Source: Verrucomicrobium spinosum DSM 4136 = JCM 18804 (GTDB taxonomy: Bacteria > Verrucomicrobiota > Verrucomicrobiia > Verrucomicrobiales > Verrucomicrobiaceae). From it: 64,000 bases of DNA. The notes under the pieces are model-generated. The model had not been told where the DNA came from and did not search any database. It was given only the letters and a program-made list of their open reading frames with translations. This document shows, piece by piece, positions 1-64,000 of the stretch. Position 1 is the first letter of the stretch, and every line of letters begins with the position of its first letter. Both the position numbers and the translations under genes were made by a program. The stretch covers positions 3,505,105 to 3,569,104 of the forward strand of contig NZ_ABIZ01000001.1 of the NCBI RefSeq assembly GCF_000172155.1, given 5' to 3'.

Positions 1-848
1 ATGCCCGTGCCATTCAGGACCAGCTCCTGCTAACCCCGCTCAGTCGCTTTGGCAAAGCTGGAGCGCCAGTTGTGCCAGACGAGAGTTTTTCCAGGCAACG
101 CGTCACCTTCTCCGTGCCGGAGGATCTGCCAGAGGAGCTCCTTTTTTTCTTCAAGCTGGCCCGCGCCTTGAGATTTACACCTCCCAAAGCCGGTCAGGAT
201 GATGTGATTGCTGCCAGCCTTGCCAAGATTGGTTTCAAAGATGGAAACACGGTTTTTGACTATCACCATCTGACTGCGGGGCAGAAGCGCGGGCTTGCCA
301 AAGCCTACCAGTTTGGTCAGCACCTCATGGATGTAGAAGCGGAGACCACCGGGCAAACCGTTCGGGGCTGGCGGTGGAGCCCCAAGTCGGGGATTCTTGG
401 TACTGACTATCTTTTCCGCGCAGCATGGGCCAAGTGGTTCACTGGCGGCAACGCTCCCGAGGAAGCAATTTACATGGATGGGCGAAATGACGACACGGGG
501 CAGCCGTTTGATGGGAAGAAGCGCTATGTAATGCACTTCGAAAAGGAATCGCTGCCGAAGGTCTCAGCCTTCTGGTCGATTTCTATGTATCACCTGTCGG
601 ACGGTTCCTTCGTTGAGAACTCCATCAAACGCTATTCCATCGGAGATAGGACTCCGGGGCTGACTGCGAACGAAGATGGTTCGCTAACGCTGTACATTCA
701 ACACGATCCTCCGGAAAGTGCCACGCAGAAGGCCAATTGGCTCCCAGCACCCAAAGGAGGCTTCTATCTGAACCTCCGACTCTACGGGCCAGATGACAGC
801 CTGCAGACTGGCGTCTGGGCACCTCCTCCTGTAACGCCCGTCAAGTGA
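1..848 (+). CDS. DUF1254/DUF1214 protein, C-terminal part (cut by left edge)
   Basis: The reading frame is open to the left edge (first full codon at base 3), so the start lies outside the window and 281 residues are visible. A GTG at 72 could start a shorter protein, but conserved-looking sequence precedes it. The visible part matches the DUF1214 half of DUF1254/DUF1214 proteins: a peEaiY-like segment (APEEAIYMDG), DxxGxPxDG, LPKVSAFWSISMY, an asparagine followed by RYSIGDR, DGSLTLYIQ, NWLPAP and a terminal LRLYGPDD...W..PPV. Family members are usually about 450-480 residues, often secreted, with no established reaction. Family assignment is strong; function is unknown. The next gene follows on the same strand about 100 bases on. 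Confidence 0.85.
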   Translation, partial: ARAIQDQLLLTPLSRFGKAGAPVVPDESFSRQRVTFSVPEDLPEELLFFFKLARALRFTPPKAGQDDVIAASLAKIGFKDGNTVFDYHHLTAGQKRGLAKAYQFGQHLMDVEAETTGQTVRGWRWSPKSGILGTDYLFRAAWAKWFTGGNAPEEAIYMDGRNDDTGQPFDGKKRYVMHFEKESLPKVSAFWSISMYHLSDGSFVENSIKRYSIGDRTPGLTANEDGSLTLYIQHDPPESATQKANWLPAPKGGFYLNLRLYGPDDSLQTGVWAPPPVTPVK

Positions 849-954
849 CATCGAGGCCCAAGGTGCCAACTTCAGAAGGTGCCCGCCGAAGAATATAGGG
901 TGGTTACTTTGCCCGCCCTCCCAATTGCAACACCACCTGAGCCAGTCTCCTTTG

Positions 955-2604
955 ATGAACAATCGCTTCTTCTCATGTACAGTGATCGCTCTGGCGACGG
1001 TGGCCCTGGCCGGGTGTAACACCTACTCCATCGCAACCCAAAAGAGGCCGGTCCACCGTTCGAGCACGGTTGCTGGACAATACATTGACCGGGCCGGGAA
1101 ACGTGATGGCTCCGGACCTGAGGCCCAGATTGGGATCTATCTGGATGCCGCTGCCGCCGCGACTAAAGTGCTTGCGAATGCTCCTTCCGAAGTACAGGCA
1201 CGTGCCGACTACAACTTCGCGGTGGCGCGTATCTTTGACATCATTGACGCCGCCGGGCTGAAGCCCTGGTCGGCGCCTTTGCGATGTCCAGGAGCCACGC
1301 ACGAATGGTTTCTCTCGCTGAAGTCAAACTCGCAGCCGGATCAAAGCCCTGCCCACTACCAGCTCGTTCCGGCAGATCGCTATTCATTCAAAGGCAGGCT
1401 GGTGGTGGAGCAGGCTGACAAGGAAGGGGTGGGGGCGGCACTCGTGGCCAAGAGCAAGGTGCCAGATGCCACAAAGATCGATCCCTTCGCGCAAGGAAAA
1501 CACGTTTACTATGGCATCACGGGGCTGGTGGACATCTTGGGGGTAAATGCCACGCTCAGGGTGGTGGACCCACTTGCCCAAGAAACGGTCGTGATGCAGG
1601 GGCGCACGTATCCTCTGGCCGCAAACTTCACCGCTCCCATTGCTCTTGCTCTGGCGGAATTGAAGCCGCGCAAGCGTGAGTTGCGCGGTCTCTTCAAGCC
1701 CGACGAGTTCACTAGCGGCCCGCGGTTGGCAAGACTCCAGCCCTATGACCCGAAGAAGATTCCAATTCTCTGCATCCACGGGCTCGGCGATTCGCAGGCC
1801 ACCTGGGCACCGATGATTGAGTCGCTGCGCGCCGACCCGGTCATCCGGCAGAACTATCAAATTTGGTTTTTCAGCTATGCGTCTGGCTATCCCTATCCCG
1901 CCAGCGCGGCCTTCCTGAGGACGCAGCTTGACCTGATCAATGCCCGCTATCCGGACCACAAACGCATCGTGGTCATTGGACATAGCATGGGCGGCATGAT
2001 CAGCCGCACGCTCATGACGGACAGTGGCATGAAACTCTGGTATGCCACCTATGAGAAGCCACCTGCGGAAACACCTTTCGCAGAGGAGAGCACGCGCCAA
2101 TTGATGGCAAAAGCACTCATCTTTGAGCACCGCCCTGAGATCTCGCGCGTCATCTTTGCCTCGCCGTCACATAGAGGGGCGGACATGGCCACCAATTTCT
2201 TTGGCCGCCTGGGCTCCAAGATCATCGGTGGCCCGAGGAATCTGCTGATGGGGGATACCAGCGCCCTGGATCTCGCCAGGCCCGGCTCATCCGGCTCCCA
2301 GTTGAAGAAGATGCCAAACAGCATTGATTTCCTCGATCCTGACAACCGCTTTGTGAGGAATCTCGCCGAGTTGCCGCTCGCCCCCGGGATCCCGTATCAC
2401 ACCATCATAGGTGATCGCGGGAAGGGCGGGAATAAGGATCGCACCCCGCCAGTGAGCTCTGATGGCATCGTGCCTTACTGGAGCAGTCATCTGGACGGTG
2501 CCCAGAGCGAGCTCATCATCCCCAGTGGGCATTGGAGCAACCAGCACCCCCGGGGCATCGCGGAGGTCAACCGTATTTTGCGTCTGCATCTGGAGGAGGA
2601 TTGA
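955..2604 (+). CDS. Lipoprotein alpha/beta hydrolase (esterase/lipase-like)
   Basis: A predicted 549-residue outer-surface or periplasmic lipoprotein hydrolase. The chosen ATG gives a clean lipoprotein signal (MNNRFFS, hydrophobic stretch, lipobox LAGC); an in-frame ATG 30 bases upstream would add ten polar residues. The C-terminal two thirds is an alpha/beta hydrolase: IPILCIHGLGDS for the oxyanion region, nucleophile elbow GHSMGG, then SDGIVPYWSS and a late GHWSNQHP that probably carries the catalytic histidine. This resembles PGAP1/DUF676-like lipases and esterases. The N-terminal 230 residues are not recognised. Substrate unknown. Hydrolase fold and lipidation are well supported; the specific activity is inferred. 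Confidence 0.85.
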   Translation: MNNRFFSCTVIALATVALAGCNTYSIATQKRPVHRSSTVAGQYIDRAGKRDGSGPEAQIGIYLDAAAAATKVLANAPSEVQARADYNFAVARIFDIIDAAGLKPWSAPLRCPGATHEWFLSLKSNSQPDQSPAHYQLVPADRYSFKGRLVVEQADKEGVGAALVAKSKVPDATKIDPFAQGKHVYYGITGLVDILGVNATLRVVDPLAQETVVMQGRTYPLAANFTAPIALALAELKPRKRELRGLFKPDEFTSGPRLARLQPYDPKKIPILCIHGLGDSQATWAPMIESLRADPVIRQNYQIWFFSYASGYPYPASAAFLRTQLDLINARYPDHKRIVVIGHSMGGMISRTLMTDSGMKLWYATYEKPPAETPFAEESTRQLMAKALIFEHRPEISRVIFASPSHRGADMATNFFGRLGSKIIGGPRNLLMGDTSALDLARPGSSGSQLKKMPNSIDFLDPDNRFVRNLAELPLAPGIPYHTIIGDRGKGGNKDRTPPVSSDGIVPYWSSHLDGAQSELIIPSGHWSNQHPRGIAEVNRILRLHLEED

Positions 2605-2665
2605 GGCTCTCCCAATGGCGCAACGTTCCAAGCCACCTCCTGATCATTTTGCATCGCATTGCCCC

Positions 2666-2843
2666 ATGAACACTTCTGCGAAAAATCTTGTTGCCAACCT
2701 GGGCGCGCTTTTTGTCGCAGCAGGCATCTCCGCGCAGGACAAGAAGCCGAACATCCTCGTCATCATGGGAGATGACATCGGCTAGTGGAATATCAGCGCC
2801 TCTCACCAGCACCCATTCATCGCCCGGACACCACCAAGATTTT
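2666..2843 (+). pseudogene. Truncated sulfatase N-terminus
   Basis: An ATG at 2666 opens a 39-residue peptide with a signal-like start and the sulfatase first-metal motif KKPNILVIMGDDIG, ended by TAG at 2783-2785. The in-frame sequence after the stop reads WNISA, exactly what follows GDDIG(Y) in one class of arylsulfatases. Similarity is then lost and the next sulfatase gene begins at 2844. The fragment lacks the CxPxR active-site region and every later domain, so it cannot be an enzyme. The simplest reading is the 5' remnant of a sulfatase gene that suffered a nonsense change and a large deletion. An N-terminal peptide may still be made. Confidence 0.75.
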
Positions 2844-5204
2844 ATGAGAGCTTTGATACCCTTTCTCACGCTTTGGTGCGTGGCCGCCGGGACTCTGCCT
2901 GCAGCCACTCCGGGCGATGGATCAGTGCTGCCATTTCCTCCTGCTCCCATGGCGGGGGAGGCGAAGCCGCGGCTACAGGACTCTACCATGAAGTGGCCTG
3001 ACGAGCCGCAACGTCTTCCCAAGGATGCGCCAAGCATTCTCATCGTGCTCATCGATGATGTGGGCTTTGGCGTGGCGGAAACCTTCGGAGGTGAGGTGCA
3101 TACGCCCACGCTCACCAAGCTGGCGAATGAAGGGTTGCGGTACAACCGGTTTCACACCACCTCGATCTGCTCTCCCACTCGTGCCTCATTGCTCACGGGG
3201 CGCAATCACACAAGGGTGGGATCAGGCACCATCGCGGAGCGGGCCGTGGCGTTCGATGGCTATACGGGCATCATTCCCAGAACGGCCGCCACGCTCGCGG
3301 AGGTCCTGAAGCAATATGGTTATCATACGTCAGCCTTTGGCAAATGGCACAACACGCCCGCCACGGAGACCACCGCCATCGGCCCGAAGGATCGCTGGCC
3401 CAATGGGTACGGATTCGAATATTTCTACGGGTTTCTCGCGGGTGAGACCTCACAGTGGGAGCCTCGGCTCGTGGAGAATTATGATGCGGTGGAACCGCCC
3501 CATGATGACCCCAGGTACCACCTCACGGAGGACATGGTGCAGAAGGCGCTCGAATGGCTCGACAAGCGCGAGTCCTTCGCCCCGGACAAGCCCTTTCTCA
3601 TGTACTGGGCCCCCGGTGGGGTGCATGGCCCGCATCACATCTTTCCCGAGTGGGCGGACAAGTACAAAGGCAAATTCAATGATGGATGGGATGCCTATCG
3701 AGAACGCGTGCACAAGCGCCAGCTTGAGAGGGGTATCATTCCTCCTGGCACCAAGCTCACGCCGCGTGATGAAACCATGACCGCCTGGAAGGACATTCCC
3801 GAAAACCAGCGAGCCTTCCAGCAGCGTGGCATGGAGCTCTTTGCTGGCTATGTGGAGCACACAGATGCGCAGGTGGGGCGCCTGGTTGCTGGACTGGAGA
3901 AACGCGGGCTGCGGGAGAACACGCTCATCTTCTACATCTGGGGCGACAATGGCTCTAGCGCGGAGGGCCAGCAGGGGTCGATCAGCGAGTTGCTTGCCCA
4001 GAACAACATCCCCAATACGGTGGAGCAGCAAATCGCCGCGCTGGAGAAGCTGGGAGGGCTTGCTGCCCTGGGCTCTTCAAAGACGGACAACATGTACCAC
4101 TCAGGATGGGCGTGGGCGGGAGGCACCCCTTTCAAGGCGACAAAACTCGTGGCCTCCCACTTTGGCGGGACACGCAACCCCCTGGTTGTTTCCTGGCCCA
4201 AGGGTATCAAGCCAGACAAGGCCATCCGCAGTCAGTTCGCCCATGTCATAGACATCGCACCGACCCTCTATGAAGTGCTCGGGATCCTGCCGCCGAAGGT
4301 GGTGAATGGTCAGGAGCAGATCCCGCTCGACGGAATGAGCTTTGCCTCCACCTTTACCAAGGCGGATGCACCTGCGGCAAAGACGGTGCAGTTCTTCGAC
4401 AACAATGGCAGTCGTGCCATCTACAAGGAGGGCTGGTACGCTTGCACCTTTGGTCCCTTCATCCCCTGGAACACGCCGGCATCTGCGCCGCGGATTGCCA
4501 AGTGGGACTCCGCCGCTGACGAGTGGGAGCTCTACGATTTGACGAGGGACTTCTCGCAAGCGGACGATCTGGCAAAGCGGAGGCCGGACAAGCTTGCGGA
4601 ACTGAAGCAGGAATTCCTGACGCTGGCAGAGGACAACAAGGACTTTCCCATTGGGGCGGGCAACTGGCTGCGGCTGCATCCTGCCGACCGGATCCAGACC
4701 TCCTACACAAGCTGGACTTTCAACCGCAATACCCGTCGGATGCCGGAGTTCGCTGCGCCAGGCATTGGTCGGCAGAGCAATGCCATCACCATCGATGTGG
4801 AAGTTAAAGAAGGGGCGAGTGGCGTGCTATACGCGCTCGGTGGCTCAGGGGGCGGGGTCACGTGTTACCTCGACAGGGGCCATCTCGTGTACCTCTATAA
4901 CATGATGATCATCGAGCAATACGCAGCCCGAAGCGAGATCCAGCTTCCCGCTGGCAAGCACAAAATTGAAGTGCTCACCCACATTGCCGGACTGGCCAAA
5001 GGGGGGGCAGTCACTCTTCAGGTGAATGGAAGGGAGGTGGGAAGAGCGGAGCTGAAGCGCACCGTGCCCGCGGCGTTTTCCGCCAGCGAGACTTTTGATG
5101 TCGGCGTGGACCTGGGCTCGACGGTAGCCCTCGACTACTTCGACAAGCGTCCGTTTGCCTTCGAAGGGGAGATCCACGCAATAAAAGTGGCGTTGACGAA
5201 GTGA
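2844..5204 (+). CDS. Secreted arylsulfatase with C-terminal beta-rich extension
   Basis: A 786-residue sulfatase predicted to hydrolyse sulfate esters outside the cytoplasm. The ATG at 2844 gives a signal peptide (about 1-20); the open frame extends upstream but that part is unlike protein. Metal-binding DD is at 71-72. The active-site motif CSPTRASLLTG begins at Cys109, the residue matured to formylglycine in C-type sulfatases. FGKWH and a late DNGSS metal-site segment are present. Length, GTI.ERA and GYTGIIP segments suggest the large AtsA-like (S1_4-type) arylsulfatases. About 180 C-terminal residues look like a beta-sandwich add-on. No maturase gene is in the window. The preceding fragment is of the same superfamily. 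Confidence 0.93.
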   Translation: MRALIPFLTLWCVAAGTLPAATPGDGSVLPFPPAPMAGEAKPRLQDSTMKWPDEPQRLPKDAPSILIVLIDDVGFGVAETFGGEVHTPTLTKLANEGLRYNRFHTTSICSPTRASLLTGRNHTRVGSGTIAERAVAFDGYTGIIPRTAATLAEVLKQYGYHTSAFGKWHNTPATETTAIGPKDRWPNGYGFEYFYGFLAGETSQWEPRLVENYDAVEPPHDDPRYHLTEDMVQKALEWLDKRESFAPDKPFLMYWAPGGVHGPHHIFPEWADKYKGKFNDGWDAYRERVHKRQLERGIIPPGTKLTPRDETMTAWKDIPENQRAFQQRGMELFAGYVEHTDAQVGRLVAGLEKRGLRENTLIFYIWGDNGSSAEGQQGSISELLAQNNIPNTVEQQIAALEKLGGLAALGSSKTDNMYHSGWAWAGGTPFKATKLVASHFGGTRNPLVVSWPKGIKPDKAIRSQFAHVIDIAPTLYEVLGILPPKVVNGQEQIPLDGMSFASTFTKADAPAAKTVQFFDNNGSRAIYKEGWYACTFGPFIPWNTPASAPRIAKWDSAADEWELYDLTRDFSQADDLAKRRPDKLAELKQEFLTLAEDNKDFPIGAGNWLRLHPADRIQTSYTSWTFNRNTRRMPEFAAPGIGRQSNAITIDVEVKEGASGVLYALGGSGGGVTCYLDRGHLVYLYNMMIIEQYAARSEIQLPAGKHKIEVLTHIAGLAKGGAVTLQVNGREVGRAELKRTVPAAFSASETFDVGVDLGSTVALDYFDKRPFAFEGEIHAIKVALTK

Positions 5205-5214
5205 GCCCATTCGG

Positions 5215-5460
5215 TTGCCGATCCTCGGAATTCGATCTCCCACCAAAACCAACCACCTGCTCATCTGGTTGCTCGTGCTGATGCTCGCAGTTTGTGCCGA
5301 TTCCTCTGACCGATTCCTGGTTCAGGAGGCAGACAGAAACAAAGACAGGCGTTTGGCCCTCGCTGAGGTCAACCCGGTGACCCTGCCCCGCCTGTTCAAC
5401 CGCTATGACATCAACGGAGATGGCACCGTGACGCTCTTGCCTAAGAACCTGTTTGGATAA
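5215..5460 (+). CDS. Small secreted EF-hand protein
   Basis: An 81-residue product starting 10 bases after the sulfatase stop, probably co-transcribed. The listed start is a TTG; no upstream ATG exists and the first in-frame ATG (5281) would remove most of the signal segment (LLIWLLVLMLAV). Two EF-hand calcium loops follow: DRNKDRRLALAE, with correct D-x-N-x-D and final Glu, and DINGDGTVTLLP, whose last position is Pro instead of Glu. Paired EF-hand or dockerin-like peptides are common in secreted proteins of this phylum. It may be a stand-alone calcium-binding peptide or the remnant of a longer protein. Start and function are uncertain. Confidence 0.6.
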   Translation: MPILGIRSPTKTNHLLIWLLVLMLAVCADSSDRFLVQEADRNKDRRLALAEVNPVTLPRLFNRYDINGDGTVTLLPKNLFG

Positions 5461-5665
5461 AAACAGCCGGGTGTCGCAGGTTCAAATAAGGGAATGAGAT
5501 GGGAGCGGCTTCGCCGAGCCTGAGGACTGCCCCTCCGGGTTGCGGTCCTTTTGAGCCTGGACGGCGTTGCTCATCGGTTGTGAATCTCGATTCACGTCCT
5601 CTTCGCGCTTTTTCCAGACTCAAAATGCCTCGCAACACACCCAGCGCTTTCAGCCAAACAGGTTC
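5445..5665. repeat. Structured element bounded by 12-bp perfect inverted repeats
   Basis: The sequence GAACCTGTTTGG at 5445-5456 recurs as its exact reverse complement CCAAACAGGTTC at 5654-5665. The enclosed ~200 bases contain GTGAATC-TC-GATTCAC near 5580, a GGCT...AGCC hairpin and an imperfect GGAC...GTCC hairpin. The left repeat overlaps the last codons of the EF-hand gene. No transposase is encoded; a 75-codon minus-strand frame spans the element but is not recognised as a protein. Size and structure fit a MITE-like or REP-type non-autonomous element. The mobile nature is inferred from one copy only. Confidence 0.5.
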
Positions 5666-5772
5666 CAAGGGGCACCCGCCGGGGAGCCTCGGGGCAGAGG
5701 TTAGTGCTGACGGGAGGCGAAAAGCCAGTCCCGCCCCGGGCCCTGCCTTTTGGGAGGCTCGTGAGAGAAGGG

Positions 5773-6330
5773 CTAGCGCGGATCGCGGCCCGTCATTTCA
5801 ACGAACTGCTGGCGAAGGCTGTGGCAGCGCTCGGACCAGGCACCCACCTCACGCTGCAATTCCATCACCTGCTTTTCCAACCACAGACAACGTTGTTTGA
5901 GGTTTGCGTTGGCTTCGCCGGTGCCGAACTCTTCGCCATACCCAAGGCTGATTTCCTGGGTGCCGCGCACCCGGTGGGGACTGGCCTTGAAAAAGGGGAG
6001 TTCGCTGAGACGGGTTTTGGTGCCTTCCAGGGTGTTGATGACGGAGACGTTTTCGTCGATCTCACCCGTGGCGAGGAACTCCTGCAGCGTTCCGACGCTC
6101 GTGGGGCCGTAGAGGAAGTTGTCAGACATCTCCACCAGCCAGTCCATCTGAAGGGCTGTTACCATCGGAGCCCGCATCCACGTCCGGCGCTCATCATTGG
6201 AGACGCGATCCATGGGGGAGATCTTGGCTTCGGCAGCCCAGATCCTCAACTGGTCCAGAGGGGCGGGTCCAAAGATCTCGTTGCCTGCCACTTTAAGGAG
6301 ATACCAGTGATTGCCATCCATAAAAAACAT
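5773..6330 (-). CDS. GYF_2 (DUF4339)-domain protein with C-terminal coiled coil
   Basis: A 185-residue protein; ATGs at 6330 and 6321 are both plausible starts. The N-terminus WYLLKVAGNEIFGP followed by LDQLRIWAAEAKISPMDRV is a typical bacterial GYF_2/DUF4339 domain, usually interpreted as a peptide-binding or regulatory module. A second, weaker GYF-like copy may follow (FLYGPTSVGTLQEFLATGEI). The C-terminal ~40 residues (LKQRCLWLEKQVMELQREV) form a heptad-like coiled coil. No signal peptide or membrane segment, so probably cytoplasmic. It is transcribed divergently from the lipoprotein gene at 6435. Partner and process unknown. Confidence 0.75.
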   Translation of the reverse strand: MFFMDGNHWYLLKVAGNEIFGPAPLDQLRIWAAEAKISPMDRVSNDERRTWMRAPMVTALQMDWLVEMSDNFLYGPTSVGTLQEFLATGEIDENVSVINTLEGTKTRLSELPFFKASPHRVRGTQEISLGYGEEFGTGEANANLKQRCLWLEKQVMELQREVGAWSERCHSLRQQFVEMTGRDPR

Positions 6331-6434
6331 CCTAACGGAAACGCGGTTGGCGAGCCAAGACAAAAATGTTGGCTCACGAGAGGCGTATTATTTTCATGAT
6401 GGTTTTACGTGCGGCTTTTGACTATGCTTTATTC

Positions 6435-7211
6435 ATGGGCGAGCAGTTTTTCCAGGTTACGCGGCAGAGGGCAGGGTTTGCGGCGCTGTGTGTCGCCTTC
6501 CTGACTGGCTGCGCGGGGGTACCCATGTCTGATGCTCCCCCTGGTGCCCATCTCAGTGGTCTGCCGCAGAGGGGGGAGAAGGTGGATGCCGCCTCGGTGC
6601 TCTCCATGACCTTTGAGGAGGCCAAGAAGGTGAGCCCGAAGAGCCTGGAAATCCCTCCCTTTTACAAGGTGGCTGCTGATGAAATTACCGTGCTCAAGTC
6701 CGACGCCGCCGGGCAGCCCCTCCGGGTGCGAGCCCGCGGCAAGGTCTATATGCAGGTGGATTTTCGCGAACAATTGCGGACGCTGGGGCAGGAGGCCTAC
6801 ATCGAAAGTGGTGGTGAGCTTATTGTGAGGGGCAAGCCGTTGTTGCAGCGGGGGCGCAGTGTGGTGGAGGGCTTGAGCGACTACACTGTCTTTTATATTA
6901 GAGGTCTGCGTCTCCAGGTGATCGGCAGTCACCGAAAGTCCTCGCAGGATGCCACAGGGACACCGGTGGTGATGCCTGAGTGGAAGCGTTCATGGAAGGA
7001 GGGGCCCAATCCGCTGTTGCCGGCGCTCTCGCCTGAGGATGTGCCCAAAGAGATCCGGTCCAGCCCGCTGCTTCCCCCCGTGGAAGGAGCCAGTGACATC
7101 CCGCAGATGCTGCCCCCGGAGACTCCTCCTCCTCCTCTGAAATCCAAGAGCACTCCGGTGGATGCGGTGGAGACTTCAGAGGACAAGCCCGCTCCGACTG
7201 ACGCTCCTTAG
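6435..7211 (+). CDS. Lipoprotein of unknown function
   Basis: A 258-residue predicted lipoprotein. The ATG at 6435 places a short charged region before a hydrophobic stretch and lipobox LTGC; the frame is open further upstream, so a longer start is possible. The middle (about 60-160) alternates short beta-like strands (LRVRARGKVYMQVDFREQ, YIESGGELIVRGKPLL, GLRLQVIGSH), a pattern faintly like the beta-jellyroll of LptA/OstA-type proteins but too weak to assign. The C-terminal 80 residues are rich in Pro, Ser and Glu and look disordered. I recognise no family. It lies about 75 bases before the ceramidase-like gene on the same strand. Confidence 0.65.
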   Translation: MGEQFFQVTRQRAGFAALCVAFLTGCAGVPMSDAPPGAHLSGLPQRGEKVDAASVLSMTFEEAKKVSPKSLEIPPFYKVAADEITVLKSDAAGQPLRVRARGKVYMQVDFREQLRTLGQEAYIESGGELIVRGKPLLQRGRSVVEGLSDYTVFYIRGLRLQVIGSHRKSSQDATGTPVVMPEWKRSWKEGPNPLLPALSPEDVPKEIRSSPLLPPVEGASDIPQMLPPETPPPPLKSKSTPVDAVETSEDKPAPTDAP

Positions 7212-7287
7212 CCGCGACAAGGTGAGGTGGCTCAGGTTATTTCCGGTCTCCAGGCAAGAATGGCGCTTCAAGGCACGCATTGGTGCT

Positions 7288-8655
7288 ATGAAATGTCGTG
7301 CACTATTTCTGGCCGGTTGGATGCTGCTGGCCGCGGGAGGGGCTGCATGGGCTCAAGAGAACAGTGGCTGGAAGGCGGCCGCTGCGTCCTCCAAGATCAC
7401 GCCCAACGGGCCCATGTGGATGGCGGGGTATGCCTCGCGCACCAATCCCTCTGAAGGGGTGACCCAAGATCTTTTTGCGAAGGTGCTGGTACTGGAGGAC
7501 GACCAGGGCGGCCGGTTCGTGACTCTGACCATGGATCTTATTGGCATTCCGGCCTCGCTGCGAAGCTCAGTAGTGGAGGCATTGCAGCAGCAGCATCGGC
7601 TCCCATCAGAGAGGGTGTTTATGAACTGCTCCCATACCCATTGCGGGCCGGAGTTCAGGGTGGGGAAGTCTCTTTACCTGGAGGTGATGGATCACGGCGA
7701 CAATCGCGGCGCCGAGTACGGCACCTGGCTGGCGGGCGAACTGGTGCGGCTCACGGGCGAGGCGATCGGACGGCTTGCACCTGCAAAGGTGGGGGTCACC
7801 CATGCCAGGTGCGGTTTTGCCATGAACCGCCGGCTGCCCACCCGGCTGGGGTACAAGAATAGCCCGTATCCAGATGGTCCGGTGGATCAGTCGGTGCCGG
7901 TGCTGGAGGTGCAGGCGGCAGATGGCAAGTTGCTGGCAGTCATGTTTGGCTATGCCTGTCACAATACCACTCTAAGCTTTCAGCAGTTTTGCGGGGACTA
8001 TGCTGGCTATGCGCAGGAGTATCTGGAGGAGGCGCATCCTGGAACGGTGGCCCTTTTTGTGATGGGTTGTGGGGGTGATCAAAATCCCTACCCACGGGGC
8101 AAACTGGAACTCGCCCAGCAGCATGGGCGGGCTCTTGCAAATGCGGTCGAGGCGGCGCTCACCGTCACGCAGAAACAAGCGGTCAAGGGACCTGTGAAAG
8201 TGGCCATGGGGAATGTGGCCCTCCCTTTCGCGCTCCCGCCGCCCAAGACAGAGCTGGAAAAGATGGCAGCTTCCAAGAACCGCTGGGAGGCGGCTCATGC
8301 GAGCCTGCAACTCAAGAAGCTGGAGGTGGAAGGCAAGCTGGCCGAGAGCTATGACTACCCCGTGCAAGTCGTGAAGCTCGGCTCTGACTTCACCCTGGTC
8401 GCTCTGGCAGGAGAGGTGGTGGTGGACTACGCATTGAGATTGAAGCGGGAGCTGACCACAGAATCCACCATCTGGGTGGCAGGCTACTCCAATGACGTGA
8501 TGGGCTACATTCCCAGTCGCCGTGTGCTGGAAGAAGGCGGGTATGAAGCTGGCGGGGCCATGCTCTACACGGCTCATCCTGGCCCCTGGAGACCTGAGGT
8601 GGAAGAGCTGATCATTGGCAAAGTTCACGAATTGCACCGGCAGTTGGCTGAGTGA
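7288..8655 (+). CDS. Neutral/alkaline ceramidase-like secreted hydrolase
   Basis: A 455-residue secreted protein with a signal peptide ending near AAWAQE. It matches the catalytic N-terminal domain of neutral/alkaline non-lysosomal ceramidases: AAASSKITP and GPMWMAGYASR at the start, ALVLED-type strands, NCSHTHCGP (zinc-ligand histidines), GYACHNTTL and MGCGGDQNP. Family enzymes cleave the amide of ceramide in a zinc-dependent way, but many bacterial paralogues of this length lack the C-terminal ceramidase domain and have unknown amide or ester substrates. The start at 7288 is chosen for the signal peptide; the longer open frame overlaps the previous gene. Confidence 0.87.
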   Translation: MKCRALFLAGWMLLAAGGAAWAQENSGWKAAAASSKITPNGPMWMAGYASRTNPSEGVTQDLFAKVLVLEDDQGGRFVTLTMDLIGIPASLRSSVVEALQQQHRLPSERVFMNCSHTHCGPEFRVGKSLYLEVMDHGDNRGAEYGTWLAGELVRLTGEAIGRLAPAKVGVTHARCGFAMNRRLPTRLGYKNSPYPDGPVDQSVPVLEVQAADGKLLAVMFGYACHNTTLSFQQFCGDYAGYAQEYLEEAHPGTVALFVMGCGGDQNPYPRGKLELAQQHGRALANAVEAALTVTQKQAVKGPVKVAMGNVALPFALPPPKTELEKMAASKNRWEAAHASLQLKKLEVEGKLAESYDYPVQVVKLGSDFTLVALAGEVVVDYALRLKRELTTESTIWVAGYSNDVMGYIPSRRVLEEGGYEAGGAMLYTAHPGPWRPEVEELIIGKVHELHRQLAE

Positions 8656-8707
8656 TATTCCGGGAGACGCCGTTACTCTCTACGCATTCTTTTGCGCCTT
8701 AACACCC

Positions 8708-9625
8708 ATGCATAATCGTCGCGACTTTTTACTTGCCACCCTCCAAGGTGCCGGGGCCTTGGCTTTGCCCTTGGCCACTGCTTCTGCCGCACCGGCCACA
8801 AGTGTTGATCCCAAGCACAAGTTTTGCTTCTTCACCAAGCATCTGCAGGGGCTCAGCTTTGAGGAGATCGCCTCCCATGCCGCACAACTCGGAGTGGACG
8901 GGATCGAAGCACCCGTGAGACCCAAAGGACACGTGGAGCCCGAGCGGGTGGAGGAAGATCTGCCCAAGCTGATCGAGCAGCTCAAGAAGCACAATCTGGA
9001 GATGACGATCCTCACCTCCGGCATCAATGAGGTTTCTGCGGAGCAGAACACGGAGAAGGTGCTGCGGACAGCCAAAGCTCTCGGAGTGGCCCGGTACCGC
9101 ATGAACTACTGGAAGTATGACCTGAAGCAGCCCATCTGGCCCCAGTTGGACAAAATCAAAGCCGGGGTGAAGGATCTCATAGTCCTAAGCAAGGAGATAG
9201 GAATTCAGCCTCTCTTCCAGAACCACCACGGCAAAGATTATGTGGGAGCTCCGGTATGGGATGTGGCCACGCTGATGCGCGACTATCCCGCAGACGACTG
9301 GGCCTTTGCCTTCGACATCCTGCATGCTTCAGTGGAAGGCGGAACTTCCTGGCCTATTGAACTGCGACTGGTGCAAGACAGGATCGGCGCGGCTTATTTC
9401 AAAGACTACCAGTGGACCGGCGGCAAGGCAGAGGTGGTGCCATTGGGAGAAGGGATGGCACCGGGCAAGGAGTATGCAAAACTGCTCAAAGCAGGCGGTT
9501 ATGCCGGTCCCGTCAGTCTGCATGTGGAGTACATCAAGAATAAACTCGTCACCAAAGAAGACGTGCAGAAGGCATTTGAGGCCACGCGGCGTGATCTGGC
9601 CGTATTGAGAGAATGGTGGTCATAG
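8708..9625 (+). CDS. Secreted sugar phosphate isomerase/epimerase-like TIM barrel
   Basis: A 305-residue protein of the xylose-isomerase-like TIM-barrel superfamily (AP endonuclease 2 fold). It starts MHNRRDFLL followed by a hydrophobic stretch and an Ala-rich cleavage region, a likely Tat signal of the twin-arginine RRDFL type. Typical features are LSFEEIASHAAQLGVDGIEAPV, a QPLFQNHH metal-site strand, AFAFDILHAS and YFKDYQW, ending with a VSLHVEYI strand. Members isomerise or epimerise sugars; exported versions are abundant in Planctomycetes and Verrucomicrobia and are mostly uncharacterised. It starts about 50 bases after the ceramidase-like gene and is followed closely by the propeller gene, so a transcriptional unit is likely. 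Confidence 0.87.
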   Translation: MHNRRDFLLATLQGAGALALPLATASAAPATSVDPKHKFCFFTKHLQGLSFEEIASHAAQLGVDGIEAPVRPKGHVEPERVEEDLPKLIEQLKKHNLEMTILTSGINEVSAEQNTEKVLRTAKALGVARYRMNYWKYDLKQPIWPQLDKIKAGVKDLIVLSKEIGIQPLFQNHHGKDYVGAPVWDVATLMRDYPADDWAFAFDILHASVEGGTSWPIELRLVQDRIGAAYFKDYQWTGGKAEVVPLGEGMAPGKEYAKLLKAGGYAGPVSLHVEYIKNKLVTKEDVQKAFEATRRDLAVLREWWS

Positions 9626-9657
9626 AGCAAAAACGCGGTGAGGCACGACTGATGCTC

Positions 9658-10938
9658 ATGAAGAAGGCTTACATGCGAATCCAGCAGGCAGGCTACATCC
9701 TCATGAGCACACTCCTGATTGTGGGAGGGTCTCCCGCCGCGGACTGGCCCCAGTTTCTGGGTCCCAACCGGGATGGCGCGTCGGCTGATAGTGAGCAGAT
9801 GATCAAGGGATTTGCTTTCTCCGGTGTGAAGTTCCGCTGGAAGCATCCTGTTGGCACCGGATTCGCCGGTCCCGTGGTGGCGGGGAATCGGGTGATTCTT
9901 TTCCATCGGATCAACGATCAAGCCATCGTGGAGTGTGTGGATGCCGCTACAGGAACTGAAGAATGGCGCTACACCTACGCCAATGCCTTCAAAGACAGCT
10001 TCGGATTCGACAACGGTCCGCGCGCCTGCCCGACAGTGGCGCAGGGCAAAGTGATCATTCATGGAGCTGAGGGTACGGTGCAGGCCCTGGACCTCACGAC
10101 GGGGAAGCGGCTCTGGGGATTCGACACGGTGAAGGAACTCAACTCCCCCCAGGGTTTTTTTGGAAGAGCATGCGCACCTTTGGTCACAGAAGGGAAGGTG
10201 ATCATGGAAGCGGGTGGATCCAACAGCAAGGGAGCGGCCGGCCTGATTGCCCTAAGTATCGACGATGGCCGCATTTTGTGGCAATGCCTCAAGGATGAAG
10301 CCAGCTATGCGGCACCCATCCTTAAACACGGAGGCGGGGCAACATTTCCCGCGATCATCGCCTGGATGCGCAATGACCTGGTGGTGGTCAATGCATTGGA
10401 TGGAGGCGTGAAGTTTCAGCAGAGACTACGGTCAGAGGCGGATGCCTCGGTGAATGCCGCAACGCCGATCTGGTGTGGAGAGGACAAACTTTTCCTCACC
10501 GCTTGCTATGACGTGGGGGCCAGTTTGTGGCAATGGAAGCCGGAAGGCAAGTTCACCCGCCTCTGGAAGAAGGAGGACGTGCTGGATTCCCACTACAGCA
10601 CGCCAGTGTACTATGACGGGTACCTCTACGGATTTCACGGCCGTCAGGAGTTTGGCCAGTCGATTCGTTGTGTCCGGGCGCAAGATGGCAAGGTGATGTG
10701 GGAGTCTGGTCGGGTAGCTGGCGGGACCCTGCTGCGGGTGCACGACACGTTGCTGGTGCTGACAGAGGCTGGAGAACTCTGGCTGGTGGATGCTTCCCCG
10801 ACGAAGTTTAACCGCCATGGGCAGGAGCAGATTCTCCGTGGCGGCCACCGGTCGCATGGTGCTTTTTCAAATGGGGTGTTCTTTGCCCGCGATGACCGCC
10901 AAGTGGTTGCGGTGGACCTCCGCCCCCGTGAGGATTAG
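9658..10938 (+). CDS. Secreted PQQ-like beta-propeller protein
   Basis: A 426-residue secreted propeller. Several in-frame ATGs (9613, 9652, 9658, 9673) are possible; 9658 gives a compact signal peptide and avoids overlap with the previous gene. The mature protein begins ADWPQFLGPNRDG, a signature shared by PQQ-like propellers of Planctomycetes and Verrucomicrobia. Repeated strands such as VECVDAATGTEEWRY, VQALDLTTGKRLW, IALSIDDGRILW and VRAQDGKVMWES show the tryptophan-docking repeat. Such proteins may be dehydrogenases or binding scaffolds; no heme motif is present, and quinone binding cannot be inferred from sequence alone. Confidence 0.88.
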   Translation: MKKAYMRIQQAGYILMSTLLIVGGSPAADWPQFLGPNRDGASADSEQMIKGFAFSGVKFRWKHPVGTGFAGPVVAGNRVILFHRINDQAIVECVDAATGTEEWRYTYANAFKDSFGFDNGPRACPTVAQGKVIIHGAEGTVQALDLTTGKRLWGFDTVKELNSPQGFFGRACAPLVTEGKVIMEAGGSNSKGAAGLIALSIDDGRILWQCLKDEASYAAPILKHGGGATFPAIIAWMRNDLVVVNALDGGVKFQQRLRSEADASVNAATPIWCGEDKLFLTACYDVGASLWQWKPEGKFTRLWKKEDVLDSHYSTPVYYDGYLYGFHGRQEFGQSIRCVRAQDGKVMWESGRVAGGTLLRVHDTLLVLTEAGELWLVDASPTKFNRHGQEQILRGGHRSHGAFSNGVFFARDDRQVVAVDLRPRED

Positions 10939-10964
10939 CCGCCCGACCGGATCGCAGGGAGACG

Positions 10965-11459
10965 CTACTGTTGCTCTGCTGGAGGCGGGGGCTCTGATTT
11001 GGGAGCGTCTGTCTTGGAAGGGGCTGCCGGTGGCTTGCCCTTCTGGGCTTGGTCTTCAGCCTGAATTTTGTCGAAGAGCTCCCGCGCCACTTTCATTCTC
11101 TCTTCAGGCGTCGAACTGGCAATGGTGTCGCGCTTGTCACGCATGGCTTCGATGAACTTGCGTCGCCCTTGGTCAGATAGGGAGTTGAAGCGCTTGCGTT
11201 GCTCACTTTGAAACTCGCGTTGCTCTGATGTCATGGTACGGCGTTCCCCAGGCCCGGCAGAGTTCTGGTCCCGCTTCAACTGGGCGAGAGAGTCTTCCAG
11301 GGAAGTGACTTTTTTCTCGAGAGTCGCCAACCGTTCGGCCAGAAGCTTGATCGTCTCCTTGTCTGACGGTGCTGGTTCTTGGGCAACCAAAGTGGCCATC
11401 AGAGAACTCCAGCCGAGGGCGAGTCCCATTCCCACCAATCGCAAGCAAGGGGCTTTCAT
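10965..11459 (-). CDS. Secreted coiled-coil protein of unknown function
   Basis: A 164-residue protein with a signal peptide (start 11459; ATGs at 11477 and 11429 are alternatives). The mature part opens with a leucine-heptad coiled coil (KLLAERLATLEKKV, SLEDSLAQLKRD), continues with a charged helical region rich in Arg/Gln/Glu (FNSLSDQGRRKFIEAMRDKRD) that faintly recalls LTXXQ/Spy-like periplasmic helical proteins, and ends in a Pro/Lys-rich tail. Convergent with the propeller gene and 28 bases from its end; it lies just downstream of the NlpC gene on the same strand. No family recognised with confidence. Confidence 0.65.
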   Translation of the reverse strand: MKAPCLRLVGMGLALGWSSLMATLVAQEPAPSDKETIKLLAERLATLEKKVTSLEDSLAQLKRDQNSAGPGERRTMTSEQREFQSEQRKRFNSLSDQGRRKFIEAMRDKRDTIASSTPEERMKVARELFDKIQAEDQAQKGKPPAAPSKTDAPKSEPPPPAEQQ

Positions 11460-11497
11460 TCCCACCAGCATAGGCAAGGTGGCATCGTCCCGTCAAG

Positions 11498-11517
11498 CCA
11501 GGTCTCTAGAGACCTGG
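11498..11517. terminator. Perfect 20-bp palindrome at the end of the NlpC gene
   Basis: The 20 bases are their own reverse complement and overlap the last codons and stop of the minus-strand NlpC/P60 gene. As RNA they would fold into an 8-bp stem with a CUAG tetraloop. No T tract follows on the minus strand, so it is not a canonical intrinsic terminator; it may be a processing or attenuation hairpin between this gene and the coiled-coil gene downstream, or a protein-binding site. Confidence 0.4.
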
Positions 11518-12012
11518 AATATGACGCACAACGCAGCCCTTGGTGGGGCGGGGGCGCGTGGACCATTTGGGGCCCTCGTTCTCACCGTTGTAGCCGGTAT
11601 CCAGGCGCAGTCCGGCGATGGTGCAGAATACATGCCCTCTGCGCGCATAGATCGTAATCCATTTGCCGGGGCCAGGTTTTCCAAACGTGCGGAACTCGCT
11701 GGAAGCCATGGGTGTTTTCAGCAGCCCGGCATGGTGAAGGACGTAGGACAGGGTGCCGGAACAGTCATAGCCCACGTCGTCGATTCGCCGATGACCCCCA
11801 CCGTAAATGTACGGTTTGCCCTGAAGGCGATTCCCCGCTGCCACGGCGCGTTTCACTGGCTCCGGGCAGTTCTCGGGGATCAGGGCGTATTTTCCCTGAA
11901 GCACGGCCGATTTCCCGGGGACAAACTTGTAGGTATAGGATTCAGGCGTGCTGCTACAGCTGGCGAGCAGAACGAGGCAAAGGATGGTTGCGATGGAAAG
12001 GAGACGATGCAC
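11506..12012 (-). CDS. NlpC/P60-family lipoprotein (peptidoglycan hydrolase-like)
   Basis: A 168-residue lipoprotein with lipobox LASC (lipidated Cys19). The catalytic domain shows YIYGGGHR, GYDCSGTLSYVLHHAG with nucleophile Cys84, and GHVFCTIAGLRLDT with a candidate catalytic His127. This is the NlpC/P60 cysteine-peptidase arrangement, which usually cleaves gamma-D-glutamyl-diaminopimelate or related bonds in peptidoglycan. The fold is a minimal, short version without SH3 domains. It is divergent from queE, sharing a 92-base intergenic region. Family assignment is strong; peptidoglycan as the substrate is inferred. Confidence 0.85.
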   Translation of the reverse strand: MHRLLSIATILCLVLLASCSSTPESYTYKFVPGKSAVLQGKYALIPENCPEPVKRAVAAGNRLQGKPYIYGGGHRRIDDVGYDCSGTLSYVLHHAGLLKTPMASSEFRTFGKPGPGKWITIYARRGHVFCTIAGLRLDTGYNGENEGPKWSTRPRPTKGCVVRHIPGL

Positions 12013-12104
12013 GAGCTTGGTTAAGGTAACTTAAGGGTTTTAGAAGCGGGTGGCGAGAGCAATTTCAGGCGCATTTCCCAGTCGTATGCTAGCTATGAAA
12101 GGAC

Positions 12105-12800
12105 ATGCGGATTTCGGAGACATTTTTTTCTGTGCAGGGCGAGGGGAAACTGACCGGGGTCCCTTCCGTATTCATTCGCACGTCAGGGTGCAACCTGAGG
12201 TGCCGTTGGTGTGATACCCCCTATGCCTCATGGAATCCCGAAGGGGATGATGTGTCTGTAGAAGACATCCTGGCAGAAGTGAATCGTCACCCCACCCGGT
12301 ACGTCGTGGTCACTGGAGGCGAACCGACCATTGCTGCGGGCATGCGTGAATTGCTCCAGGGCCTTCGGGATGCGGGCAAGCACATCACGATCGAGACGGC
12401 AGGTACCGTAATGCCGACCGATCTGGCCTGCGATCTGGCCTCCCTCAGCCCCAAGCTGGCCAACTCCACCCCCAGTGTGGAGGAAGCCGGGCGGGGCTGG
12501 CACGATCGCCATGAGAAGACCCGCTGGCAACCCGAAGTGCTCCGTGCCTGGACGGAGGCGTGCGAACACCAGCTTAAGTTTGTCGTGTCGGCCGAGGCGG
12601 ACCTTCTTGAGATCGAAAACCTGCTGGCCGAAGCAAAAATCCAGACAGCCCCTGAGAACATCCTCCTCATGCCCGAAGGCCGCGAGCAAACCCGCCTCCA
12701 CGCCCTGGCACCTCAAGTCGTGGAATGGTGCAAAATACGCGGTTGGCGCTTTTGCGCCCGGTTGCACATTGACCTTTTTGGGAACAAGCGGGGGACGTGA
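12105..12800 (+). CDS. queE: 7-carboxy-7-deazaguanine synthase (QueE), radical SAM
   Basis: A 231-residue radical SAM enzyme of queuosine precursor (7-deazaguanine) synthesis, converting 6-carboxytetrahydropterin to 7-carboxy-7-deazaguanine. It begins ISETFFSVQGEGKLTGVPSVFIR, the family hallmark, followed by the [4Fe-4S] motif Cys29-x3-Cys33-x2-Cys36 (GCNLRCRWCDT) and the SAM-binding TGGEPT at 70-75. Length is normal. The C-terminal CARLHIDLFGNKRGT matches QueE. No other que gene is adjacent. An ATG at 12094 is out of frame; the chosen start gives the conserved N-terminus. Confidence 0.95.
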   Translation: MRISETFFSVQGEGKLTGVPSVFIRTSGCNLRCRWCDTPYASWNPEGDDVSVEDILAEVNRHPTRYVVVTGGEPTIAAGMRELLQGLRDAGKHITIETAGTVMPTDLACDLASLSPKLANSTPSVEEAGRGWHDRHEKTRWQPEVLRAWTEACEHQLKFVVSAEADLLEIENLLAEAKIQTAPENILLMPEGREQTRLHALAPQVVEWCKIRGWRFCARLHIDLFGNKRGT

Positions 12801-13004
12801 GCCCGCTGCGCGGGGAGACGGAAGACTGGAAGACGGAAGACAGAAGACTTGAGGCCGGGGGGAGATGGGGCGCTCTGGAGGCTTCCTCCCCGCATCCGAC
12901 CGTCGGTTGTCCCTTCGATGATCTGAGGCGTGGTTGGAGTACCGACTTCAGTCGGCGTATTCCGCAAGGGGGCATGTGGTCGAAGGGCTCACTGTACCAG
13001 AGCC
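12801..13004. other. Intergenic region with GGAAGAC repeats and REP-like hairpin
   Basis: No gene seen. Around 12829-12850 the heptamer GGAAGAC or close variants recurs several times in a purine-rich run. At 12942-12955 CCGAC-TTCA-GTCGG forms a hairpin, extendable with bulges to GGAGTA...GTATTCC, the style of REP sequences linked with REP-associated tyrosine transposases in other genomes. A third inverted repeat AGGGCTC/GAGCCCT (12984-12990 and 13000-13006) touches the stop codon of the minus-strand nucleotidyltransferase gene, without a following T tract. Confidence 0.5.
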
Positions 13005-13895
13005 CTAATAACAATAGTTCTCTTTCGCCTCATCGATGATGGGTCGCATCACGGCAAAAAAACGATCGCACCATTCCTGAGCCGTTCCTTCCACCCAGGG
13101 ATACTCTTTCAAGAACATGCCCCAGTTCATAAGGGACGCGTCTTTCCAGGCAAATGGTAGCTGGTCCTCGGTCCATCCACTCTCCCATAACCCTGCGTGG
13201 GAGAGGACGCTGTGGAGCAGATCAGGTGAAGGCACGCTCCGCTCTGCCAGGAGGACTGCGTCATACAGATCCTTTCCATTTGGGCGTTCGTCCTCAACAA
13301 GCCAGCGGACCTTCCATGCAAGTGACTCTTCCATGCTTGCCATTACAACTTCCGTGCCGGTGCTCATCTCAAACTTGATCTCCCCTGATGAAACGGGCGC
13401 GAGCAATGATTCACCGAACACGAAGTCCATTTGGATCTCTGCAAGAGGGAGATCCCCGCATCGCCAGGGGATGACCACGCGATGCCCCGGAGCATCGTCG
13501 TAGATCCAGATGTCAGTTCGGGTAATCTCCTTGTACTCGATCCGAATGTCGTCGAAAGCAGAAGCTGTAGTCACGTCGATGACGATGTCGTTGATTAAAC
13601 GCTTCCCTCGAAGATCGTTGATCCCGACCGTCCCGGGCCGAATAATCCAGTCGACATCTCCCGGCTCTCGAGCTTCATGGCCAAGACAGGACTTGAGGGC
13701 AAGGCTGCCTCGCAGGACAAGTTGGTCCAGCCGGGGGCCGGCAACCGCAATGTCAACCAAGTGGGTCATCACCCGGCGTCTGGCTGTGATCCAACGCTTC
13801 TGATCTTCGAAGGAAAGGATGGGATCACCCGGACGACGTGCTCTGGGGACATGCTCACTCGCTGGGGTGAATGCTGAATGGTCGTTGTGGGGCAT
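13005..13895 (-). CDS. AbiEii/AbiGii-type nucleotidyltransferase
   Basis: A 296-residue DNA-polymerase-beta-like nucleotidyltransferase. The active-site motif LVLRGSLALKSC (Gly63-Ser64) is followed by PGDVDWII with the metal-binding Asp80-x-Asp82, and later by EIQMDFVFGE and an SLAWKVRWLVEDE...KDLYDAVLLAE segment matching the conserved Lys and Asp region of AbiEii/AbiGii toxins. Those toxins are the enzymatic half of type IV toxin-antitoxin or abortive-infection systems. The gene upstream on the same strand, 52 bases away, is not an AbiEi-type antitoxin but an unrelated conserved protein. Fold and catalytic motifs are clear; toxin function is inferred. Confidence 0.8.
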   Translation of the reverse strand: MPHNDHSAFTPASEHVPRARRPGDPILSFEDQKRWITARRRVMTHLVDIAVAGPRLDQLVLRGSLALKSCLGHEAREPGDVDWIIRPGTVGINDLRGKRLINDIVIDVTTASAFDDIRIEYKEITRTDIWIYDDAPGHRVVIPWRCGDLPLAEIQMDFVFGESLLAPVSSGEIKFEMSTGTEVVMASMEESLAWKVRWLVEDERPNGKDLYDAVLLAERSVPSPDLLHSVLSHAGLWESGWTEDQLPFAWKDASLMNWGMFLKEYPWVEGTAQEWCDRFFAVMRPIIDEAKENYCY

Positions 13896-13947
13896 TGGGA
13901 GTGGGGGCAGGGCTGGAGTTGTTGTTGAGGGGCGGCATGCGCGGCGG

Positions 13948-14571
13948 TCAGTGACTGGGGAGCCATCCGGAATCCAGCCCCAGATTGTTGTCGAAGACCA
14001 CGTACTCCGCTTCTGTTTCGAGGATGTCGAACGAATGTTCTGAGAGGTCCAGTATGAGGTTGGTTAGCGCATTGGTGGAAGCATCGCGATCGGTTCCGCA
14101 CTGACGTTGGGTGAGGAAGCGCTCCTGCATGCCGTCCTCACGAGTCCGCAGGGCATTCCTGGATAGTCGGGCTTCATGTCGAAAGGCGACCAATTGAAGG
14201 AGCGACAAGTCTGCTTTGGGAGGAAGAAGCAACTTCACATGATGCTCGAAGTAGCATGCCGAGGATGATTGACGGGCGACATCGTCCAGTGTGGATGGAG
14301 CGAATGCGTGCCTTGAATCGACTTCGATTTTCACTCGCAGAACTTCCGCGCCCAGTGCATGGAGTTGTGCTGCCAGTACCTGGGTCGCCTTTAGTTCGGT
14401 TTGATACTCGCCCGAACTGCGGCGCGTGAGCATCGGCTGTGAGGGATGAATGCCGTCGCTCAACACGATGTGCGTCAACTTCAGCCCAGCCTGCTTTGCC
14501 CAGCCAATGACCCTCTCCACATCATCGGTGCGAAGGGTAAAGTGGGTCTCGAATTCACCTCTGAAATTCAC
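13948..14571 (-). CDS. Uncharacterised partner of the AbiEii-type nucleotidyltransferase
   Basis: A 207-residue soluble protein with a GTG start at 14571 and no signal peptide or membrane segment. Striking conserved-looking blocks are FETHFTLRTDD, THIVLSDGIHPSQPMLT, YFEHHVKLLLPP, QERFLTQR and YVVFDNNLGLDSGW. I recall similar FETH.TVR / THIVLDRG..PSQPMLT / RFVTQR proteins as unnamed hypotheticals, in actinobacteria among others. The gene precedes the nucleotidyltransferase in the same orientation, the position an antitoxin usually takes. Histidine-rich motifs could bind a metal or phosphate, but no known fold is recognised. Gene reality is well supported; the antitoxin or modifier role is a hypothesis. 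Confidence 0.7.
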   Translation of the reverse strand: MNFRGEFETHFTLRTDDVERVIGWAKQAGLKLTHIVLSDGIHPSQPMLTRRSSGEYQTELKATQVLAAQLHALGAEVLRVKIEVDSRHAFAPSTLDDVARQSSSACYFEHHVKLLLPPKADLSLLQLVAFRHEARLSRNALRTREDGMQERFLTQRQCGTDRDASTNALTNLILDLSEHSFDILETEAEYVVFDNNLGLDSGWLPSH

Positions 14572-14767
14572 GCTTTAACGAACGATAGTTTTGACGATGG
14601 GCAAGCATATGAAGCGGGCGCATTGGAGAATGTAGATGAGCCGTCCCGGCTCTTGGGTGACGCTGTGTGGATTTGGCAAAGAACTAGAACCGAGACGGTT
14701 CTTCTAGATTGCCGATCGCCGAGGAAGGTGCGAACAACGCCGCGCACCTCTATTCGAGCCCACAATA

Positions 14768-14798
14768 AAGCCCCGATCCGCAGGGCGGACCGGGGCTT
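14768..14798 (-). terminator. Intrinsic terminator of the S41 protease gene
   Basis: AAGCCCCG (14768-14775) pairs with CGGGGCTT (14791-14798), extended by an inner TCCGC/GCGGA stem across one mismatch. On the minus strand the hairpin is followed by TTTATTG. It lies 22 bases past the stop of the protease gene, which is transcribed leftward into it. Confidence 0.8.
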
Positions 14799-14819
14799 CA
14801 ACACTTCACTCTCTCGCCG

Positions 14820-17156
14820 TTACTGCTGAGCGGGCTTCTTGGCCTCGCTGGCGTTGGCGGTTTGAGGCTGGTGGCTCGAAACTTCGATGAGGTCACGCAT
14901 CACGTTGACAGTCTCCAGTTTAACCGGCTCCACGCCGAAGGGGAACTGGCTGTCATCGGAACCGTCATCATCGTCATTGCTGGAGGCCATGCGCATGCCG
15001 GTGGTCTGCTCCTTGGTGAAGCTGGACTCCTTGACGAGTTCGGTGGCGTCCACGTTGTCCAGAGTGAGGCGATAGCGCTCAAAGCCCTGCTTGTACTGTT
15101 TGGCTACCTCTTCCGTGCGGTTTTTACGCTCGGTCTTCCTGGCCTCGGAGCGGGCTTTGTTCTCGTCGAGCTCCTTCTGACGGTCTTTCTCGTTGAGGCT
15201 GACGGTGTTTTTGTCGAGACGCTCCTTGATGCGCTTGGTGTCCTCGATCACGTATTGGAATTCCGGATTGGATTCCAAACGGGATTTCACGCGGGTATTC
15301 AACTCCTGCAAGGGCAGGGGCGTTTTGGTCGCGTAGGTGAAGGTCCGTGGCGGGATCGTGTCATAGGGCAGAGCCTGAGGCAAGGAGTCTTCACCGATCT
15401 CCATCACGTCGCGGATGCTGGGAAGCACCACGTCAGGGACGACGCCGCGAAGCTGGGTGGACCCACCGGCGATGCGGTAGAACTTCTGGATCGTGACCTT
15501 CAGGGAGCCAGCGCGGCTCTTGTCGCTAAAGAAAGGCATGTAGCGTTCCACAGGAAGGATGGTCTGCACGGTACCTTTGCCGAAGGTGGACTTCTCGCCC
15601 ACGATGACGGCACGGCGGTAATCCTGAAGAGCAGCCGCGAAAATCTCGCTGGCAGAGGCACTGGCCTTGTCGGTCAGCACGATCAGGGGACCCTCGTACA
15701 CTGGGCGCTCGTTGTCGCAGTCGCGCCAGGTGATGTTGTTGCGCCAGTCTTTGGCCTGCACCACGGGCCCCTTGGGAACGAAGAGTCCCGTCAGCTTGAT
15801 CGCTTCCTCCAGAGAGCCGCCACCGTCGCCGCGGAGGTCAACCACGAGACCTTCGATGCGCTCGGCCATGAGGCGCTTGAGCAGGCGGGTTACGTCAGCC
15901 GTGCAGCTCACCGTGCCGTCTTCCATATCAGCGTAGAAGGAGGGGAGGGTGATCCAGCCAATCTTCGTGCTCTTGCCGTTGACAGGAGGGGTGAGGAGCA
16001 GCTCGGCATTGGCCAGCTTTTCCTTCAGCTCCACTTCACCGCGCACGATAGAGATGATCTTCACTTCCGAGGGGTCCTCAGCGGCGGCCGGGTTCACTTT
16101 CAGGCGCACCACGGTGCCAGACTTGCCGCGGATCATTTCCACGACCTTCTGGAGCTTCATGTACTTGATGTCCACCCAGTCGCTGTTGGGACCGGTGCCA
16201 TCACCTTGAGCCACGGCCAGGATCTTGTCGCTGATCTTGAGCTCGCTCTGCTTGTCGGCCGGGCCCCCCACCACGATCCCTTGGATCTCTGCCACATTGT
16301 CCTTCGTGCTCAGCAGTGCGCCAATCCCCACGAGGGAGTGGTTCATCTGAATCTTGAAGTTGTCGGACTCCTGCTGGCTCATGTACTCCGTGTGCGGGTC
16401 ATAGCTGCCCGCAAGGCAGGAGAGGAAGTAGTTCACGATATCTTCCTGCTCGTTCTCGGCGAGCTGCTCAAGGAGGCGCTCATAGCGCTTGAGCACCCGC
16501 TTGTCCGGCGGGTCTTCCTCACCCGGGTCTGCTTTCACGGCCTTGTCAGCCTTCGCAGCGGCCTTGGCGGCTTCTTCGGGATTCTCGGCAGCCTTCTTGG
16601 CTCTTTCCTCAGCCTTTTTCTTCTTGGCCTCTTCCCGGGCCTTGTCACTCAGTCGCTCGGCGAGGAGGTCACCTTCAATCAGGTCATTCCAGAGTGCGTC
16701 GGAGGCGGCTTCATTCGCAGGCCAGGGAGCCTTCTCACGCTTGACCTCCAGGGAGCGGTTGGAGTCGAAAGCGAATTTCTTCGTTTCCAGCACTTTCTTC
16801 GCGTAGGCCACGCGCTGCTTCACCCGCTCTTCATACTTGTAGTAGATGTCGAGCGCCGGACTGATGTTCCGGGTCAGGATGTGCTCATCCAGGCTGGTGG
16901 CGTAGTCGGTCTTGAATTTGTCCACATCCTCCTGGGTGAGGTAGATGTGGGAGAAATCGAGAAAGTTGAGGTAGCTGTCGAGCAGGCGCTTCGAAATCTC
17001 ATCATCAAACTCTTTTCGGGAGTAGTGATGGTTCTGAAGCATGTAGGCCACATGCATGGCCACCTGCCCATAATTGGTTTCGGCGCGGACCTTTGGTCCT
17101 GCAAGCAGCAGTGAACCGAGGACCGCCGTGGAAAAGAGCGTGGAGGCGTAGCGCAT
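14820..17156 (-). CDS. prc: Tail-specific (C-terminal processing) protease, S41 family, Prc-type
   Basis: A 778-residue periplasmic serine protease. ATG 17156 is preferred over an in-frame GTG two codons upstream; a signal peptide ends near VRAET. An N-terminal helical domain contains a highly charged Lys/Glu/Ala insertion (about 195-230). The PDZ domain (SLVGIGALLSTKDN, ILAVAQGDG) is followed by the catalytic region SASASEIFAAALQDYRRAVIVGEKSTFGKGTVQ in pieces: Ser in SASASEI and Lys in FGKGTVQ form the Ser-Lys dyad as in E. coli Prc. The C-terminal domain matches Prc rather than shorter CtpA enzymes. It probably trims or degrades periplasmic and lipoprotein substrates. A clear terminator follows. 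Confidence 0.94.
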   Translation of the reverse strand: MRYASTLFSTAVLGSLLLAGPKVRAETNYGQVAMHVAYMLQNHHYSRKEFDDEISKRLLDSYLNFLDFSHIYLTQEDVDKFKTDYATSLDEHILTRNISPALDIYYKYEERVKQRVAYAKKVLETKKFAFDSNRSLEVKREKAPWPANEAASDALWNDLIEGDLLAERLSDKAREEAKKKKAEERAKKAAENPEEAAKAAAKADKAVKADPGEEDPPDKRVLKRYERLLEQLAENEQEDIVNYFLSCLAGSYDPHTEYMSQQESDNFKIQMNHSLVGIGALLSTKDNVAEIQGIVVGGPADKQSELKISDKILAVAQGDGTGPNSDWVDIKYMKLQKVVEMIRGKSGTVVRLKVNPAAAEDPSEVKIISIVRGEVELKEKLANAELLLTPPVNGKSTKIGWITLPSFYADMEDGTVSCTADVTRLLKRLMAERIEGLVVDLRGDGGGSLEEAIKLTGLFVPKGPVVQAKDWRNNITWRDCDNERPVYEGPLIVLTDKASASASEIFAAALQDYRRAVIVGEKSTFGKGTVQTILPVERYMPFFSDKSRAGSLKVTIQKFYRIAGGSTQLRGVVPDVVLPSIRDVMEIGEDSLPQALPYDTIPPRTFTYATKTPLPLQELNTRVKSRLESNPEFQYVIEDTKRIKERLDKNTVSLNEKDRQKELDENKARSEARKTERKNRTEEVAKQYKQGFERYRLTLDNVDATELVKESSFTKEQTTGMRMASSNDDDDGSDDSQFPFGVEPVKLETVNVMRDLIEVSSHQPQTANASEAKKPAQQ

Positions 17157-17267
17157 GGACACTAGAGGTCTTATTTATAATCAAAACGTCGCTCGAAAGC
17201 ACTTGATCTCCAAGAATTTGCTTTTCCGCATTGAAATGTCCACCTCTTTCCCGCTGATTACCCGCCC

Positions 17268-17885
17268 ATGCTGAAGATTTCGTCTTTTACTGGCGGCATT
17301 GCCGCCACCAACGGTTACCTTGTAGAAACCGGAGAATCAGCGTTTGCGGTGGACGCGCCTGAAGGTATGGCTGCCTGGCTCAAGGCACAAGGGAAATCCA
17401 CGCTTCCCAGCCTTCTGATCACACATCTTCATTTTGACCACGTGCAGGACGCGGCTGCCATACAGCGGGAACTGGGGGCGAAGGTGTATGCGTATGCCGA
17501 CTTCTCCAGGGAGCTGACGCTGGAGTTTTTGATGGCTTTCGTCAGTGGGACACGCTTTGAGGTGGCCCCGTTCCACGTGGATCAGCTGCTGAAAGACGTG
17601 CCAGCTGTCATGGCCGGGGGGCTGACCTGGCAGGTGGCTCACGTCCCCGGGCATTCCGCAGACAGCATCACCTTCTACAACCCGGAATCAGGCGTGGTGT
17701 TTGACGGGGATGTCTTGATGGCGGGCGGCATGGGGCGGTGTGATTTCCCCGGCGGCAGTGAAGAGGTGTTGCTGGCGGGAATCGAGAAGCATCTCATGAG
17801 CTTGCCAGACGAGACCGTGGTGTACCCCGGTCATGGACCAGAGACCACCATCGGCACGGAGCGCGAGACCAACCCTTATCTTTGA
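17268..17885 (+). CDS. Metallo-beta-lactamase-fold hydrolase (glyoxalase II-like)
   Basis: A 205-residue cytoplasmic hydrolase. The metal motif THLHFDH (His53, His55, Asp57, His58) is followed by VAHVPGHSADSITFY, VFDGDVLMAGGMGRCDFPGG and a final VVYPGHGPETTIGTERETNPYL, the arrangement of the glyoxalase II/YcbL-like group of MBL-fold proteins. It likely cleaves a thioester such as S-lactoylglutathione or an equivalent, but the substrate is not shown. It is divergent from the Prc-type protease gene (about 110-base spacer) and convergent with the sulfatase gene, only 14 bases apart. Confidence 0.88.
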   Translation: MLKISSFTGGIAATNGYLVETGESAFAVDAPEGMAAWLKAQGKSTLPSLLITHLHFDHVQDAAAIQRELGAKVYAYADFSRELTLEFLMAFVSGTRFEVAPFHVDQLLKDVPAVMAGGLTWQVAHVPGHSADSITFYNPESGVVFDGDVLMAGGMGRCDFPGGSEEVLLAGIEKHLMSLPDETVVYPGHGPETTIGTERETNPYL

Positions 17886-17899
17886 TTCAGGGCGGGCGG

Positions 17900-19471
17900 T
17901 CAGCCCCCAGCCGGGCCTTTACCCGGTTTTTGGGTGCCGGGTGCCTTGGTCGAGCCCAGGTCCTTGGCCCGGTCTGGGCTCATGGCCTCCAAGTCCGCTG
18001 GGGTGGGGCCACCGCCGAATTGCTTCCAGTAGAGTTCTTTAAAGGGGTTTAGGGCAGGCAGCGGGGCGTTTTCGTTGATCATCTGGGGTCTGACGGACTG
18101 CCACCAGGCGTCGTAGGCTCCCGCCAGCTCCTGCACCACTTCCGGCTTCTCCCTCGCCAAGTTTCTCTCCTGGGCGGGATCGGTCTCCACATCAAACAAC
18201 TGCCAGGAGGGGGCTGTTGGGCTGGCTGGCTTCCCGGCGCTCACCAACGTGTAGGAGCCCCGTCGCACGGCACAGTTCTGGTACTTGCTGGTTTCAGGAT
18301 CGGCCCGGAACGGCCAACGCCCCACGTGGGTGACGAGAGTGCGCTCCGCCCATGGGGCGTCAGGCTTTTCCAGAAGGGGCAGGAGACTACGTCCCTCCAC
18401 TTGAGCTGTGACCTCGGACGTCGGGTGAACTCCCGCCAGAGCCGCCAGGGTGGGGAAGAAGTCCAAATGCGCGGTGAGCGCGTGGCAGTCGGCGGGAGCC
18501 AGTGTCCCAGGCCAGCTCCAGAAGGCGATCGCCCGGGTACCACCCAGCCAAGGGGTGCCTTTGGTGCCACGCATGCCTGCGTTGAACACCTTTGTACCTG
18601 CTGTCCCGCCGTTGTCGTTCATGAAAATGACGAGTGTGTTGTTCGCCAGGCCCCAGTCACTTAGTCGTTGCCGGAGCTGCCCCACATTTTGATCGATGTT
18701 GTGGATCATCCCAAAGAAATTCGCCACGTCCTCGCTGGGGGTCTTGTCCCGATAGAGGGCCGCGTCTTCCGGCTTGGCCACATAGGGGCCATGTGGGGCA
18801 TTCGTGGCAATCCAGCACAGGAACGGAGTGCCGCTCTGGCGCTGGCCTTCGATCCATCGGGTGGCTTGGGTGAAAAACACATCCGTGCAATAACCCTTCG
18901 TCTTCTCGAACTGCCCGTTGTGGAGGATGGCGGGGTTGAAGTAGGTGTTTCCTGGCGCATCACCGCAACTGCCGGGGTAAGTCTGGCCAATGCCGCCTGC
19001 TCCATGAATGAAGGTTTCGTCGAAGCCCCGGCGGTCCGGGCGATGGTCTGGCTCGTCGCCCAGATGCCACTTGCCAAAGATGCCGGTGCGGTAGCCAGCT
19101 CCTTTCATCACCTCGGCCAAGGTACGGGCGTCCGGCGTGAGCCGCTCCCGTTCCAGAATGGTGTGCGTGATTCCATTCCGAAACTCGTGACGACCGGTGA
19201 GCAGGGCGGAGCGGGTGGGGGCGCAAGTGGGGCTGTTGTGCCAGTCGGTGAATCGCAGACTCTGGGCATGAAGGTCATCGAGATGCGGTGTCTTCAGCAC
19301 GGGGTTGCCATGCACGGAGAGATCGCCATAGCCCTGATCATCCGTGAGGATGAACACGATGTTGGGACGTTTGCCCTCCAGCGAGGCGGCAGGGACGGCG
19401 GTGGCAAAAACAAGGTATCCGGCCACGGTGACGGTGAGGGATGCGGATGCGATCAAGAACCGGAGAGACAT
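17900..19471 (-). CDS. Secreted sulfatase
   Basis: A 523-residue sulfatase with a signal peptide ending near VPAAS. PNIVFILTDDQGYGD gives the metal aspartates at 44-45; the active-site motif CAPTRSALLTGR starts at Cys83, predicted to become formylglycine. GIFGKWHLGD, NAPHGPY and FMNDNGGTAGT complete the alkaline-phosphatase-like metal and sulfate site. The GYGDLSVHGNP and RYGKWHLGD patterns place it with the large arylsulfatase A-like group typical of Planctomycetes and Verrucomicrobia. The C-terminal 20 residues are rich in Pro/Gly/Lys. Substrate unknown; location upstream of sialic-acid genes suggests sulfated glycans, an inference. Confidence 0.92.
   Translation of the reverse strand: MSLRFLIASASLTVTVAGYLVFATAVPAASLEGKRPNIVFILTDDQGYGDLSVHGNPVLKTPHLDDLHAQSLRFTDWHNSPTCAPTRSALLTGRHEFRNGITHTILERERLTPDARTLAEVMKGAGYRTGIFGKWHLGDEPDHRPDRRGFDETFIHGAGGIGQTYPGSCGDAPGNTYFNPAILHNGQFEKTKGYCTDVFFTQATRWIEGQRQSGTPFLCWIATNAPHGPYVAKPEDAALYRDKTPSEDVANFFGMIHNIDQNVGQLRQRLSDWGLANNTLVIFMNDNGGTAGTKVFNAGMRGTKGTPWLGGTRAIAFWSWPGTLAPADCHALTAHLDFFPTLAALAGVHPTSEVTAQVEGRSLLPLLEKPDAPWAERTLVTHVGRWPFRADPETSKYQNCAVRRGSYTLVSAGKPASPTAPSWQLFDVETDPAQERNLAREKPEVVQELAGAYDAWWQSVRPQMINENAPLPALNPFKELYWKQFGGGPTPADLEAMSPDRAKDLGSTKAPGTQKPGKGPAGG
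17911..17931 (+). terminator. Intrinsic terminator for the MBL-fold gene
   Basis: CCGGG (17911-17915) and CCCGG (17922-17926) form a short hairpin followed directly by five T residues. It sits 25 bases after the MBL-fold gene stop and inside the 3' end of the convergent sulfatase gene, whose C-terminal codons it therefore shares. Confidence 0.55.
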
Positions 19472-19507
19472 GCGTGGGCGTGTGAACGCGATACCCGCCG
19501 ATTTCTG

Positions 19508-19630
19508 TCACCGTCTTTTCATTGCCCGAACCGTTGTCCAGTTGGGAAGCCGCTCCAGTTCCATGCCTGGGTAGCCGCAGCCGCCAAGATTCCGCGCATG
19601 GATGTGGAGAAGCTTGATCCGATATTGGCC
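19508..19630 (-). pseudogene. Decayed copy of a sialidase C-terminus
   Basis: Read on the minus strand, this stretch encodes GQYRIKLLH, then CGYPGMELE and LPNWTTVRAMK before a TGA. The same order occurs inside the neighbouring giant gene as GQYRIKLLH, CGYPGVELL and LPDGTVVATTYVK (about 22,150-22,240). DNA is also similar: GTGGAGAAGCTTGATCCG against GTGGAGGAGTTTGATCCG. A stop lies just upstream in frame and no start is available, so it is a fragment. It lies about 50 bases past the end of the giant gene on the same strand. Confidence 0.75.
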
Positions 19631-19681
19631 CGGACCTGATCAGCCCCTAAGCGAGAAGGGCGAGATAAGGCTTCACCGTGG

Positions 19682-22600
19682 TCATGGAAGGGTGGTGAAC
19701 AATTCCTGCAGCACTGCGCCACGCGTGGCTCCAACCTCTGGCGAGGCCTGGCTTTCGGCAGCGCGAACCCGTTTCGCGAGTTCCATGGGCTGCAGCTTTC
19801 CGGCACGCAACGCCATCATGCCATTGTCCCAGGCCTGCTGAACCGCCTCTGTCAGCGGTTGGTCGAGGCGCACATTGTAGTCGGCGAAGAAGCCCTTCGT
19901 GCCGAAGTACTGCGCGGCGGCGATGGCAGGATGATCGGCGGTAACCTCCACATCATTGAAGAAGCTGATCATCATCCGGTTCACAACGAGTTTGCGGATC
20001 ACGGCTTCGGGATCGAGTTGTCCTGGAGTTGTCTGTCCTTTGACCGCCAGCGCCGCGGCGAATCCGGCACTCTCTCCGAGCTGCATCCAGACCGGCTCCA
20101 GGCGGATGCTGCCCCAGCCGACGTGCGATGCGCTGATGGCGACGGGCACGAGCAGGTTTTCAACTTCCCTCGAAAGGATTGAGCGATAGGGCACTTGGGC
20201 GGGGCGCGATTCTTCGCCGAGAAATAGGATGCCGTCGGTGTTGCCGCCGGGAATGCGGCGCGGCAGGCAGGCGACGGAATCCACCGGCCAGTCAGTGATG
20301 GCGATGCTGTCCGCATGAACCGGTGTACGGGCAATGCCTTCGGCAATGACGTTGTCCTGCTCCTTGAAGACGTATCGCCCGACGAGCCGGCGTGCTTCTC
20401 GCACGTAGATTTCATACGGTGCGTGGTTGTTGTCGGGGAATTCATCCGCCGCGAGGCCATAACCGGCGAACTGCTTGCGCTCCTTTTCCGGCGCTTCGGG
20501 ATCGTTCTGCATCCACCACAGGCGCATGAGCATGCTTTCGAGATAGCGTCTCGATATTTCTTCACGCTTCGGCCACTCGGCGGCAGGATAGTCGTTTTGC
20601 GGGCCGATGAGGCGGCCGCCGTTCCACGCGACTTTGCCATTCGGCAGGTTTGGCACAAAACCACCGCCGCCCGCGGCCTTGGCGATGCTCGCATCGTAGT
20701 TTGCGGGCTTCTCGACCATGATCTTGTTCGCGGGATCACGCGTGAGGACCAGACGGTAGTTATAGGACATTACGGAACCATCGGCCTCACCGCTATGCGG
20801 CCCTTCGAGGATGTCCGCGGTGGCGTGGCTGTTGTAGCGGATGTTGAGCGTGCCTTCATCAGCGGCCTTTGGGAAGCCGCGCTGGCCGGGCTCCTTGTGA
20901 CGTTCCTGCGTGTAGATCACCCCCGCGTGCTTCTCGCCGTACTGAGCACGCGACTCGCGGCCGATCTGCGTCTTCACACCTGCGGCCGCCATGAGGTCTC
21001 CCTCATACATGCCGTCAGCGAACACTTTGCCAATGACAGTTATGGTGTTGTCGCCATGCATTGGCTTCAATGTGACGGACTTGATCAATGCACCATCGCG
21101 CTCTGCCTTCGTGACGACGTGGCCCAGCAGCACGGTCAATGACTTCTCGCTCCCGACCATCTTGTTGAATAGCATCTCCGCAATGCGCGGCTCAACTTTT
21201 GGGCGGTCGATGTGCGCACGACTCGTCTTGCTGGGCATGGAGGCAACGTGCTGCGGCGAGCCTTCACCGTAGTTCTTGCGATAATAATTTGCCGCGCCTT
21301 CGAGCATTTCCGCGTAGAGCGGCGCGCGCTGGCCGTCATAGGGGGCCTCCCATCCGCCTGCGCCACTGGTGACAAAGCCGCCGAGATGCTGCGTGTGATT
21401 CACGAGCAACACGTTCAAGCCCTCACGCGCCGCGCGCACCGCACATGCGATGCCGCCTGGAGTACCGCCGATGACGACAAGATCGTAGGACTTTCCGTTC
21501 ACGTCGGACGGTTTTGCCGCGCCCTCCAGCAGCATCGGCGGCGGAATTTTCACCGGCACTGCCGACGAGCTGCTCTGCATAGGGAAGCCCGCACTCGAGC
21601 GAGTGTTGCGCTCCTTTGCCGCTTCGGGCTCAAGCACGAGCTGCAGGGCGTCCACGACCACAAAGCCATCCGCATTTGCATTGGAAATTTCGATCGTGCC
21701 GGCCTTCCCTTTGGCGAAGGCAAAGGTGCCCAGCGCCCGCGGGATGCCGTCTTCAAAGCAAGCCTCGCGCTGGTTCAGGACAACCGTCTTTTCGCCCTCC
21801 ATGGCGCGAATGGTGATGGTGACGTTGCTCGCACGGTTGCTTGCCGGCACATAAAGGAGCCGCAGTTCGTAGCGGCCCGCCTCCGGGATCGACGGCGTGA
21901 ACTTCGCCGTCGCGAGCTCTTTCTTGCCCCTGTCGTCAACGCGATACGAGGAGCCGACGAGGGGTGCCAGCTTCTCTCTGACCTTCCACATCCCCGTAAA
22001 CTCTGCTTCCTCATCATCGAGCAGGATGCCAGCCGTCTTGCGGTCGGCTGGAGCCGCCGCCGTCGTTTTCGGCATTTTGTCCGTTTCTTCGAGCTTGAAG
22101 CGCACGCTTACCACGGAGTGCTGCTCTGGACCTTCGCGGTACTTGACGTAAGTGGTTGCCACCACGGTGCCGTCTGGCAGGAGCTCCACACCAGGGTAGC
22201 CGCAGTCGCTGCCCTTGTAGCTGTGGAGGAGTTTGATCCGGTACTGGCCGTCTCTACCGGAGGTGATGTCATCGTACCGTCCCACCCATGCGACAAAGTG
22301 GGTGCGGGTGGCGCTGCCTGGGCCGGTGTCACGAAAGCACACCACCATGCGCCCATCAGCCACCGTGCGGATCATGTGGCGGTCCCCGTTCAGGCCGGGA
22401 GGTGTGGGTTTGGGGGCGGACCAGGTGCGGCCCTCGTCCTCGCTGGTCATGTAGAGGGAAATGTGTTTCACGTTCTCCCGCATGAGGCAGAGCAGTTGTT
22501 TCCCATCCGGCGAGCGCACCACGGCAGGTTCGCAGGGTTTGAGGGGGCCCAGGTCGAGGAGCGTGCGCCACGGGCTCCAAGTGAGGCCGCCATCGGTGGA

Positions 22601-25600
22601 CTCGCTCTGGGTGATGATGTTGGAGGTCTTGTCCTGCGTCTCACCGGGGCGACGGGTGTTGGAGAGACCGATAAGTTTCCTGCCGCCTTCCACCGGGACG
22701 ATGGTGCAGAAGGGCATCACCGTCAGCAGGCCGTTGGAGGTCATTGGGGTCCAGGTCTTGCCCTCATCTGTGGAGAAGGATTGCTGCATGGTCTTGTCCG
22801 GACCTTGTCCGGCGAAGACAAAGAGGCGGGTGTTTCCCTGGGGATCGGTGAGGCGGTAGAGGCTGGGGCAGTTGCGTACGTCCTTCCAGTTCTCTGGGAC
22901 GGGCAGGAGCTCGCTCCAGGTCTTGCCACCATCATCGCTTCGCTTCATGGGGCCGCAGCCGCCGCCGTGACCATAGGTCCACACGGCGTACATCGTCTTG
23001 CCGTCTGGCAGCAGCGTGGTGGTGGGGTGCCCCTGATAGACTTCCGGCGTGCCTTGCGCCACCACGACCTGACGGGACGTGTCGGAGGAGAGATCCACAG
23101 TCGGTAGCTTGGTCGCCACTGGTCTCGTGGCCTTGTCTCCTTTGGCAATCCAGTCCAGCGTGAACTTCGCAAGCGTGAGCCGTTTGTCCCGCTCATAGAA
23201 GCAGAGACCGGTGCCATCGGGCAGCACTGCCAGGTCGGAGTAGGCGCTCCGGCCCGGTTCGAGAGTTCGACCGACTTTCCAGGTCTTGCCATCGTCCAGA
23301 CTGAGCTTCAGGGAGAGATTGACCCGATCACCCCGGCCGCCGGGGACTTCCTGGGCGCGCTCGTCCAGTTTCAAGCTGTGGGGATTCGAGAACACCAGTG
23401 CACCGGGCTTCTTGGGGAAGGCGATGATGCTGCCCATGCAGATGGGCTCCCAGAGCGATTCCTCGAACTTGGGTGTGGTCCACCCCGTGGCCCCGTCGGC
23501 ACTGGTGGTGACCAGCCGACGGCTCTTGAGCGAGGTGCTGCGGGCGTTGAGCATGACGCGACCGTCGCTGAGCTGGACCGCCGCAGTCTCGTTGGGGTTT
23601 TTGAAATCGCCTTCGTTGGGCAGAGCGATGTCACCGGCCTGCCACGTGGCACCCTGATCATCGCTGTAGATCGTGCCCGTCACGGAGGGGCCGTGATCGC
23701 CCTCCTTGCCGTAGGCCAGCCACACGGGGATGACAAGGCGGCCATTCTGAAGCTGGATGCCATGTCCCGGTCCGGTGGCCAGCACCTTCCAGTCGCACTT
23801 GGGCCGGAAACCTTCGAAGGCCGCCGTGATCTCCACGGGAGCGGTGAAGGTTAAACCGTCGTCTTCACTGCGCATGTAGAAGCAGCGCTTGTAGTTCAGG
23901 CAGTACAGGAAGTGAATGGCTCCGGTCTTGGCATCCACGATGGCCACCGGATTGTTCACCGTCTGTTCCTTCTCGCCGCCTTCTTTCTTGTGCGGGTTGC
24001 CCTCGTCGCGAGCCCCTAGGTGGGCAACGTGCTGGGCGGGAGAGAAGGTCCTGCCGCCATCGGTGCTTCGGCGCAGATGCACCTCAATCTCGCCCCAGTC
24101 TGCTGCACTGGTGCGGCGGGCCTCGCAATACGCCAGCACCGTACCCTTCGGAGTGACCACGATGCCAGGGATGCGGTAGAGGGAGACGCCATTCTCTCCG
24201 CCGACGAAGAGATCCGTCTTCTCCACCTCGTTTGCTGCCGGTGCCGCGGGGGCGGGATCCTTCCAGTCATCGGTGCGGAAGGGGGAGGCGGGCAGGCCGA
24301 CGCCATTCACGAGATTGCCTGTAGGATTCCCTGCCCAGGCGTAGCGGACCGCCACAGGCTGGGGAACTTCGGGGTTGGAAACTACCACGGTACGGCCTGC
24401 GATCGTCGCGGTGGCGGATTTCCACTGGCGGTCGGCACCGGCAATCAGAAAGTCCCGGAGGGGGCCGTCTTTGGCCTTTAGCCCTTGGTCGGCATGATTG
24501 AAGGTGACCGTCACCTTGCCGCCCTCGATCTTGTGCTCCGCTGGCAGGGGACCGGAGTAGGAGGGCAGCTTCTGGTGGTACACCCGGTCCAGTGCCCAGA
24601 GGGCGAGACGGTTGCCCACCGCAGCCTTGTTGCGGGGGTGGTTGTCATTGGCTTCACCCACATCCACGGTGATGGCCATGCCGGTGTTGTTGACCGAGAG
24701 AGACTTCAGCATGGCTTCTCTCACGATAGGGCGAAAGTCCTTGCGATCCAGATTGGGCAACTGAACCCAGGCAAAGGGCAGTTCCTGGCCCCAGCGGGCC
24801 CGCCAGTCCTGCACCAGGAGGGGCAGCTGTTTTTCATAGAGCCGGGCTTTCTCCTCGGTGGAGGTGTTGTGCTCTCCCTGATACCAGATGACTCCACGGA
24901 TGCCATAGGGCAGCAGAGGAGAGATCATACCGTTGTACAGGTTGGCAGGATGGTTTTGGTCAGTGGAGGGTTGGGTCGGTTCCTGGGGCTTGCGGGGTGG
25001 GGGATTGCCCGCCGCCCTGGCCTGCTGCACTCGCGTCTTCCACGTCCCCAGCGCTTTTTCGTAGGATGCCTTTGCCTCATCCGGCTTGAAAGCCGCATCT
25101 TCCGCTTTCCAACGTTCCACCTGAGCCTTCAATTCGGGGATCTTCACCTGGGCATCTTCACTGGTCCAGGAGGCGATGTCTGTGCCACCCCAAGAGGAGT
25201 TGATCATGCCCACAGGTGTCTGGAGCTTGTCCAGCAAATCCCGGGCAAAGAAGTACGCCACGGCGGAGAAGTTGCCCACGGTTTCAGGAGTACACACTGC
25301 CCAAGAGCCTTCGCATTCAGCCTTGGGCTCGCGGCTGGACTGTTTGGAGACCGTAAAGAAGCGCAGCGTGGGGCGGTTGGCGGCAGCGGATTCTTCAGGC
25401 GGATACTGACCGCGGCTGAAGAGGTAGGCCATGTTGGACTGCCCGGATGCCAGCCAGACTTCTCCCACGAGCACATCTTGAATGGTCGCGGTGGGTGAGT
25501 TGCTTCCTTTGACCGTGAGGGTCTGTGGTTTGTCACTGGGCTCCAGGGGTGGAAGAGTCACCTTCCACTTTCCGGCAGCACCGGTCCTGGTGGATTGAGT

Positions 25601-25795
25601 TTGCCCCGCCACCGTGACGGTGACCTCCTCCCCCGGCGTGGCCCAACCCCAGACCGGAGCAGATTGGCCGGACTGGAGCACCATGTGATCTGAGAAGATC
25701 GCTGGTAGCCGGAGTTCAGCGGCGTGAAGCCACGAGCCACCCAGCAGGGTGGCGGCGATGCCCGGGAGAAGTTTGAGGAGCGTGCGGCGGATCAT
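19682..25795 (-). CDS. Giant multidomain sialate O-acetylesterase / double sialidase / FAD-dependent oxidoreductase
   Basis: A single uninterrupted 2037-residue frame with a signal peptide (MIRRTLLKLLPG, ending near LHAAEL). Domains in order: SGNH-type sialate O-acetylesterase (about 25-505; SGQSNM with Ser120, WYQGE, candidate His386); sialidase propeller 1 (about 524-900; YRIP with Arg541, Asp boxes STDGGRTF, SEDDGLTF, SDDQGATW, SLDDGKTW); second propeller (about 912-1237; SDDGGKTW, STDEGKTW, STDGGLTW, SEDEGRTW); golvesin/xanthan-lyase-like beta domain (about 1263-1386; WKV...SSYRVDDRGK); FAD-dependent oxidoreductase (about 1436-2037; DLVVIGGTPGGIACAVRAAREG). The first parts would deacetylate and release sialic acids outside the cell. 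An FAD enzyme on the same chain is unusual; a frameshift-free gene fusion is the likely origin. Confidence 0.87.
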   Translation of the reverse strand: MIRRTLLKLLPGIAATLLGGSWLHAAELRLPAIFSDHMVLQSGQSAPVWGWATPGEEVTVTVAGQTQSTRTGAAGKWKVTLPPLEPSDKPQTLTVKGSNSPTATIQDVLVGEVWLASGQSNMAYLFSRGQYPPEESAAANRPTLRFFTVSKQSSREPKAECEGSWAVCTPETVGNFSAVAYFFARDLLDKLQTPVGMINSSWGGTDIASWTSEDAQVKIPELKAQVERWKAEDAAFKPDEAKASYEKALGTWKTRVQQARAAGNPPPRKPQEPTQPSTDQNHPANLYNGMISPLLPYGIRGVIWYQGEHNTSTEEKARLYEKQLPLLVQDWRARWGQELPFAWVQLPNLDRKDFRPIVREAMLKSLSVNNTGMAITVDVGEANDNHPRNKAAVGNRLALWALDRVYHQKLPSYSGPLPAEHKIEGGKVTVTFNHADQGLKAKDGPLRDFLIAGADRQWKSATATIAGRTVVVSNPEVPQPVAVRYAWAGNPTGNLVNGVGLPASPFRTDDWKDPAPAAPAANEVEKTDLFVGGENGVSLYRIPGIVVTPKGTVLAYCEARRTSAADWGEIEVHLRRSTDGGRTFSPAQHVAHLGARDEGNPHKKEGGEKEQTVNNPVAIVDAKTGAIHFLYCLNYKRCFYMRSEDDGLTFTAPVEITAAFEGFRPKCDWKVLATGPGHGIQLQNGRLVIPVWLAYGKEGDHGPSVTGTIYSDDQGATWQAGDIALPNEGDFKNPNETAAVQLSDGRVMLNARSTSLKSRRLVTTSADGATGWTTPKFEESLWEPICMGSIIAFPKKPGALVFSNPHSLKLDERAQEVPGGRGDRVNLSLKLSLDDGKTWKVGRTLEPGRSAYSDLAVLPDGTGLCFYERDKRLTLAKFTLDWIAKGDKATRPVATKLPTVDLSSDTSRQVVVAQGTPEVYQGHPTTTLLPDGKTMYAVWTYGHGGGCGPMKRSDDGGKTWSELLPVPENWKDVRNCPSLYRLTDPQGNTRLFVFAGQGPDKTMQQSFSTDEGKTWTPMTSNGLLTVMPFCTIVPVEGGRKLIGLSNTRRPGETQDKTSNIITQSESTDGGLTWSPWRTLLDLGPLKPCEPAVVRSPDGKQLLCLMRENVKHISLYMTSEDEGRTWSAPKPTPPGLNGDRHMIRTVADGRMVVCFRDTGPGSATRTHFVAWVGRYDDITSGRDGQYRIKLLHSYKGSDCGYPGVELLPDGTVVATTYVKYREGPEQHSVVSVRFKLEETDKMPKTTAAAPADRKTAGILLDDEEAEFTGMWKVREKLAPLVGSSYRVDDRGKKELATAKFTPSIPEAGRYELRLLYVPASNRASNVTITIRAMEGEKTVVLNQREACFEDGIPRALGTFAFAKGKAGTIEISNANADGFVVVDALQLVLEPEAAKERNTRSSAGFPMQSSSSAVPVKIPPPMLLEGAAKPSDVNGKSYDLVVIGGTPGGIACAVRAAREGLNVLLVNHTQHLGGFVTSGAGGWEAPYDGQRAPLYAEMLEGAANYYRKNYGEGSPQHVASMPSKTSRAHIDRPKVEPRIAEMLFNKMVGSEKSLTVLLGHVVTKAERDGALIKSVTLKPMHGDNTITVIGKVFADGMYEGDLMAAAGVKTQIGRESRAQYGEKHAGVIYTQERHKEPGQRGFPKAADEGTLNIRYNSHATADILEGPHSGEADGSVMSYNYRLVLTRDPANKIMVEKPANYDASIAKAAGGGGFVPNLPNGKVAWNGGRLIGPQNDYPAAEWPKREEISRRYLESMLMRLWWMQNDPEAPEKERKQFAGYGLAADEFPDNNHAPYEIYVREARRLVGRYVFKEQDNVIAEGIARTPVHADSIAITDWPVDSVACLPRRIPGGNTDGILFLGEESRPAQVPYRSILSREVENLLVPVAISASHVGWGSIRLEPVWMQLGESAGFAAALAVKGQTTPGQLDPEAVIRKLVVNRMMISFFNDVEVTADHPAIAAAQYFGTKGFFADYNVRLDQPLTEAVQQAWDNGMMALRAGKLQPMELAKRVRAAESQASPEVGATRGAVLQELFTTLP

Positions 25796-25921
25796 GCTGT
25801 GCAGGGTGAGGGGTTGAAGCGCGATCCCGGTAACGCGCTCCAACACGGCGAAATAGCGCAAAACGTGCTTCGCAGACTGGAGAAATGATTTGACCAGTGA
25901 GCCGACGGTGGCCCGGGAAGT

Positions 25922-26377
25922 TCAGCGTCGATGACGTTCAAGCCTCTTGCCGTGAGCGCGAAGCCGCGCTTCCACGAAGGGAATCACGCCCTCTGGAAGT
26001 TGGAGGAACCCGGGATGGACGACGATGGAATTCCCCAGACCATCCGATAGGAAAAGGGAGGGGACATCGGTGTCTTCTCCAGGATGAGGTTTGTATTCCG
26101 CGCTGGTAATCTCGGAGAACGAAAGGGTGGTTTCGCCCAGAATGCCGACGAAGGTCAGCGAGCTATCACTTAGAATCAGGCGCTGCTCCGGTTTGCCTAT
26201 TTGCATCCAGATCTGTAAGGCAAGCAACAGGAGGCACAGGATGCCATCTCCGACGATAATCCAAAACGGAGCGCCAAAGAGCGCGAGGCAAATCCAAACC
26301 AAGGTGTTGCCCCCAATGACAACCCAGCCAACCCAGGGTGCCTGTTGCATGAGGGGCAGTGTCAAAGTCCTGGTCAT
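25922..26377 (-). CDS. Small membrane protein with PH-like domain
   Basis: A 151-residue protein with two adjacent hydrophobic segments near the N-terminus (WVVIGGNTLVWICLALFG and FWIIVGDGILCLLLLALQIW), followed by a compact soluble domain of alternating strands (RLILSDSSLTFVGILG, TLSFSEITSAEYKP, SLFLSDGLGNSIVVHPGF) and a C-terminal basic helix. This layout resembles bacterial PH-like domain (bPH/YcxB-type) membrane proteins. ATG 26377 is used; a second ATG is at 26350. It ends about 125 bases upstream of the giant gene start on the same strand. Function unknown. Confidence 0.65.
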   Translation of the reverse strand: MTRTLTLPLMQQAPWVGWVVIGGNTLVWICLALFGAPFWIIVGDGILCLLLLALQIWMQIGKPEQRLILSDSSLTFVGILGETTLSFSEITSAEYKPHPGEDTDVPSLFLSDGLGNSIVVHPGFLQLPEGVIPFVEARLRAHGKRLERHRR

Positions 26378-26440
26378 GGCTGGTGGCTGGGTAAATCGTT
26401 CTTTCCTGGACCTCGGAGTCAGGTGGTGATCAGAGCCTCA

Positions 26441-26992
26441 TCACCTCTCATCGAATTGTCGCAAGTAGTAATCATACCGCTCATCATCAGGTGATTCGAC
26501 ACCTTGAAAACCTACGCGGTGCAGCACCGCCCGGGATTTGTCATTGCCTCTTTTTGTACGAGCGGTGAGCGAGCGAAACCCTGCCTTGGCGGCCTCCTCG
26601 CACATCAGCTTCATTGCATTGGTCATCACCCCGCGATGATGCGCGGAGGCCCAGTAGCCTGTTTCGGCTTTTTCAACATCGTTGCTCTTGATGTCGCAAG
26701 CGGCGACCACCCTCCCGGTCTCGTCTTGCACCACGAAGGAGAAATGCGTGTTGCCCTTCCATCCTGCGTGCGTCCATGTAATCCAATCTGCCGCGTCTGT
26801 TTTCAGGTACGGCGCCCCCTCACACCGATCCCTGAAAAGCAAGGCATACACCAACGGTTCGTTAGCGCATTCCGTAATCTCCAAGAGTCGGTCAGGAGTG
26901 GGTTCAATCTGATCCCCGCTGACCAGGAAATAGGTGGTGCCCGTCAGGGCATTCTGAAAGGTGAGGCGCAGATGTGGGGGGAAGTTGATCAT
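26441..26992 (-). CDS. GNAT-family N-acetyltransferase
   Basis: A 183-residue cytoplasmic acetyltransferase. FSFVVQDETGRVVAACDIKSN followed by AETGYWASAHHRGVMTNAMKLMCEEAAKAGFRSLTAR and a terminal SRAVLHRVGFQGVESPDDERYDYYLR is the GNAT pattern of the RimJ/RimL-like type, with a degenerate acetyl-CoA loop (RGVMTNAM in place of RGKGIGTEA). Substrate cannot be predicted. It precedes the PH-like gene on the same strand with a 63-base gap, so they may be co-transcribed. Confidence 0.82.
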   Translation of the reverse strand: MINFPPHLRLTFQNALTGTTYFLVSGDQIEPTPDRLLEITECANEPLVYALLFRDRCEGAPYLKTDAADWITWTHAGWKGNTHFSFVVQDETGRVVAACDIKSNDVEKAETGYWASAHHRGVMTNAMKLMCEEAAKAGFRSLTARTKRGNDKSRAVLHRVGFQGVESPDDERYDYYLRQFDER

Positions 26993-27107
26993 GCTGCTCT
27001 GATGGTATCACCACTTCACCTTGCATTCGGGGCGATGGCAAGAATCTCCCTACCGGAAGTCAGTCACCCCAGCAGTCTGTGGTGCTCCAGCCGACCCTCA
27101 GGGTTCC

Positions 27108-27857
27108 TTACTTTTTGCCAGGAAGTTGCGACTCGATGCTGGCAGCAACCGTCTTTGCCAGCGCTTCTGATCCCGCTGGGGTGAAGTGGACGTCTTTGGG
27201 AATCTGCAGCTTGGCCACTTTGGGCTGGATCTCCTGGTAGAGATCATCCGTCACCACTCCCTTCTCCTGCATGACCTTGGCCGCGATCGCATTGTATTCG
27301 GCGACACTGCCAAAGGTGCGGGGCGGATTGAGGGGCCCGTCAGGGATTGGGGTGGTCGTTGCCCAGATCAGTTTGGCACCGGTGGCCTTCATCTGGTCCA
27401 CCAGCTTGCGCAGGTTGGCTTCATAGTCCGCAGGCTCCACCTGGCGCTTGCCATCTGGCATGTGTTTGAGGTCATGAATGCCCCAGTTGAAGTGAATGAC
27501 ATCCCACTGGTCATTTCCACCGGTGTTGAGCCACTTGCTGAGATTGGCGACGCCGTTTCTGGTTGGCCCACCATTGGTGGGGATGCGGTGCACATTGGCT
27601 TTGCCCTCGAGCAGTTTCCGGACCGGCAACGTGTAGCCGATGGAGATGGAGTCACCGATGATCAGCACGCGAGGCAGACCGGGTACATCCTGCACCTGAC
27701 CTAGCGCGGGCAGAGGGGCGGGTTTGGCCCCCTTTTTGGCGGCGGGCGCATTGGGATCATCCGGCAGGGGGACGTCTGCCGGGGCGGCGACCAGAGTTCC
27801 CAAGATGGTAGCGGCCAGGCAGGGCGCCAGGAGGAGGCGGGTGATCAGAGGATGCAT
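27108..27857 (-). CDS. Secreted SGNH/GDSL-family hydrolase
   Basis: A 249-residue secreted esterase-like protein. ATG 27857 gives a standard signal peptide; ATG 27881 would add eight residues. Block I is VLIIGDSISIGY with the nucleophile Ser, block III contains NWGIHDLKH, and block V is DVHFTPAGSEALA with the catalytic Asp and His. This fits the SGNH carbohydrate-esterase or rhamnogalacturonan acetylesterase-like group. Residues just after the signal are Pro/Ala/Lys rich. It probably removes acyl groups from glycans, consistent with the deacetylase and sulfatases nearby; substrate is inferred. Confidence 0.87.
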   Translation of the reverse strand: MHPLITRLLLAPCLAATILGTLVAAPADVPLPDDPNAPAAKKGAKPAPLPALGQVQDVPGLPRVLIIGDSISIGYTLPVRKLLEGKANVHRIPTNGGPTRNGVANLSKWLNTGGNDQWDVIHFNWGIHDLKHMPDGKRQVEPADYEANLRKLVDQMKATGAKLIWATTTPIPDGPLNPPRTFGSVAEYNAIAAKVMQEKGVVTDDLYQEIQPKVAKLQIPKDVHFTPAGSEALAKTVAASIESQLPGKK

Positions 27858-27977
27858 GCTTCCGAGAACGGCACACGCCATCAGAACTTAGCAGTGGAAC
27901 GAATATTCCCCACTCGGATAGAATAGTGTCAGTCGCCGTCAGGCAGTTAGGTATCAATATTTCGGAGTCGACGAGTG

Positions 27978-28259
27978 TCAGGTTTTAGCCGATTTCAGTT
28001 CCAATGCCATTTCTTCCACACGAAGTTTAAGGCCGTCAGGTAGATCAAACTCTGCTTTCGGATGAAAGCAGTGGGCTGCTTGTGATGCGGCTGCCCGGCG
28101 AATGTCCTCTGGGGCATGGCGCAAAACGTAGGCCCGCATCTGGCAAAGCTTCAGGCGCTCATTCCGCCAGTCATATTGAGCATGATTGGAGAATGCATCT
28201 CCTGATTGCTCCAAAAGAAATGCAAGATGGTCAAAGTCTCTGGGGCGGGAGGGATTCAT
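27978..28259 (-). CDS. Small protein of unknown function
   Basis: A 93-residue product from ATG 28259; the frame is open to a TTG at 28337, which would give 119 residues. It is hydrophilic, without signal or membrane segment, and predicted mostly helical: FDHLAFLLEQSGDAF, RNERLKLCQMRAYVLRHAPED, AAASQAAHCF and LKLRVEEMALEL. I recognise no family. It is transcribed divergently from the GntR/LacI-type regulator. The coding call rests on length, composition and clean boundaries only. Confidence 0.5.
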   Translation of the reverse strand: MNPSRPRDFDHLAFLLEQSGDAFSNHAQYDWRNERLKLCQMRAYVLRHAPEDIRRAAASQAAHCFHPKAEFDLPDGLKLRVEEMALELKSAKT

Positions 28260-28393
28260 GCGATGAGTATCGAAAAATGGGTCTGTTCTAGCTTCGTACC
28301 AAATGCAAATGTTCGGCGCTGGAGGATCCCAATGCAAAGCCGGCAGGGCAAATGTCTTGACCAGTTGCGATGCAGCCTGTGAAGTGCTGGCCC

Positions 28394-29473
28394 ATGCCCG
28401 ATTCGACCCTGCGACCCCTAAAAGTCTCGTTGATTGCGGAGACGGCGAAGGCCTTGCGGGAAGGCATTGAATCCGGCCAGTGGCAGGGGAATCTGCCGGG
28501 AGAGCGGGTGCTCTGCAATCAGTGGCAGGTCAGTCGCCCCACTCTGAGGGCGGCGGTGGATCTGCTGCGGCGCGAGGGCTGGCTGGAAGTTGGGCAGGGT
28601 CGAAGGACAAAGATTCTCGTGAGTGGGGTTCGTTCAGGACCGTCTGTGCTCACGGTGGGACTGCTTAGTCCCGAGCCGCTGGAAAGCCTGCCTCCCACCG
28701 TGATGCATTGGGTGGATGAGCTGCGGGGGCAACTGGCTGCCTCAGGCCAGACGCTGCAAGTCACCGTAGGGAAGGGGGGCTTTGGCAAAAAGAGCCCGGT
28801 GCAGGCGTTGGAGGTGATCACCTCCGGCTCACCGGCCACGGTCTGGGTGCTGTATCAGGCCACGGAGGCCATGCAGCGTTGGTTCGAGGAAAGCGGGCTG
28901 CCCTGCGCGGTGGTGGGTTCCACCTTCCCTGGTGTGACGCTGCCTTCTGTGGACCGGGATTACCGGGCGTCCTGTCGCCATGCTGTGGGTGCCCTGGTGC
29001 AGCGTGGTCACCGGCGGATCGCATTTTTGCTTCAGGAGAACCGGTATGGCGGTGATCTGGAGAGCGAGGCAGGTTTCCGCGAAGGTGTGGCAGCGGCCGT
29101 GCGACGGGAGATCACCGGTGAGATCGTCCACCATGATGGCACCCTGGATGGCATCTGCACCAGCCTGGACATCCTGCTGGCAGGCCGTGTGCGCCCCACC
29201 GCCCTGCTGGTGGCTCGCTCAGGCTATGCCCTGACCGTGCACACCCATCTGCTGCGACGCGGGGTACGCATCCCGCAGGACATGGCGGTGCTTTGTCGGG
29301 ATGACGATGCCTTTCTGGACTGGGTCGTGCCCCGCATGAGCCGTTATGCCGTGAGCCCCGTCGCCTTTGCGAAACGGGTCTATCTCATGGTAACCAGGCT
29401 GGTGGAAGAGCGGCCCATCAAAGAAACGGGCGTCAAGGTGGTGCCGGCCTTTCTGGGCAGGGAGTCGGTTTAG
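28394..29473 (+). CDS. GntR/LacI-type transcriptional regulator
   Basis: A 359-residue regulator (ATG 28370 would add eight residues). The N-terminal ~70 residues form a GntR winged helix: SLIAETAKALREGIESGQW, LPGERVLCNQWQVSRPTLRAAVDLLRREGWL. The rest is a LacI/periplasmic-binding-like effector domain: TVGLLSPE, PCAVVGSTFPGVTLPSVDRDY, GHRRIAFLLQENR, RPTALLVARSGYAL and IPQDMAVLCRDDD. This hybrid, known from AraR-like sugar regulators, usually senses a sugar and represses neighbouring catabolic genes. Targets may include the adjacent SGNH hydrolase or sialidase genes, but no operator was identified. Confidence 0.88.
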   Translation: MPDSTLRPLKVSLIAETAKALREGIESGQWQGNLPGERVLCNQWQVSRPTLRAAVDLLRREGWLEVGQGRRTKILVSGVRSGPSVLTVGLLSPEPLESLPPTVMHWVDELRGQLAASGQTLQVTVGKGGFGKKSPVQALEVITSGSPATVWVLYQATEAMQRWFEESGLPCAVVGSTFPGVTLPSVDRDYRASCRHAVGALVQRGHRRIAFLLQENRYGGDLESEAGFREGVAAAVRREITGEIVHHDGTLDGICTSLDILLAGRVRPTALLVARSGYALTVHTHLLRRGVRIPQDMAVLCRDDDAFLDWVVPRMSRYAVSPVAFAKRVYLMVTRLVEERPIKETGVKVVPAFLGRESV

Positions 29474-29640
29474 CGGTTGATGACAACTGGCCCCGTAGTG
29501 TGACAACTGCGCGACGCAAGATTTTGCGCTCCCCAGTGAACCTTTTTTCCGCCAGACTCCACGTAGAGTTTGAAAGGGGGCGCTGGGTGACCGGTGCCGC
29601 TGCACGATTACCCGTCCGTCCTCGTCCTTAACACTCAGCC

Positions 29641-30198
29641 GTGGAATCTGTTCCCCATCCGCTTCTGCTAGAGCGCCTCTTCAGTGAGAGTTCCGGGGAT
29701 CTCTCTCGCTATTTCACCCGCCGCCACGGGGCAGGAGAAGCGGTGCAAGACCTGGTGCAGGAGACGTTTCTTCAGATGGCCCGGAGCCTGGAGGACGGGC
29801 GGAAGTTGGAGTGTGCCCGGGGCTACTTGTTTGGCATCGCCCGCCGGATTAGCCAGGCTGCCTGGACCCAGCGACACAAGGACCAGAACGTGGTGCCCTT
29901 TGATCCCGAGGTGGCAGACTCTCATGGTGAGGCCTCCCTCGCCTTGTCGCAGACGGATGATCGAGTCACGGCGGCTCGTGAGACGATCGCCGGGCTGTCT
30001 CCCCTGCAACGGGAGATCCTGGACCTGCGGTTTTCACAGGACCTGTCGTACGCTGAGATCGCCCAGGTGCTGGGTATCCCCGTCGGGACGGTCCGGTCCC
30101 GGCTTCATCACGCCGTGGCGGAAGTGCGGCACCGTTTGTCAGCGGATGCGTCGGACTCCGCCCATCCCACCCATCAACCAAGAGACCCAAGTCTATGA
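29641..30198 (+). CDS. ECF-family RNA polymerase sigma factor
   Basis: A 185-residue sigma-70-like ECF factor with a GTG start. Region 2 includes QDLVQETFLQMARSLEDG and ARGYLFGIARR; region 4 includes LSPLQREILDLRFSQDLSYAEIAQVLGIPVGTVRSRLHHA in overlapping blocks, a textbook helix-turn-helix. The C-terminal tail is short. It overlaps the next gene by four bases (ATGA), a translational coupling typical of sigma and anti-sigma pairs. It presumably directs transcription of the propeller lipoprotein and PSCyt1 genes behind it. Confidence 0.92.
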   Translation: MESVPHPLLLERLFSESSGDLSRYFTRRHGAGEAVQDLVQETFLQMARSLEDGRKLECARGYLFGIARRISQAAWTQRHKDQNVVPFDPEVADSHGEASLALSQTDDRVTAARETIAGLSPLQREILDLRFSQDLSYAEIAQVLGIPVGTVRSRLHHAVAEVRHRLSADASDSAHPTHQPRDPSL

Positions 30199-30692
30199 AT
30201 GCACAAGAACTTCAGGCCCTGATCATGGACTGGCACATGGGAGAGCTCCGACCCGAGGTCGAGGCTCTGCTCGAAGCCTATCTCGCCCAGAATCCCGCCG
30301 CCAGGGCGGAGTCTAAACGAATCGAGGAAACTCTGGCCGTGACGAAAAAGGCGGTGCAGGTACATCCGGAACTGGTGCCATCCCCGGGGACCGATTTGAA
30401 GGAGGCAACCAAGGTGCCCGTTTCAGCCCGGCGCTCCCCACTGCCGTGGCTGAAACTCGCCGCCGCTCTGGCAGTGGCCGGTGGGGCCGGCATTTTTGGC
30501 TTCCAGCTGGGTGCGGGAAGCGCCGGCCCTCAGGGCGGACTCGCATCTGCCCCGGGAGAGCAGGCTCAGGGCAAGGTTCAGGAAGTCCGGCCAGCTCTGG
30601 CGGCAAACACGCCCAGCCCTTGGGCAAAGTACAGGATCTCTGGCAACAACGATCGCCAGGGCCCCCTGTTCACCCGCGTGGAGGGGAACTGA
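30195..30692 (+). CDS. Anti-sigma-factor-like single-pass membrane protein
   Basis: A 165-residue protein starting inside the sigma-factor stop codon. A short cytoplasmic part (LQALIMDWHMGELRPEVEALLEAYLAQNPAARAES) resembles the anti-sigma domain but lacks the HxxxCxxC zinc motif of ZAS proteins. One transmembrane segment follows at about 77-105 (WLKLAAALAVAGGAGIFGFQ), then a Pro/Gly/Gln-rich extracytoplasmic tail. Role as anti-sigma is inferred from position, overlap and topology rather than from a conserved signature. Confidence 0.78.
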   Translation: MNAQELQALIMDWHMGELRPEVEALLEAYLAQNPAARAESKRIEETLAVTKKAVQVHPELVPSPGTDLKEATKVPVSARRSPLPWLKLAAALAVAGGAGIFGFQLGAGSAGPQGGLASAPGEQAQGKVQEVRPALAANTPSPWAKYRISGNNDRQGPLFTRVEGN

Positions 30693-30711
30693 TCCAAAAT
30701 TTTTGAGTTCG

Positions 30712-32172
30712 ATGAAACCGACATCCCATTTTCTGTTGTTGCTGGGCTTGGTCCTGATGGTCACCGGCTGCCTTCCTCACGAGCGGGTCTGGTGGTCCCC
30801 TGATGGATCCCATGCTGCCGTTCTCCTGAAGGACGGGCTGCATGTGCTGAAGCCTGGCGACACGCCTGGGGCACCGCTGGTGGCTGGCAGTTCGCAATCT
30901 GCGGAGCTGCCGGGCGGGGTGAGTTGGCTGCCAGACGGGTCGGGATTTGTCATGGTGCGCAGTCGTACCTTTCCCACCTGGGATCTGGCACGGGTCCACA
31001 TCCCCGCGAAAGAGGTGGAGGAAGTGGAGCGCCTTTCGCTCGGAGTTCCCGGCTTGGTGGAAGCGCTGATGGCATCGGGTGTCGCAGCAAAAACGTCACA
31101 GGAGCTGCTCCAAGGCTCCCCACTTACGAAGCGCGGTCCCCAGATCGCCGCCTTTCTTTATGCCTACGAACGCAAGCAGCAACTCATCGACGCGATGCTC
31201 AAGCGCAGTCCTGCCGGTCAGGAGCTGATCAAACAACTTCAACAAGAGAAGATCGGCCAGGTGGTGCATGAGATTTGTGTGGTGGATCTCAAGACGGTGA
31301 AACCAGGCGGGCCGGAGCCTCGCGTCCTCCTTCGCAGCCTGCGGGACCTTACCTCACCCAAAGTTTCCTCGCGCCATGCCACGGTGGCGTTTCTCCGAAT
31401 GATGGAAGAAGATGAATCGGCCTCGCTCGAGGTGTGTGCGCTTAAAGGCGGTGAGCCCACCGTTCTCGCCCAGCAGGTGGGGCTGAGCTTTGACTGGAGC
31501 CCAAATGGGCGCTCGCTTGTGTACACGACGGCGTTCTCGGGGACCGGGAGCGTGATGCGCCGGGTTCACCGGGTGACAGCGCTGGATGAGAAGGGGGAGG
31601 TGGCGAGTGAGGAGACCCGAGGGACGGTGGAGAATTTGGCGCTGGCAGTGATGCCATCGCCCAACCGGGTCCAGAATTTGCCAGATGGCAGAGTCCTTAT
31701 TTCCGCGCTGCCGCTAACACTGCCCATGGCAGGCACGGAGCCAGAGGTCGAGTCGCGTCTCTACATCATCTCGGTGGATGGCAAGACCCTGACGCCGGTG
31801 CCAACTGCACCAGGCGGCCTGCCGGGTGATCTGGGCTACTTTGTGGTCTCTCCTGACGGGAAGCGGGTCGCGGTCGCGGAAGGCGGCTCTGATGCGGTGG
31901 CGGTGGTGGAACTGGATTCAGGAAAAACCACCATGGTCTCCCCGGCTCATCCGAACTGGCAATGCCGCACGTTGCCTGCCTGGAAGTCGGCCACAGAGCT
32001 CACCTTCGCGGCACTCGATGGCTCTCCGGCTGCACCCCGTTGGATGATCTGGTCAGAGGAGTCTGGCACCCGGAGCCTGAGTGCCTCGTGGTCCGCAGAA
32101 GCGACAGCGGAATGGCTGGAACTCAAGACCAACAGAGAATCCCAACCGGCAGCAGAAGCCAAAACGCCGTGA
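30712..32172 (+). CDS. Beta-propeller (WD40/PD40-like) lipoprotein
   Basis: A 486-residue lipoprotein from ATG 30712 with lipobox VTGC. Repeats with the PDG signature, VWWSPDGSHAAVLL, VSWLPDGSGFVMVR, FDWSPNGRSLVYTT and FVVSPDGKRVAVAEGG, indicate a TolB/PD40-like propeller, interrupted by a helical insertion (about 100-200; LMASGVAAKTSQELLQGS and following). Its TGA overlaps the ATG of the next gene by one base. Together with the sigma and anti-sigma genes it looks like an extracytoplasmic sensing or scaffold component; its ligand is unknown. Confidence 0.83.
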   Translation: MKPTSHFLLLLGLVLMVTGCLPHERVWWSPDGSHAAVLLKDGLHVLKPGDTPGAPLVAGSSQSAELPGGVSWLPDGSGFVMVRSRTFPTWDLARVHIPAKEVEEVERLSLGVPGLVEALMASGVAAKTSQELLQGSPLTKRGPQIAAFLYAYERKQQLIDAMLKRSPAGQELIKQLQQEKIGQVVHEICVVDLKTVKPGGPEPRVLLRSLRDLTSPKVSSRHATVAFLRMMEEDESASLEVCALKGGEPTVLAQQVGLSFDWSPNGRSLVYTTAFSGTGSVMRRVHRVTALDEKGEVASEETRGTVENLALAVMPSPNRVQNLPDGRVLISALPLTLPMAGTEPEVESRLYIISVDGKTLTPVPTAPGGLPGDLGYFVVSPDGKRVAVAEGGSDAVAVVELDSGKTTMVSPAHPNWQCRTLPAWKSATELTFAALDGSPAAPRWMIWSEESGTRSLSASWSAEATAEWLELKTNRESQPAAEAKTP

Positions 32173-34676
32173 TGCCCTGCAGGCACCTCCCGTTCTGCCT
32201 GGTGGCAGCCAGCCTTCTTGGCCTGGTTTCCACCTGGGCAGATGACACCTCCATCGAGGGTCAAGTGCGCTTCTTTGAAGCGCGCATCCGCCCTGTCCTG
32301 GTTGAGCACTGTTACGAGTGCCACTCGGCCGAGGCAGGCAAGGCCAAGGGCGGACTCGTGGTGGACACGCGGGAGGGACTGTTGAAGGGCGGAGAAGGGG
32401 GCGCGGCCGTGGTACCGGGAGATCTGACGAGAAGCCGTCTGCTCATCGCAGTGAAGCATTTGGAGACAGATCTGGAAATGCCACCGAAGAATCCCAAACT
32501 TCCCGCTGGTGTCATTGCCGACTTTGAAAACTGGATCAAACACGGCGCACCCGATCCGCGCGTCGGGCAGGTCGTCGGGCATCATCCATCCAGCATCGAT
32601 CTTGAGCAAGGACGTCAGTTCTGGAGCTGCCAGCCCCCGGTGATCGTGCCCCCTCCACCGGTGCATGACGCGGCTTGGGCCCGTCGTCCGCTGGATCTCT
32701 ATGTCCGGGGCAAACTCGAGGAGGCAGGGATGGTGCCCTCCGCCGACGCCAGTCCAGCCATCTGGCTTCGGCGTCTGCACTTCGATCTTGTTGGTTTGCC
32801 ACCCTCGCCTGAAGGCACCGCCGCCTTCGTGGCGGGATGGGAAAGGTCCGCAGTCATCTCCGCAGCCGCGCTGGAGGCGCATCTGGCCGCTACAGTGGAT
32901 CGTTTGTTGGCCAGTCCCCAGTTTGGCGAGCGCTGGGGGCGGCACTGGTTGGATGTGGCGCGGTTTGCGGAATCCAATGGACGGGAGTCCAATCTCACCT
33001 TTCCCCATGCGTGGCGGTATCGGGACTATGTCATCGACGCATTCAATGCCGACTTGCCCTATGACCGTTTTCTACAGGAGCAGATTGCGGGTGATCTTCT
33101 GCCTGCTGCCGACGATGCTGAACGCGCCCGGCAGCTCATCGCGACCGGATTTCTGGCCATGGGGGCGAAGGGGTTAAATGAGATGAGCAAGGCGCAGTTC
33201 ACCGCTGATCTGGTGGATGAGCAGGTGGATACAGTGACCCGGGCGGTGCTGGCCAGCTCAGTGGCCTGCGCGCGTTGTCATGATCACAAGTCCGACCCCT
33301 ACCGGATGGAGGACTACTATGCGCTGGTCGGCATTTTCCGCAGCACGCGCACTTACTATGGGACCTGGATCGATTCCGAAAGCAACCATGGCGGGGAGCT
33401 GCTGCGACTTCCCAATTTGCCGGGAGAGGTGATTCCCAACAAATCTCTGCGCTCTCAGGAGGTGGCAAACCTGAAGGCTGATCTGGCCACGCTCAATCGC
33501 GAGGAAGAGGAGCAGAATGCCATGGTGAAGAGAGCAATGGAGGAGGGTCGGGACATCAGCGAGGACTCCTTCAAGCTGATGCAAAATGCCATCCGGATTT
33601 ACTGGAGCCGGGGAGGGATCGAGGGACGACTCCAGACGGTGGATGAGGAGGGGCGGGCCCTGCCGCTGTGCATGGGCGTCACTGATGTGGAGCCTGACAA
33701 GGTGCAGGATGCCGTCCTCATGGAGCGTGGTGACATTGGCCATCCTGGGCAGAAGGTGCCCCGGGGTGTGCCGGCAGTCTTCACGGGACAGGGCAAGGTG
33801 GCCCCGACCATGCCAGCCCGCCAAAGTGGACGCTTGGAGCTGGCCTGCTGGCTCGGGAGCCGGGAGAACCCGCTCACTGCGCGTGTGATGGTGAACCGTA
33901 TCTGGCGTCAACTGTTTGGAATCGGACTCGTGCGCACAGTGGACAATTTTGGCACTACTGGGGAGCTGCCCAGTCATCCGGGGCTGCTGGACGCCCTCGC
34001 GGTGCAGTTCATGGAGAATGGCTGGTCGGTAAAGGCCGTGGTGCGGGAGATCGTGCTGTCACGCACGTACCGGCAGTCCGCCGGGTACCGCGCTCAGGCC
34101 TACGAGCAGGATCCTGACAACCGGTTGCTCTGGCGCATGCGATCCCGGCGCCTGGATGCGGAGGCTATCCGCGATGCCATGCTTGCGGTTTCAGGGAATC
34201 TGGATGTGTCGCGTCGTCGGGGATCTTTGGTTGCCGAGCTGGATGGCCAGTCAGTATCGCTCATTGGGTTCAATGAAAAGATTCCTGCTGACCTGGACGG
34301 TTCGCGACACCGTTCCGTGTACTTGCCCGTGCTGCGCGACCAGTTGCCAGATGCATTGCAGACCTTTGACTTTGCCGAACCAAGCCTGGTGACGGGGGAT
34401 CGGGACGTGACCAACAACTCGCTCCAGGCTCTCTACCTGCTGAACGGCCGGTTCGTACGGGGGCAGGCGGAGGGGTTCGCCAGCCGGCTCTCCCGGGGAG
34501 TCTCTTCCACTGAAGACCGCATTCGACTGGCATTCCGTCTTTGTTTTACCCGCGAACCTGATGCCGCTGAGATGCGTCTGGCCCGGCAGTATCTTGAGAC
34601 CGGGATGCAAACAGAAGTCTGGACGGCCTTCTGCCAGGCCCTGCTGGCCACCGCAGAGTTCAGGATTGTGGAGTGA
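32172..34676 (+). CDS. PSCyt1/DUF1549/DUF1553 cytochrome-like protein
   Basis: An 834-residue secreted protein; ATG 32172 overlaps the previous stop and gives a signal peptide ending at TWADD. A single heme c motif CYECH (Cys47, Cys50, His51) followed by GGLVVDTREGLLKGGEGG is the planctomycete-type cytochrome PSCyt1. PSCyt2/DUF1549 follows (about 165-385; RRLHFDLVGLPPSPE, RHWLDVARFAESNG, QIAGDLLP) and PSD1/DUF1553 ends the protein (about 540-830; MVNRIWRQLFGIGLV, SHPGLLDALA, TYRQSAGYR, RRLDAEAIRDAML). Role in carbohydrate or electron-transfer chemistry is not established. These proteins normally sit next to DUF1501 proteins. Confidence 0.94.
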   Translation: MPCRHLPFCLVAASLLGLVSTWADDTSIEGQVRFFEARIRPVLVEHCYECHSAEAGKAKGGLVVDTREGLLKGGEGGAAVVPGDLTRSRLLIAVKHLETDLEMPPKNPKLPAGVIADFENWIKHGAPDPRVGQVVGHHPSSIDLEQGRQFWSCQPPVIVPPPPVHDAAWARRPLDLYVRGKLEEAGMVPSADASPAIWLRRLHFDLVGLPPSPEGTAAFVAGWERSAVISAAALEAHLAATVDRLLASPQFGERWGRHWLDVARFAESNGRESNLTFPHAWRYRDYVIDAFNADLPYDRFLQEQIAGDLLPAADDAERARQLIATGFLAMGAKGLNEMSKAQFTADLVDEQVDTVTRAVLASSVACARCHDHKSDPYRMEDYYALVGIFRSTRTYYGTWIDSESNHGGELLRLPNLPGEVIPNKSLRSQEVANLKADLATLNREEEEQNAMVKRAMEEGRDISEDSFKLMQNAIRIYWSRGGIEGRLQTVDEEGRALPLCMGVTDVEPDKVQDAVLMERGDIGHPGQKVPRGVPAVFTGQGKVAPTMPARQSGRLELACWLGSRENPLTARVMVNRIWRQLFGIGLVRTVDNFGTTGELPSHPGLLDALAVQFMENGWSVKAVVREIVLSRTYRQSAGYRAQAYEQDPDNRLLWRMRSRRLDAEAIRDAMLAVSGNLDVSRRRGSLVAELDGQSVSLIGFNEKIPADLDGSRHRSVYLPVLRDQLPDALQTFDFAEPSLVTGDRDVTNNSLQALYLLNGRFVRGQAEGFASRLSRGVSSTEDRIRLAFRLCFTREPDAAEMRLARQYLETGMQTEVWTAFCQALLATAEFRIVE

Positions 34677-34758
34677 GCTCACGCTCCGCAACCGAGCTTC
34701 ACCTGCCTCCAGCTGCCTTCAGCATCGGATTCCTTTTTCGCGATCTATTCCCTCTACT

Positions 34759-36171
34759 ATGATACCCATAAGACAACTGCTACCAGCGTTCCTGACCCTG
34801 ACGATGAACTCCCTGATGGGGGCGGAGGCAGGAACGGTGCCCCCCGGGCTGTGTCGCATCCAAGTGGTGGACATGGAGAACGGCTGGCCCGTACCGCTGG
34901 TGGAATTGAGAACGGTGCACCAGCAGCGTTACATCACGGACAATGCCGGGGTGATCGCCTTTGATGCGCCGGATTTGCTGGGGAGGCTCACTTGGTTCGA
35001 TGTCATCGGGCATGGCTACGAGGTGGGCAAAGACGGCTTCGGCATACGGGGCATACGAGTGACCCCTGAGTCGGGCAAGACGCTGAAGGTGGAGGTGAAC
35101 CGGACGAACATTGCCCGCAGGATCGGTCGGCTCACCGGGGCCGGTCTGTATGCCGAGAGTCAACGCCTTGGCCAGATGTTGGACTGGCAGGAGCAGGGCA
35201 TTGTGGGCTGCGATAGCGTGCAAAACGCGGTGCACAATGGCCGCATGTTCTGGGCCTGGGGGGACACGGCCATACCGGGTTATCCGCTGGGCGTATTCGA
35301 CATGAGCAGCGCCACCACCCCGGTGCAGCCCCTGGATCGGTTCGATCCACCATTGAAGCTGCGCTTTGATTATTTCCGCGATCACAAGGGGGCGGTGCGG
35401 GGCGTGGCCAAGATGCCGGGGAGCGGGCCCACCTGGGTGAGCGGCTACACCACTCTGCCGGACAAGGCGGGCAAGATCCGCCTGGTCGGCTCCTATGTGA
35501 AGATCAAGCCTCCCATGGACGCCTATGAAAGCGGCCTGTGCGTGTGGAGTGAGGAAACAAATTCGTTCGTTCAGCACAAAGTCCTCTGGAAGCAAGATGC
35601 CGCCCAGCCGAAGCAGCCACCCATGCCCTCGGGTCATCCAGCCCTGTGGAAGGATGAGCAGGGGAGGGAGTGGATCTATTTCGGCGATCCACTGCCCGTG
35701 CTCCGCTGTCTGGCCACGTTTGAGGCATGGGAAGATTCAACCCAGTGGGAAAACCTCCAGCGTCAGGAGTCTTTGATGGGGACTGGCGGCCAGGAAAAGG
35801 TGGTGCCCCATAGCGGCTCCATTGCCTGGAACGCCTACCGGAAGCGCTGGGTGAGCGTGTTCATGGAGAGCTTCGGCAAGCCTTCCGTGTTCGGTGAGCT
35901 GTGGTATGCAGAGGCAGATCATCCCACCGGCCCATGGGGGCCAGCGGTCAAAGTACTCACCCATCAGAACTACACCTTCTACAATCCGAGACTCCATCCA
36001 GAGTTCACACCGGAGGGCTCACCCATCCTGATCTTCGAGGGGACCTATACCATGCAGTTTGCTGATCACGCCCACGCCACGCCGCGATACGACTACAATC
36101 AGATGCTGTATCGCCTGGATCTGGATGATCCAAAGCTGTCGGAGGCAAAAGAGGTGGCAAAGCCGCAGTGA
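34759..36171 (+). CDS. Secreted propeller-like protein of unknown function
   Basis: A 470-residue protein from ATG 34759 with a signal peptide ending near LMGAEA. The first ~110 residues look like a carboxypeptidase-regulatory or transthyretin-like beta domain (CRIQVVDMENGWPVPLVELRT, YITDNAGVIAFDAPD). The remainder has the spacing of a five-bladed glycoside-hydrolase-type propeller (MFWAWGDTA, RLVGSYVKIKPPMDAYESG, SGSIAWNAYRKRWVSVF, LWYAEADHPTGPWGPAV, NPRLHPEF, ILIFEGTYTMQFA), similar in style to GH43/GH117 or DUF4185-like proteins, but I cannot assign a family. It lies between the DUF1553 and DUF1501 genes. Confidence 0.75.
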   Translation: MIPIRQLLPAFLTLTMNSLMGAEAGTVPPGLCRIQVVDMENGWPVPLVELRTVHQQRYITDNAGVIAFDAPDLLGRLTWFDVIGHGYEVGKDGFGIRGIRVTPESGKTLKVEVNRTNIARRIGRLTGAGLYAESQRLGQMLDWQEQGIVGCDSVQNAVHNGRMFWAWGDTAIPGYPLGVFDMSSATTPVQPLDRFDPPLKLRFDYFRDHKGAVRGVAKMPGSGPTWVSGYTTLPDKAGKIRLVGSYVKIKPPMDAYESGLCVWSEETNSFVQHKVLWKQDAAQPKQPPMPSGHPALWKDEQGREWIYFGDPLPVLRCLATFEAWEDSTQWENLQRQESLMGTGGQEKVVPHSGSIAWNAYRKRWVSVFMESFGKPSVFGELWYAEADHPTGPWGPAVKVLTHQNYTFYNPRLHPEFTPEGSPILIFEGTYTMQFADHAHATPRYDYNQMLYRLDLDDPKLSEAKEVAKPQ

Positions 36172-36200
36172 CGCGGGGCTCCATGCTGCGTGAAGTTGCC

Positions 36201-36983
36201 TCAGGGCGCTGGCGGCTTGGGCAGGGGCTGAAGCCCGGCTGCTTGCAGGAGCACATCGGCGGAAGGGGGCACGGCCAGAGTGTCACCCTGCAGCCGGTAC
36301 AACGAGTAGTGGGCGCTGAGAAAACGCACAGACGCTTCAGCCTCCTCATGGGTCAAATGCTTGTGCTCGAACAGGATCACCCTGGGTTTCAGCGTGTTCA
36401 GATTCAACTGGCGGAGAATGGAGTAGTCGGCACCTTCTGTATCGATGTGCAGGATGTCCACATCCCGTATGCTGTGCTTGGCGAACAACGTTTCCAAGGT
36501 CATGCCGTTCAGAAGAGACTCCTTGATATAGGGCTCCACGACGGGCAGGCAGTAGGTGATATGATGACGCTTGAAAGATCCCAGTTGGTCGAACCAAGGG
36601 GGCAGGTCTTTTAAGAACTCACGGGCTGCGGGGTCCACCCAGTAAAACTGGCAGGCGCTGCCATCATTGATCAACGCGTTCTCAAAGGCGAAGCGTTCGG
36701 GGTCCTTGTAGTTTCCTTTCAACCTTTCAAAGAGATAGGGAACTGGCTCGACGAAGAGCGCTTTCCAGCGGTGCCGACGGCGCAGCAGACGATGAAGGGG
36801 GTCCCCGGTTTTGCCGTCGTTGGAGCCGACCTGCACAATCTGGGCACTGGCGGGGCCAACGATCTTACCGATCCAGATGGAAGGATCTAGTTTCCAAGTC
36901 CCTTTGATCCTCGCGTTGAACCAGCGCGCCAGAGCGAGCAGGGCCGGGCGGGATTTGATCGCTTTCTTAATATTTAAGTTCAA
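36201..36983 (-). CDS. FkbM-family methyltransferase
   Basis: A 260-residue SAM-dependent methyltransferase with a TTG start; no in-frame ATG is nearby. SAM motif I is IVQVGSNDGKTGDPL, followed by ALFVEPVPYLFERL, LHIDTEGADYSILRQL and RVILFEHKHL, the FkbM pattern. Such enzymes O-methylate sugars in polysaccharides or natural products. It is the only minus-strand gene between the PSCyt1 and DUF1501 genes, and the flanking 400 bases are more AT-rich than the surroundings, suggesting that it was inserted there. Probable substrate: surface-glycan sugars, inferred. Confidence 0.85.
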   Translation of the reverse strand: MNLNIKKAIKSRPALLALARWFNARIKGTWKLDPSIWIGKIVGPASAQIVQVGSNDGKTGDPLHRLLRRRHRWKALFVEPVPYLFERLKGNYKDPERFAFENALINDGSACQFYWVDPAAREFLKDLPPWFDQLGSFKRHHITYCLPVVEPYIKESLLNGMTLETLFAKHSIRDVDILHIDTEGADYSILRQLNLNTLKPRVILFEHKHLTHEEAEASVRFLSAHYSLYRLQGDTLAVPPSADVLLQAAGLQPLPKPPAP

Positions 36984-37424
36984 TGGAAAACAATAAAGGT
37001 TTCGCGTCCATACGTGCGATTACAGATTCTTCAAGCAACCTTGTTCAGGATAAACATTTCACTGCTATAGCGGAAGCCGAATCCTATTCCCAATGTTTGA
37101 GATCTTTCGCAGGCATCGCGATATGGAGCCGAAGGCCGCGAGCTAAGGCCCTTTTAGGGTGGAAGGAATTTTCTGTGGAAGGTGAACTTTCCAAGAGTGA
37201 ATCGGCACGTTGTTTGAGGGAGGGCAGTTCTGAACCGTCCGAGCATCTCAATCCAATGGAATATTCACCGTTATGACCCGCACAAAACGGTTGAAGAGAC
37301 TTTGCAGGGCGAGCGTCGCCATGATGTGCGTCGAGACAGTGAAGGCGGAGTTGATACCAAACGGGCTGTACCTGAGCGATGTGGCCTATGGAGTGTGCCG
37401 TGAACAAATGCTCAAAACCATGCA
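36984..37424. other. Long intergenic stretch, no convincing gene
   Basis: 441 bases between the divergent FkbM and DUF1501 genes, visibly richer in A and T than neighbouring DNA. A 97-codon plus-strand frame (36983-37276) and a 113-codon minus-strand frame (37084-37425) are present but neither resembles a protein I know. A 53-codon ORF (37273-37434) overlaps the DUF1501 start in another frame and could be a leader or chance. No transposase or repeat was recognised. Confidence 0.45.
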
Positions 37425-38879
37425 ATGGCCATGAGCCCGATTCTACAAAGCCATCTCACCCCGCAGTTTCCACGCTTCGGCACCACCCGTCGTGAGATGC
37501 TGGTGTCCCTCTCGTCCGGCATCGGCTGGTTGGCGTTTGCAGCACTTGCTCAGAATGGACGTGGGGCAACGGGTCAGGACGAGCCTCTCAGAGCCCATTT
37601 TCCTGCGAGAGCCAAGCGCGTGATCTTTTTAACCATGCGGGGTGGCCCCTCCCATGTAGATCTGTTCGACTACAAGCCAGAGTTGATTCGAAGGAATGGT
37701 GAGGTCGTCAGGCGAGGGCGAGACGCCGCAGGGGCGAAGTACTTTGGGCCAGCTCACGGTTTTGCTCAGCACGGGGAGTCGGGGCACTGGATTGCCGATA
37801 CCTACCCGCTCCTGGCCCGCCATGCAGACGATCTGTGCATCGTCAACTCCATGCACACGGATCAGCCCAACCATGCCCAGGCGTTTTGCCAGATGCACAC
37901 GGGGAGCTTTCAGTTCGTTCGTCCATCCCTGGGAGCGTGGACGATCTATGGTTTGGGAAGTGAAAGTTCCAACTTGCCAGGGTTTATCACCCTCAACCCT
38001 CCCGCAGATAATGGCGGGGCGCAGAACTATGGGAGTGCCTTCCTTCCGGCTGCCTGCCAGGGGACGCGTCTGGGGAGCAGTCAGCTGCCAGAATTGTATG
38101 CCGCATTATTCAAGAAAGACGTGGCTCCGGGCCCTCCTCTTAAGAATCTGATCAACGAAAATCTCACGCGACCAGAACAGCGTCGGCAGGTCGATCTAGT
38201 TCGGGCGCTAAACGAGCACCGTCTGACCCAGGCGGGGCATCAGCCGGAGATTGAGGGGACCATTGAGTCCTTTGAACTGGCGTTTCGCATGCAAGCTGAG
38301 GTGCCGGAAGTGTTGGATCTTCGGGGAGAGTCGGAGATTGTACGCAAGCTTTACGGGGTTGGCGAGCCCAACGACCGGTTTGCCCGTCAGTGCCTGCTCG
38401 CGCGAAGGCTTGCCGAGGCCGGTGTCCGGTTTGTTGAGATCGCGTCTCCGACGGGATGGGACCACCACCATCTCCTCAAAGACGGGCTGGCGAAGGCGTG
38501 CTCTGCAACGGACAGGCCGATCGCCGCCCTGCTTACCGACCTCAAGGCGCGTGGTCTGCTCAAAGATACGCTGGTGGTTTGGGCGGGCGAATTTGGCCGT
38601 ACTCCTTACGCTCAGAGTGGGGATGGACGGGATCATAATCACCGTGGCTACTCCATCTGGATGACCGGAGGCGGGGTGAAGGGGGGATTGCGATACGGTG
38701 CCACCGACGAGTTTGGTCATCTGGCGGTGGTAGATCCGATGCACATCCATGACTGGCATGCCACCGTCCTCCACCTGCTAGGGCTGGATCACAAGCTTCT
38801 GACATTTAATTATGGAGGGCGCGACTTTAGACTGACCGGGACGGGGGGCAATGTCGCGGTGCCCATCATTACTTCTTGA
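37425..38879 (+). CDS. DUF1501 protein
   Basis: A 484-residue exported protein of the DUF1501 family, related to the sulfatase/alkaline-phosphatase fold. TTRREMLVSLSSGIGWLAFAAL near the N-terminus is a probable Tat signal. Family features: AKRVIFLTMRGGPSHVDLFDYKPEL, SMHTDQPNHAQAFCQMHTG, GSWTIYGLGS-like block, LARRLAEAGVRFVEI, GWDHH and VVWAGEFGRTPYAQ with GRDHNHRGYSIWM and GGVKGG. Members usually lie directly after DUF1553 genes; here the pair is 2.7 kb apart. The biochemical role is unknown. Confidence 0.93.
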   Translation: MAMSPILQSHLTPQFPRFGTTRREMLVSLSSGIGWLAFAALAQNGRGATGQDEPLRAHFPARAKRVIFLTMRGGPSHVDLFDYKPELIRRNGEVVRRGRDAAGAKYFGPAHGFAQHGESGHWIADTYPLLARHADDLCIVNSMHTDQPNHAQAFCQMHTGSFQFVRPSLGAWTIYGLGSESSNLPGFITLNPPADNGGAQNYGSAFLPAACQGTRLGSSQLPELYAALFKKDVAPGPPLKNLINENLTRPEQRRQVDLVRALNEHRLTQAGHQPEIEGTIESFELAFRMQAEVPEVLDLRGESEIVRKLYGVGEPNDRFARQCLLARRLAEAGVRFVEIASPTGWDHHHLLKDGLAKACSATDRPIAALLTDLKARGLLKDTLVVWAGEFGRTPYAQSGDGRDHNHRGYSIWMTGGGVKGGLRYGATDEFGHLAVVDPMHIHDWHATVLHLLGLDHKLLTFNYGGRDFRLTGTGGNVAVPIITS

Positions 38880-38981
38880 GAACCGTTCTCCGGAAAGCTG
38901 CCGGGTTCAGGAAGTACACCAACTGGGACGGTGACTAGTTAGGTTTTTGTAAACAACAGCACCATGATAAGGTGCCGCAGG

Positions 38982-39000
38982 AACCATTCTGGTTTTTTTT
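38982..39000 (+). terminator. Weak intrinsic terminator downstream of the DUF1501 gene
   Basis: AACCA-TTC-TGGTT forms a five-pair hairpin running into eight T residues (38993-39000). It is on the plus strand about 100 bases after the DUF1501 stop. The stem is short, so efficiency is uncertain. Confidence 0.4.
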
Positions 39001-39021
39001 ACACTGCTTGATGGGCTGGAC

Positions 39022-39051
39022 AAAAAAAGGACGGCACCGTGGTGCCGTCCT
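39022..39051 (-). terminator. Intrinsic terminator of the histone-like gene
   Basis: AGGACGGCACC (39028-39038) and its exact complement at 39041-39051 form a very stable hairpin. On the minus strand it is followed by seven T residues. It lies about 60 bases past the stop of the histone-like gene. Confidence 0.85.
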
Positions 39052-39109
39052 ATCAGGTTCAAGAAACTATATTTAGGATAATCTCCCCTAAAGCAGCTCC
39101 GAAAGTGAG

Positions 39110-39577
39110 TTACTTGCGCTTGCCCTTCTTGGCAGGTGCTTTCTTGACCGCTTTTTTCACTGCTTTCTTGGCCACCTTGACGGCGACTTTTTTTACGGCA
39201 GCTTTCTTGGCGGGCTTCACGGGCGCCTTCTTGATGGGGGCCTTTGTCACTTTGACCGCCTTTTTAGCCACTTTGACGGCTTTCGCCGCCTTTTTCACCA
39301 CGGGTTTGGCGGCGGCCTTCTTAACAGGGGCGGCAACCGTTTTACCTTTGGCTTTGGCTTCTTTGGCGGCAAGGCGCTTGGCGCTTGCACGCTTTTTGCG
39401 CATGTAGTCGCGGGCGTAAACGCGACGGCGTTCTTTTTCTTCCTCAGTTGCACGCTCCGCCCACCAGGCGGCTTTCTCCGCGAGGTGTTTCTTGCGGAAC
39501 TTGGCGTTGGCGCGGTATTCGTTGCGGAACCACGCGGCCTGGGCCTGTCTTTGTTTTTCTGGATCGGCGTAGGGCAT
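39110..39577 (-). CDS. Histone-H1-like basic protein with Lys/Ala-rich tail
   Basis: A 155-residue very basic protein. The first ~70 residues (PYADPEKQRQAQAAWFRNEY, KFRKKHLAEKAAWWAERATEEEKERRRVYARDYMRKKRA) form a charged helical segment. The PYADPEKxR opening is also seen at the start of some phage and HNH-type proteins. The remaining 85 residues are almost only Lys, Ala, Val and Pro, with repeated KKA, KAVK and APVKK units as in eukaryotic H1 tails and chlamydial Hc2. It presumably binds and compacts DNA in the nucleoid. A strong terminator follows and topB lies upstream. Confidence 0.8.
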   Translation of the reverse strand: MPYADPEKQRQAQAAWFRNEYRANAKFRKKHLAEKAAWWAERATEEEKERRRVYARDYMRKKRASAKRLAAKEAKAKGKTVAAPVKKAAAKPVVKKAAKAVKVAKKAVKVTKAPIKKAPVKPAKKAAVKKVAVKVAKKAVKKAVKKAPAKKGKRK

Positions 39578-39642
39578 GACTAGTATTGGTTTGGTTGCTA
39601 GTTCCTAGAACCTGTAAACAAAAGCGGGACATTTTGCAAGAA

Positions 39643-39676
39643 AAAAATGAAAAACACTCCTTGACTAAGGGGTGTT
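39643..39676 (-). terminator. Intrinsic terminator of topB
   Basis: AACACTCCTT (39653-39662) pairs with AAGGGGTGTT (39667-39676), with one G-T wobble. Read on the minus strand, the hairpin is followed by a T-rich run (TTTCATTTTTTT). It lies about 70 bases past the topB stop and upstream of the histone-like gene. Confidence 0.75.
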
Positions 39677-39747
39677 AATTCGGCCGGAGGCGAACTTTGG
39701 CCCGCTTCCGGCCTTGCGAAATTTACCTAGAGCCCGGTTCGAGGGGG

Positions 39748-42351
39748 CTAGGGTTGTTCCTCTGCCGGGACGGACTTCTGACGTCCGAACTTTGCTCCAG
39801 GAGACTTGGCGGCCGCGGTTTTGGGCTTGGGCTCCCTCGGCGGGAACTCCCAGCCGAGGATGCGCTTGTCACCAGCCTTGCACACCAGGAAGGCGCTGAA
39901 GGGACGGTTTTTCTTGGAGATCATGCCTTCGATGACATCCGTCTTGCCCTGGGTGAAGAATTTCCGGGCATTATCCTCGCTAATCCTCTTTTTGCAGAGT
40001 TCCAGAGGGAGCTTGGCGTTGCATTTCTTGGGCTCTGTAATGGCGGTGTGGCACACGTAGCCGACCGGCAGGATGTGAATGTTCGCCTTCCTGCCTTGTT
40101 TGGCACATACCGGGCACTCACAGAGGACCGGGGCCTCATCCCAGTTGACTTCATCGCTCTGTCCCTTCTCGAAGACAAAATTGACCTTCCGGTCGTCCTT
40201 GATTTCCAGGCCGGCGCTGAACTCTTTGCCGACGCGGCTGCGGAAGCCGTCCATCGTGGGGAGAAACCGCTTTTCAATCAGTGTCCGGAGTTCTTCATCG
40301 TTCAGATTGCGCCCCGCCACGTTTTTGAAAACCCGCAGTTTGCAGTCCTCTGTCCGGCAGGCCACAAACTCCTCCGTGTTCTTGAAGGCCTTGGAACCGC
40401 AGAAAGGACAGGTGGCGATAAAGTCCGGCAGGACACGCTCTTTGGCTGCCTTTGCGTAGGCTTTGCTCTTGTCCACGATGTCTGCCGCCAGCGTGCGGAT
40501 GTCCCGCATGAAGCTGCTGCGGTCGAGCTGCCGGTGCTCCATGAGCTTGAGTCTGTACTCCCACTGCCCGGTGAGTTCCGGCGAGCAGAGGGTTTCGGCA
40601 CCCAGGTCGGAAAGCTGTTCCACAAGGTCGAGCCCCTTGGTGGTCACGATCAACTCGCGACCCTGTCGCTCGACGTATTTGTCCATGATGAGACCTTCGA
40701 TGATTGCGGCTCGTGTGGCCGGGGTGCCCAGCCCGCGTTCACTCATGGCCTCTCGCAGTTCGTCATCGTCCACCAGTTTGCCTGCCCCTTCCATGCTGGA
40801 AAGCAGGGTGGCTTCGTTGTAGCGGGGTGGGGGTTTCGTGGATTCCTCGCGCATTTCCACGGTTTTGGCATCGGCCATTTCCTTCGGCTTCACGGCCACG
40901 AGCACTCTGCCTCCACCTTCGCCTTCCTGTTCATCCACAGCTTTTTTGCCATAGACTTCTAGCCAGCCAGCTTCGCGCAGGACTTTGCCGTCGGACTTGA
41001 AGACATCTTCACCAATCCGGGAGAACCGGGTGGTGACGTCGAACTCAGCCGCCGGGAAGAAGACGGCCAGGAAGCGACGCAAGACCATGTCGTAGAGTTT
41101 CTGCTCGGCTTCATCCAGGCTTTTTGGAGGGGGCTGACCCGTTGGGATGATGGCGAAGTGATCGCTCACTTTGCTGGTGTCGAACACACGACGGTTAGGG
41201 CGCACCCAGTCCTCGTCCAGGATCTTGTCGCAGAATGGACGTAACTCCACAGGGAATGCCCCGGCCTTGCTGGCCGTCAGATCTGAGAATCCACGAATGG
41301 TCCCTTTCACCGTCGCAATATAGTCATTGGGAAGGTAGCGGGAGTCGGTACGTGGGTAGGTGAGGGCCTTGTGTTTTTCGTACAGCGCCTGGGCCAGCTG
41401 CAGGGTGCGACGGGCGCTGAAGCCAAAGCGATTGCTCGCCTCACGCTGAAGGCTGGTCAGGTCGTACAGCAGTGGTGCTACCTGGCGGGTGGGCTTGGTG
41501 GTTTCCTCCACGGTCGCCTTTTTCCCAAAACAACGGGCGACGATTGCTTCCGCAGTCTCACGATCCCAAAGGCGCTCCGCCTTCAGGTGTTCGTCAGTTT
41601 CGTCTTTCTTGAAGGTCTCGTCCAGCCATCGTCCGGCGTACTCGCCAGCGGCGACGTCGAAGAGGGCGTGAACTTCATAATAGGTGCGAGGCTCAAAAGA
41701 GGTGATCTCGCGCTCGCGCTTGGCCAGAATGGTCAGGGTAGGGGTCTGGACGCGACCGACGGGGGTGAGGCGGAAGCCGCCATGGCGGGAATTCAGAGCC
41801 GTCAGGGCCCTTGTGCTGTTGATACCCACGATCCAGTCGCTCTCACTGCGGCACTTGGCGGCATTGGCCAGAGGTTGCATGTCCTCGTCCGTCCGCAGCT
41901 TGTCAAAGGCCTCTAAGATGGCCCCGTTGGTCATGGACTGCATCCACATCCGGCTGACAGGCTTTTTCGTCCCAGTCGCCTCTATGATGTTGCGGAAGAT
42001 CAGCTCGCCTTCCCGCCCGGCATCGCAGGCATTGATGATATCGACCACATCCTTGCGCTTGATCAGGCGGGTCACGGCCCGGTAGCGATCGGCCGTCTTG
42101 TCGATGGGCTTGAGCTCAAACTTCTCCGGGAGAATCGGGAGAGTTGTGAACCCCCAGCCGATTTTCTTGCCGTCTTTCATGGGCATTTCCTGCTCCAGCA
42201 GGTGACCGACGGCGGAGGTGATGACGTGCGTTTCGTTTTCGAAAAAGTCGCTTTCCTTCTTAAAAGGAGTCATGCCGGGGGCCTTGGCAAGCGCGCGGGC
42301 AAGGTCCGCAGCGACGCTGGGCTTTTCGGCAATGATGAGGGATTTGGACAT
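39748..42351 (-). CDS. topB: DNA topoisomerase III
   Basis: An 867-residue type IA topoisomerase; ATG 42351 ([18 protein letters not shown]) is preferred to a start four codons upstream. The Toprim domain shows EKPSVA and [14 protein letters not shown]; catalytic Tyr332 lies in [21 protein letters not shown] and SMTNGAIL are conserved. The C-terminus carries zinc-finger-like blocks (CPFCGSKAF...CRTEDC and [10 protein letters not shown]) and a topoisomerase-C repeat ([20 protein letters not shown]). The enzyme relaxes or decatenates single-stranded regions during replication and recombination. The long Lys/Pro tail is typical of TopB homologues from this phylum. A terminator follows. Confidence 0.95.
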
Positions 42352-42412
42352 AGGAACAGGCACAAAGGCATACGAACGGCGGGGGTGTCAAGGGAAGAGA
42401 GGGATTAGGACG

Positions 42413-42508
42413 AAGGGATAAGGGAAAAGGAAGCCCTAAGGGATTTCCCCGGCCTACCTCTGCTGTATTGGAGTCCGCAATGGACGTGTAAAAGCACCCT
42501 TATCCCTT
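42413..42508. repeat. 12-bp inverted repeat downstream of the MFS gene
   Basis: AAGGGATAAGGG (42413-42424) recurs as CCCTTATCCCTT (42497-42508), 72 bases apart, between topB and the MFS gene. Related AGGGATTAGG and AAGGGATTTCC sequences lie between them. Purpose unknown; it may be a low-complexity repeat remnant or mRNA 3' structure of the MFS transcript. Confidence 0.4.
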
Positions 42509-42531
42509 GACTCTCAATCCTTTTACCTTGG

Positions 42532-44067
42532 CTATTGCAATGCCTTCCCCTTGGTTTCCGGGGCGAACCAGATGAGGATCATACCCACCAGATAAACGCT
42601 GCACAGAACCGTGAAGGCGCTGGCCGAGGCTTGGAGTTTGGAGGCTCCGTCGCCGCCAAAGACTGCGATGAGGTTGGCCAGTTGAAGTCCGCCGATCGCC
42701 GCGATGATGCGGCCTACGTTGAAACAGAACCCCTGGCCGGTGGCGCGAACCGCCGTTGGGAAGAGTTCTGGCAGATAGAGGGGGAAGAATCCATAGAAAG
42801 AGGCCGTCAAGCCGCCCATGAGGAAGGCACTGATGAAGAAGTTGGTGTCGATCTGAGTGTTGAACCGGAAGAAGAAGATGCTGGAGGCCATGGCGGTGAT
42901 ACAGCAAAAGAGGTAGGTGAGCCGGCGATTCAGGATGTCTGCGAGCAAGGGTGTGAGGAGCGCAAAAACCGTGGCTCCAAGCGCTGTGCAGATCTGGGTG
43001 TACTGCATGGGGTGGGAATACCCATTGGGAGCAAGCTCTGTGGACCACTTGGGTGCCTGTTGGGCGGCTCCCCAAGTGCCGAGCAGCGCAATGCCCGCGA
43101 GGGTGGCACCGATGATGAGGTTGGACCGCACCTTGCGGCGCATGTCCTCCGACATGTTGCCTGCCGCCGTGGACCGCTGTAGATAGCGGCGTACTGGCAG
43201 GAGGAAGCCCCAGACCACGGCGCAGAAGCCCACGATCGTGATGATGGTGGCCGCAGGGGTGGCCACGCCCATGGGTGACCACGCCCAGATGATGAGCATC
43301 GCGACGACGGCCCCGAACAGGACGCCAAGCAGATCTGGGGTGCTCCAGTGTGAGGTGGAGCCAGTCTTCTTTTCCTCCTCCCACTTGTCGGACTCCGGCA
43401 CGAAGAGCCGGATGAAGAAGATGAGCACGGCGGGGAAGGCACCGCTGATCATGAGGAAGCGCCACGCTTGGTTGTGCAACAGATAGTCCGAGAGACCCTG
43501 CGAAGCTCCCAATGAGGCGAAGATATCCTGAACCGAGGTGAGGAAGTTGTTCATGCCGAGGCTGAGGAAGGCCACCAGCAGGTACCCAATGTTCGCCGCG
43601 GCTCCGATTGCTCCTGCTACCCAAGCGCGGTTGCCCTTGGTCCAGAGTTCATTGACCAAGGCCACGCCCAGAGCCCATTCCCCCCCCATTCCCAAGGATG
43701 CAATGAAGCGTAGGATCGCTACATGCCAGGCCTCAGTGGCAAATCCGCACAGTCCAGTGAAGATGGCATACGTGAAGATGGAGAAGGTCATGGCCCGAAC
43801 GCGACCGATCCGGTCGCCCAGCCAGCCGAAGAAGACGCCTCCTGAGGCTGCTCCCACCAGGAAGGTGGCGATGATTACCGTGAACCAGCGGTCCACTCCC
43901 TGGGTGATCGCAGCCGCATCTCCGGTGCCGGCCAGCAAATCCTGTAGCGCTGGCTTGCCAATCAAGGGGAAAAGCCCCATCTCAAAACCGTCAAAAAGCC
44001 AGCCAAGAAAGGCTGCGGTGAGCGCCATATTTCGGCCGCGGGCGTTAGGAGGGGGAATGGAGGCCAT
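42532..44067 (-). CDS. MFS transporter (sugar/metabolite:H+ symporter-like)
   Basis: A 511-residue, 12-helix transporter. N-terminal FLGWLFDGFEMGLFPLIG is the family DGF motif of the metabolite:H+ symporter type; GGVFFGWLGDRIGRVRAM is MFS signature A after helix 2, and RFIASLGMGGEWALGVALVNELW follows. The central loop is charged (SDKWEEEKKTG). FPTAVRATGQGFCFNVGR marks the second half. It probably takes up a sugar acid or small carboxylate; substrate not determinable. It is divergent from the sodium/solute symporter across a 600-base region. Confidence 0.88.
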   Translation of the reverse strand: MASIPPPNARGRNMALTAAFLGWLFDGFEMGLFPLIGKPALQDLLAGTGDAAAITQGVDRWFTVIIATFLVGAASGGVFFGWLGDRIGRVRAMTFSIFTYAIFTGLCGFATEAWHVAILRFIASLGMGGEWALGVALVNELWTKGNRAWVAGAIGAAANIGYLLVAFLSLGMNNFLTSVQDIFASLGASQGLSDYLLHNQAWRFLMISGAFPAVLIFFIRLFVPESDKWEEEKKTGSTSHWSTPDLLGVLFGAVVAMLIIWAWSPMGVATPAATIITIVGFCAVVWGFLLPVRRYLQRSTAAGNMSEDMRRKVRSNLIIGATLAGIALLGTWGAAQQAPKWSTELAPNGYSHPMQYTQICTALGATVFALLTPLLADILNRRLTYLFCCITAMASSIFFFRFNTQIDTNFFISAFLMGGLTASFYGFFPLYLPELFPTAVRATGQGFCFNVGRIIAAIGGLQLANLIAVFGGDGASKLQASASAFTVLCSVYLVGMILIWFAPETKGKALQ

Positions 44068-44666
44068 GAGACGGGAGGCGAAGTGTCAGCGGAGGTTGGT
44101 GTGAATGGAGGCGGAGCGGGAGATGAGATCGGAAAAACGATGACAATGGCCGGGTGCGGCCAAAAAAGCCAGAGCTAAACGCCGGGAGGTGGGGGGAGCT
44201 ATCACCAGTGCCATGCCGGAGGTTGAAATGTATTTTGTGAATCGGAAGGCTGGTCCCCCTTTGCGAACGAGCTCACCACAATCGCCAAGGCCAGGGTGGC
44301 CCCGATTGTGATGGGTAGTAATCGCGCTGGAGGCATGCAGATTTGATGGCAGAGAGGTTGAGTGGAACATATGTCGCGAGATGGCAAATGGTTGCAGAGC
44401 TTGACGTGGGAATTGCTTCCAACCGCAAAAGCGGTGCATGGGGCTGCCTTTGATCAAGGATCTGTGATCCGTCGAAGCTGTCTCTTTAGCACTCCCAGCC
44501 CGACGTAGGCGTCGTTCGCATGGTGCTCGCGGGGGGGGGGGGCGAAGACCGGCGGTGGGGGTAGGTTGCTCCTTCTCTGGTTGTGTTTGGGGTGGAGGAT
44601 CGAAAAAGTTCTGTTCAGTCTGGACGGGCCTTGTCAACGCTGGTTGTTCACGCCATCGTCGGCCCC
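44068..44666. other. Intergenic region between two transporters, with G12 tract
   Basis: About 600 bases with no convincing gene. A TGGCC-GGCCA hairpin lies near 44147-44161, followed by an A-run. A homopolymer of twelve G residues lies at 44531-44542, about 125 bases before the symporter start. A 183-codon minus-strand frame (44086-44637) crosses the tract but looks non-coding (Pro/Arg/Ser rich, no motif). The region must carry both divergent promoters, which I could not place. Confidence 0.5.
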
Positions 44667-46256
44667 ATGAATTTCACGTGGGATATCTTGGTGCTGCTGC
44701 TCTATTTCGCCCTGATTCTGGGGATCGGTCTCGCCCAGAGCCGGAAGAACAAGAGTGTGGAAAGCTATGCCCTGGGGGACCGGGAAATGGCTTGGTGGGC
44801 AGTCCTGGCATCCATCATTGCTGCCGAGATTAGCGCGGCGACGTTCCTAGGGGCACCGGAGACGGGTTTCAGCAAGCAGAACTGGAGCTACGCGCAATTT
44901 GCCATCGGCACGGTGCTGGCACGTATCATAGTGAGCTTTTTGTTCATTCCGGTGTTTTACAAGCACAATGTGGTGTCGCTCTACGAGTTCCTGGGCACCC
45001 GGTTTGGCCCATGGACGAGGAAGTTCGCCTCGGTGACGTTTTTGGTGACACGAGTTCTGGCGATGGGCACCCGGCTGTATGTTTCGGCGATTATCATCGT
45101 ACTGGCCTATGCTCTCTGGACGGGGGCACCGGTGCAGCCTGAGATGAAATTTTGGCTCTACGCCGGTGCGGTGGTGTTGGTGACCCTCATGACCGCCATC
45201 TACACCTCAGTGGGTGGGATTCGGGCAGTGATCTGGACAGACTTCATCCAGGTGGCGGTATTGCTGGCGGCGCTGGCATTTACAATTCCCTATCTCCTCG
45301 GGCGCATCCCTGGAGGCTGGGAGACTGTGGGACAGGTTATCAAGGAGCCGGCATTTTTTGATTTTGCCAAACCCAGCGAGCCTGGAGCCTGGGCTTGGAT
45401 CAAGAATGTGCTTACCACGGAATACACCATCTGGGCGGCCATCATCGGCAGCACTTTTGTCACGATGAGCACTCATGGCATCGACCAGGACACGGTGCAG
45501 CGCATGCTGACGGCGAAGAACCGCCGCCAGAGCGCATTTGCCACGATCTTGTCCGGTATTGTTGATCTGCCACTGGTCTCGGCCTTTATTTTTATCGGCG
45601 TCCTGCTGTTCGCCTACTACCAGGCGCATCCAGATTCGGGCATGCCAGCGGAGTCCCGGGAAGTCTTTCCGTATTTCATCATGAAGGAGATGCCGGCTGG
45701 CATGCGGGGTTTGGTCACTGCGGGAATCCTCGCGACCGCCATGGGTTCGCTGAGCACGGCGCTCAACGCCCTCGCCACCAGCTTCTCCAGAGACTTCATT
45801 CTTCCACATCTCCCGGCGGATGCGCCAGAATCCAAGCGCATTTCTGTTCTGCGCTGGAGCACGGTGCTTTTTGCGGTGCTTATCATCCTCGTTGGAGTGG
45901 CAACCGCGTGGTACATGGCCCACCATCCCGAGGCCAAGATCATTCCGCTGGTGCTTGGTATTCTGGGGTTCACTTTTGGTTCGTTGTTGGGAATCTTCCT
46001 CGTCGCAGTGCTCACAAAATCTCGGGGGCGGGATGACACCAATATCCTGGCCATGGTCTGTGGGATTCTCGCGGTGTTGTTCTTGAGTAATCCAATGGGC
46101 ATCCAGCAGATGGTAGGGATGAAGGAGCCGTTTGTACTTTCGTTCCCCTGGCGCATTACATTGGGCACTCTCGTAACGGTGGGGGTGGCGATGCTGTTCT
46201 CAACCCCCCAGAACAAGCGGACGGAGATGTCGAATGTGGTGGACCGCGGGGAATAA
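44667..46256 (+). CDS. Sodium/solute symporter (SSS family)
   Basis: A 529-residue transporter with about 13 membrane segments. ATG 44667 (MNFTWDILVLLLYFALILGIG) is chosen; the open frame upstream is not protein-like. Family features: SVESYALGDREMAWWAVLASIIAAEISAATFLGAPE, SLYEFLGTRFGPWTR, AIYTSVGGIRAVIWTDFIQ (the SSS signature around helix 5) and MSTHGIDQDTVQRMLTAKN. These match sugar/sialic-acid-type SSS proteins in this phylum. Given the sialidases and sulfatases in the window, uptake of released sugars is plausible but not shown. Confidence 0.9.
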   Translation: MNFTWDILVLLLYFALILGIGLAQSRKNKSVESYALGDREMAWWAVLASIIAAEISAATFLGAPETGFSKQNWSYAQFAIGTVLARIIVSFLFIPVFYKHNVVSLYEFLGTRFGPWTRKFASVTFLVTRVLAMGTRLYVSAIIIVLAYALWTGAPVQPEMKFWLYAGAVVLVTLMTAIYTSVGGIRAVIWTDFIQVAVLLAALAFTIPYLLGRIPGGWETVGQVIKEPAFFDFAKPSEPGAWAWIKNVLTTEYTIWAAIIGSTFVTMSTHGIDQDTVQRMLTAKNRRQSAFATILSGIVDLPLVSAFIFIGVLLFAYYQAHPDSGMPAESREVFPYFIMKEMPAGMRGLVTAGILATAMGSLSTALNALATSFSRDFILPHLPADAPESKRISVLRWSTVLFAVLIILVGVATAWYMAHHPEAKIIPLVLGILGFTFGSLLGIFLVAVLTKSRGRDDTNILAMVCGILAVLFLSNPMGIQQMVGMKEPFVLSFPWRITLGTLVTVGVAMLFSTPQNKRTEMSNVVDRGE

Positions 46257-46360
46257 GTGGCCGGGGGGGGCGTCCTGTCCTGACTTCCCCAATCAACCTT
46301 TATTGCCCAAGGGCTTGTATCCCCGCCAATCGATGGGAATGTTGAGGGCTTCTACCTTCA

Positions 46361-47671
46361 ATGAGCAAATTCGAAGACCTGAGAGGCATTCTCCAGTACG
46401 TTCCCCAGTTCCGGGAGCGGATTTTTGTGATCGCTCTGGATGGCGCAGTGATGCGCCTGCCGAACTTCACCAGCCTGCTTCAGGACATTGCTGTCCTGCA
46501 GTCGCTTAACATCCAGGTCGCCATCTCATTTGGCGCGCGGCTCCAGATTCGGGATCTGGCCCAGGCCCGGGGTATCACGTTATCCAGTGACGATGGGATC
46601 GGGCGCACCGACACCGCCACTCTTGAAGTCAGCGCTGACGCGATTTCACGACTGACCAGCGAGTTGGTGGCGGATCTCACCGCGCTGGAGCTCCGTGTTG
46701 CCGTCCCCAATGCCCTGGCCGTGCATCCGGCGGGAGTGATCGACGGCGTTGATCTGGAACACACCGGACGGATCGAGCGGGTGGATTCCCGGATGCTCAT
46801 CGGTATGCTCAAAGAGGGGATCATCCCAGTGTTGCCGCCCTTTGGCTATGACGGACGAGGCACCACGTTGCGGTTGAATTCGGACGCGGTAGCCGTGGAG
46901 ACAGCGCTGGCACTGGATGCTGCCAAAGTGATCTTTGTGGCAGAGGAAGGGTTGGTGAATAGCGAGGGCCAGCGTCTGGCGCAGCTCCCCATCAAGCTTG
47001 CTCGTGAAATTGCCAAGCGTCGGGATCCTCACATGGACCCCAGTCTGGTATCGAAGCTGCGGTATGCTGCCCTCGCCTGCGGCGAAGGCGTGGCCCGTGT
47101 TCACATCATCGATGGCCGCCAGGACGAGGTGTTGCTGGCCGAGTTGTTCAGCAATGAAGGCGTGGGCACCATGATCCACGCAGACGAGTATCAGCAAATT
47201 CGTCGTGCCCGGGTGAGTGACATCCCCTCCGTCATGTCGATGATGCGTCAGTCGGTGGAAGATGCCGCCTTGGCCCCGCGCTCACGCGAGCAGGTGCAGA
47301 AGCGTATCAACGACTTCTTTGTCTTTGAGCTGGACGGGAATCTTGTGGGTACCGTAGCGGTGCACATGTATGAAACCGACAAAAGGGAAAAGGTGGCTGA
47401 ACTGGCCTGCCTGTTCGTCAGCCGGGCGCACAAGAACAAAGGCCATGGGCGTAAGCTTGTGACCTTTGCCGAGGATGTCGCGCGGCAGCGCGGTGCCGTC
47501 TGGATCTTCGCCCTCAGCACCCAAGCCTCCCGGTTCTTTGAAGAAAAGATGGGGTATGTGGACGTTGGCCCTGGCATTCTTCCCTCTGATCGGCGCGAGC
47601 AATACGACCGCAGCGGACGGAATTCGAAGGTGCTAAAGAAGGAGATGGTTGGCAAGTCTGGCGTGTCCTGA
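46361..47671 (+). CDS. argA: N-acetylglutamate synthase
   Basis: A 436-residue cytoplasmic enzyme joining an amino-acid-kinase-like domain (about 1-280; FVIALDGAVMRLPNFTSLLQDIAVL, GIIPVLPPFGYDGRG, LNSDAVAVETALAL) to a C-terminal GNAT domain (about 285-430; IRRARVSDIPSVMSMM, ELACLFVSRAHKNKGHGRKLVTFAEDVARQRG, FFEEKMGYVDVGP). This is the classical ArgA architecture that makes N-acetylglutamate, the first step of arginine synthesis, and is usually feedback-inhibited by arginine through the kinase-like domain. Length matches E. coli ArgA. Confidence 0.94.
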   Translation: MSKFEDLRGILQYVPQFRERIFVIALDGAVMRLPNFTSLLQDIAVLQSLNIQVAISFGARLQIRDLAQARGITLSSDDGIGRTDTATLEVSADAISRLTSELVADLTALELRVAVPNALAVHPAGVIDGVDLEHTGRIERVDSRMLIGMLKEGIIPVLPPFGYDGRGTTLRLNSDAVAVETALALDAAKVIFVAEEGLVNSEGQRLAQLPIKLAREIAKRRDPHMDPSLVSKLRYAALACGEGVARVHIIDGRQDEVLLAELFSNEGVGTMIHADEYQQIRRARVSDIPSVMSMMRQSVEDAALAPRSREQVQKRINDFFVFELDGNLVGTVAVHMYETDKREKVAELACLFVSRAHKNKGHGRKLVTFAEDVARQRGAVWIFALSTQASRFFEEKMGYVDVGPGILPSDRREQYDRSGRNSKVLKKEMVGKSGVS

Positions 47672-47869
47672 GCTGGTCTGGTGGCGGAGTTTTTGAGAGT
47701 CCGTGTGAGGAAATTTGCAGGAGGCAGCGCGTGCCTTCTTGATCAAGCACGCCAATGCACTTTCCGAGACATGGCAGGAACGGATGATATTTCCTCTTTG
47801 GCGATGAAGTTGGTTGCCTGCAAAGGGAAGCTGCGGATGATGGCCGAGGCTCGGCTCCTCTGTCCACCC

Positions 47870-49819
47870 ATGAAAAATAGCTTCACGGAGTTCCCTTCAA
47901 AGTGCACGCGTGGCACTTTAGCGAACTGGGGCGGGTATCGAGAAATCGGCCTGCTGAGCGTCGCCTTATTTCTGATCGTTTTTGGCGTGCGACTGGTCTG
48001 GATTCAAGACATGGCGTCGCCAGCCCCGTTTTGGGACCAATGGAATGCTGAGGGGGGAATTCTCTATCCACCCTGGGTGGAGGGCCATTTTGACTGGCGC
48101 ACGCTCTTTGAGCAACACAATGAGCATCGGATTCTCTTTTCGCGTTTGATTTTCCTCGCGCTGCTGGATGCCCACGGTATCTGGGACCCCATTCTACAGA
48201 TGGTGGTATCCGCAGGTCTCCATGCGCTGTTTGGAGTGCTCCTGTTTGTATTGTTGTGCCACCTCACTCAGGAGGCCTCAAGACTCAGTCTGGTGGTGGT
48301 GCTGGGACTTGCCGCTCTGCCGATGGACTATGAAAACCTGCTGTGTGGGTTTCAGAACTCCTTCCCGTTGATGGGTCTCTTTGGACTCGCTGTGATCTGG
48401 GTGATGGCTGGAGCTGCCCGGCCTCTTGGTGTTCGGTGGTGGTCGGGCTGGCTGCCGCTGGTTCTGGGAGTGGGCACCATGGCGGGTGGGTTCTTCCCAG
48501 CATTGGCGGTCGCCGGAATGTTGATCGTTGAAGCGCTGGCTGCACCGCAGAGGCGCACCAAAGCCCAAGTTTGGGGGGTGGGCTTTCTCATGCTTTTCGC
48601 TTTTGCGGCACTGGCATTTCATCTCCCCGGAGGCAAGGAGGCCGAGATTCATCATTCGTGGTGGGATCGGTTGCGCGGTTGGTTCGTATTCCTTTCCTGG
48701 CCTGTAGGCGCTGGAGGGTGGGGCTGGTTGCTGGTTCAGTTGCCCACCGTGGCGGGCTTGGTCGCGATCTTCAGGGGACGGTTGGTGTTGGATTCGCGGG
48801 TGCGCATCGCCATGGCGCTTTCCCTTTGGGTGGCGGTGCATGCGCTCGCGATTGCCTATGCGAGGTCGGAGGCCGTGATAACCAGTCGCTACTTTCCCAT
48901 CAGCGTTTGCGGGCTGGCAGCAAATTTCGCCTGGGCTGTACTCTTGGTGCGCGGGAACGCGCCAGAATCAGATGTCGTCCGAAGACCTGTAGTCATGCGC
49001 GGGGCATTGATTGCTTGGAGCGTGGTTGTATTTGGGACACTGTTAAGCGACTTTCTCCTCGTCCAAATGCCTGCTGCCCGAAACTTTGCCCGGTTGAAGA
49101 ATCAGCACACCGTGAGCATACGCCAGTATCTCAGTGCAGGCGACGACAGGGGTCTCTATCAGTCGAAGGACAACCCTCTGCCCCCATTGCACGATGGTGA
49201 CCTGCTCAAGAAGATCTTGGATTCAAAGACGCTGCTGGACTTGCTGCCAGCGGACCTCAAGGATGCCCCGCCTTCCCAAATGGTGGCCGGGGATGAGGGT
49301 GCCTTCGTGAGGAATGGCGGCTTGGATGCAAGGACTGGTCCGGCTCCGCATCGACCTTACTGGGGAAGCTTTCTTCAGCCTGCCGGAAGTGCCGCCACAG
49401 GTGAGGTGTCGCTGGAGTTTGCCGGCACTCCCTCTACGCAGTGGGTGGAGATTTGGATGGCAGGGGCACCATCCCCCAAAGGTTCATCTCTGGAGATCCA
49501 AGATTTGGCCGGGCGTCGTAAGATTCGCCTCTTGCCAGAAGAGCGTCCCGGAGATCAATGGAAGCGATATTTGGTGCGTATTCCATATCGTCCCTACCGC
49601 ATCAAGGCCGCAGACCGCTTCAATGACCGCTGGTTTGCTTTCACCGAGCCTAGAGCTGTGGGACACCTTGAGCGGGAGAAGAAGTGGTTGCTAGACAACG
49701 GGATGAACTTTGTCCTGGCAGGAGGGGGGCTTCTCCTGCTGTGCTTCTTTGTGGAAGGAGTGTTGAGGTTGGGAGTTCGTTCTGAAACCGCTGGACTCAC
49801 CGGGGGACGGAGAGAATAA
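47870..49819 (+). CDS. Large multi-pass membrane protein, polysaccharide-cluster type
   Basis: A 649-residue protein with about 9-10 hydrophobic segments in its first 400 residues (EIGLLSVALFLIVFGVRLVW; LHALFGVLLFVLLC; LPLVLGVGTMAGGFFPAL) and a soluble beta-rich C-terminal region (VSLEFAGTPSTQWVEIWMAG, KIRLLPEE) followed by one last membrane helix. FWDQWNAEG and NEHRILFSRL in the first loop recall GT-C-type glycosyltransferases and O-antigen-linked membrane proteins. The frame is open back to 47681; ATG 47870 is the first start close to the first helix, but 47771 is possible. It is 33 bases upstream of the GT2 gene. Confidence 0.72.
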   Translation: MKNSFTEFPSKCTRGTLANWGGYREIGLLSVALFLIVFGVRLVWIQDMASPAPFWDQWNAEGGILYPPWVEGHFDWRTLFEQHNEHRILFSRLIFLALLDAHGIWDPILQMVVSAGLHALFGVLLFVLLCHLTQEASRLSLVVVLGLAALPMDYENLLCGFQNSFPLMGLFGLAVIWVMAGAARPLGVRWWSGWLPLVLGVGTMAGGFFPALAVAGMLIVEALAAPQRRTKAQVWGVGFLMLFAFAALAFHLPGGKEAEIHHSWWDRLRGWFVFLSWPVGAGGWGWLLVQLPTVAGLVAIFRGRLVLDSRVRIAMALSLWVAVHALAIAYARSEAVITSRYFPISVCGLAANFAWAVLLVRGNAPESDVVRRPVVMRGALIAWSVVVFGTLLSDFLLVQMPAARNFARLKNQHTVSIRQYLSAGDDRGLYQSKDNPLPPLHDGDLLKKILDSKTLLDLLPADLKDAPPSQMVAGDEGAFVRNGGLDARTGPAPHRPYWGSFLQPAGSAATGEVSLEFAGTPSTQWVEIWMAGAPSPKGSSLEIQDLAGRRKIRLLPEERPGDQWKRYLVRIPYRPYRIKAADRFNDRWFAFTEPRAVGHLEREKKWLLDNGMNFVLAGGGLLLLCFFVEGVLRLGVRSETAGLTGGRRE

Positions 49820-49852
49820 TCGGCGATCCCTGATCTGTAGAGTGCGACCGAA

Positions 49853-52006
49853 ATGCCTGAGTCCCCAGTTGTGCTGCATGCCATTGAATTCCCTGTGGAG
49901 CGCAAGCTTCACAGTAGAAAGCTGACGATTCATGGCTGGTGTTTCGACCTTACAGGGGAGTTTCTCAAAGGGGTGAGGGCCACGGTCGGAGAACAGATTT
50001 TCACTGCTCGCCGCAAAAGACCCAGGCCTTATCTGGGCTACCGCTATCCGGATCATCCCGAGGCGGCGGTCAGTGGGTTTCAGATCGACGTGGAAGTGCC
50101 GCGAGGTCGAAGCATCATTCAGGTGGAATGCAAACGGTCAGACGGCAGGTGGGTGTTGCTGGAGGAGCTTCCAGTTGCCGCTCCGTGGATTGCCTGGCCG
50201 TGGAAACAAAAAGTCTCCGGGCAGGATTACGAGACGTGGGTGCACCACTATGACACGATTCACGCGGACGATCTTGTCAAGCTGCGGCAGACGGGGGCTG
50301 CGCTCACTGACGGGCCTCTCATCTCGGTGTTGCTGCCTGTTTACAATACTCCGCTCCGTTGGTTGAAACGAGTGATCGAGACGGTGCTGGGCCAGGCTTA
50401 TCCCAAGTGGGAGCTCTGCATCGCCGATGACGCTTCACCAGATCCGCAGGTGCGGAAGACGATTGAGAGCTATGCAGCTGGCGACCCGAGGATCAAGGTC
50501 GTGTTCAGACCCAGCAACGGGCACATTGTTGCAGCCACGAACAGCGCCTTGGAGCTGGCCACCGGATCCTTCGTGGCGCTGTTGGATCACGATGATGAGT
50601 TGCGGCCCCACGCGCTTCTGGAAATGGCCCGGGAGATTATGGGCAATCCGGAGGCCGCTCTCATCTATTCAGATGAGGATCATCTGGATGAAGCGGGGGT
50701 ACGGTATGCTCCCTACTTCAAGCCCGACTTTAACTACGACCTGCTTCTCTCCCAAAACTGCGTCTGCCATCTCGGCGTGTACCGCGCCGATCTGGTGCGT
50801 CAGTTGGGCGGCTTTCGTGCCGGCACGGAAGGCGCGCAGGACTGGGATCTGGCACTGCGTGTTTTCGAAGCAGTGGGCCGGGATCGGATTCATCACATTC
50901 CCAAGATCCTCTACCATTGGCGCAGCATCGAGGGCAGCACCGCGCGTGGCGTCTCCGAGAAGTCCTATGCCTCCAGCGCTGGAAGGAAAGTGGTTGAGGA
51001 CCACCTGTCACGAACCAATCAGGCGGTGGAGGGCGTGGAAGAGGTAAAACAGGGACACTTGCGGGTGCGCTGGAGCTTGCCCAATCCTCCGCCAGTTGCC
51101 ATCATCATCCCCACCCGAAACTTTAGGCATCTGCTGGAGGTCGCGGTGGAATCTGTGCTGGCTCGTACCGACTACCCGAATTTCAGGCTGGTCATTGTGG
51201 ACAATGACTCGAACGAGGAGTCAACACTGGACTATCTGGCGAGTCTGCAAGCTCAAGGCAAGGCGGACGTGCTTCGGATTCCCGGGCCCTTCAATTACTC
51301 GCTGCTCAACAATCGGGCAGTTGCCGCATGCACGGAGCCGGTGGTCTGCCTGCTCAACAATGACATTGAAATACATGAGCGCGACTGGTTGCGCGAAATG
51401 GTGAGTCAGGCGGTCCGGCCAGGCGTAGGCGCGGTAGGTACCAAGCTCTACTACCCGGATGGTCGCATTCAGCACGCGGGCGTGATTCTCGGGATGGGGG
51501 GGGCAGCCGGGCATTTTCTTAAGGGATGTGACAGCAGCAATGAGTCCCACGGGGGGCGGCTTCACGTTTGTCAGAATTTCTCTGCTGTCACGGCCGCTTG
51601 TCTGGTGGTGGAGCGCCGCAAGTATCTGGAGGTGGGTGGACTGGATGAGGGCGACTTCAAGGTGGCCTTCAACGACATCGATTTCTGTCTAAAGCTGGAT
51701 GATGCAGGCTATCGAAACGTGTACACCCCTTTTGCCGAAATGAGCCATCATGAATCCGCCTCCCGTGGAGCAGAGGAACGTACGGACGCTGGGAAAGAGA
51801 GGGCAACCAGGGAGACCATGTTGCTTCGCCAGAAATGGCAGCCGTATTGCGAGGCGGATCCAGCGTTCAATGTAAACCTGTCCATGGTGCATGAGGATGG
51901 CTCACTGGGATTCCCGCCAAGAATCGGAGAGTGGCAAACTCGCCGCGAAAAGAGGCGCTCTGAGTCTTCAGCATTGCTTCCGCCTCGGGGTGGGGGGCTG
52001 GGGTGA
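49853..52006 (+). CDS. Glycosyltransferase with two GT2 domains
   Basis: A 717-residue enzyme. Residues 1-140 form an unassigned beta-rich domain (LHSRKLTIHGWCFDLTGEF). GT2 domain 1 (about 155-390): ISVLLPVYNTPLRWLKRVIE, ELCIADDASPD, FVALLDHDDELRP, IYSDEDH, GAQDWDLALRV. GT2 domain 2 (about 404-650): VAIIIPTRNFRHLLEVAVES, RLVIVDNDSNEES, VCLLNNDIEIHERDWL, QNFSAVTAACLVVERR, FNDIDFCLKL. Such double-headed enzymes build O-antigen or rhamnan-type glycans, transferring sugars from nucleotide donors. The C-terminal 25 residues are Arg/Ser/Gly rich and may be a drifted tail. Confidence 0.92.
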   Translation: MPESPVVLHAIEFPVERKLHSRKLTIHGWCFDLTGEFLKGVRATVGEQIFTARRKRPRPYLGYRYPDHPEAAVSGFQIDVEVPRGRSIIQVECKRSDGRWVLLEELPVAAPWIAWPWKQKVSGQDYETWVHHYDTIHADDLVKLRQTGAALTDGPLISVLLPVYNTPLRWLKRVIETVLGQAYPKWELCIADDASPDPQVRKTIESYAAGDPRIKVVFRPSNGHIVAATNSALELATGSFVALLDHDDELRPHALLEMAREIMGNPEAALIYSDEDHLDEAGVRYAPYFKPDFNYDLLLSQNCVCHLGVYRADLVRQLGGFRAGTEGAQDWDLALRVFEAVGRDRIHHIPKILYHWRSIEGSTARGVSEKSYASSAGRKVVEDHLSRTNQAVEGVEEVKQGHLRVRWSLPNPPPVAIIIPTRNFRHLLEVAVESVLARTDYPNFRLVIVDNDSNEESTLDYLASLQAQGKADVLRIPGPFNYSLLNNRAVAACTEPVVCLLNNDIEIHERDWLREMVSQAVRPGVGAVGTKLYYPDGRIQHAGVILGMGGAAGHFLKGCDSSNESHGGRLHVCQNFSAVTAACLVVERRKYLEVGGLDEGDFKVAFNDIDFCLKLDDAGYRNVYTPFAEMSHHESASRGAEERTDAGKERATRETMLLRQKWQPYCEADPAFNVNLSMVHEDGSLGFPPRIGEWQTRREKRRSESSALLPPRGGGLG

Positions 52007-52328
52007 CGGCGTGAGCGGCGTGGGGGGGGGCTCGCCGGTTTGAGGGGATCGGTGCCTATGTGTCCTCCCTCATCGCAAGCCTGATGCCGATCTACAGGTT
52101 GCTTCCGATGCTGGTGGCTTTTTTGAAGGAACAAATCTTCGACCACATGCAAACTGAGGAGGAGGTGGATCTTCGGAAGTGTGGCGGGAATCGCCGCTTG
52201 GTGAGTTCCTTGTGCCGGGGCGTTGGAGCAGGTGGGGGTGTGCCGTCACCCCTGGGACAAAAAATCCGCTTCATGAGGGTGCGGCTCTTTCACCATACTG
52301 GACCGTCGGCGGCTCGCCGATTCCTGCG
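52007..52328. other. GC-rich intergenic stretch between convergent glycan genes
   Basis: 322 bases between the end of the GT2 gene and the end of gmd. It includes a run of nine G residues (52022-52030) and a 125-codon plus-strand frame starting at 52060 that enters gmd antisense; its first part (SLIASLMPIYRLLPMLVAFLKEQIFDH) looks mildly protein-like but nothing is recognised. No clear terminator hairpin with T tract was found for either gene. Confidence 0.4.
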
Positions 52329-53336
52329 TCAAACCTGTAGCGCTCGTTTCTCGGCCTCGGCAAGTTTCAAATCAGCGTCAACCATGATCTTGACGAGTTC
52401 TTTGAAACGCACTTTGGGCTCCCAGCCCAGTTGACGCTTAGCCTTGGCAGGGTCACCGATGAGGAGCTCCACCTCGGCGGGGCGCTCGTAGCGCTGGTCG
52501 TGTTTCACGTATAGTTCCCAGTCCAAATCGAGGCATGAGAAAGTCTCTTGCACGAACTCCCGAACGCTGTGGGTTTCATTCGTAGCCACGACATAGTCAT
52601 CGGGCTGGTCCTGCTGGAGCATCATCCACATCATCTCCACATAATCTTTGGCAAAACCCCAGTCACGTTTGGCATCGAGGTTGCCGAGGAAAAGCTTGTC
52701 CTGGAGCCCCAGTTTGATGCGGGTGGCGGCGCGGGTGATTTTACGTGTGACAAAGGTCTCGCCGCGACGCGGGGATTCGTGGTTGAAAAGAATGCCGTTG
52801 CTGGCGTGCAGGTTGTAGCTTTCGCGGTAGTTCACTGTCAACCAGTAGGAATACACCTTGGCGCAGGCGTACGGAGACCTGGGCCAGAAGGGGGTCTTCT
52901 CCGTCTGCGGAACCTCCTGCACTTTGCCGAACATTTCCGAGGAGGATGCCTGGTAGAACCGGACTTTTTCCACGAGCCCGGTTTCGCGAATGGCCTCAAG
53001 GATCCGCAGAGTGCCGAGGCCGTCGATATCTCCGGTGCTCTCCGGGATGTCGAAGGAGACCCTCACATGGCTCTGGGCGCCAAGGTTGTAGATTTCATCG
53101 GGTTTCAGGGCATAAAGCAGCTTCACCAGGGCCACGGAGTCCGTTAGATCCCCGTAGTGAAGAAAGAGGCGGGTGTTGTCAAAGTGGGGATCGGTGTAGA
53201 GGTGGTCAATCCGGCTCGTATTAAAGGTCGAGGCGCGGCGAATGATGCCGTGTACTTCATAGCCTTTGGCGAGCAGCAGTTCCGCGAGGTAAGAACCGTC
53301 CTGCCCAGTGATGCCGGTAATGAGCGCTTTTTTCAT
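52329..53336 (-). CDS. gmd: GDP-mannose 4,6-dehydratase
   Basis: A 335-residue short-chain dehydrogenase that converts GDP-mannose to GDP-4-keto-6-deoxymannose, precursor of GDP-fucose, GDP-rhamnose and GDP-perosamine. NAD(P) motif [47 protein letters not shown], active-site region [12 protein letters not shown] with [12 protein letters not shown] (YxxxK), and [18 protein letters not shown] are diagnostic. Length is normal. It is followed by the DegT gene upstream on the same strand, fitting an amino-deoxy-sugar pathway such as perosamine, which would be an inference. Confidence 0.96.
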
Positions 53337-53403
53337 GAAATTGAGATTCTATATTTAACCGTGGATCGGGTCGCCAAATCGGGCAACGCCATTCTCCAGA
53401 ACA

Positions 53404-54606
53404 TCATGCTACAGACTGTGTGGCTAGGAAATGGGCAATTGCGGCCACGACTTCCTCCTTTTGTTCCACCGTGAGTTCTGGGTAGATGGGAATGCTCAGG
53501 ACCTCGCTGGCCAGCACGTGAGAAACTTCGCAGCCAACCTTGGAGGAGGCTGGCAGGCTGGCAAAACAGGCCTGCTGGTCCATCGTAAGGGGATAGTAGA
53601 TCTCACAGCCGATTTGCCGGGCAGCGAGATGATCCCGCAACGCATCACGTTGTCCTGCGCCTGCGATGCGCAGGGTGTATTGGTTCCAGATGTGATCGTG
53701 CCCTGGCAGTGCCTGTGGCAGAGTGATACGCGCTGCTGGCTCCTGCTGCGCGGGGGTGGGACTAAGGCCAGCACAGGCATCCAGGGATGCCTGCCCCACT
53801 CCCGGCAGGGCGCTCAGGCGTTCTGTGTAGAAGGCGGCATTTGCCCGACGGTTGGCGGTGTAACCAGCATAGTGGGGGAGCTTTACTCGCAAGAACGCTG
53901 CCTGAAGCGCGTCGAGACGGAAATTGCCTCCAATGTGAGAGTGGTAGTACTTGGGGCTCATCCCATGGTTGCGGAGGGAGATGGCTTTCTTGGCCAGTTC
54001 GTCGTCTTCCGTCACGAGCAGGCCGCCGTCGCCGAGGCCGCCAAGGTTCTTGCTGGGGAAGAAGCTGTAGCATCCGAAATCGCCCATCGTGCCCACGCTC
54101 CGGCCATGGTAGCCAGCCCCGATAGCCTGGGCGGCGTCCTCGATGACTCGCAGGCCCTTTTCTCTCGCTAGTTCCAGGACACCGTCCATGTCGGCGCTTT
54201 GGCCAAAGAGGTGCACGGGTACAATGGCCTTGGTGCGAGCGGTAACCTTCTTCCGGGCGTCGCGGAGGTCCAGGTTGAAACACGTTGGACACACGTCCAC
54301 AAATACTGGGGTGGCTCCGGTCCGGGCCACGCAGCCAGCCGTCGCGAAGAAGGTGAAGGCCGGGCAGAGCACTTCATCACCAGGTCCGATGTCCAGTGCC
54401 ATCAGGGCCAGCAGGATGGCGTCTGTCCCTGAGGAGATGCCGAGAGCGTGTTTTGATTTTACCAGAGCGGCGATCTCCTGCTCAAATGAGGTCACCTCCT
54501 GGCCCATGATAAAATGGCCTGTGTGGAAGATCCGGTGAAAGGCGTTGGTAAATTCGGACTCGAGAGGGTGATTTTGGGCGTTGACGTCGAGAAGTGGGAC
54601 TGCCAT
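53404..54606 (-). CDS. DegT/DnrJ/EryC1 sugar aminotransferase
   Basis: A 400-residue PLP-dependent aminotransferase of nucleotide-sugar biosynthesis. ATG 54606 (MAVPLLDVNAQNHPLESEF) is chosen because the longer frame overlaps the Mrp gene and lacks family sequence. GISSGTDAILLALMALDIGPGDEV, AFTFFATAG, VIEDAAQAIGAGYHGRSVG and the Lys-bearing FFPSKNLGGLGDGG (Schiff-base lysine) are conserved; RLDALQAAFLRVKL and CEIYYPLTMDQQ follow. It likely transaminates a keto-deoxy sugar such as the gmd product, consistent with its position next to gmd. Confidence 0.93.
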   Translation of the reverse strand: MAVPLLDVNAQNHPLESEFTNAFHRIFHTGHFIMGQEVTSFEQEIAALVKSKHALGISSGTDAILLALMALDIGPGDEVLCPAFTFFATAGCVARTGATPVFVDVCPTCFNLDLRDARKKVTARTKAIVPVHLFGQSADMDGVLELAREKGLRVIEDAAQAIGAGYHGRSVGTMGDFGCYSFFPSKNLGGLGDGGLLVTEDDELAKKAISLRNHGMSPKYYHSHIGGNFRLDALQAAFLRVKLPHYAGYTANRRANAAFYTERLSALPGVGQASLDACAGLSPTPAQQEPAARITLPQALPGHDHIWNQYTLRIAGAGQRDALRDHLAARQIGCEIYYPLTMDQQACFASLPASSKVGCEVSHVLASEVLSIPIYPELTVEQKEEVVAAIAHFLATQSVA

Positions 54607-54667
54607 TCGGAGGGAGGTGTCGAGGGTGCAGGAAATAATAAAGGCGGGGGCTTCCGCTTTGCCGGTA

Positions 54668-55723
54668 TCAGGAGTGACGCTGCTCAATCATGGATACCAA
54701 GGTCTTGGCCAAGTTGTGGAAGGCCTGGCTCGCCGGGTGTTCGGCTGGATTTTCCAGCGCAACGGGTTTGCCTTCGTCGCCGCTCTCCCTCACCTGGATC
54801 TCCAGCGGGATGTGGCCCAGCAGAGGCACTCCCAGACGTTTGGCCTCGCGCTCTCCGCCCCCTTTGCCAAAGATGTGATAGATGTTGCCGTCGTTCGGGC
54901 AGACAAAGTGGCTCATGTTTTCGATGATGCCAAGAATGGGGACGTTCACTTTGCCGAACATCGTGGCTGCCTTGCGGGCATCGATCAGGGCGACTTCCTG
55001 CGGGGTGGTAACCAGCAGCGCACCGCTGAGCGCCACGGTCTGCACGATGGTCAGCTGGATGTCGCCTGTGCCCGGAGGGAGATCGAGAATCAGGTAGTCG
55101 AGGTTGTTCCAGGCGCACTGGCGGAGGAACTGCTGGGTATAGCGCGTGGCCATGGGGCCGCGGACGATGACGGGCGACTCGTCATCCAGCAGGAAGCCCA
55201 TGCTCATGAGCTGGAGGCCGTAGCGTTCGATGGGGACAATCTGGTTGTCATCCGTGGCGTAGGGGCGCTCATCTGTGCCGAACATGAAGGCGATGCTGGG
55301 GCCGTAAAGGTCGCAGTCGCACAGACCAACCCGAGCGCCCGTTTTGCTCAGGGCCACCGCTAGGTTGGCGGAGACGGTGGACTTCCCCACGCCGCCCTTT
55401 CCAGAGGCCACGGCGATGACGTGCTTCACGCCCGGGATGCCTGCCTGCACGGCATTCTGGCCCGGGGTGGCACCCGGGGGCTCCTTGATGTCAAAGTTCA
55501 GTTTGATCTTGCCCACACCCTGTAGAGTCTGAAGGGCCGCAGTTGCCTGCTCGTGGATCTGACGGGGAATGTTGGCGTCGCGCGTCGCGACTGTGATTTC
55601 CACCTGCACGTCCGCTCCTTCCACCTTCACGGCTTTGACCAGACCAAATGAGACAATGTCCCGTGAAAAGCCCGGGTATTTGACCGTGGCCAAGGTGGAG
55701 CGGACGAGATCTTCGGAAATCAT
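54668..55723 (-). CDS. apbC: Mrp/NBP35-family Fe-S cluster carrier ATPase
   Basis: A 351-residue P-loop ATPase. An N-terminal DUF59/MIP18-like domain (about 1-85; VRSTLATVKYPGFSRDIVSFGLV) precedes ASGKGGVGKSTVSANLAVAL with the deviant Walker A motif, GLCDCDLYGPSIAFMFG, and LDYLILDLPPGTGD. Family members carry Fe-S clusters through a CxxC pair in an ENMSxxxCxxC block; here it reads ENMSHFVCPNDG, so the second cysteine is replaced by Asp, as in some other lineages where the pair is incomplete. The gene lies between DegT and rpoN on the same strand. Confidence 0.93.
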   Translation of the reverse strand: MISEDLVRSTLATVKYPGFSRDIVSFGLVKAVKVEGADVQVEITVATRDANIPRQIHEQATAALQTLQGVGKIKLNFDIKEPPGATPGQNAVQAGIPGVKHVIAVASGKGGVGKSTVSANLAVALSKTGARVGLCDCDLYGPSIAFMFGTDERPYATDDNQIVPIERYGLQLMSMGFLLDDESPVIVRGPMATRYTQQFLRQCAWNNLDYLILDLPPGTGDIQLTIVQTVALSGALLVTTPQEVALIDARKAATMFGKVNVPILGIIENMSHFVCPNDGNIYHIFGKGGGEREAKRLGVPLLGHIPLEIQVRESGDEGKPVALENPAEHPASQAFHNLAKTLVSMIEQRHS

Positions 55724-55846
55724 GTGGGAGGTGTTCTTCAGTGTCAGGTATCAGGGCGTCAGGAGGGGGATACGCACCAGCTCTGTGGCTGGCGACCTTC
55801 TCCATCGCTGAAATCTGTGCCCTGAAAACCGAAAACTTGCATCATC

Positions 55847-57247
55847 TCACGCACTTTTGCGCAAATGGCTAGGAAGTACCCCCATGGCCTCCCGGTACTT
55901 GGCCACGGTACGGCGTGCGACCTTGATGCCGCGCTGACCCAAGTGCTTGACCAGTTGCTCGTCCGAGTAGGGCTTTTGCGGAGGCTCGTTTTTGATGATC
56001 TCTGCAATCGAGTTCTTCACTGCCGTATTGCTGACGTCGTCGCCGGCCTCGGTGCGTACGCCACTGGTGAAAAAATATTTCAGCTCGAACACACCGTGTG
56101 GAGTGGCCATGTATTTGCCAGCAATGGCCCGGCTCACGGTGGTTTCATGCACGCCGACTGCATCTGCGACAGTCGCCATGTTCAGGGGTTTGAGCTGGCT
56201 CGGCCCCTTTTCGAAGAAGTCGTGCTGGTGCTTCAGGATTTCAGAGGCGATTCGCTGAATCGTCTGCTGGCGCTGCGCGATGCTGCGGATGAGAAATTTG
56301 GCTCCACGAATTTTCTCCCGGATGTAGCTGCGAGCTTCGCTGCCGGTCTCGGGCTGTGCCAGAATGTCTTTGTAGGCATTGCTGATGCGGAGATGTGGGA
56401 GATCGGTGTTGTTCATCACCGCCACAAACTCGGAGTTCTGCCGCTCCACATGAATATCCGGCGTGACGTAGTGATTTCGCATCACGGCGAAGCCCTGCGC
56501 GGGACGCGGGTCCAGTCCGGCGATAACCTCCACGGCGCGGCTAATTTGATCAGGAGGGGCGGCGAGCTTTTTGGAAAGCAGAGTGTAGCGCTTGTGGGCG
56601 AGGTCCCCGAGGTGATGATCCACAATGCGATAGGCCAGGCTTGCTTTACGCCCCTGGCGCTCCAGTTGCAATAGCAGACACTCACGCAAGTTCTCTGCGC
56701 CCACTCCGGCCGGCTCGAAGCTCTGAACGAGAGCTTTGGCCTTTTCCAGGTCATCGAGGCGAAGGGCGTGACGCAGGCTTAGCTCCTCCAGCGTCGTGTG
56801 AAGCAATCCGTCATCATCTATGTTTCCGATGATGAACTCACACATCTCACGCATTTGAGAGTCCTGCACCTCGCTCAGGTTGAGCTGGCTCAGCAGATGT
56901 TCCTGAAGCGTGGTCTGTGCCACGATGGAGTCCATCATGAAGCGATGCCGCTCCTCGTCGTCGGATGTGCGAGGGGAGGACTGCGCGCGATTCTGGGCAT
57001 AGTACTCGCGCCATTCTTCGTCCAGGCGAGAGAGATTCGAGATGTCCGAATCGGGGTCTTCGGAGGCTGTCTGCTCGATGGAAACTTCAGGAGACTCAAC
57101 CTCGAGCACCGGGTTCACGGCGACTTCTTGTTGAATGATTTGCTGCAGTTCCATGGCAGGCGCCTGCAAAATCTGCAGGCTCTGCTGCATTTGAGGCCCG
57201 ATGACCTGCTTGAGCGCTTGATGCTGAAAGAGGCCTTGACTTGACAT
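55847..57247 (-). CDS. rpoN: RNA polymerase sigma-54 factor
   Basis: A 466-residue sigma-54. ATG 57247 (MSSQGLFQHQALKQVIG) gives the expected Gln/Leu-rich activator-interaction region (MQQSLQILQAPAMELQQII); ATG 57271 is an alternative, and a longer open frame upstream is not homologous. An acidic linker (SIEQTASEDPDSD) follows, then the core-binding domain, the helix-turn-helix VADAVGVHETTVSRAIAGKYMATPHG and the RpoN box ARRTVAKYREAMGV at the C-terminus. It requires bacterial enhancer-binding proteins, none of which is in the window. It likely serves regulons such as nitrogen, motility or envelope functions. Confidence 0.96.
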   Translation of the reverse strand: MSSQGLFQHQALKQVIGPQMQQSLQILQAPAMELQQIIQQEVAVNPVLEVESPEVSIEQTASEDPDSDISNLSRLDEEWREYYAQNRAQSSPRTSDDEERHRFMMDSIVAQTTLQEHLLSQLNLSEVQDSQMREMCEFIIGNIDDDGLLHTTLEELSLRHALRLDDLEKAKALVQSFEPAGVGAENLRECLLLQLERQGRKASLAYRIVDHHLGDLAHKRYTLLSKKLAAPPDQISRAVEVIAGLDPRPAQGFAVMRNHYVTPDIHVERQNSEFVAVMNNTDLPHLRISNAYKDILAQPETGSEARSYIREKIRGAKFLIRSIAQRQQTIQRIASEILKHQHDFFEKGPSQLKPLNMATVADAVGVHETTVSRAIAGKYMATPHGVFELKYFFTSGVRTEAGDDVSNTAVKNSIAEIIKNEPPQKPYSDEQLVKHLGQRGIKVARRTVAKYREAMGVLPSHLRKSA

Positions 57248-57336
57248 AGTGGAATGAGGTTGCTGCCTCATAGAATCCCACTTCAAGAAGGATGCAAGCA
57301 AAATACGTGCCAGCTCGCCAAAATTTCCATAGTGAG

Positions 57337-59745
57337 CTATTTCCGGGCTGTATCCGTGCCAGAGCAGTCCAGAACAACATGGGTGGGGTTTCCCCCAATT
57401 TCGGCCTTGCCCACAAGCAGATCCACCAGGTAGATCTCCGCCCACTTCAGGTGAGTTTCTAGTAGGCGGCCAGCGGGGAGGCCCTTGTTGACGTAGAGCA
57501 CGGTGCTACCCTCGGGTGAGAGGGAACCCTGCGCTTCGAGACAAATATAGGCATCTTGAGTGTCCTTGGGCAGGTCAAAATCATGCCGCCGTTTGCAAAG
57601 GACAGAGAACCACTCCGCCTTGCGCTGTTCAGGGGGCGGATTTGATTTCACAAATTTGTCAAACTGCTGCTCATGAGTCTGCATGAACAGGGGCCAGTCA
57701 AGGAGCTGGGTGTCATTGGGACCGGCCTCGAGGTGCAAAATGGCCCCTTTGGAGCAAGTGGCCGTCACCAGGCGAAAGAGACGAAGTTTAGGGCCGGAGA
57801 GAAGGGGGCTGACGACAGCCGGAGTCGGATCAAGCAGGATTGGCTTAAGTTGGTTGCCGATGGCGTCAAAGAAGCGCTTCACATCGGCCTTGTGATCCTG
57901 CGCATGGGAAATGACCTTGAGTCGGTCCTCCTCGCTATTGGCGGCATCCAGGGTCTTCACCAACGCTGCGGCACGATCTGCTGCAGCGATGTTATGGGTG
58001 ATATCCGGCGTGGCGGCCTCCAGGGGGTCTAGGGATGGTTCAAGCGTTGGCGCTGGAGTGGCAGGCACGAGTTCCAGAGCGGGAGGGGGCATGATGGTTT
58101 CTGTCTGACTGGAAGGTGCCAGTTTGAGCAGCTTGGCGCGATGCTTCCATACATACCAGAAGGTGCCACCGATGATGGCGAGCAACAAGAACACCAAGAC
58201 GGGTGAAGTGCGCTTGGTTGACGGGGCAGGGGCGGTCCCTCCCAGGCCTCCTGACGCAGGAGAGATCTGATTCGCGGTATGGGACGGTTCTCGGGCAAAC
58301 AGGTTGGCGAAGGGGTGGTTGCGCTGATCGCTGCCTTCCAGCCCCAGACCGGGCCACATAGGCGGAGGGTGATTGACTGGTTCGGCTGGCGGAATTGGGT
58401 GATGGGCGATCTCGTGTGCAGCGTGAGCGATGGGCGGTGCTCCGGGTGCCCAGCTCAGAGAGTTGCTTGGAACCGCCTGGTGGATTTCTGGTGATGGTTG
58501 CTGGGGTGGCCAGGAAAATGGGGCGGGCTGGATGGGTGGCAGCTTCTCTGCTGGCAGGGTTGCATCCTCGGGGTTGGCTTCGACGGGCTCCTCCTGCGCA
58601 GGAATGCCGAAGAACGCGAGAGGCGTGTTGGCCGGGGGGGCAGCGGGCCTCGTGAGGGGATTGTTTCCGCTAAGCTCAGGGGAAGAGGGGGGCGGCGGAG
58701 CAAGGGGTGAATGGACCTGCTGCTCAGGTGAAGGATGGTTGGGTTGAATCGCTCCCAGCGACCACGGCGGTGTGGCGACCGATGATGCTGGAGGTCCCCA
58801 TCCAGAGGGGTGACTCGGCCCGGCAAATGCGCTGGGGGCCGATGTGGCTGCGGGGGGGGGAGGGGTGACTGGAGCTGGAGTGACAAAGCCCTGTGGGGGG
58901 GCTGGCGCAGGTGCAAATGCTGGTGGCGGTGCGGGAGCTATTTCTGGTGTGGATGCCGGGGTGAAGTATGAGTTCGAGGTGAGGGGGGCCGCGGCTCCAA
59001 AACTGGCTTCCGGTTTACTGTAAACAGGCATCTGCTGCTCTGTCGCAAACTGAGGGGGAGGCGGTAGCTGTAGGGGGGAAGCCGGGGTTGTGATCGCAGG
59101 ACCAGGCCCGGGCGCTAGGGTGGTTGGGATGGGGGAGGCTGGAGCCGAAAAAGGCGCTGTAGCAAACCCTTGGGGTGCGGCGGGTGCAGCCTGCCACCCG
59201 CCAGGCGCAGGGGCGGGTGATCGAGGTGTCGGATCCGGCCAAGCTACCGCAGGGAAGTGCAACTCCGGAAGTTGCGCCTGGGGTGGTGGAGCTTCTGCCT
59301 GGGGAGCGATTGGCGGAATGTGCTGCCCATAGGAAATTGGCGGAGCGCGGAACAAGGGCTCGGCGGGAGGCTGAGCGAAGCTGGCAGTTCCCGTCAGCCC
59401 CTGGCCCTGAGGAGTGAGCTGAGGTGCTGGCTCCCATCCTTGGGGAGTGGTCGCTGGAGTGGAGAGCGTGGTGCCTAGGCTCTGACCCGGTGCGGTGCCT
59501 TTGTTGTGGGTGTCCAGGCTCTCCGCTTCCTGATGTATCAGGCGGGGGGGCTCGCCTGTAGCCCGGCGAGATGGCAGCGTGGTACGATGGCGTGGCTGTG
59601 GTGCACCTTGGGCTGGGAGGAACAGGTTGCGGGGCGAGGAAACTGCGCAGTGCGGGCAGATCTCCATGGGGCCGCTGCTCTGCTGCAAGGTGAGGAAGAT
59701 GCCTCCACAGCTCGGGCATTGCAGGGTAATGGCGGAGTTGCTCAT
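57337..59745 (-). CDS. Zinc-ribbon, proline-rich single-pass membrane protein
   Basis: An 802-residue protein of unusual build. Residues 1-45 form a zinc ribbon (LQCPSCGGIF...ICPHC). Residues ~50-510 are a low-complexity region of Pro, Ala, Gln and Ser. A transmembrane helix follows (about 513-540; SPVLVFLLLAIIGGTFWYVW) and a basic stop-transfer KHRAKLLKL. The C-terminal ~260 residues (DPLEAATPDITHNIAAADRAAALVKTL; KVISHAQDHKADVKRFFDAIG; LEAGPNDTQLLDWPLFMQTHEQQFDKF) form a folded domain I do not recognise, ending near GGNPTHVVLDCSG. It lies just upstream of rpoN on the same strand, about 90 bases apart. Confidence 0.8.
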   Translation of the reverse strand: MSNSAITLQCPSCGGIFLTLQQSSGPMEICPHCAVSSPRNLFLPAQGAPQPRHRTTLPSRRATGEPPRLIHQEAESLDTHNKGTAPGQSLGTTLSTPATTPQGWEPAPQLTPQGQGLTGTASFAQPPAEPLFRAPPISYGQHIPPIAPQAEAPPPQAQLPELHFPAVAWPDPTPRSPAPAPGGWQAAPAAPQGFATAPFSAPASPIPTTLAPGPGPAITTPASPLQLPPPPQFATEQQMPVYSKPEASFGAAAPLTSNSYFTPASTPEIAPAPPPAFAPAPAPPQGFVTPAPVTPPPPAATSAPSAFAGPSHPSGWGPPASSVATPPWSLGAIQPNHPSPEQQVHSPLAPPPPSSPELSGNNPLTRPAAPPANTPLAFFGIPAQEEPVEANPEDATLPAEKLPPIQPAPFSWPPQQPSPEIHQAVPSNSLSWAPGAPPIAHAAHEIAHHPIPPAEPVNHPPPMWPGLGLEGSDQRNHPFANLFAREPSHTANQISPASGGLGGTAPAPSTKRTSPVLVFLLLAIIGGTFWYVWKHRAKLLKLAPSSQTETIMPPPALELVPATPAPTLEPSLDPLEAATPDITHNIAAADRAAALVKTLDAANSEEDRLKVISHAQDHKADVKRFFDAIGNQLKPILLDPTPAVVSPLLSGPKLRLFRLVTATCSKGAILHLEAGPNDTQLLDWPLFMQTHEQQFDKFVKSNPPPEQRKAEWFSVLCKRRHDFDLPKDTQDAYICLEAQGSLSPEGSTVLYVNKGLPAGRLLETHLKWAEIYLVDLLVGKAEIGGNPTHVVLDCSGTDTARK

Positions 59746-59827
59746 TCCAGAATCAGCGGGAGTGCAAATAGTCTTGTGGTTTCAATAGTCGTAGAAAATT
59801 CCGGAAACTGCACCTGCTTTTTCGGAG

Positions 59828-61075
59828 TCACCCCGCCGTTTTGCCCTCCAGTGCTTCCAGTCGCTGTAATACCGGCGGGTGGGAGTAGTGGAGGAAAACG
59901 TAGAAGGGGTGTGGGGTTGGGTTGCTGAGGTGGTCGCGGCTCATTCGGGTGAGAGCGCTGCTCAGAGAGGCCGGTCCCCCCATTGCTTCCCTGGCGTACG
60001 CGTCCGCTTCAAACTCGTGCTTGCGGCTCAACCACGAGGTGACCCAGCCCAGCGCGGTGCTAATCGGCCGGTAGAGGATGCCGAAAAAGAGCAGACTCCA
60101 GGCGATGGTAGGAGGAGTCACTCCGAAAGCTGCGGTGAGTCGGGGGTCGTGTACGGCGAAGTGCAGCAGCGTGAACATGAGCGCTGAGGTTGCCAGGCTG
60201 AGCGCGATCTGTCTCGGGACATGTCTTCTTTTGGAATGGCCGATTTCGTGGGCCAGCACTGCCAGGATCTCCTCGCGGGAATGGTTCTCGACCAGGGTGT
60301 CGAAGATCGCTATGCGTTTGAGCCGACCCATGCCCGTGAAAAACGCATTGGCCTTTGCGCTGCGGCGGGAGCCATCCACCAGGCTGACATCGCCCACGGG
60401 AAACTGCAACCGCTCGCTCATGGCCACAATCTCGGACTTTAATTGTTCGTCTGGCAGGGGTTGGAACTTGAAGAACAAAGGAAGGAGCAAGCGGGGGGAA
60501 AGGAATGTCATCGCCAGGGAGAAGCCGGTAAGGATGAGCCACCCGTAGAGCGCCGCCAGGGGTACGTGGTCGAAGAGCCAGAGAAGGATCGCAAGAAGAG
60601 GTCCGCCCAGGGCGGTGAGCAAGACCAGCCCCTTCATCCGGTCCATGATAAAGGTGTGAATGGTTGTCCGGTTAAACCCAAACTCAGCCTCTACAAAGAA
60701 GGTCTGGTAGATCTCAAAAGGCAGGCTGAGGAGCGACTGTGCGACCGAAAATACCGCAAAGATGGCCAGTCCGGTGAAGAGAGGGTTCAGACCCCAGCCC
60801 TGGATCCACTGATCCATGGCATGGAAGCCGCCAGCCCACCAAAAGGTGATGAAGATACCGACGCTTGCGCTGCTCTCGATGACGTCAAGTCTGGCATTGG
60901 CGCGGGCGTATTCTTGCGAACGTTCCAGCTGTTCCTGGTTCATCCAGTTCTTCAGCTTCTCAGGCACGGCAGGAACCAGAGATTTCAGATTGAGCAGGAT
61001 CGCAAAGAGCTCAAGCTTGTAGAGTCCAATGGTGGCCAGGAGCGCCAGCCAGAACCAGGGATTGGAAGGGTGCAT
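59828..61075 (-). CDS. M48-family membrane metalloprotease (CAAX prenyl protease 1/Ste24-like)
   Basis: A 415-residue zinc protease with about six or seven membrane helices. The active site HEIGH starts at His276 (HEIGHSKRRHVPRQIALS) and the third ligand lies in RKHEFEADAYAREA. NRTTIHTFIMDRMKGLVL and an FEIYQTFFVEAEFGFNRTT block are typical of Ste24-type M48A enzymes rather than the shorter HtpX. Bacterial homologues probably handle membrane-protein quality control. It lies 82 bases beyond the zinc-ribbon gene's start and on the same strand. Confidence 0.92.
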   Translation of the reverse strand: MHPSNPWFWLALLATIGLYKLELFAILLNLKSLVPAVPEKLKNWMNQEQLERSQEYARANARLDVIESSASVGIFITFWWAGGFHAMDQWIQGWGLNPLFTGLAIFAVFSVAQSLLSLPFEIYQTFFVEAEFGFNRTTIHTFIMDRMKGLVLLTALGGPLLAILLWLFDHVPLAALYGWLILTGFSLAMTFLSPRLLLPLFFKFQPLPDEQLKSEIVAMSERLQFPVGDVSLVDGSRRSAKANAFFTGMGRLKRIAIFDTLVENHSREEILAVLAHEIGHSKRRHVPRQIALSLATSALMFTLLHFAVHDPRLTAAFGVTPPTIAWSLLFFGILYRPISTALGWVTSWLSRKHEFEADAYAREAMGGPASLSSALTRMSRDHLSNPTPHPFYVFLHYSHPPVLQRLEALEGKTAG

Positions 61076-61204
61076 GATGGGGTGGGTGGTGCGTGATGCG
61101 CCGTGGCAGCGGGTGTTATGACATAACCGTCGGACCGATTTCCGGCAGAGAGGGATCGTACGGGAATGTCTTTCAGGACGAACGAATAACCGGGAGGGGA
61201 GGTC

Positions 61205-62200
61205 TCAGGCGACGCAGGCGAGTTCTTCCTTGCGGCGCAGGTACTCGGCAGCGATGTCTTCCAGTTCGGTGATGCTTTCGATGTGGCAGAAGCGCATGCG
61301 CAAGTGCTTGCTGCCTGGCAGGCCTTGGGTGTAGGTCATCAGGCGGTTGCGCATGGAGCGCAACGCCTGAATCTCGCTGCCATAGCGCTTGGAATGCACC
61401 GCCAGCCGGGTGTGCCGGAGCATGAGCTCAAACCGCTGTTCAGTGGTCGGCGGTTGTAGGTGAGTGCCGTGCTGGAGAAAGTGTTTGGCTTCACGGAAAA
61501 CCCACGGATTGCCCATGGCAGCGCGGCCAATCATGACGCCGTGCACGCCGGTTTCACGCTGACGTCTGGCCACATCCATGCCGGTGGCAATGTCGCCGTT
61601 GCCAATGATGGGAATCTTCACGGCAGCGGCGCATTCGGCGATGACGCCCCAGTCGGCCTGGCCTGTGTAGCCCTGAGCCCGCGTGCGACCATGGATGGCG
61701 ATGGCCTGGATGCCCGTATCCTCAAGCAGTCGGCACACCTCCACGGCATTGATGGAGGTGGCATCCCAGCCGATGCGGATTTTTGCGGTGACGGGTACGG
61801 GTACGGCCTTGACGATCCCTGCGGCCACACTGCTCAGAAGCGGGCAGTCCTTGAGCAGGGAGGAGCCGCCATTTTTGGCCACCACCTTGTTGACCGGGCA
61901 GCCAAAATTGATGTCGATAAAGTCGGGGCTCTTCCAGTCCACGATCTTGCGGGCGGCCTCGCCCATGCGTTGGCCGTCTGCGCCGAACAACTGCACTCCC
62001 ACCGTGCGCTGGGCGTCGTCAAATTCGGTGTACTTCCGAGTGCGTTCATCCGCCTGTAGGATGCCCTCTGCGGAGACGAACTCCGTCACCATGACATCGG
62101 CACCCAGCTCCTTGCACAGACTGCGAAAGACCATGTCTGTGACGCCCGCCATGGGGGCGAGATAGAGGGGGAATTTGCCAGGGGAGAGCCAGGGAAGCAT
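61205..62200 (-). CDS. dusB: tRNA-dihydrouridine synthase
   Basis: A 331-residue FMN-dependent enzyme reducing uridine to dihydrouridine in tRNA. LYLAPMAGVTDMVFRSLCKELGADVMVTEFVSAEGI, FIDINFGCPVNKVVAKNGGSSLLKD (catalytic Cys in NFGCPV), ITAKIRIGWD-like strand, IAIHGRTRAQGYTGQADW and IGNGDIATGMDV plus VMIGRAAMGNPWVF are characteristic. The sequence is closest in style to the DusB group; exact position specificity is inferred. It is divergent from the Ala/Lys-rich lipoprotein gene. Confidence 0.93.
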   Translation of the reverse strand: MLPWLSPGKFPLYLAPMAGVTDMVFRSLCKELGADVMVTEFVSAEGILQADERTRKYTEFDDAQRTVGVQLFGADGQRMGEAARKIVDWKSPDFIDINFGCPVNKVVAKNGGSSLLKDCPLLSSVAAGIVKAVPVPVTAKIRIGWDATSINAVEVCRLLEDTGIQAIAIHGRTRAQGYTGQADWGVIAECAAAVKIPIIGNGDIATGMDVARRQRETGVHGVMIGRAAMGNPWVFREAKHFLQHGTHLQPPTTEQRFELMLRHTRLAVHSKRYGSEIQALRSMRNRLMTYTQGLPGSKHLRMRFCHIESITELEDIAAEYLRRKEELACVA

Positions 62201-62246
62201 TTCTATAACATGGCTTCAAATTGCCAAATCCTCAAGGAGGAGCAAT

Positions 62247-62263
62247 TTTGGCGAACAAAGTGC
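62247..62263 (+). promoter_or_regulatory. Candidate sigma-54 (-24/-12) promoter
   Basis: TTGGC at 62248-62252 and GTGC at 62260-62263 place a GG (62250-62251) and a GC (62262-62263) exactly ten bases apart, as in the TGGCAC-N5-TTGC consensus. The lipoprotein ATG is at 62310, a suitable distance downstream. A rpoN gene is present in this window. A sigma-70 -10-like TATAAC (62277-62282) is also present without a good -35. No activator site was identified. Confidence 0.35.
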
Positions 62264-62309
62264 GCAATCCGGGTTGTATAACTATCCTCACTCTGAGAAG
62301 ATACATACC

Positions 62310-62765
62310 ATGAAACTGAAGCACATCCTCATCATTGCCCTGCTTGCTGGCGGCATCACCGCCTGCGAAAAGAAAGCGGGCTCGCAGACCGAAGCCGACA
62401 AAAAGGCCGACGAGGCCTCTGAGAAGGTGGAGCAGGCTAAGGACGCCATCAAAGACGCCACCAAGGCGGCTGGTGATGCCGCAGCTGCCAAGCTCGACGA
62501 AGCTAAAGAATCCGCCACCAAAGCCGCTGATGAACTCAAGGCCAAGGCTGAGAAGGCTGCGGCAGATGCCAAGGCTGCCGGAGAGAAGGCAGTTGGAGCC
62601 ACAGCGGATGCCGTGAAAGACGCCGCGAAGAAGGTGGAAGAAGCCGTGACCCCGGCTCCGACGCCTCCTCCCGTCCCTGCTCCGGCACCGGCACCGGCCC
62701 CAGTGCCTGCTCCGGAAGCCGCCCCGGCTCCCGCGCCAGCACCTGCTCCCGCGCCTGGTTCCTAG
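62310..62765 (+). CDS. Ala/Lys-rich coiled-coil lipoprotein with Ala-Pro tail
   Basis: A 151-residue lipoprotein from ATG 62310; signal peptide MKLKHILIIALLAGGITAC with lipidated Cys19. The middle is a long amphipathic helix of Ala, Lys, Glu and Asp with near 11-residue periodicity (KDAIKDATKAAGDAAAAKL, KESATKAADELKAKAEKA), like apolipophorin- or LEA-type sequences. The last 40 residues alternate Ala and Pro (APAPAPAPVPAPE). The form suggests an envelope-spanning or stress-related lipoprotein, comparable in layout to Lpp- or TonB-like Pro-rich linkers. Function unknown. A strong terminator follows. Confidence 0.8.
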   Translation: MKLKHILIIALLAGGITACEKKAGSQTEADKKADEASEKVEQAKDAIKDATKAAGDAAAAKLDEAKESATKAADELKAKAEKAAADAKAAGEKAVGATADAVKDAAKKVEEAVTPAPTPPPVPAPAPAPAPVPAPEAAPAPAPAPAPAPGS

Positions 62766-62783
62766 GCTCGGAGTGTGAGAGGA

Positions 62784-62844
62784 GATCGTCGTTGACGATC
62801 TTGAAATGATTCAAACGGCATCGAAGCAATTCGATGCCGTTTTT
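62784..62844 (+). terminator. Strong intrinsic terminator after the lipoprotein gene
   Basis: A 13-bp stem, AAACGGCATCGAA (62813-62825) with its complement TTCGATGCCGTTT (62830-62842), closes a GCAA loop and runs into a T run (62840-62844). A second hairpin, GATCGTC-GTT-GACGATC (62784-62800), precedes it. Located 19-80 bases after the stop. Confidence 0.88.
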
Positions 62845-63005
62845 GCGTTGTGACTGGAGATGGGTGCCAGATTTCCAGGAACCCCTTGCGGGAGAGATGT
62901 GTGAGGCACCATGCCTCAGATTCTCTCTGCGGAAAGGCCCGCCCCAAGGCACATTCATGTGCGAATGGGGCGGGCCAGGAGATCGAGCGGGCCTGAATCT
63001 TTCGG

Positions 63006-64000
63006 CTATTGGGGAGATCTTGCCGGTTGTTCCTTTCCGCGGTTTGTGGCGTGGACAAGAATGCCGCCGACTGCTCCCATTGCACCGCCGCCAGCCACCG
63101 TAAGGGCGATTGGGGTGGTGAAGCCCAGGAATTTGCGCCAATCTTCGGCAGAGAGGCTGTTCCAGACATCAACCGACTTGACCACATTCCAGCCGTAATT
63201 CACAAAAGAATTGCTTCCAGAGCCCCCGGGATGGAGCCAGAAGCTGGCAAAAAACCCCGCCGTGGCACCCGCGACCAAGCCCCAACGAATCCAACGTGAG
63301 GAAACGCGATCTACTGGCCAGGACAACAGGAAGGGCAGGTTCACCAGGAAGATGAATGCGAGCAACTCATTGTTGATAAATGCCACCCCCCCCATGAGCC
63401 AGTCGATGCTGCGGTGCATCACGAGCAGGGAGATCCCCGTCAAAAAGCCCAGGACACGATTCCCGATGGCAAAAATGCAGAGGAACTCCAGGAAGAGTCC
63501 GCTGCCGAAGAACAGGCGCGAGAGCCCGGGGTGCTCCAGCATCCAGATCGCCTCAGGCGGATTGCCTGCGAATGCGGGGTCGAAGTTGTTTAAATAGCTC
63601 TGGCGGGCGGTCTTGAGCATATCCATCGCCACGTTGTTGGAATTCCAGAGCCACATGCCTCCAGAGTTGTCGAGCTTGGTGAAGACGGAGATGAAGTACA
63701 TTCCCGTGAGAATGACCTGGGCCTGCACAAACATCCAGGCGCGCAGCTTTTCATCAGGCGGGGCCAGGGTGAACTTCTCCCGGAAGTTGTAGTAGAGAAC
63801 CGCGATGGCCTGGATGATGAGCGTGCAGCTCACGATCTGGTACCCGTGGTGGGTGAAGCCCTGCGAGTTGTACAAGGTGAACGGCAGGACATGCATCAGT
63901 GCCAGCACGGGCAGCACCAGCGGGAGAGCCGCTCCGGCGACGTAGAAGACGAGCAGACCCGCAAAGATGGCGCGGTAAACATTCCAGGTGGAGGGGTCCG
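63006..64000 (-). CDS. Multi-pass membrane protein, HTTM-like (cut by right edge)
   Basis: The frame is open to the right edge of the window: translated upstream of the GTG at 63917 it continues as a hydrophobic membrane segment (IFAGLLVFYVAGAALPLVL), so the true start lies outside. About 330 residues are visible, with at least eight hydrophobic segments. The pattern YFISVFTKLDNSGGMWL, HPGLSRLFFGSGLFLE and LLVMHRSIDWLMG resembles HTTM/vitamin-K-dependent-carboxylase-like integral membrane proteins, an assignment I hold loosely. The C-terminus is short and hydrophilic. The opposite-strand lipoprotein terminator is convergent with it. Confidence 0.75.
   Translation of the reverse strand, partial: DPSTWNVYRAIFAGLLVFYVAGAALPLVLPVLALMHVLPFTLYNSQGFTHHGYQIVSCTLIIQAIAVLYYNFREKFTLAPPDEKLRAWMFVQAQVILTGMYFISVFTKLDNSGGMWLWNSNNVAMDMLKTARQSYLNNFDPAFAGNPPEAIWMLEHPGLSRLFFGSGLFLEFLCIFAIGNRVLGFLTGISLLVMHRSIDWLMGGVAFINNELLAFIFLVNLPFLLSWPVDRVSSRWIRWGLVAGATAGFFASFWLHPGGSGSNSFVNYGWNVVKSVDVWNSLSAEDWRKFLGFTTPIALTVAGGGAMGAVGGILVHATNRGKEQPARSPQ

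Follow-up and report, generated by a model that had tools for sequence, protein, structure and literature searches.

The window considered here is a stretch of 64,000 nucleotides from the Verrucomicrobium spinosum genome (8,220,857 bases in a single contig). It contains a giant gene with Pfam matches to SASA acetylesterase, BNR_2, the golvesin C-terminal domain and FAD_oxidored, in which two sialidase-like stretches (SIA1 and SIA2) were distinguished by comparison with relatives, and, next downstream, a sulfatase gene. Between the two, just past the stop codon of the giant gene, a further sialidase-like gene, separate from it and designated SIA2p, has left two scraps (Table 1); "sialidase" is used throughout as a family label. 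A frame of 12 codons persists at the start of this relic, its ATG overlapping the TGA of the giant gene as ATGA.

Table 1. Features of the window around the SIA2p relic.
Feature	Position in window	Strand	Basis or remark
Giant gene, 2059 aa: SASA acetylesterase-like, SIA1, SIA2, golvesin C-terminal domain, FAD_oxidored	19682..25861	(-)	Pfam and module map
SIA2, giant-gene module with a tail like the relic (giant-gene residues about 912-1245 cover 22,127-23,128)	22067..23128	(-)	Window alignment, module map
SIA2p relic, two scraps	19,556-19,681	(-)	Past the stop of the giant gene
Remaining SIA2p start, 12-codon frame (MTTVKPYLALLA, stop)	19647..19685	(-)	Aligned with the SIA2p start of BvORR106
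Relic start piece, past the giant gene's stop	19636..19681	(-)	Ungapped alignment; 36/46 bases as in BvORR106
Relic 3' piece (GPGQYRIKLLH.HARN.G.CGYPGMEL)	19556..19635	(-)	71/80 bases as in BvORR106
38 bases, origin uncertain; may be a heavily degraded extension of the relic	19518..19555	(-)	Weak protein-level match
Stretch upstream of the sulfatase gene, common to BvORR034	19472..19517	(-)	46-bp alignment
Sulfatase gene, next downstream	17900..19471	(-)	Pfam Sulfatase 1.4e-52

A search of the window against itself returned the SIA2 tail of the giant gene as the best match to positions 19,472-19,681 outside that segment, and the nucleotide alignment of the relic with this tail is significant (52/74 identities, a single gap of 6 bases; E = 2e-4 for a search of the window; local score 43, the maximum over 500 shuffles being 32). 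A homologue search of 57 genomes, including that of the window and complemented by a module map of the fetched stretches, located the giant gene in two congeners, Verrucomicrobium sp. BvORR106 (G003) and BvORR034 (G001). In BvORR106 a whole SIA2p of 384 residues (L038:4745-5899) is encoded immediately behind the giant gene, in the same orientation; its longest frame begins within the end of that gene, and another ATG, further in, forms an ATGA overlap with the giant stop. The syntenic place of the relic is thus occupied in a sister genome by an intact homologue, which marks the window's copy as a pseudogene remnant.

The relic aligns with this intact gene over 80 bp at 88.75% identity (E = 5e-23; score 115, shuffle maximum 32), and the two genomes share two collinear blocks, window 19,636-25,477 corresponding without a gap to L038 5832-11673 and window 19,556-19,635 to L038 4865-4944. 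The relic therefore consists of the start of SIA2p and a portion of its 3' region; the start is included since 19,636-19,681 aligns gap-free to the start region of the sister gene. Moreover, the BvORR106 protein, when compared with the whole genome of the window, recovers the relic unprompted (74% over residues 317-354, E = 1.3e-10). Positions 19,556-19,681 are therefore the remnant of a separate BNR_2 gene that followed the giant gene. The first-pass annotation had described a decayed sialidase C-terminus just beyond the stop of the giant gene and in its orientation, with thirty to forty codons matching the sialidase tail inside that gene, and had pointed to sister species as the place where tandem sialidase genes might be seen. 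The decayed gene, the similarity to the SIA2 tail and the tandem (SIA2 with a whole SIA2p in BvORR106) are all borne out, and so is the C-terminal part, to which the start piece at 19,636-19,681 has to be added.

Two simpler origins for the scraps lose their footing on the same evidence. Chance similarity, in whose favour nothing but the short length speaks, has a vanishingly small probability in view of an E value of 5e-23 at the syntenic place of a sister genome. A C-terminal fragment of SIA2 duplicated and copied downstream of the giant gene would explain why the relic matches the SIA2 tail of the same gene; it is very hard to credit, given that the relic agrees with the sister SIA2p at 71/80 bases and with its own SIA2 at only 52/74 with a gap, and that it carries both the SIA2p-type HARN.G insertion and a SIA2p start piece.

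As for the state of the relic, 887 bases of SIA2p are absent between the two scraps (breakpoint 19,635/19,636), and the last 120 bases of the gene are missing or unrecognisable in the window. The disabling changes comprise this internal deletion, a TAG after 12 codons and the lost or unrecognisable 3' end. In BvORR106 the segment absent from the window is flanked on either side by TCAGCC, and TCAG stands at the join in the window, a pattern that fits an internal loss by illegitimate recombination at these short direct repeats. Among the motifs by which the relic had first been recognised, GQYRIKLLH, CGYPG and EL hold, while the final "LP" falls in 19,518-19,555, where no DNA-level match to SIA2p was found and where the protein-level resemblance is weak (seven residues, LPNWTTV against LPDGTIV, after a two-residue insertion, with a score reached by 107 of 5000 shuffles); the protein alignment from the whole-genome search extends to 19,523. 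Between the window and BvORR106, 232 of 1008 fourfold sites of the giant gene differ, the corresponding differences in the relic pieces being 9/80 and 10/46.

The relic most likely does nothing now. The residual sequence could instead have been kept for a purpose, for example because the frame of 12 codons is translated by coupling or because the stretch spaces the giant gene from the sulfatase gene, and the persistence of the ATGA overlap together with the 12-codon frame would fit such a role. This is quite improbable, since BvORR034 has neither an ATG at the giant stop nor such a frame, and the start piece shows 10 differences in 46 bases.

The intact SIA2p of BvORR106 matches PF13088 (BNR_2, 1.7e-18) and PF02012 (Asp-box, 6.3e-9); its matches to sialidases in the PDB are weak (best E 1.2e-6), and an NCBIfam search returned no family for it, the giant gene and the sulfatase having only matches below the cutoff. 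It is 65.5-72.1% identical (tblastn) to 19 standalone BNR_2 proteins of the same bacterial family. In 18 contexts of such standalone genes (16 other-genus genomes, BvORR034 and the genus member G002, two of the contexts being on contigs shorter than 9 kb) no close copy of the giant-gene modules was found adjacent; in each of four of the loci a golvesin, sulfatase or GDSL query gave a single weak hit (25-37%). The gene of BvORR106 thus resembles the standalone proteins, within whose half of the tree it falls, and differs from them in its position: an intact SIA2p adjoins the giant gene in BvORR106 alone, while the window, and probably BvORR034 too, has a relic there.

In a tree of 46 rows, the fused SIA2 modules (17 rows) are separated from the standalone proteins plus the BvORR106 SIA2p (29 rows) by long branches with 100/100 support. 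The tree left out three hits shorter than 300 residues (L083, L058 and L100), and sequences with no difference across the alignment were represented by a single row. A warning about meeting long branches was issued by the tool, and SIA2p was placed to the standalone half as a whole. The tandem genes are accordingly not each other's closest relatives, and SIA2p and SIA2 are not copies of one gene, because they fall on opposite sides of the 100/100 branch. The view in the first-pass annotation that the golvesin-FAD module is bracketed by two copies of the same sialidase end does not survive this result, as the two ends belong to different subfamilies.

The distribution of the fusion bears on its origin in turn. 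SIA2, golvesin and FAD modules are fused in one open frame at 12/12 fetched other-genus loci, which were chosen among the best matches of the 57-genome search; outside these, in at least ten further genomes of the family, the SIA2 match falls within a long open frame (1054-1377 aa). In the 2.9-9.7 kb downstream of the 12 fusions, no close homologue of SIA2 or SIA2p was found, the matches to either being limited to four of the 12 loci, at 27-35% identity and at least 3.8 kb away; the other downstream matches were SIA1-like (26-27%), SASA (45-49%), FAD (42-48%), sulfatase (25-35%) and GNAT (28%). Since the other-genus fusions have no adjacent SIA2p, the fusion exists without the tandem, which is known here from this genus only.

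It had been proposed that the giant fusion was born when two sialidase genes, tandem copies of each other, recombined, and that the stub is the remainder of the second. The shared strand and order, the likeness of the tails in DNA and a real recombination patch between the tandem genes of BvORR106 (described below) all speak for this proposal. It remains most unlikely in view of the separate subfamilies, of the 12/12 other-genus fusions without a close downstream SIA2 or SIA2p homologue, and of BvORR106 itself, which carries the complete fusion and a complete SIA2p side by side. Chance similarity, a duplicated SIA2 fragment and a tandem-recombination origin of the fusion were all rejected.

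What does stand of the proposed recombination is a local exchange between the tandem tails. In BvORR106, SIA2 and SIA2p are 60.1% identical overall and share a 65-bp patch near their 3' ends in which 64/65 bases are identical, a level reached by 0/3000 codon permutations; the window's SIA2 shows the same patch when compared with the BvORR106 SIA2p (2 mismatches in 61 bases). The relic stops short of this patch. Five genomes in which both paralogue loci were fetched and in which the two lie apart (G027, G034, G024, G012 and G001) served as controls, and no significant stretch was found in any of the five, the best one in each being reached by 382 to 1599 of 5000 permutations. The nearest control, G034, has 86 bases at 82.6% in the same region (382/5000 permutations), which indicates that the tails, GQYRIKLLH, CGYPG and EL among them, are alike in part through ordinary conservation. 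The patch motif REGPEQ occurs in 4/17 fused SIA2 rows (window, BvORR106, G004 and G014) and, the BvORR106 SIA2p apart, in 0/28 standalone rows, so that the direction of transfer was likely from SIA2 to SIA2p. From this pattern, the patch is likely a gene conversion from the fused SIA2 into SIA2p.

The genus is represented by three usable members (V. spinosum, BvORR106 and BvORR034); in a fourth, G002 (76% complete), a 4.4-kb contig that lacks the giant gene ends in a partial SIA2p. In BvORR034 the giant stop is followed by about 130 bases and then by the sulfatase gene, and the stretch immediately before that gene is shared with the window (L010 4164-5366 aligned with window 19517-18309). Within the gap, a 48-bp piece matches the middle of SIA2p in the sense direction with a score of 41, which 0/1000 shuffles reach, the antisense score being 22. 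The same score was reached by 5/3000 random chunks of 1156 bases taken from other fetched loci, in a pool that left out six loci holding the giant gene or SIA2p of G001 or G003; three of the five chunks came from L119 (a copy of the very BvORR034 contig that holds the gap) and two from L120 (a copy of the BvORR106 contig), at positions spanning SIA2p. At the protein level the signal of this short piece is weak (score 49, the best of 2000 shuffles being 47). SIA2p was probably lost twice, because the spot in BvORR034 holds only a different, 48-bp piece; BvORR034 probably lost the gene separately, by other deletions. A whole SIA2p-type gene is present elsewhere in the BvORR034 genome. The order giant gene, SIA2p, sulfatase gene is complete in no genome seen, because the sulfatase of BvORR106 is on a separate contig, with a different neighbour gene. 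Beyond SIA2p, near the contig end of BvORR106, a frame of 779 residues (L038:1193-3532) runs on the opposite strand; by eye it appears Rhs-like, and it might mark a rearrangement point between SIA2p and the sulfatase gene.

Other genera combine the giant-gene modules in other ways. SIA2 occurs without golvesin-FAD in G004 and G014 and probably in G022 (a 401-aa frame). In G004 and G014 (L023 and L024), which belong to another genus, a SASA-SASA-SIA2 fusion ends after SIA2 and a separate SIA1 gene lies upstream. The giant gene of BvORR106 is longer (2552 aa, L038:5878-13536), with two SASA modules in tandem; BvORR034 has two SASA modules as well, and the window one. A Kiritimatiellae metagenome-assembled genome (L121) matches residues 516-1125 of the 1142-residue query, its golvesin-to-FAD end, at 67% identity, no match to the sialidase part of the query being reported there. 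A literature search for golvesin together with sialidase found no paper, and V. spinosum is named in one supplementary list, that of sequences failing the first selection criterion (PMC4930215).

Within the genus, the SIA2 module itself appears displaced. The FAD modules of the three congeners group together with 100/100 support and the golvesin modules with 91/94 (not starred), whereas the SIA2 of BvORR034 (L010 607-1632) groups with other genera and not with those of the window and BvORR106. Forcing the SIA2 modules of the three congeners together made the tree 34 log units worse (p-AU 0.0037), a value that is optimistic because the group was named after seeing the tree. According to identities computed in successive segments, the difference lies mainly in residues 1112-1191 of the giant gene, where the window lineage is divergent. 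SIA2p was considered as the donor of these residues and is no clear one: at 1112-1151 its similarity to the window somewhat exceeds its similarity to most other SIA2 modules, and at 1152-1191 it falls below it. The conversion patch in the lineage of the window and BvORR106, together with the displaced SIA2 module between congeners, has prompted a tentative and rather doubtful reading in which an operon of secreted glycan-degrading genes was fused successively and the direct repeats of sialidase tail flanking golvesin-FAD keep recombining, changing the module content.

The explanation that best accommodates the evidence at the locus, to which we assign a probability of about 94%, starts from a common ancestor of the window's species and BvORR106 in which a whole SIA2p would have stood between the giant gene and the sulfatase gene. 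This ancestral gene would have been translationally coupled to the giant gene, within an operon of secreted glycan-degrading functions, and before any loss its tail would have been overwritten by that of SIA2 through gene conversion. In the lineage of the window the gene would then have been reduced by the internal deletion, while in BvORR034 the same gene would have disappeared independently, through other deletions.

Pseudogene remnants that an internal deletion leaves of a paralogue next door form a general category. The relic is an ordinary member of it, for which the evidence from a sister genome is unusually clear and to which a small gene-conversion tract is added. It is like such remnants in general in that its two scraps are collinear with an intact gene at the corresponding position in a sister, and in that it stops prematurely and its 3' end is lost or unrecognisable. 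It differs from them in that its neighbour is a diverged paralogue and no recent duplicate, and in that the gene was probably lost independently in a second sister, BvORR034.

The three congeners thus display three states in the loss of one gene, which is whole in one, reduced to two scraps in another and probably to one other scrap in the third. The case also illustrates that a short tail match can correctly flag a lost gene and yet mislead on the origin of the neighbouring fusion. The loss of SIA2p took place beside a growing multidomain fusion and is otherwise ordinary genome decay.
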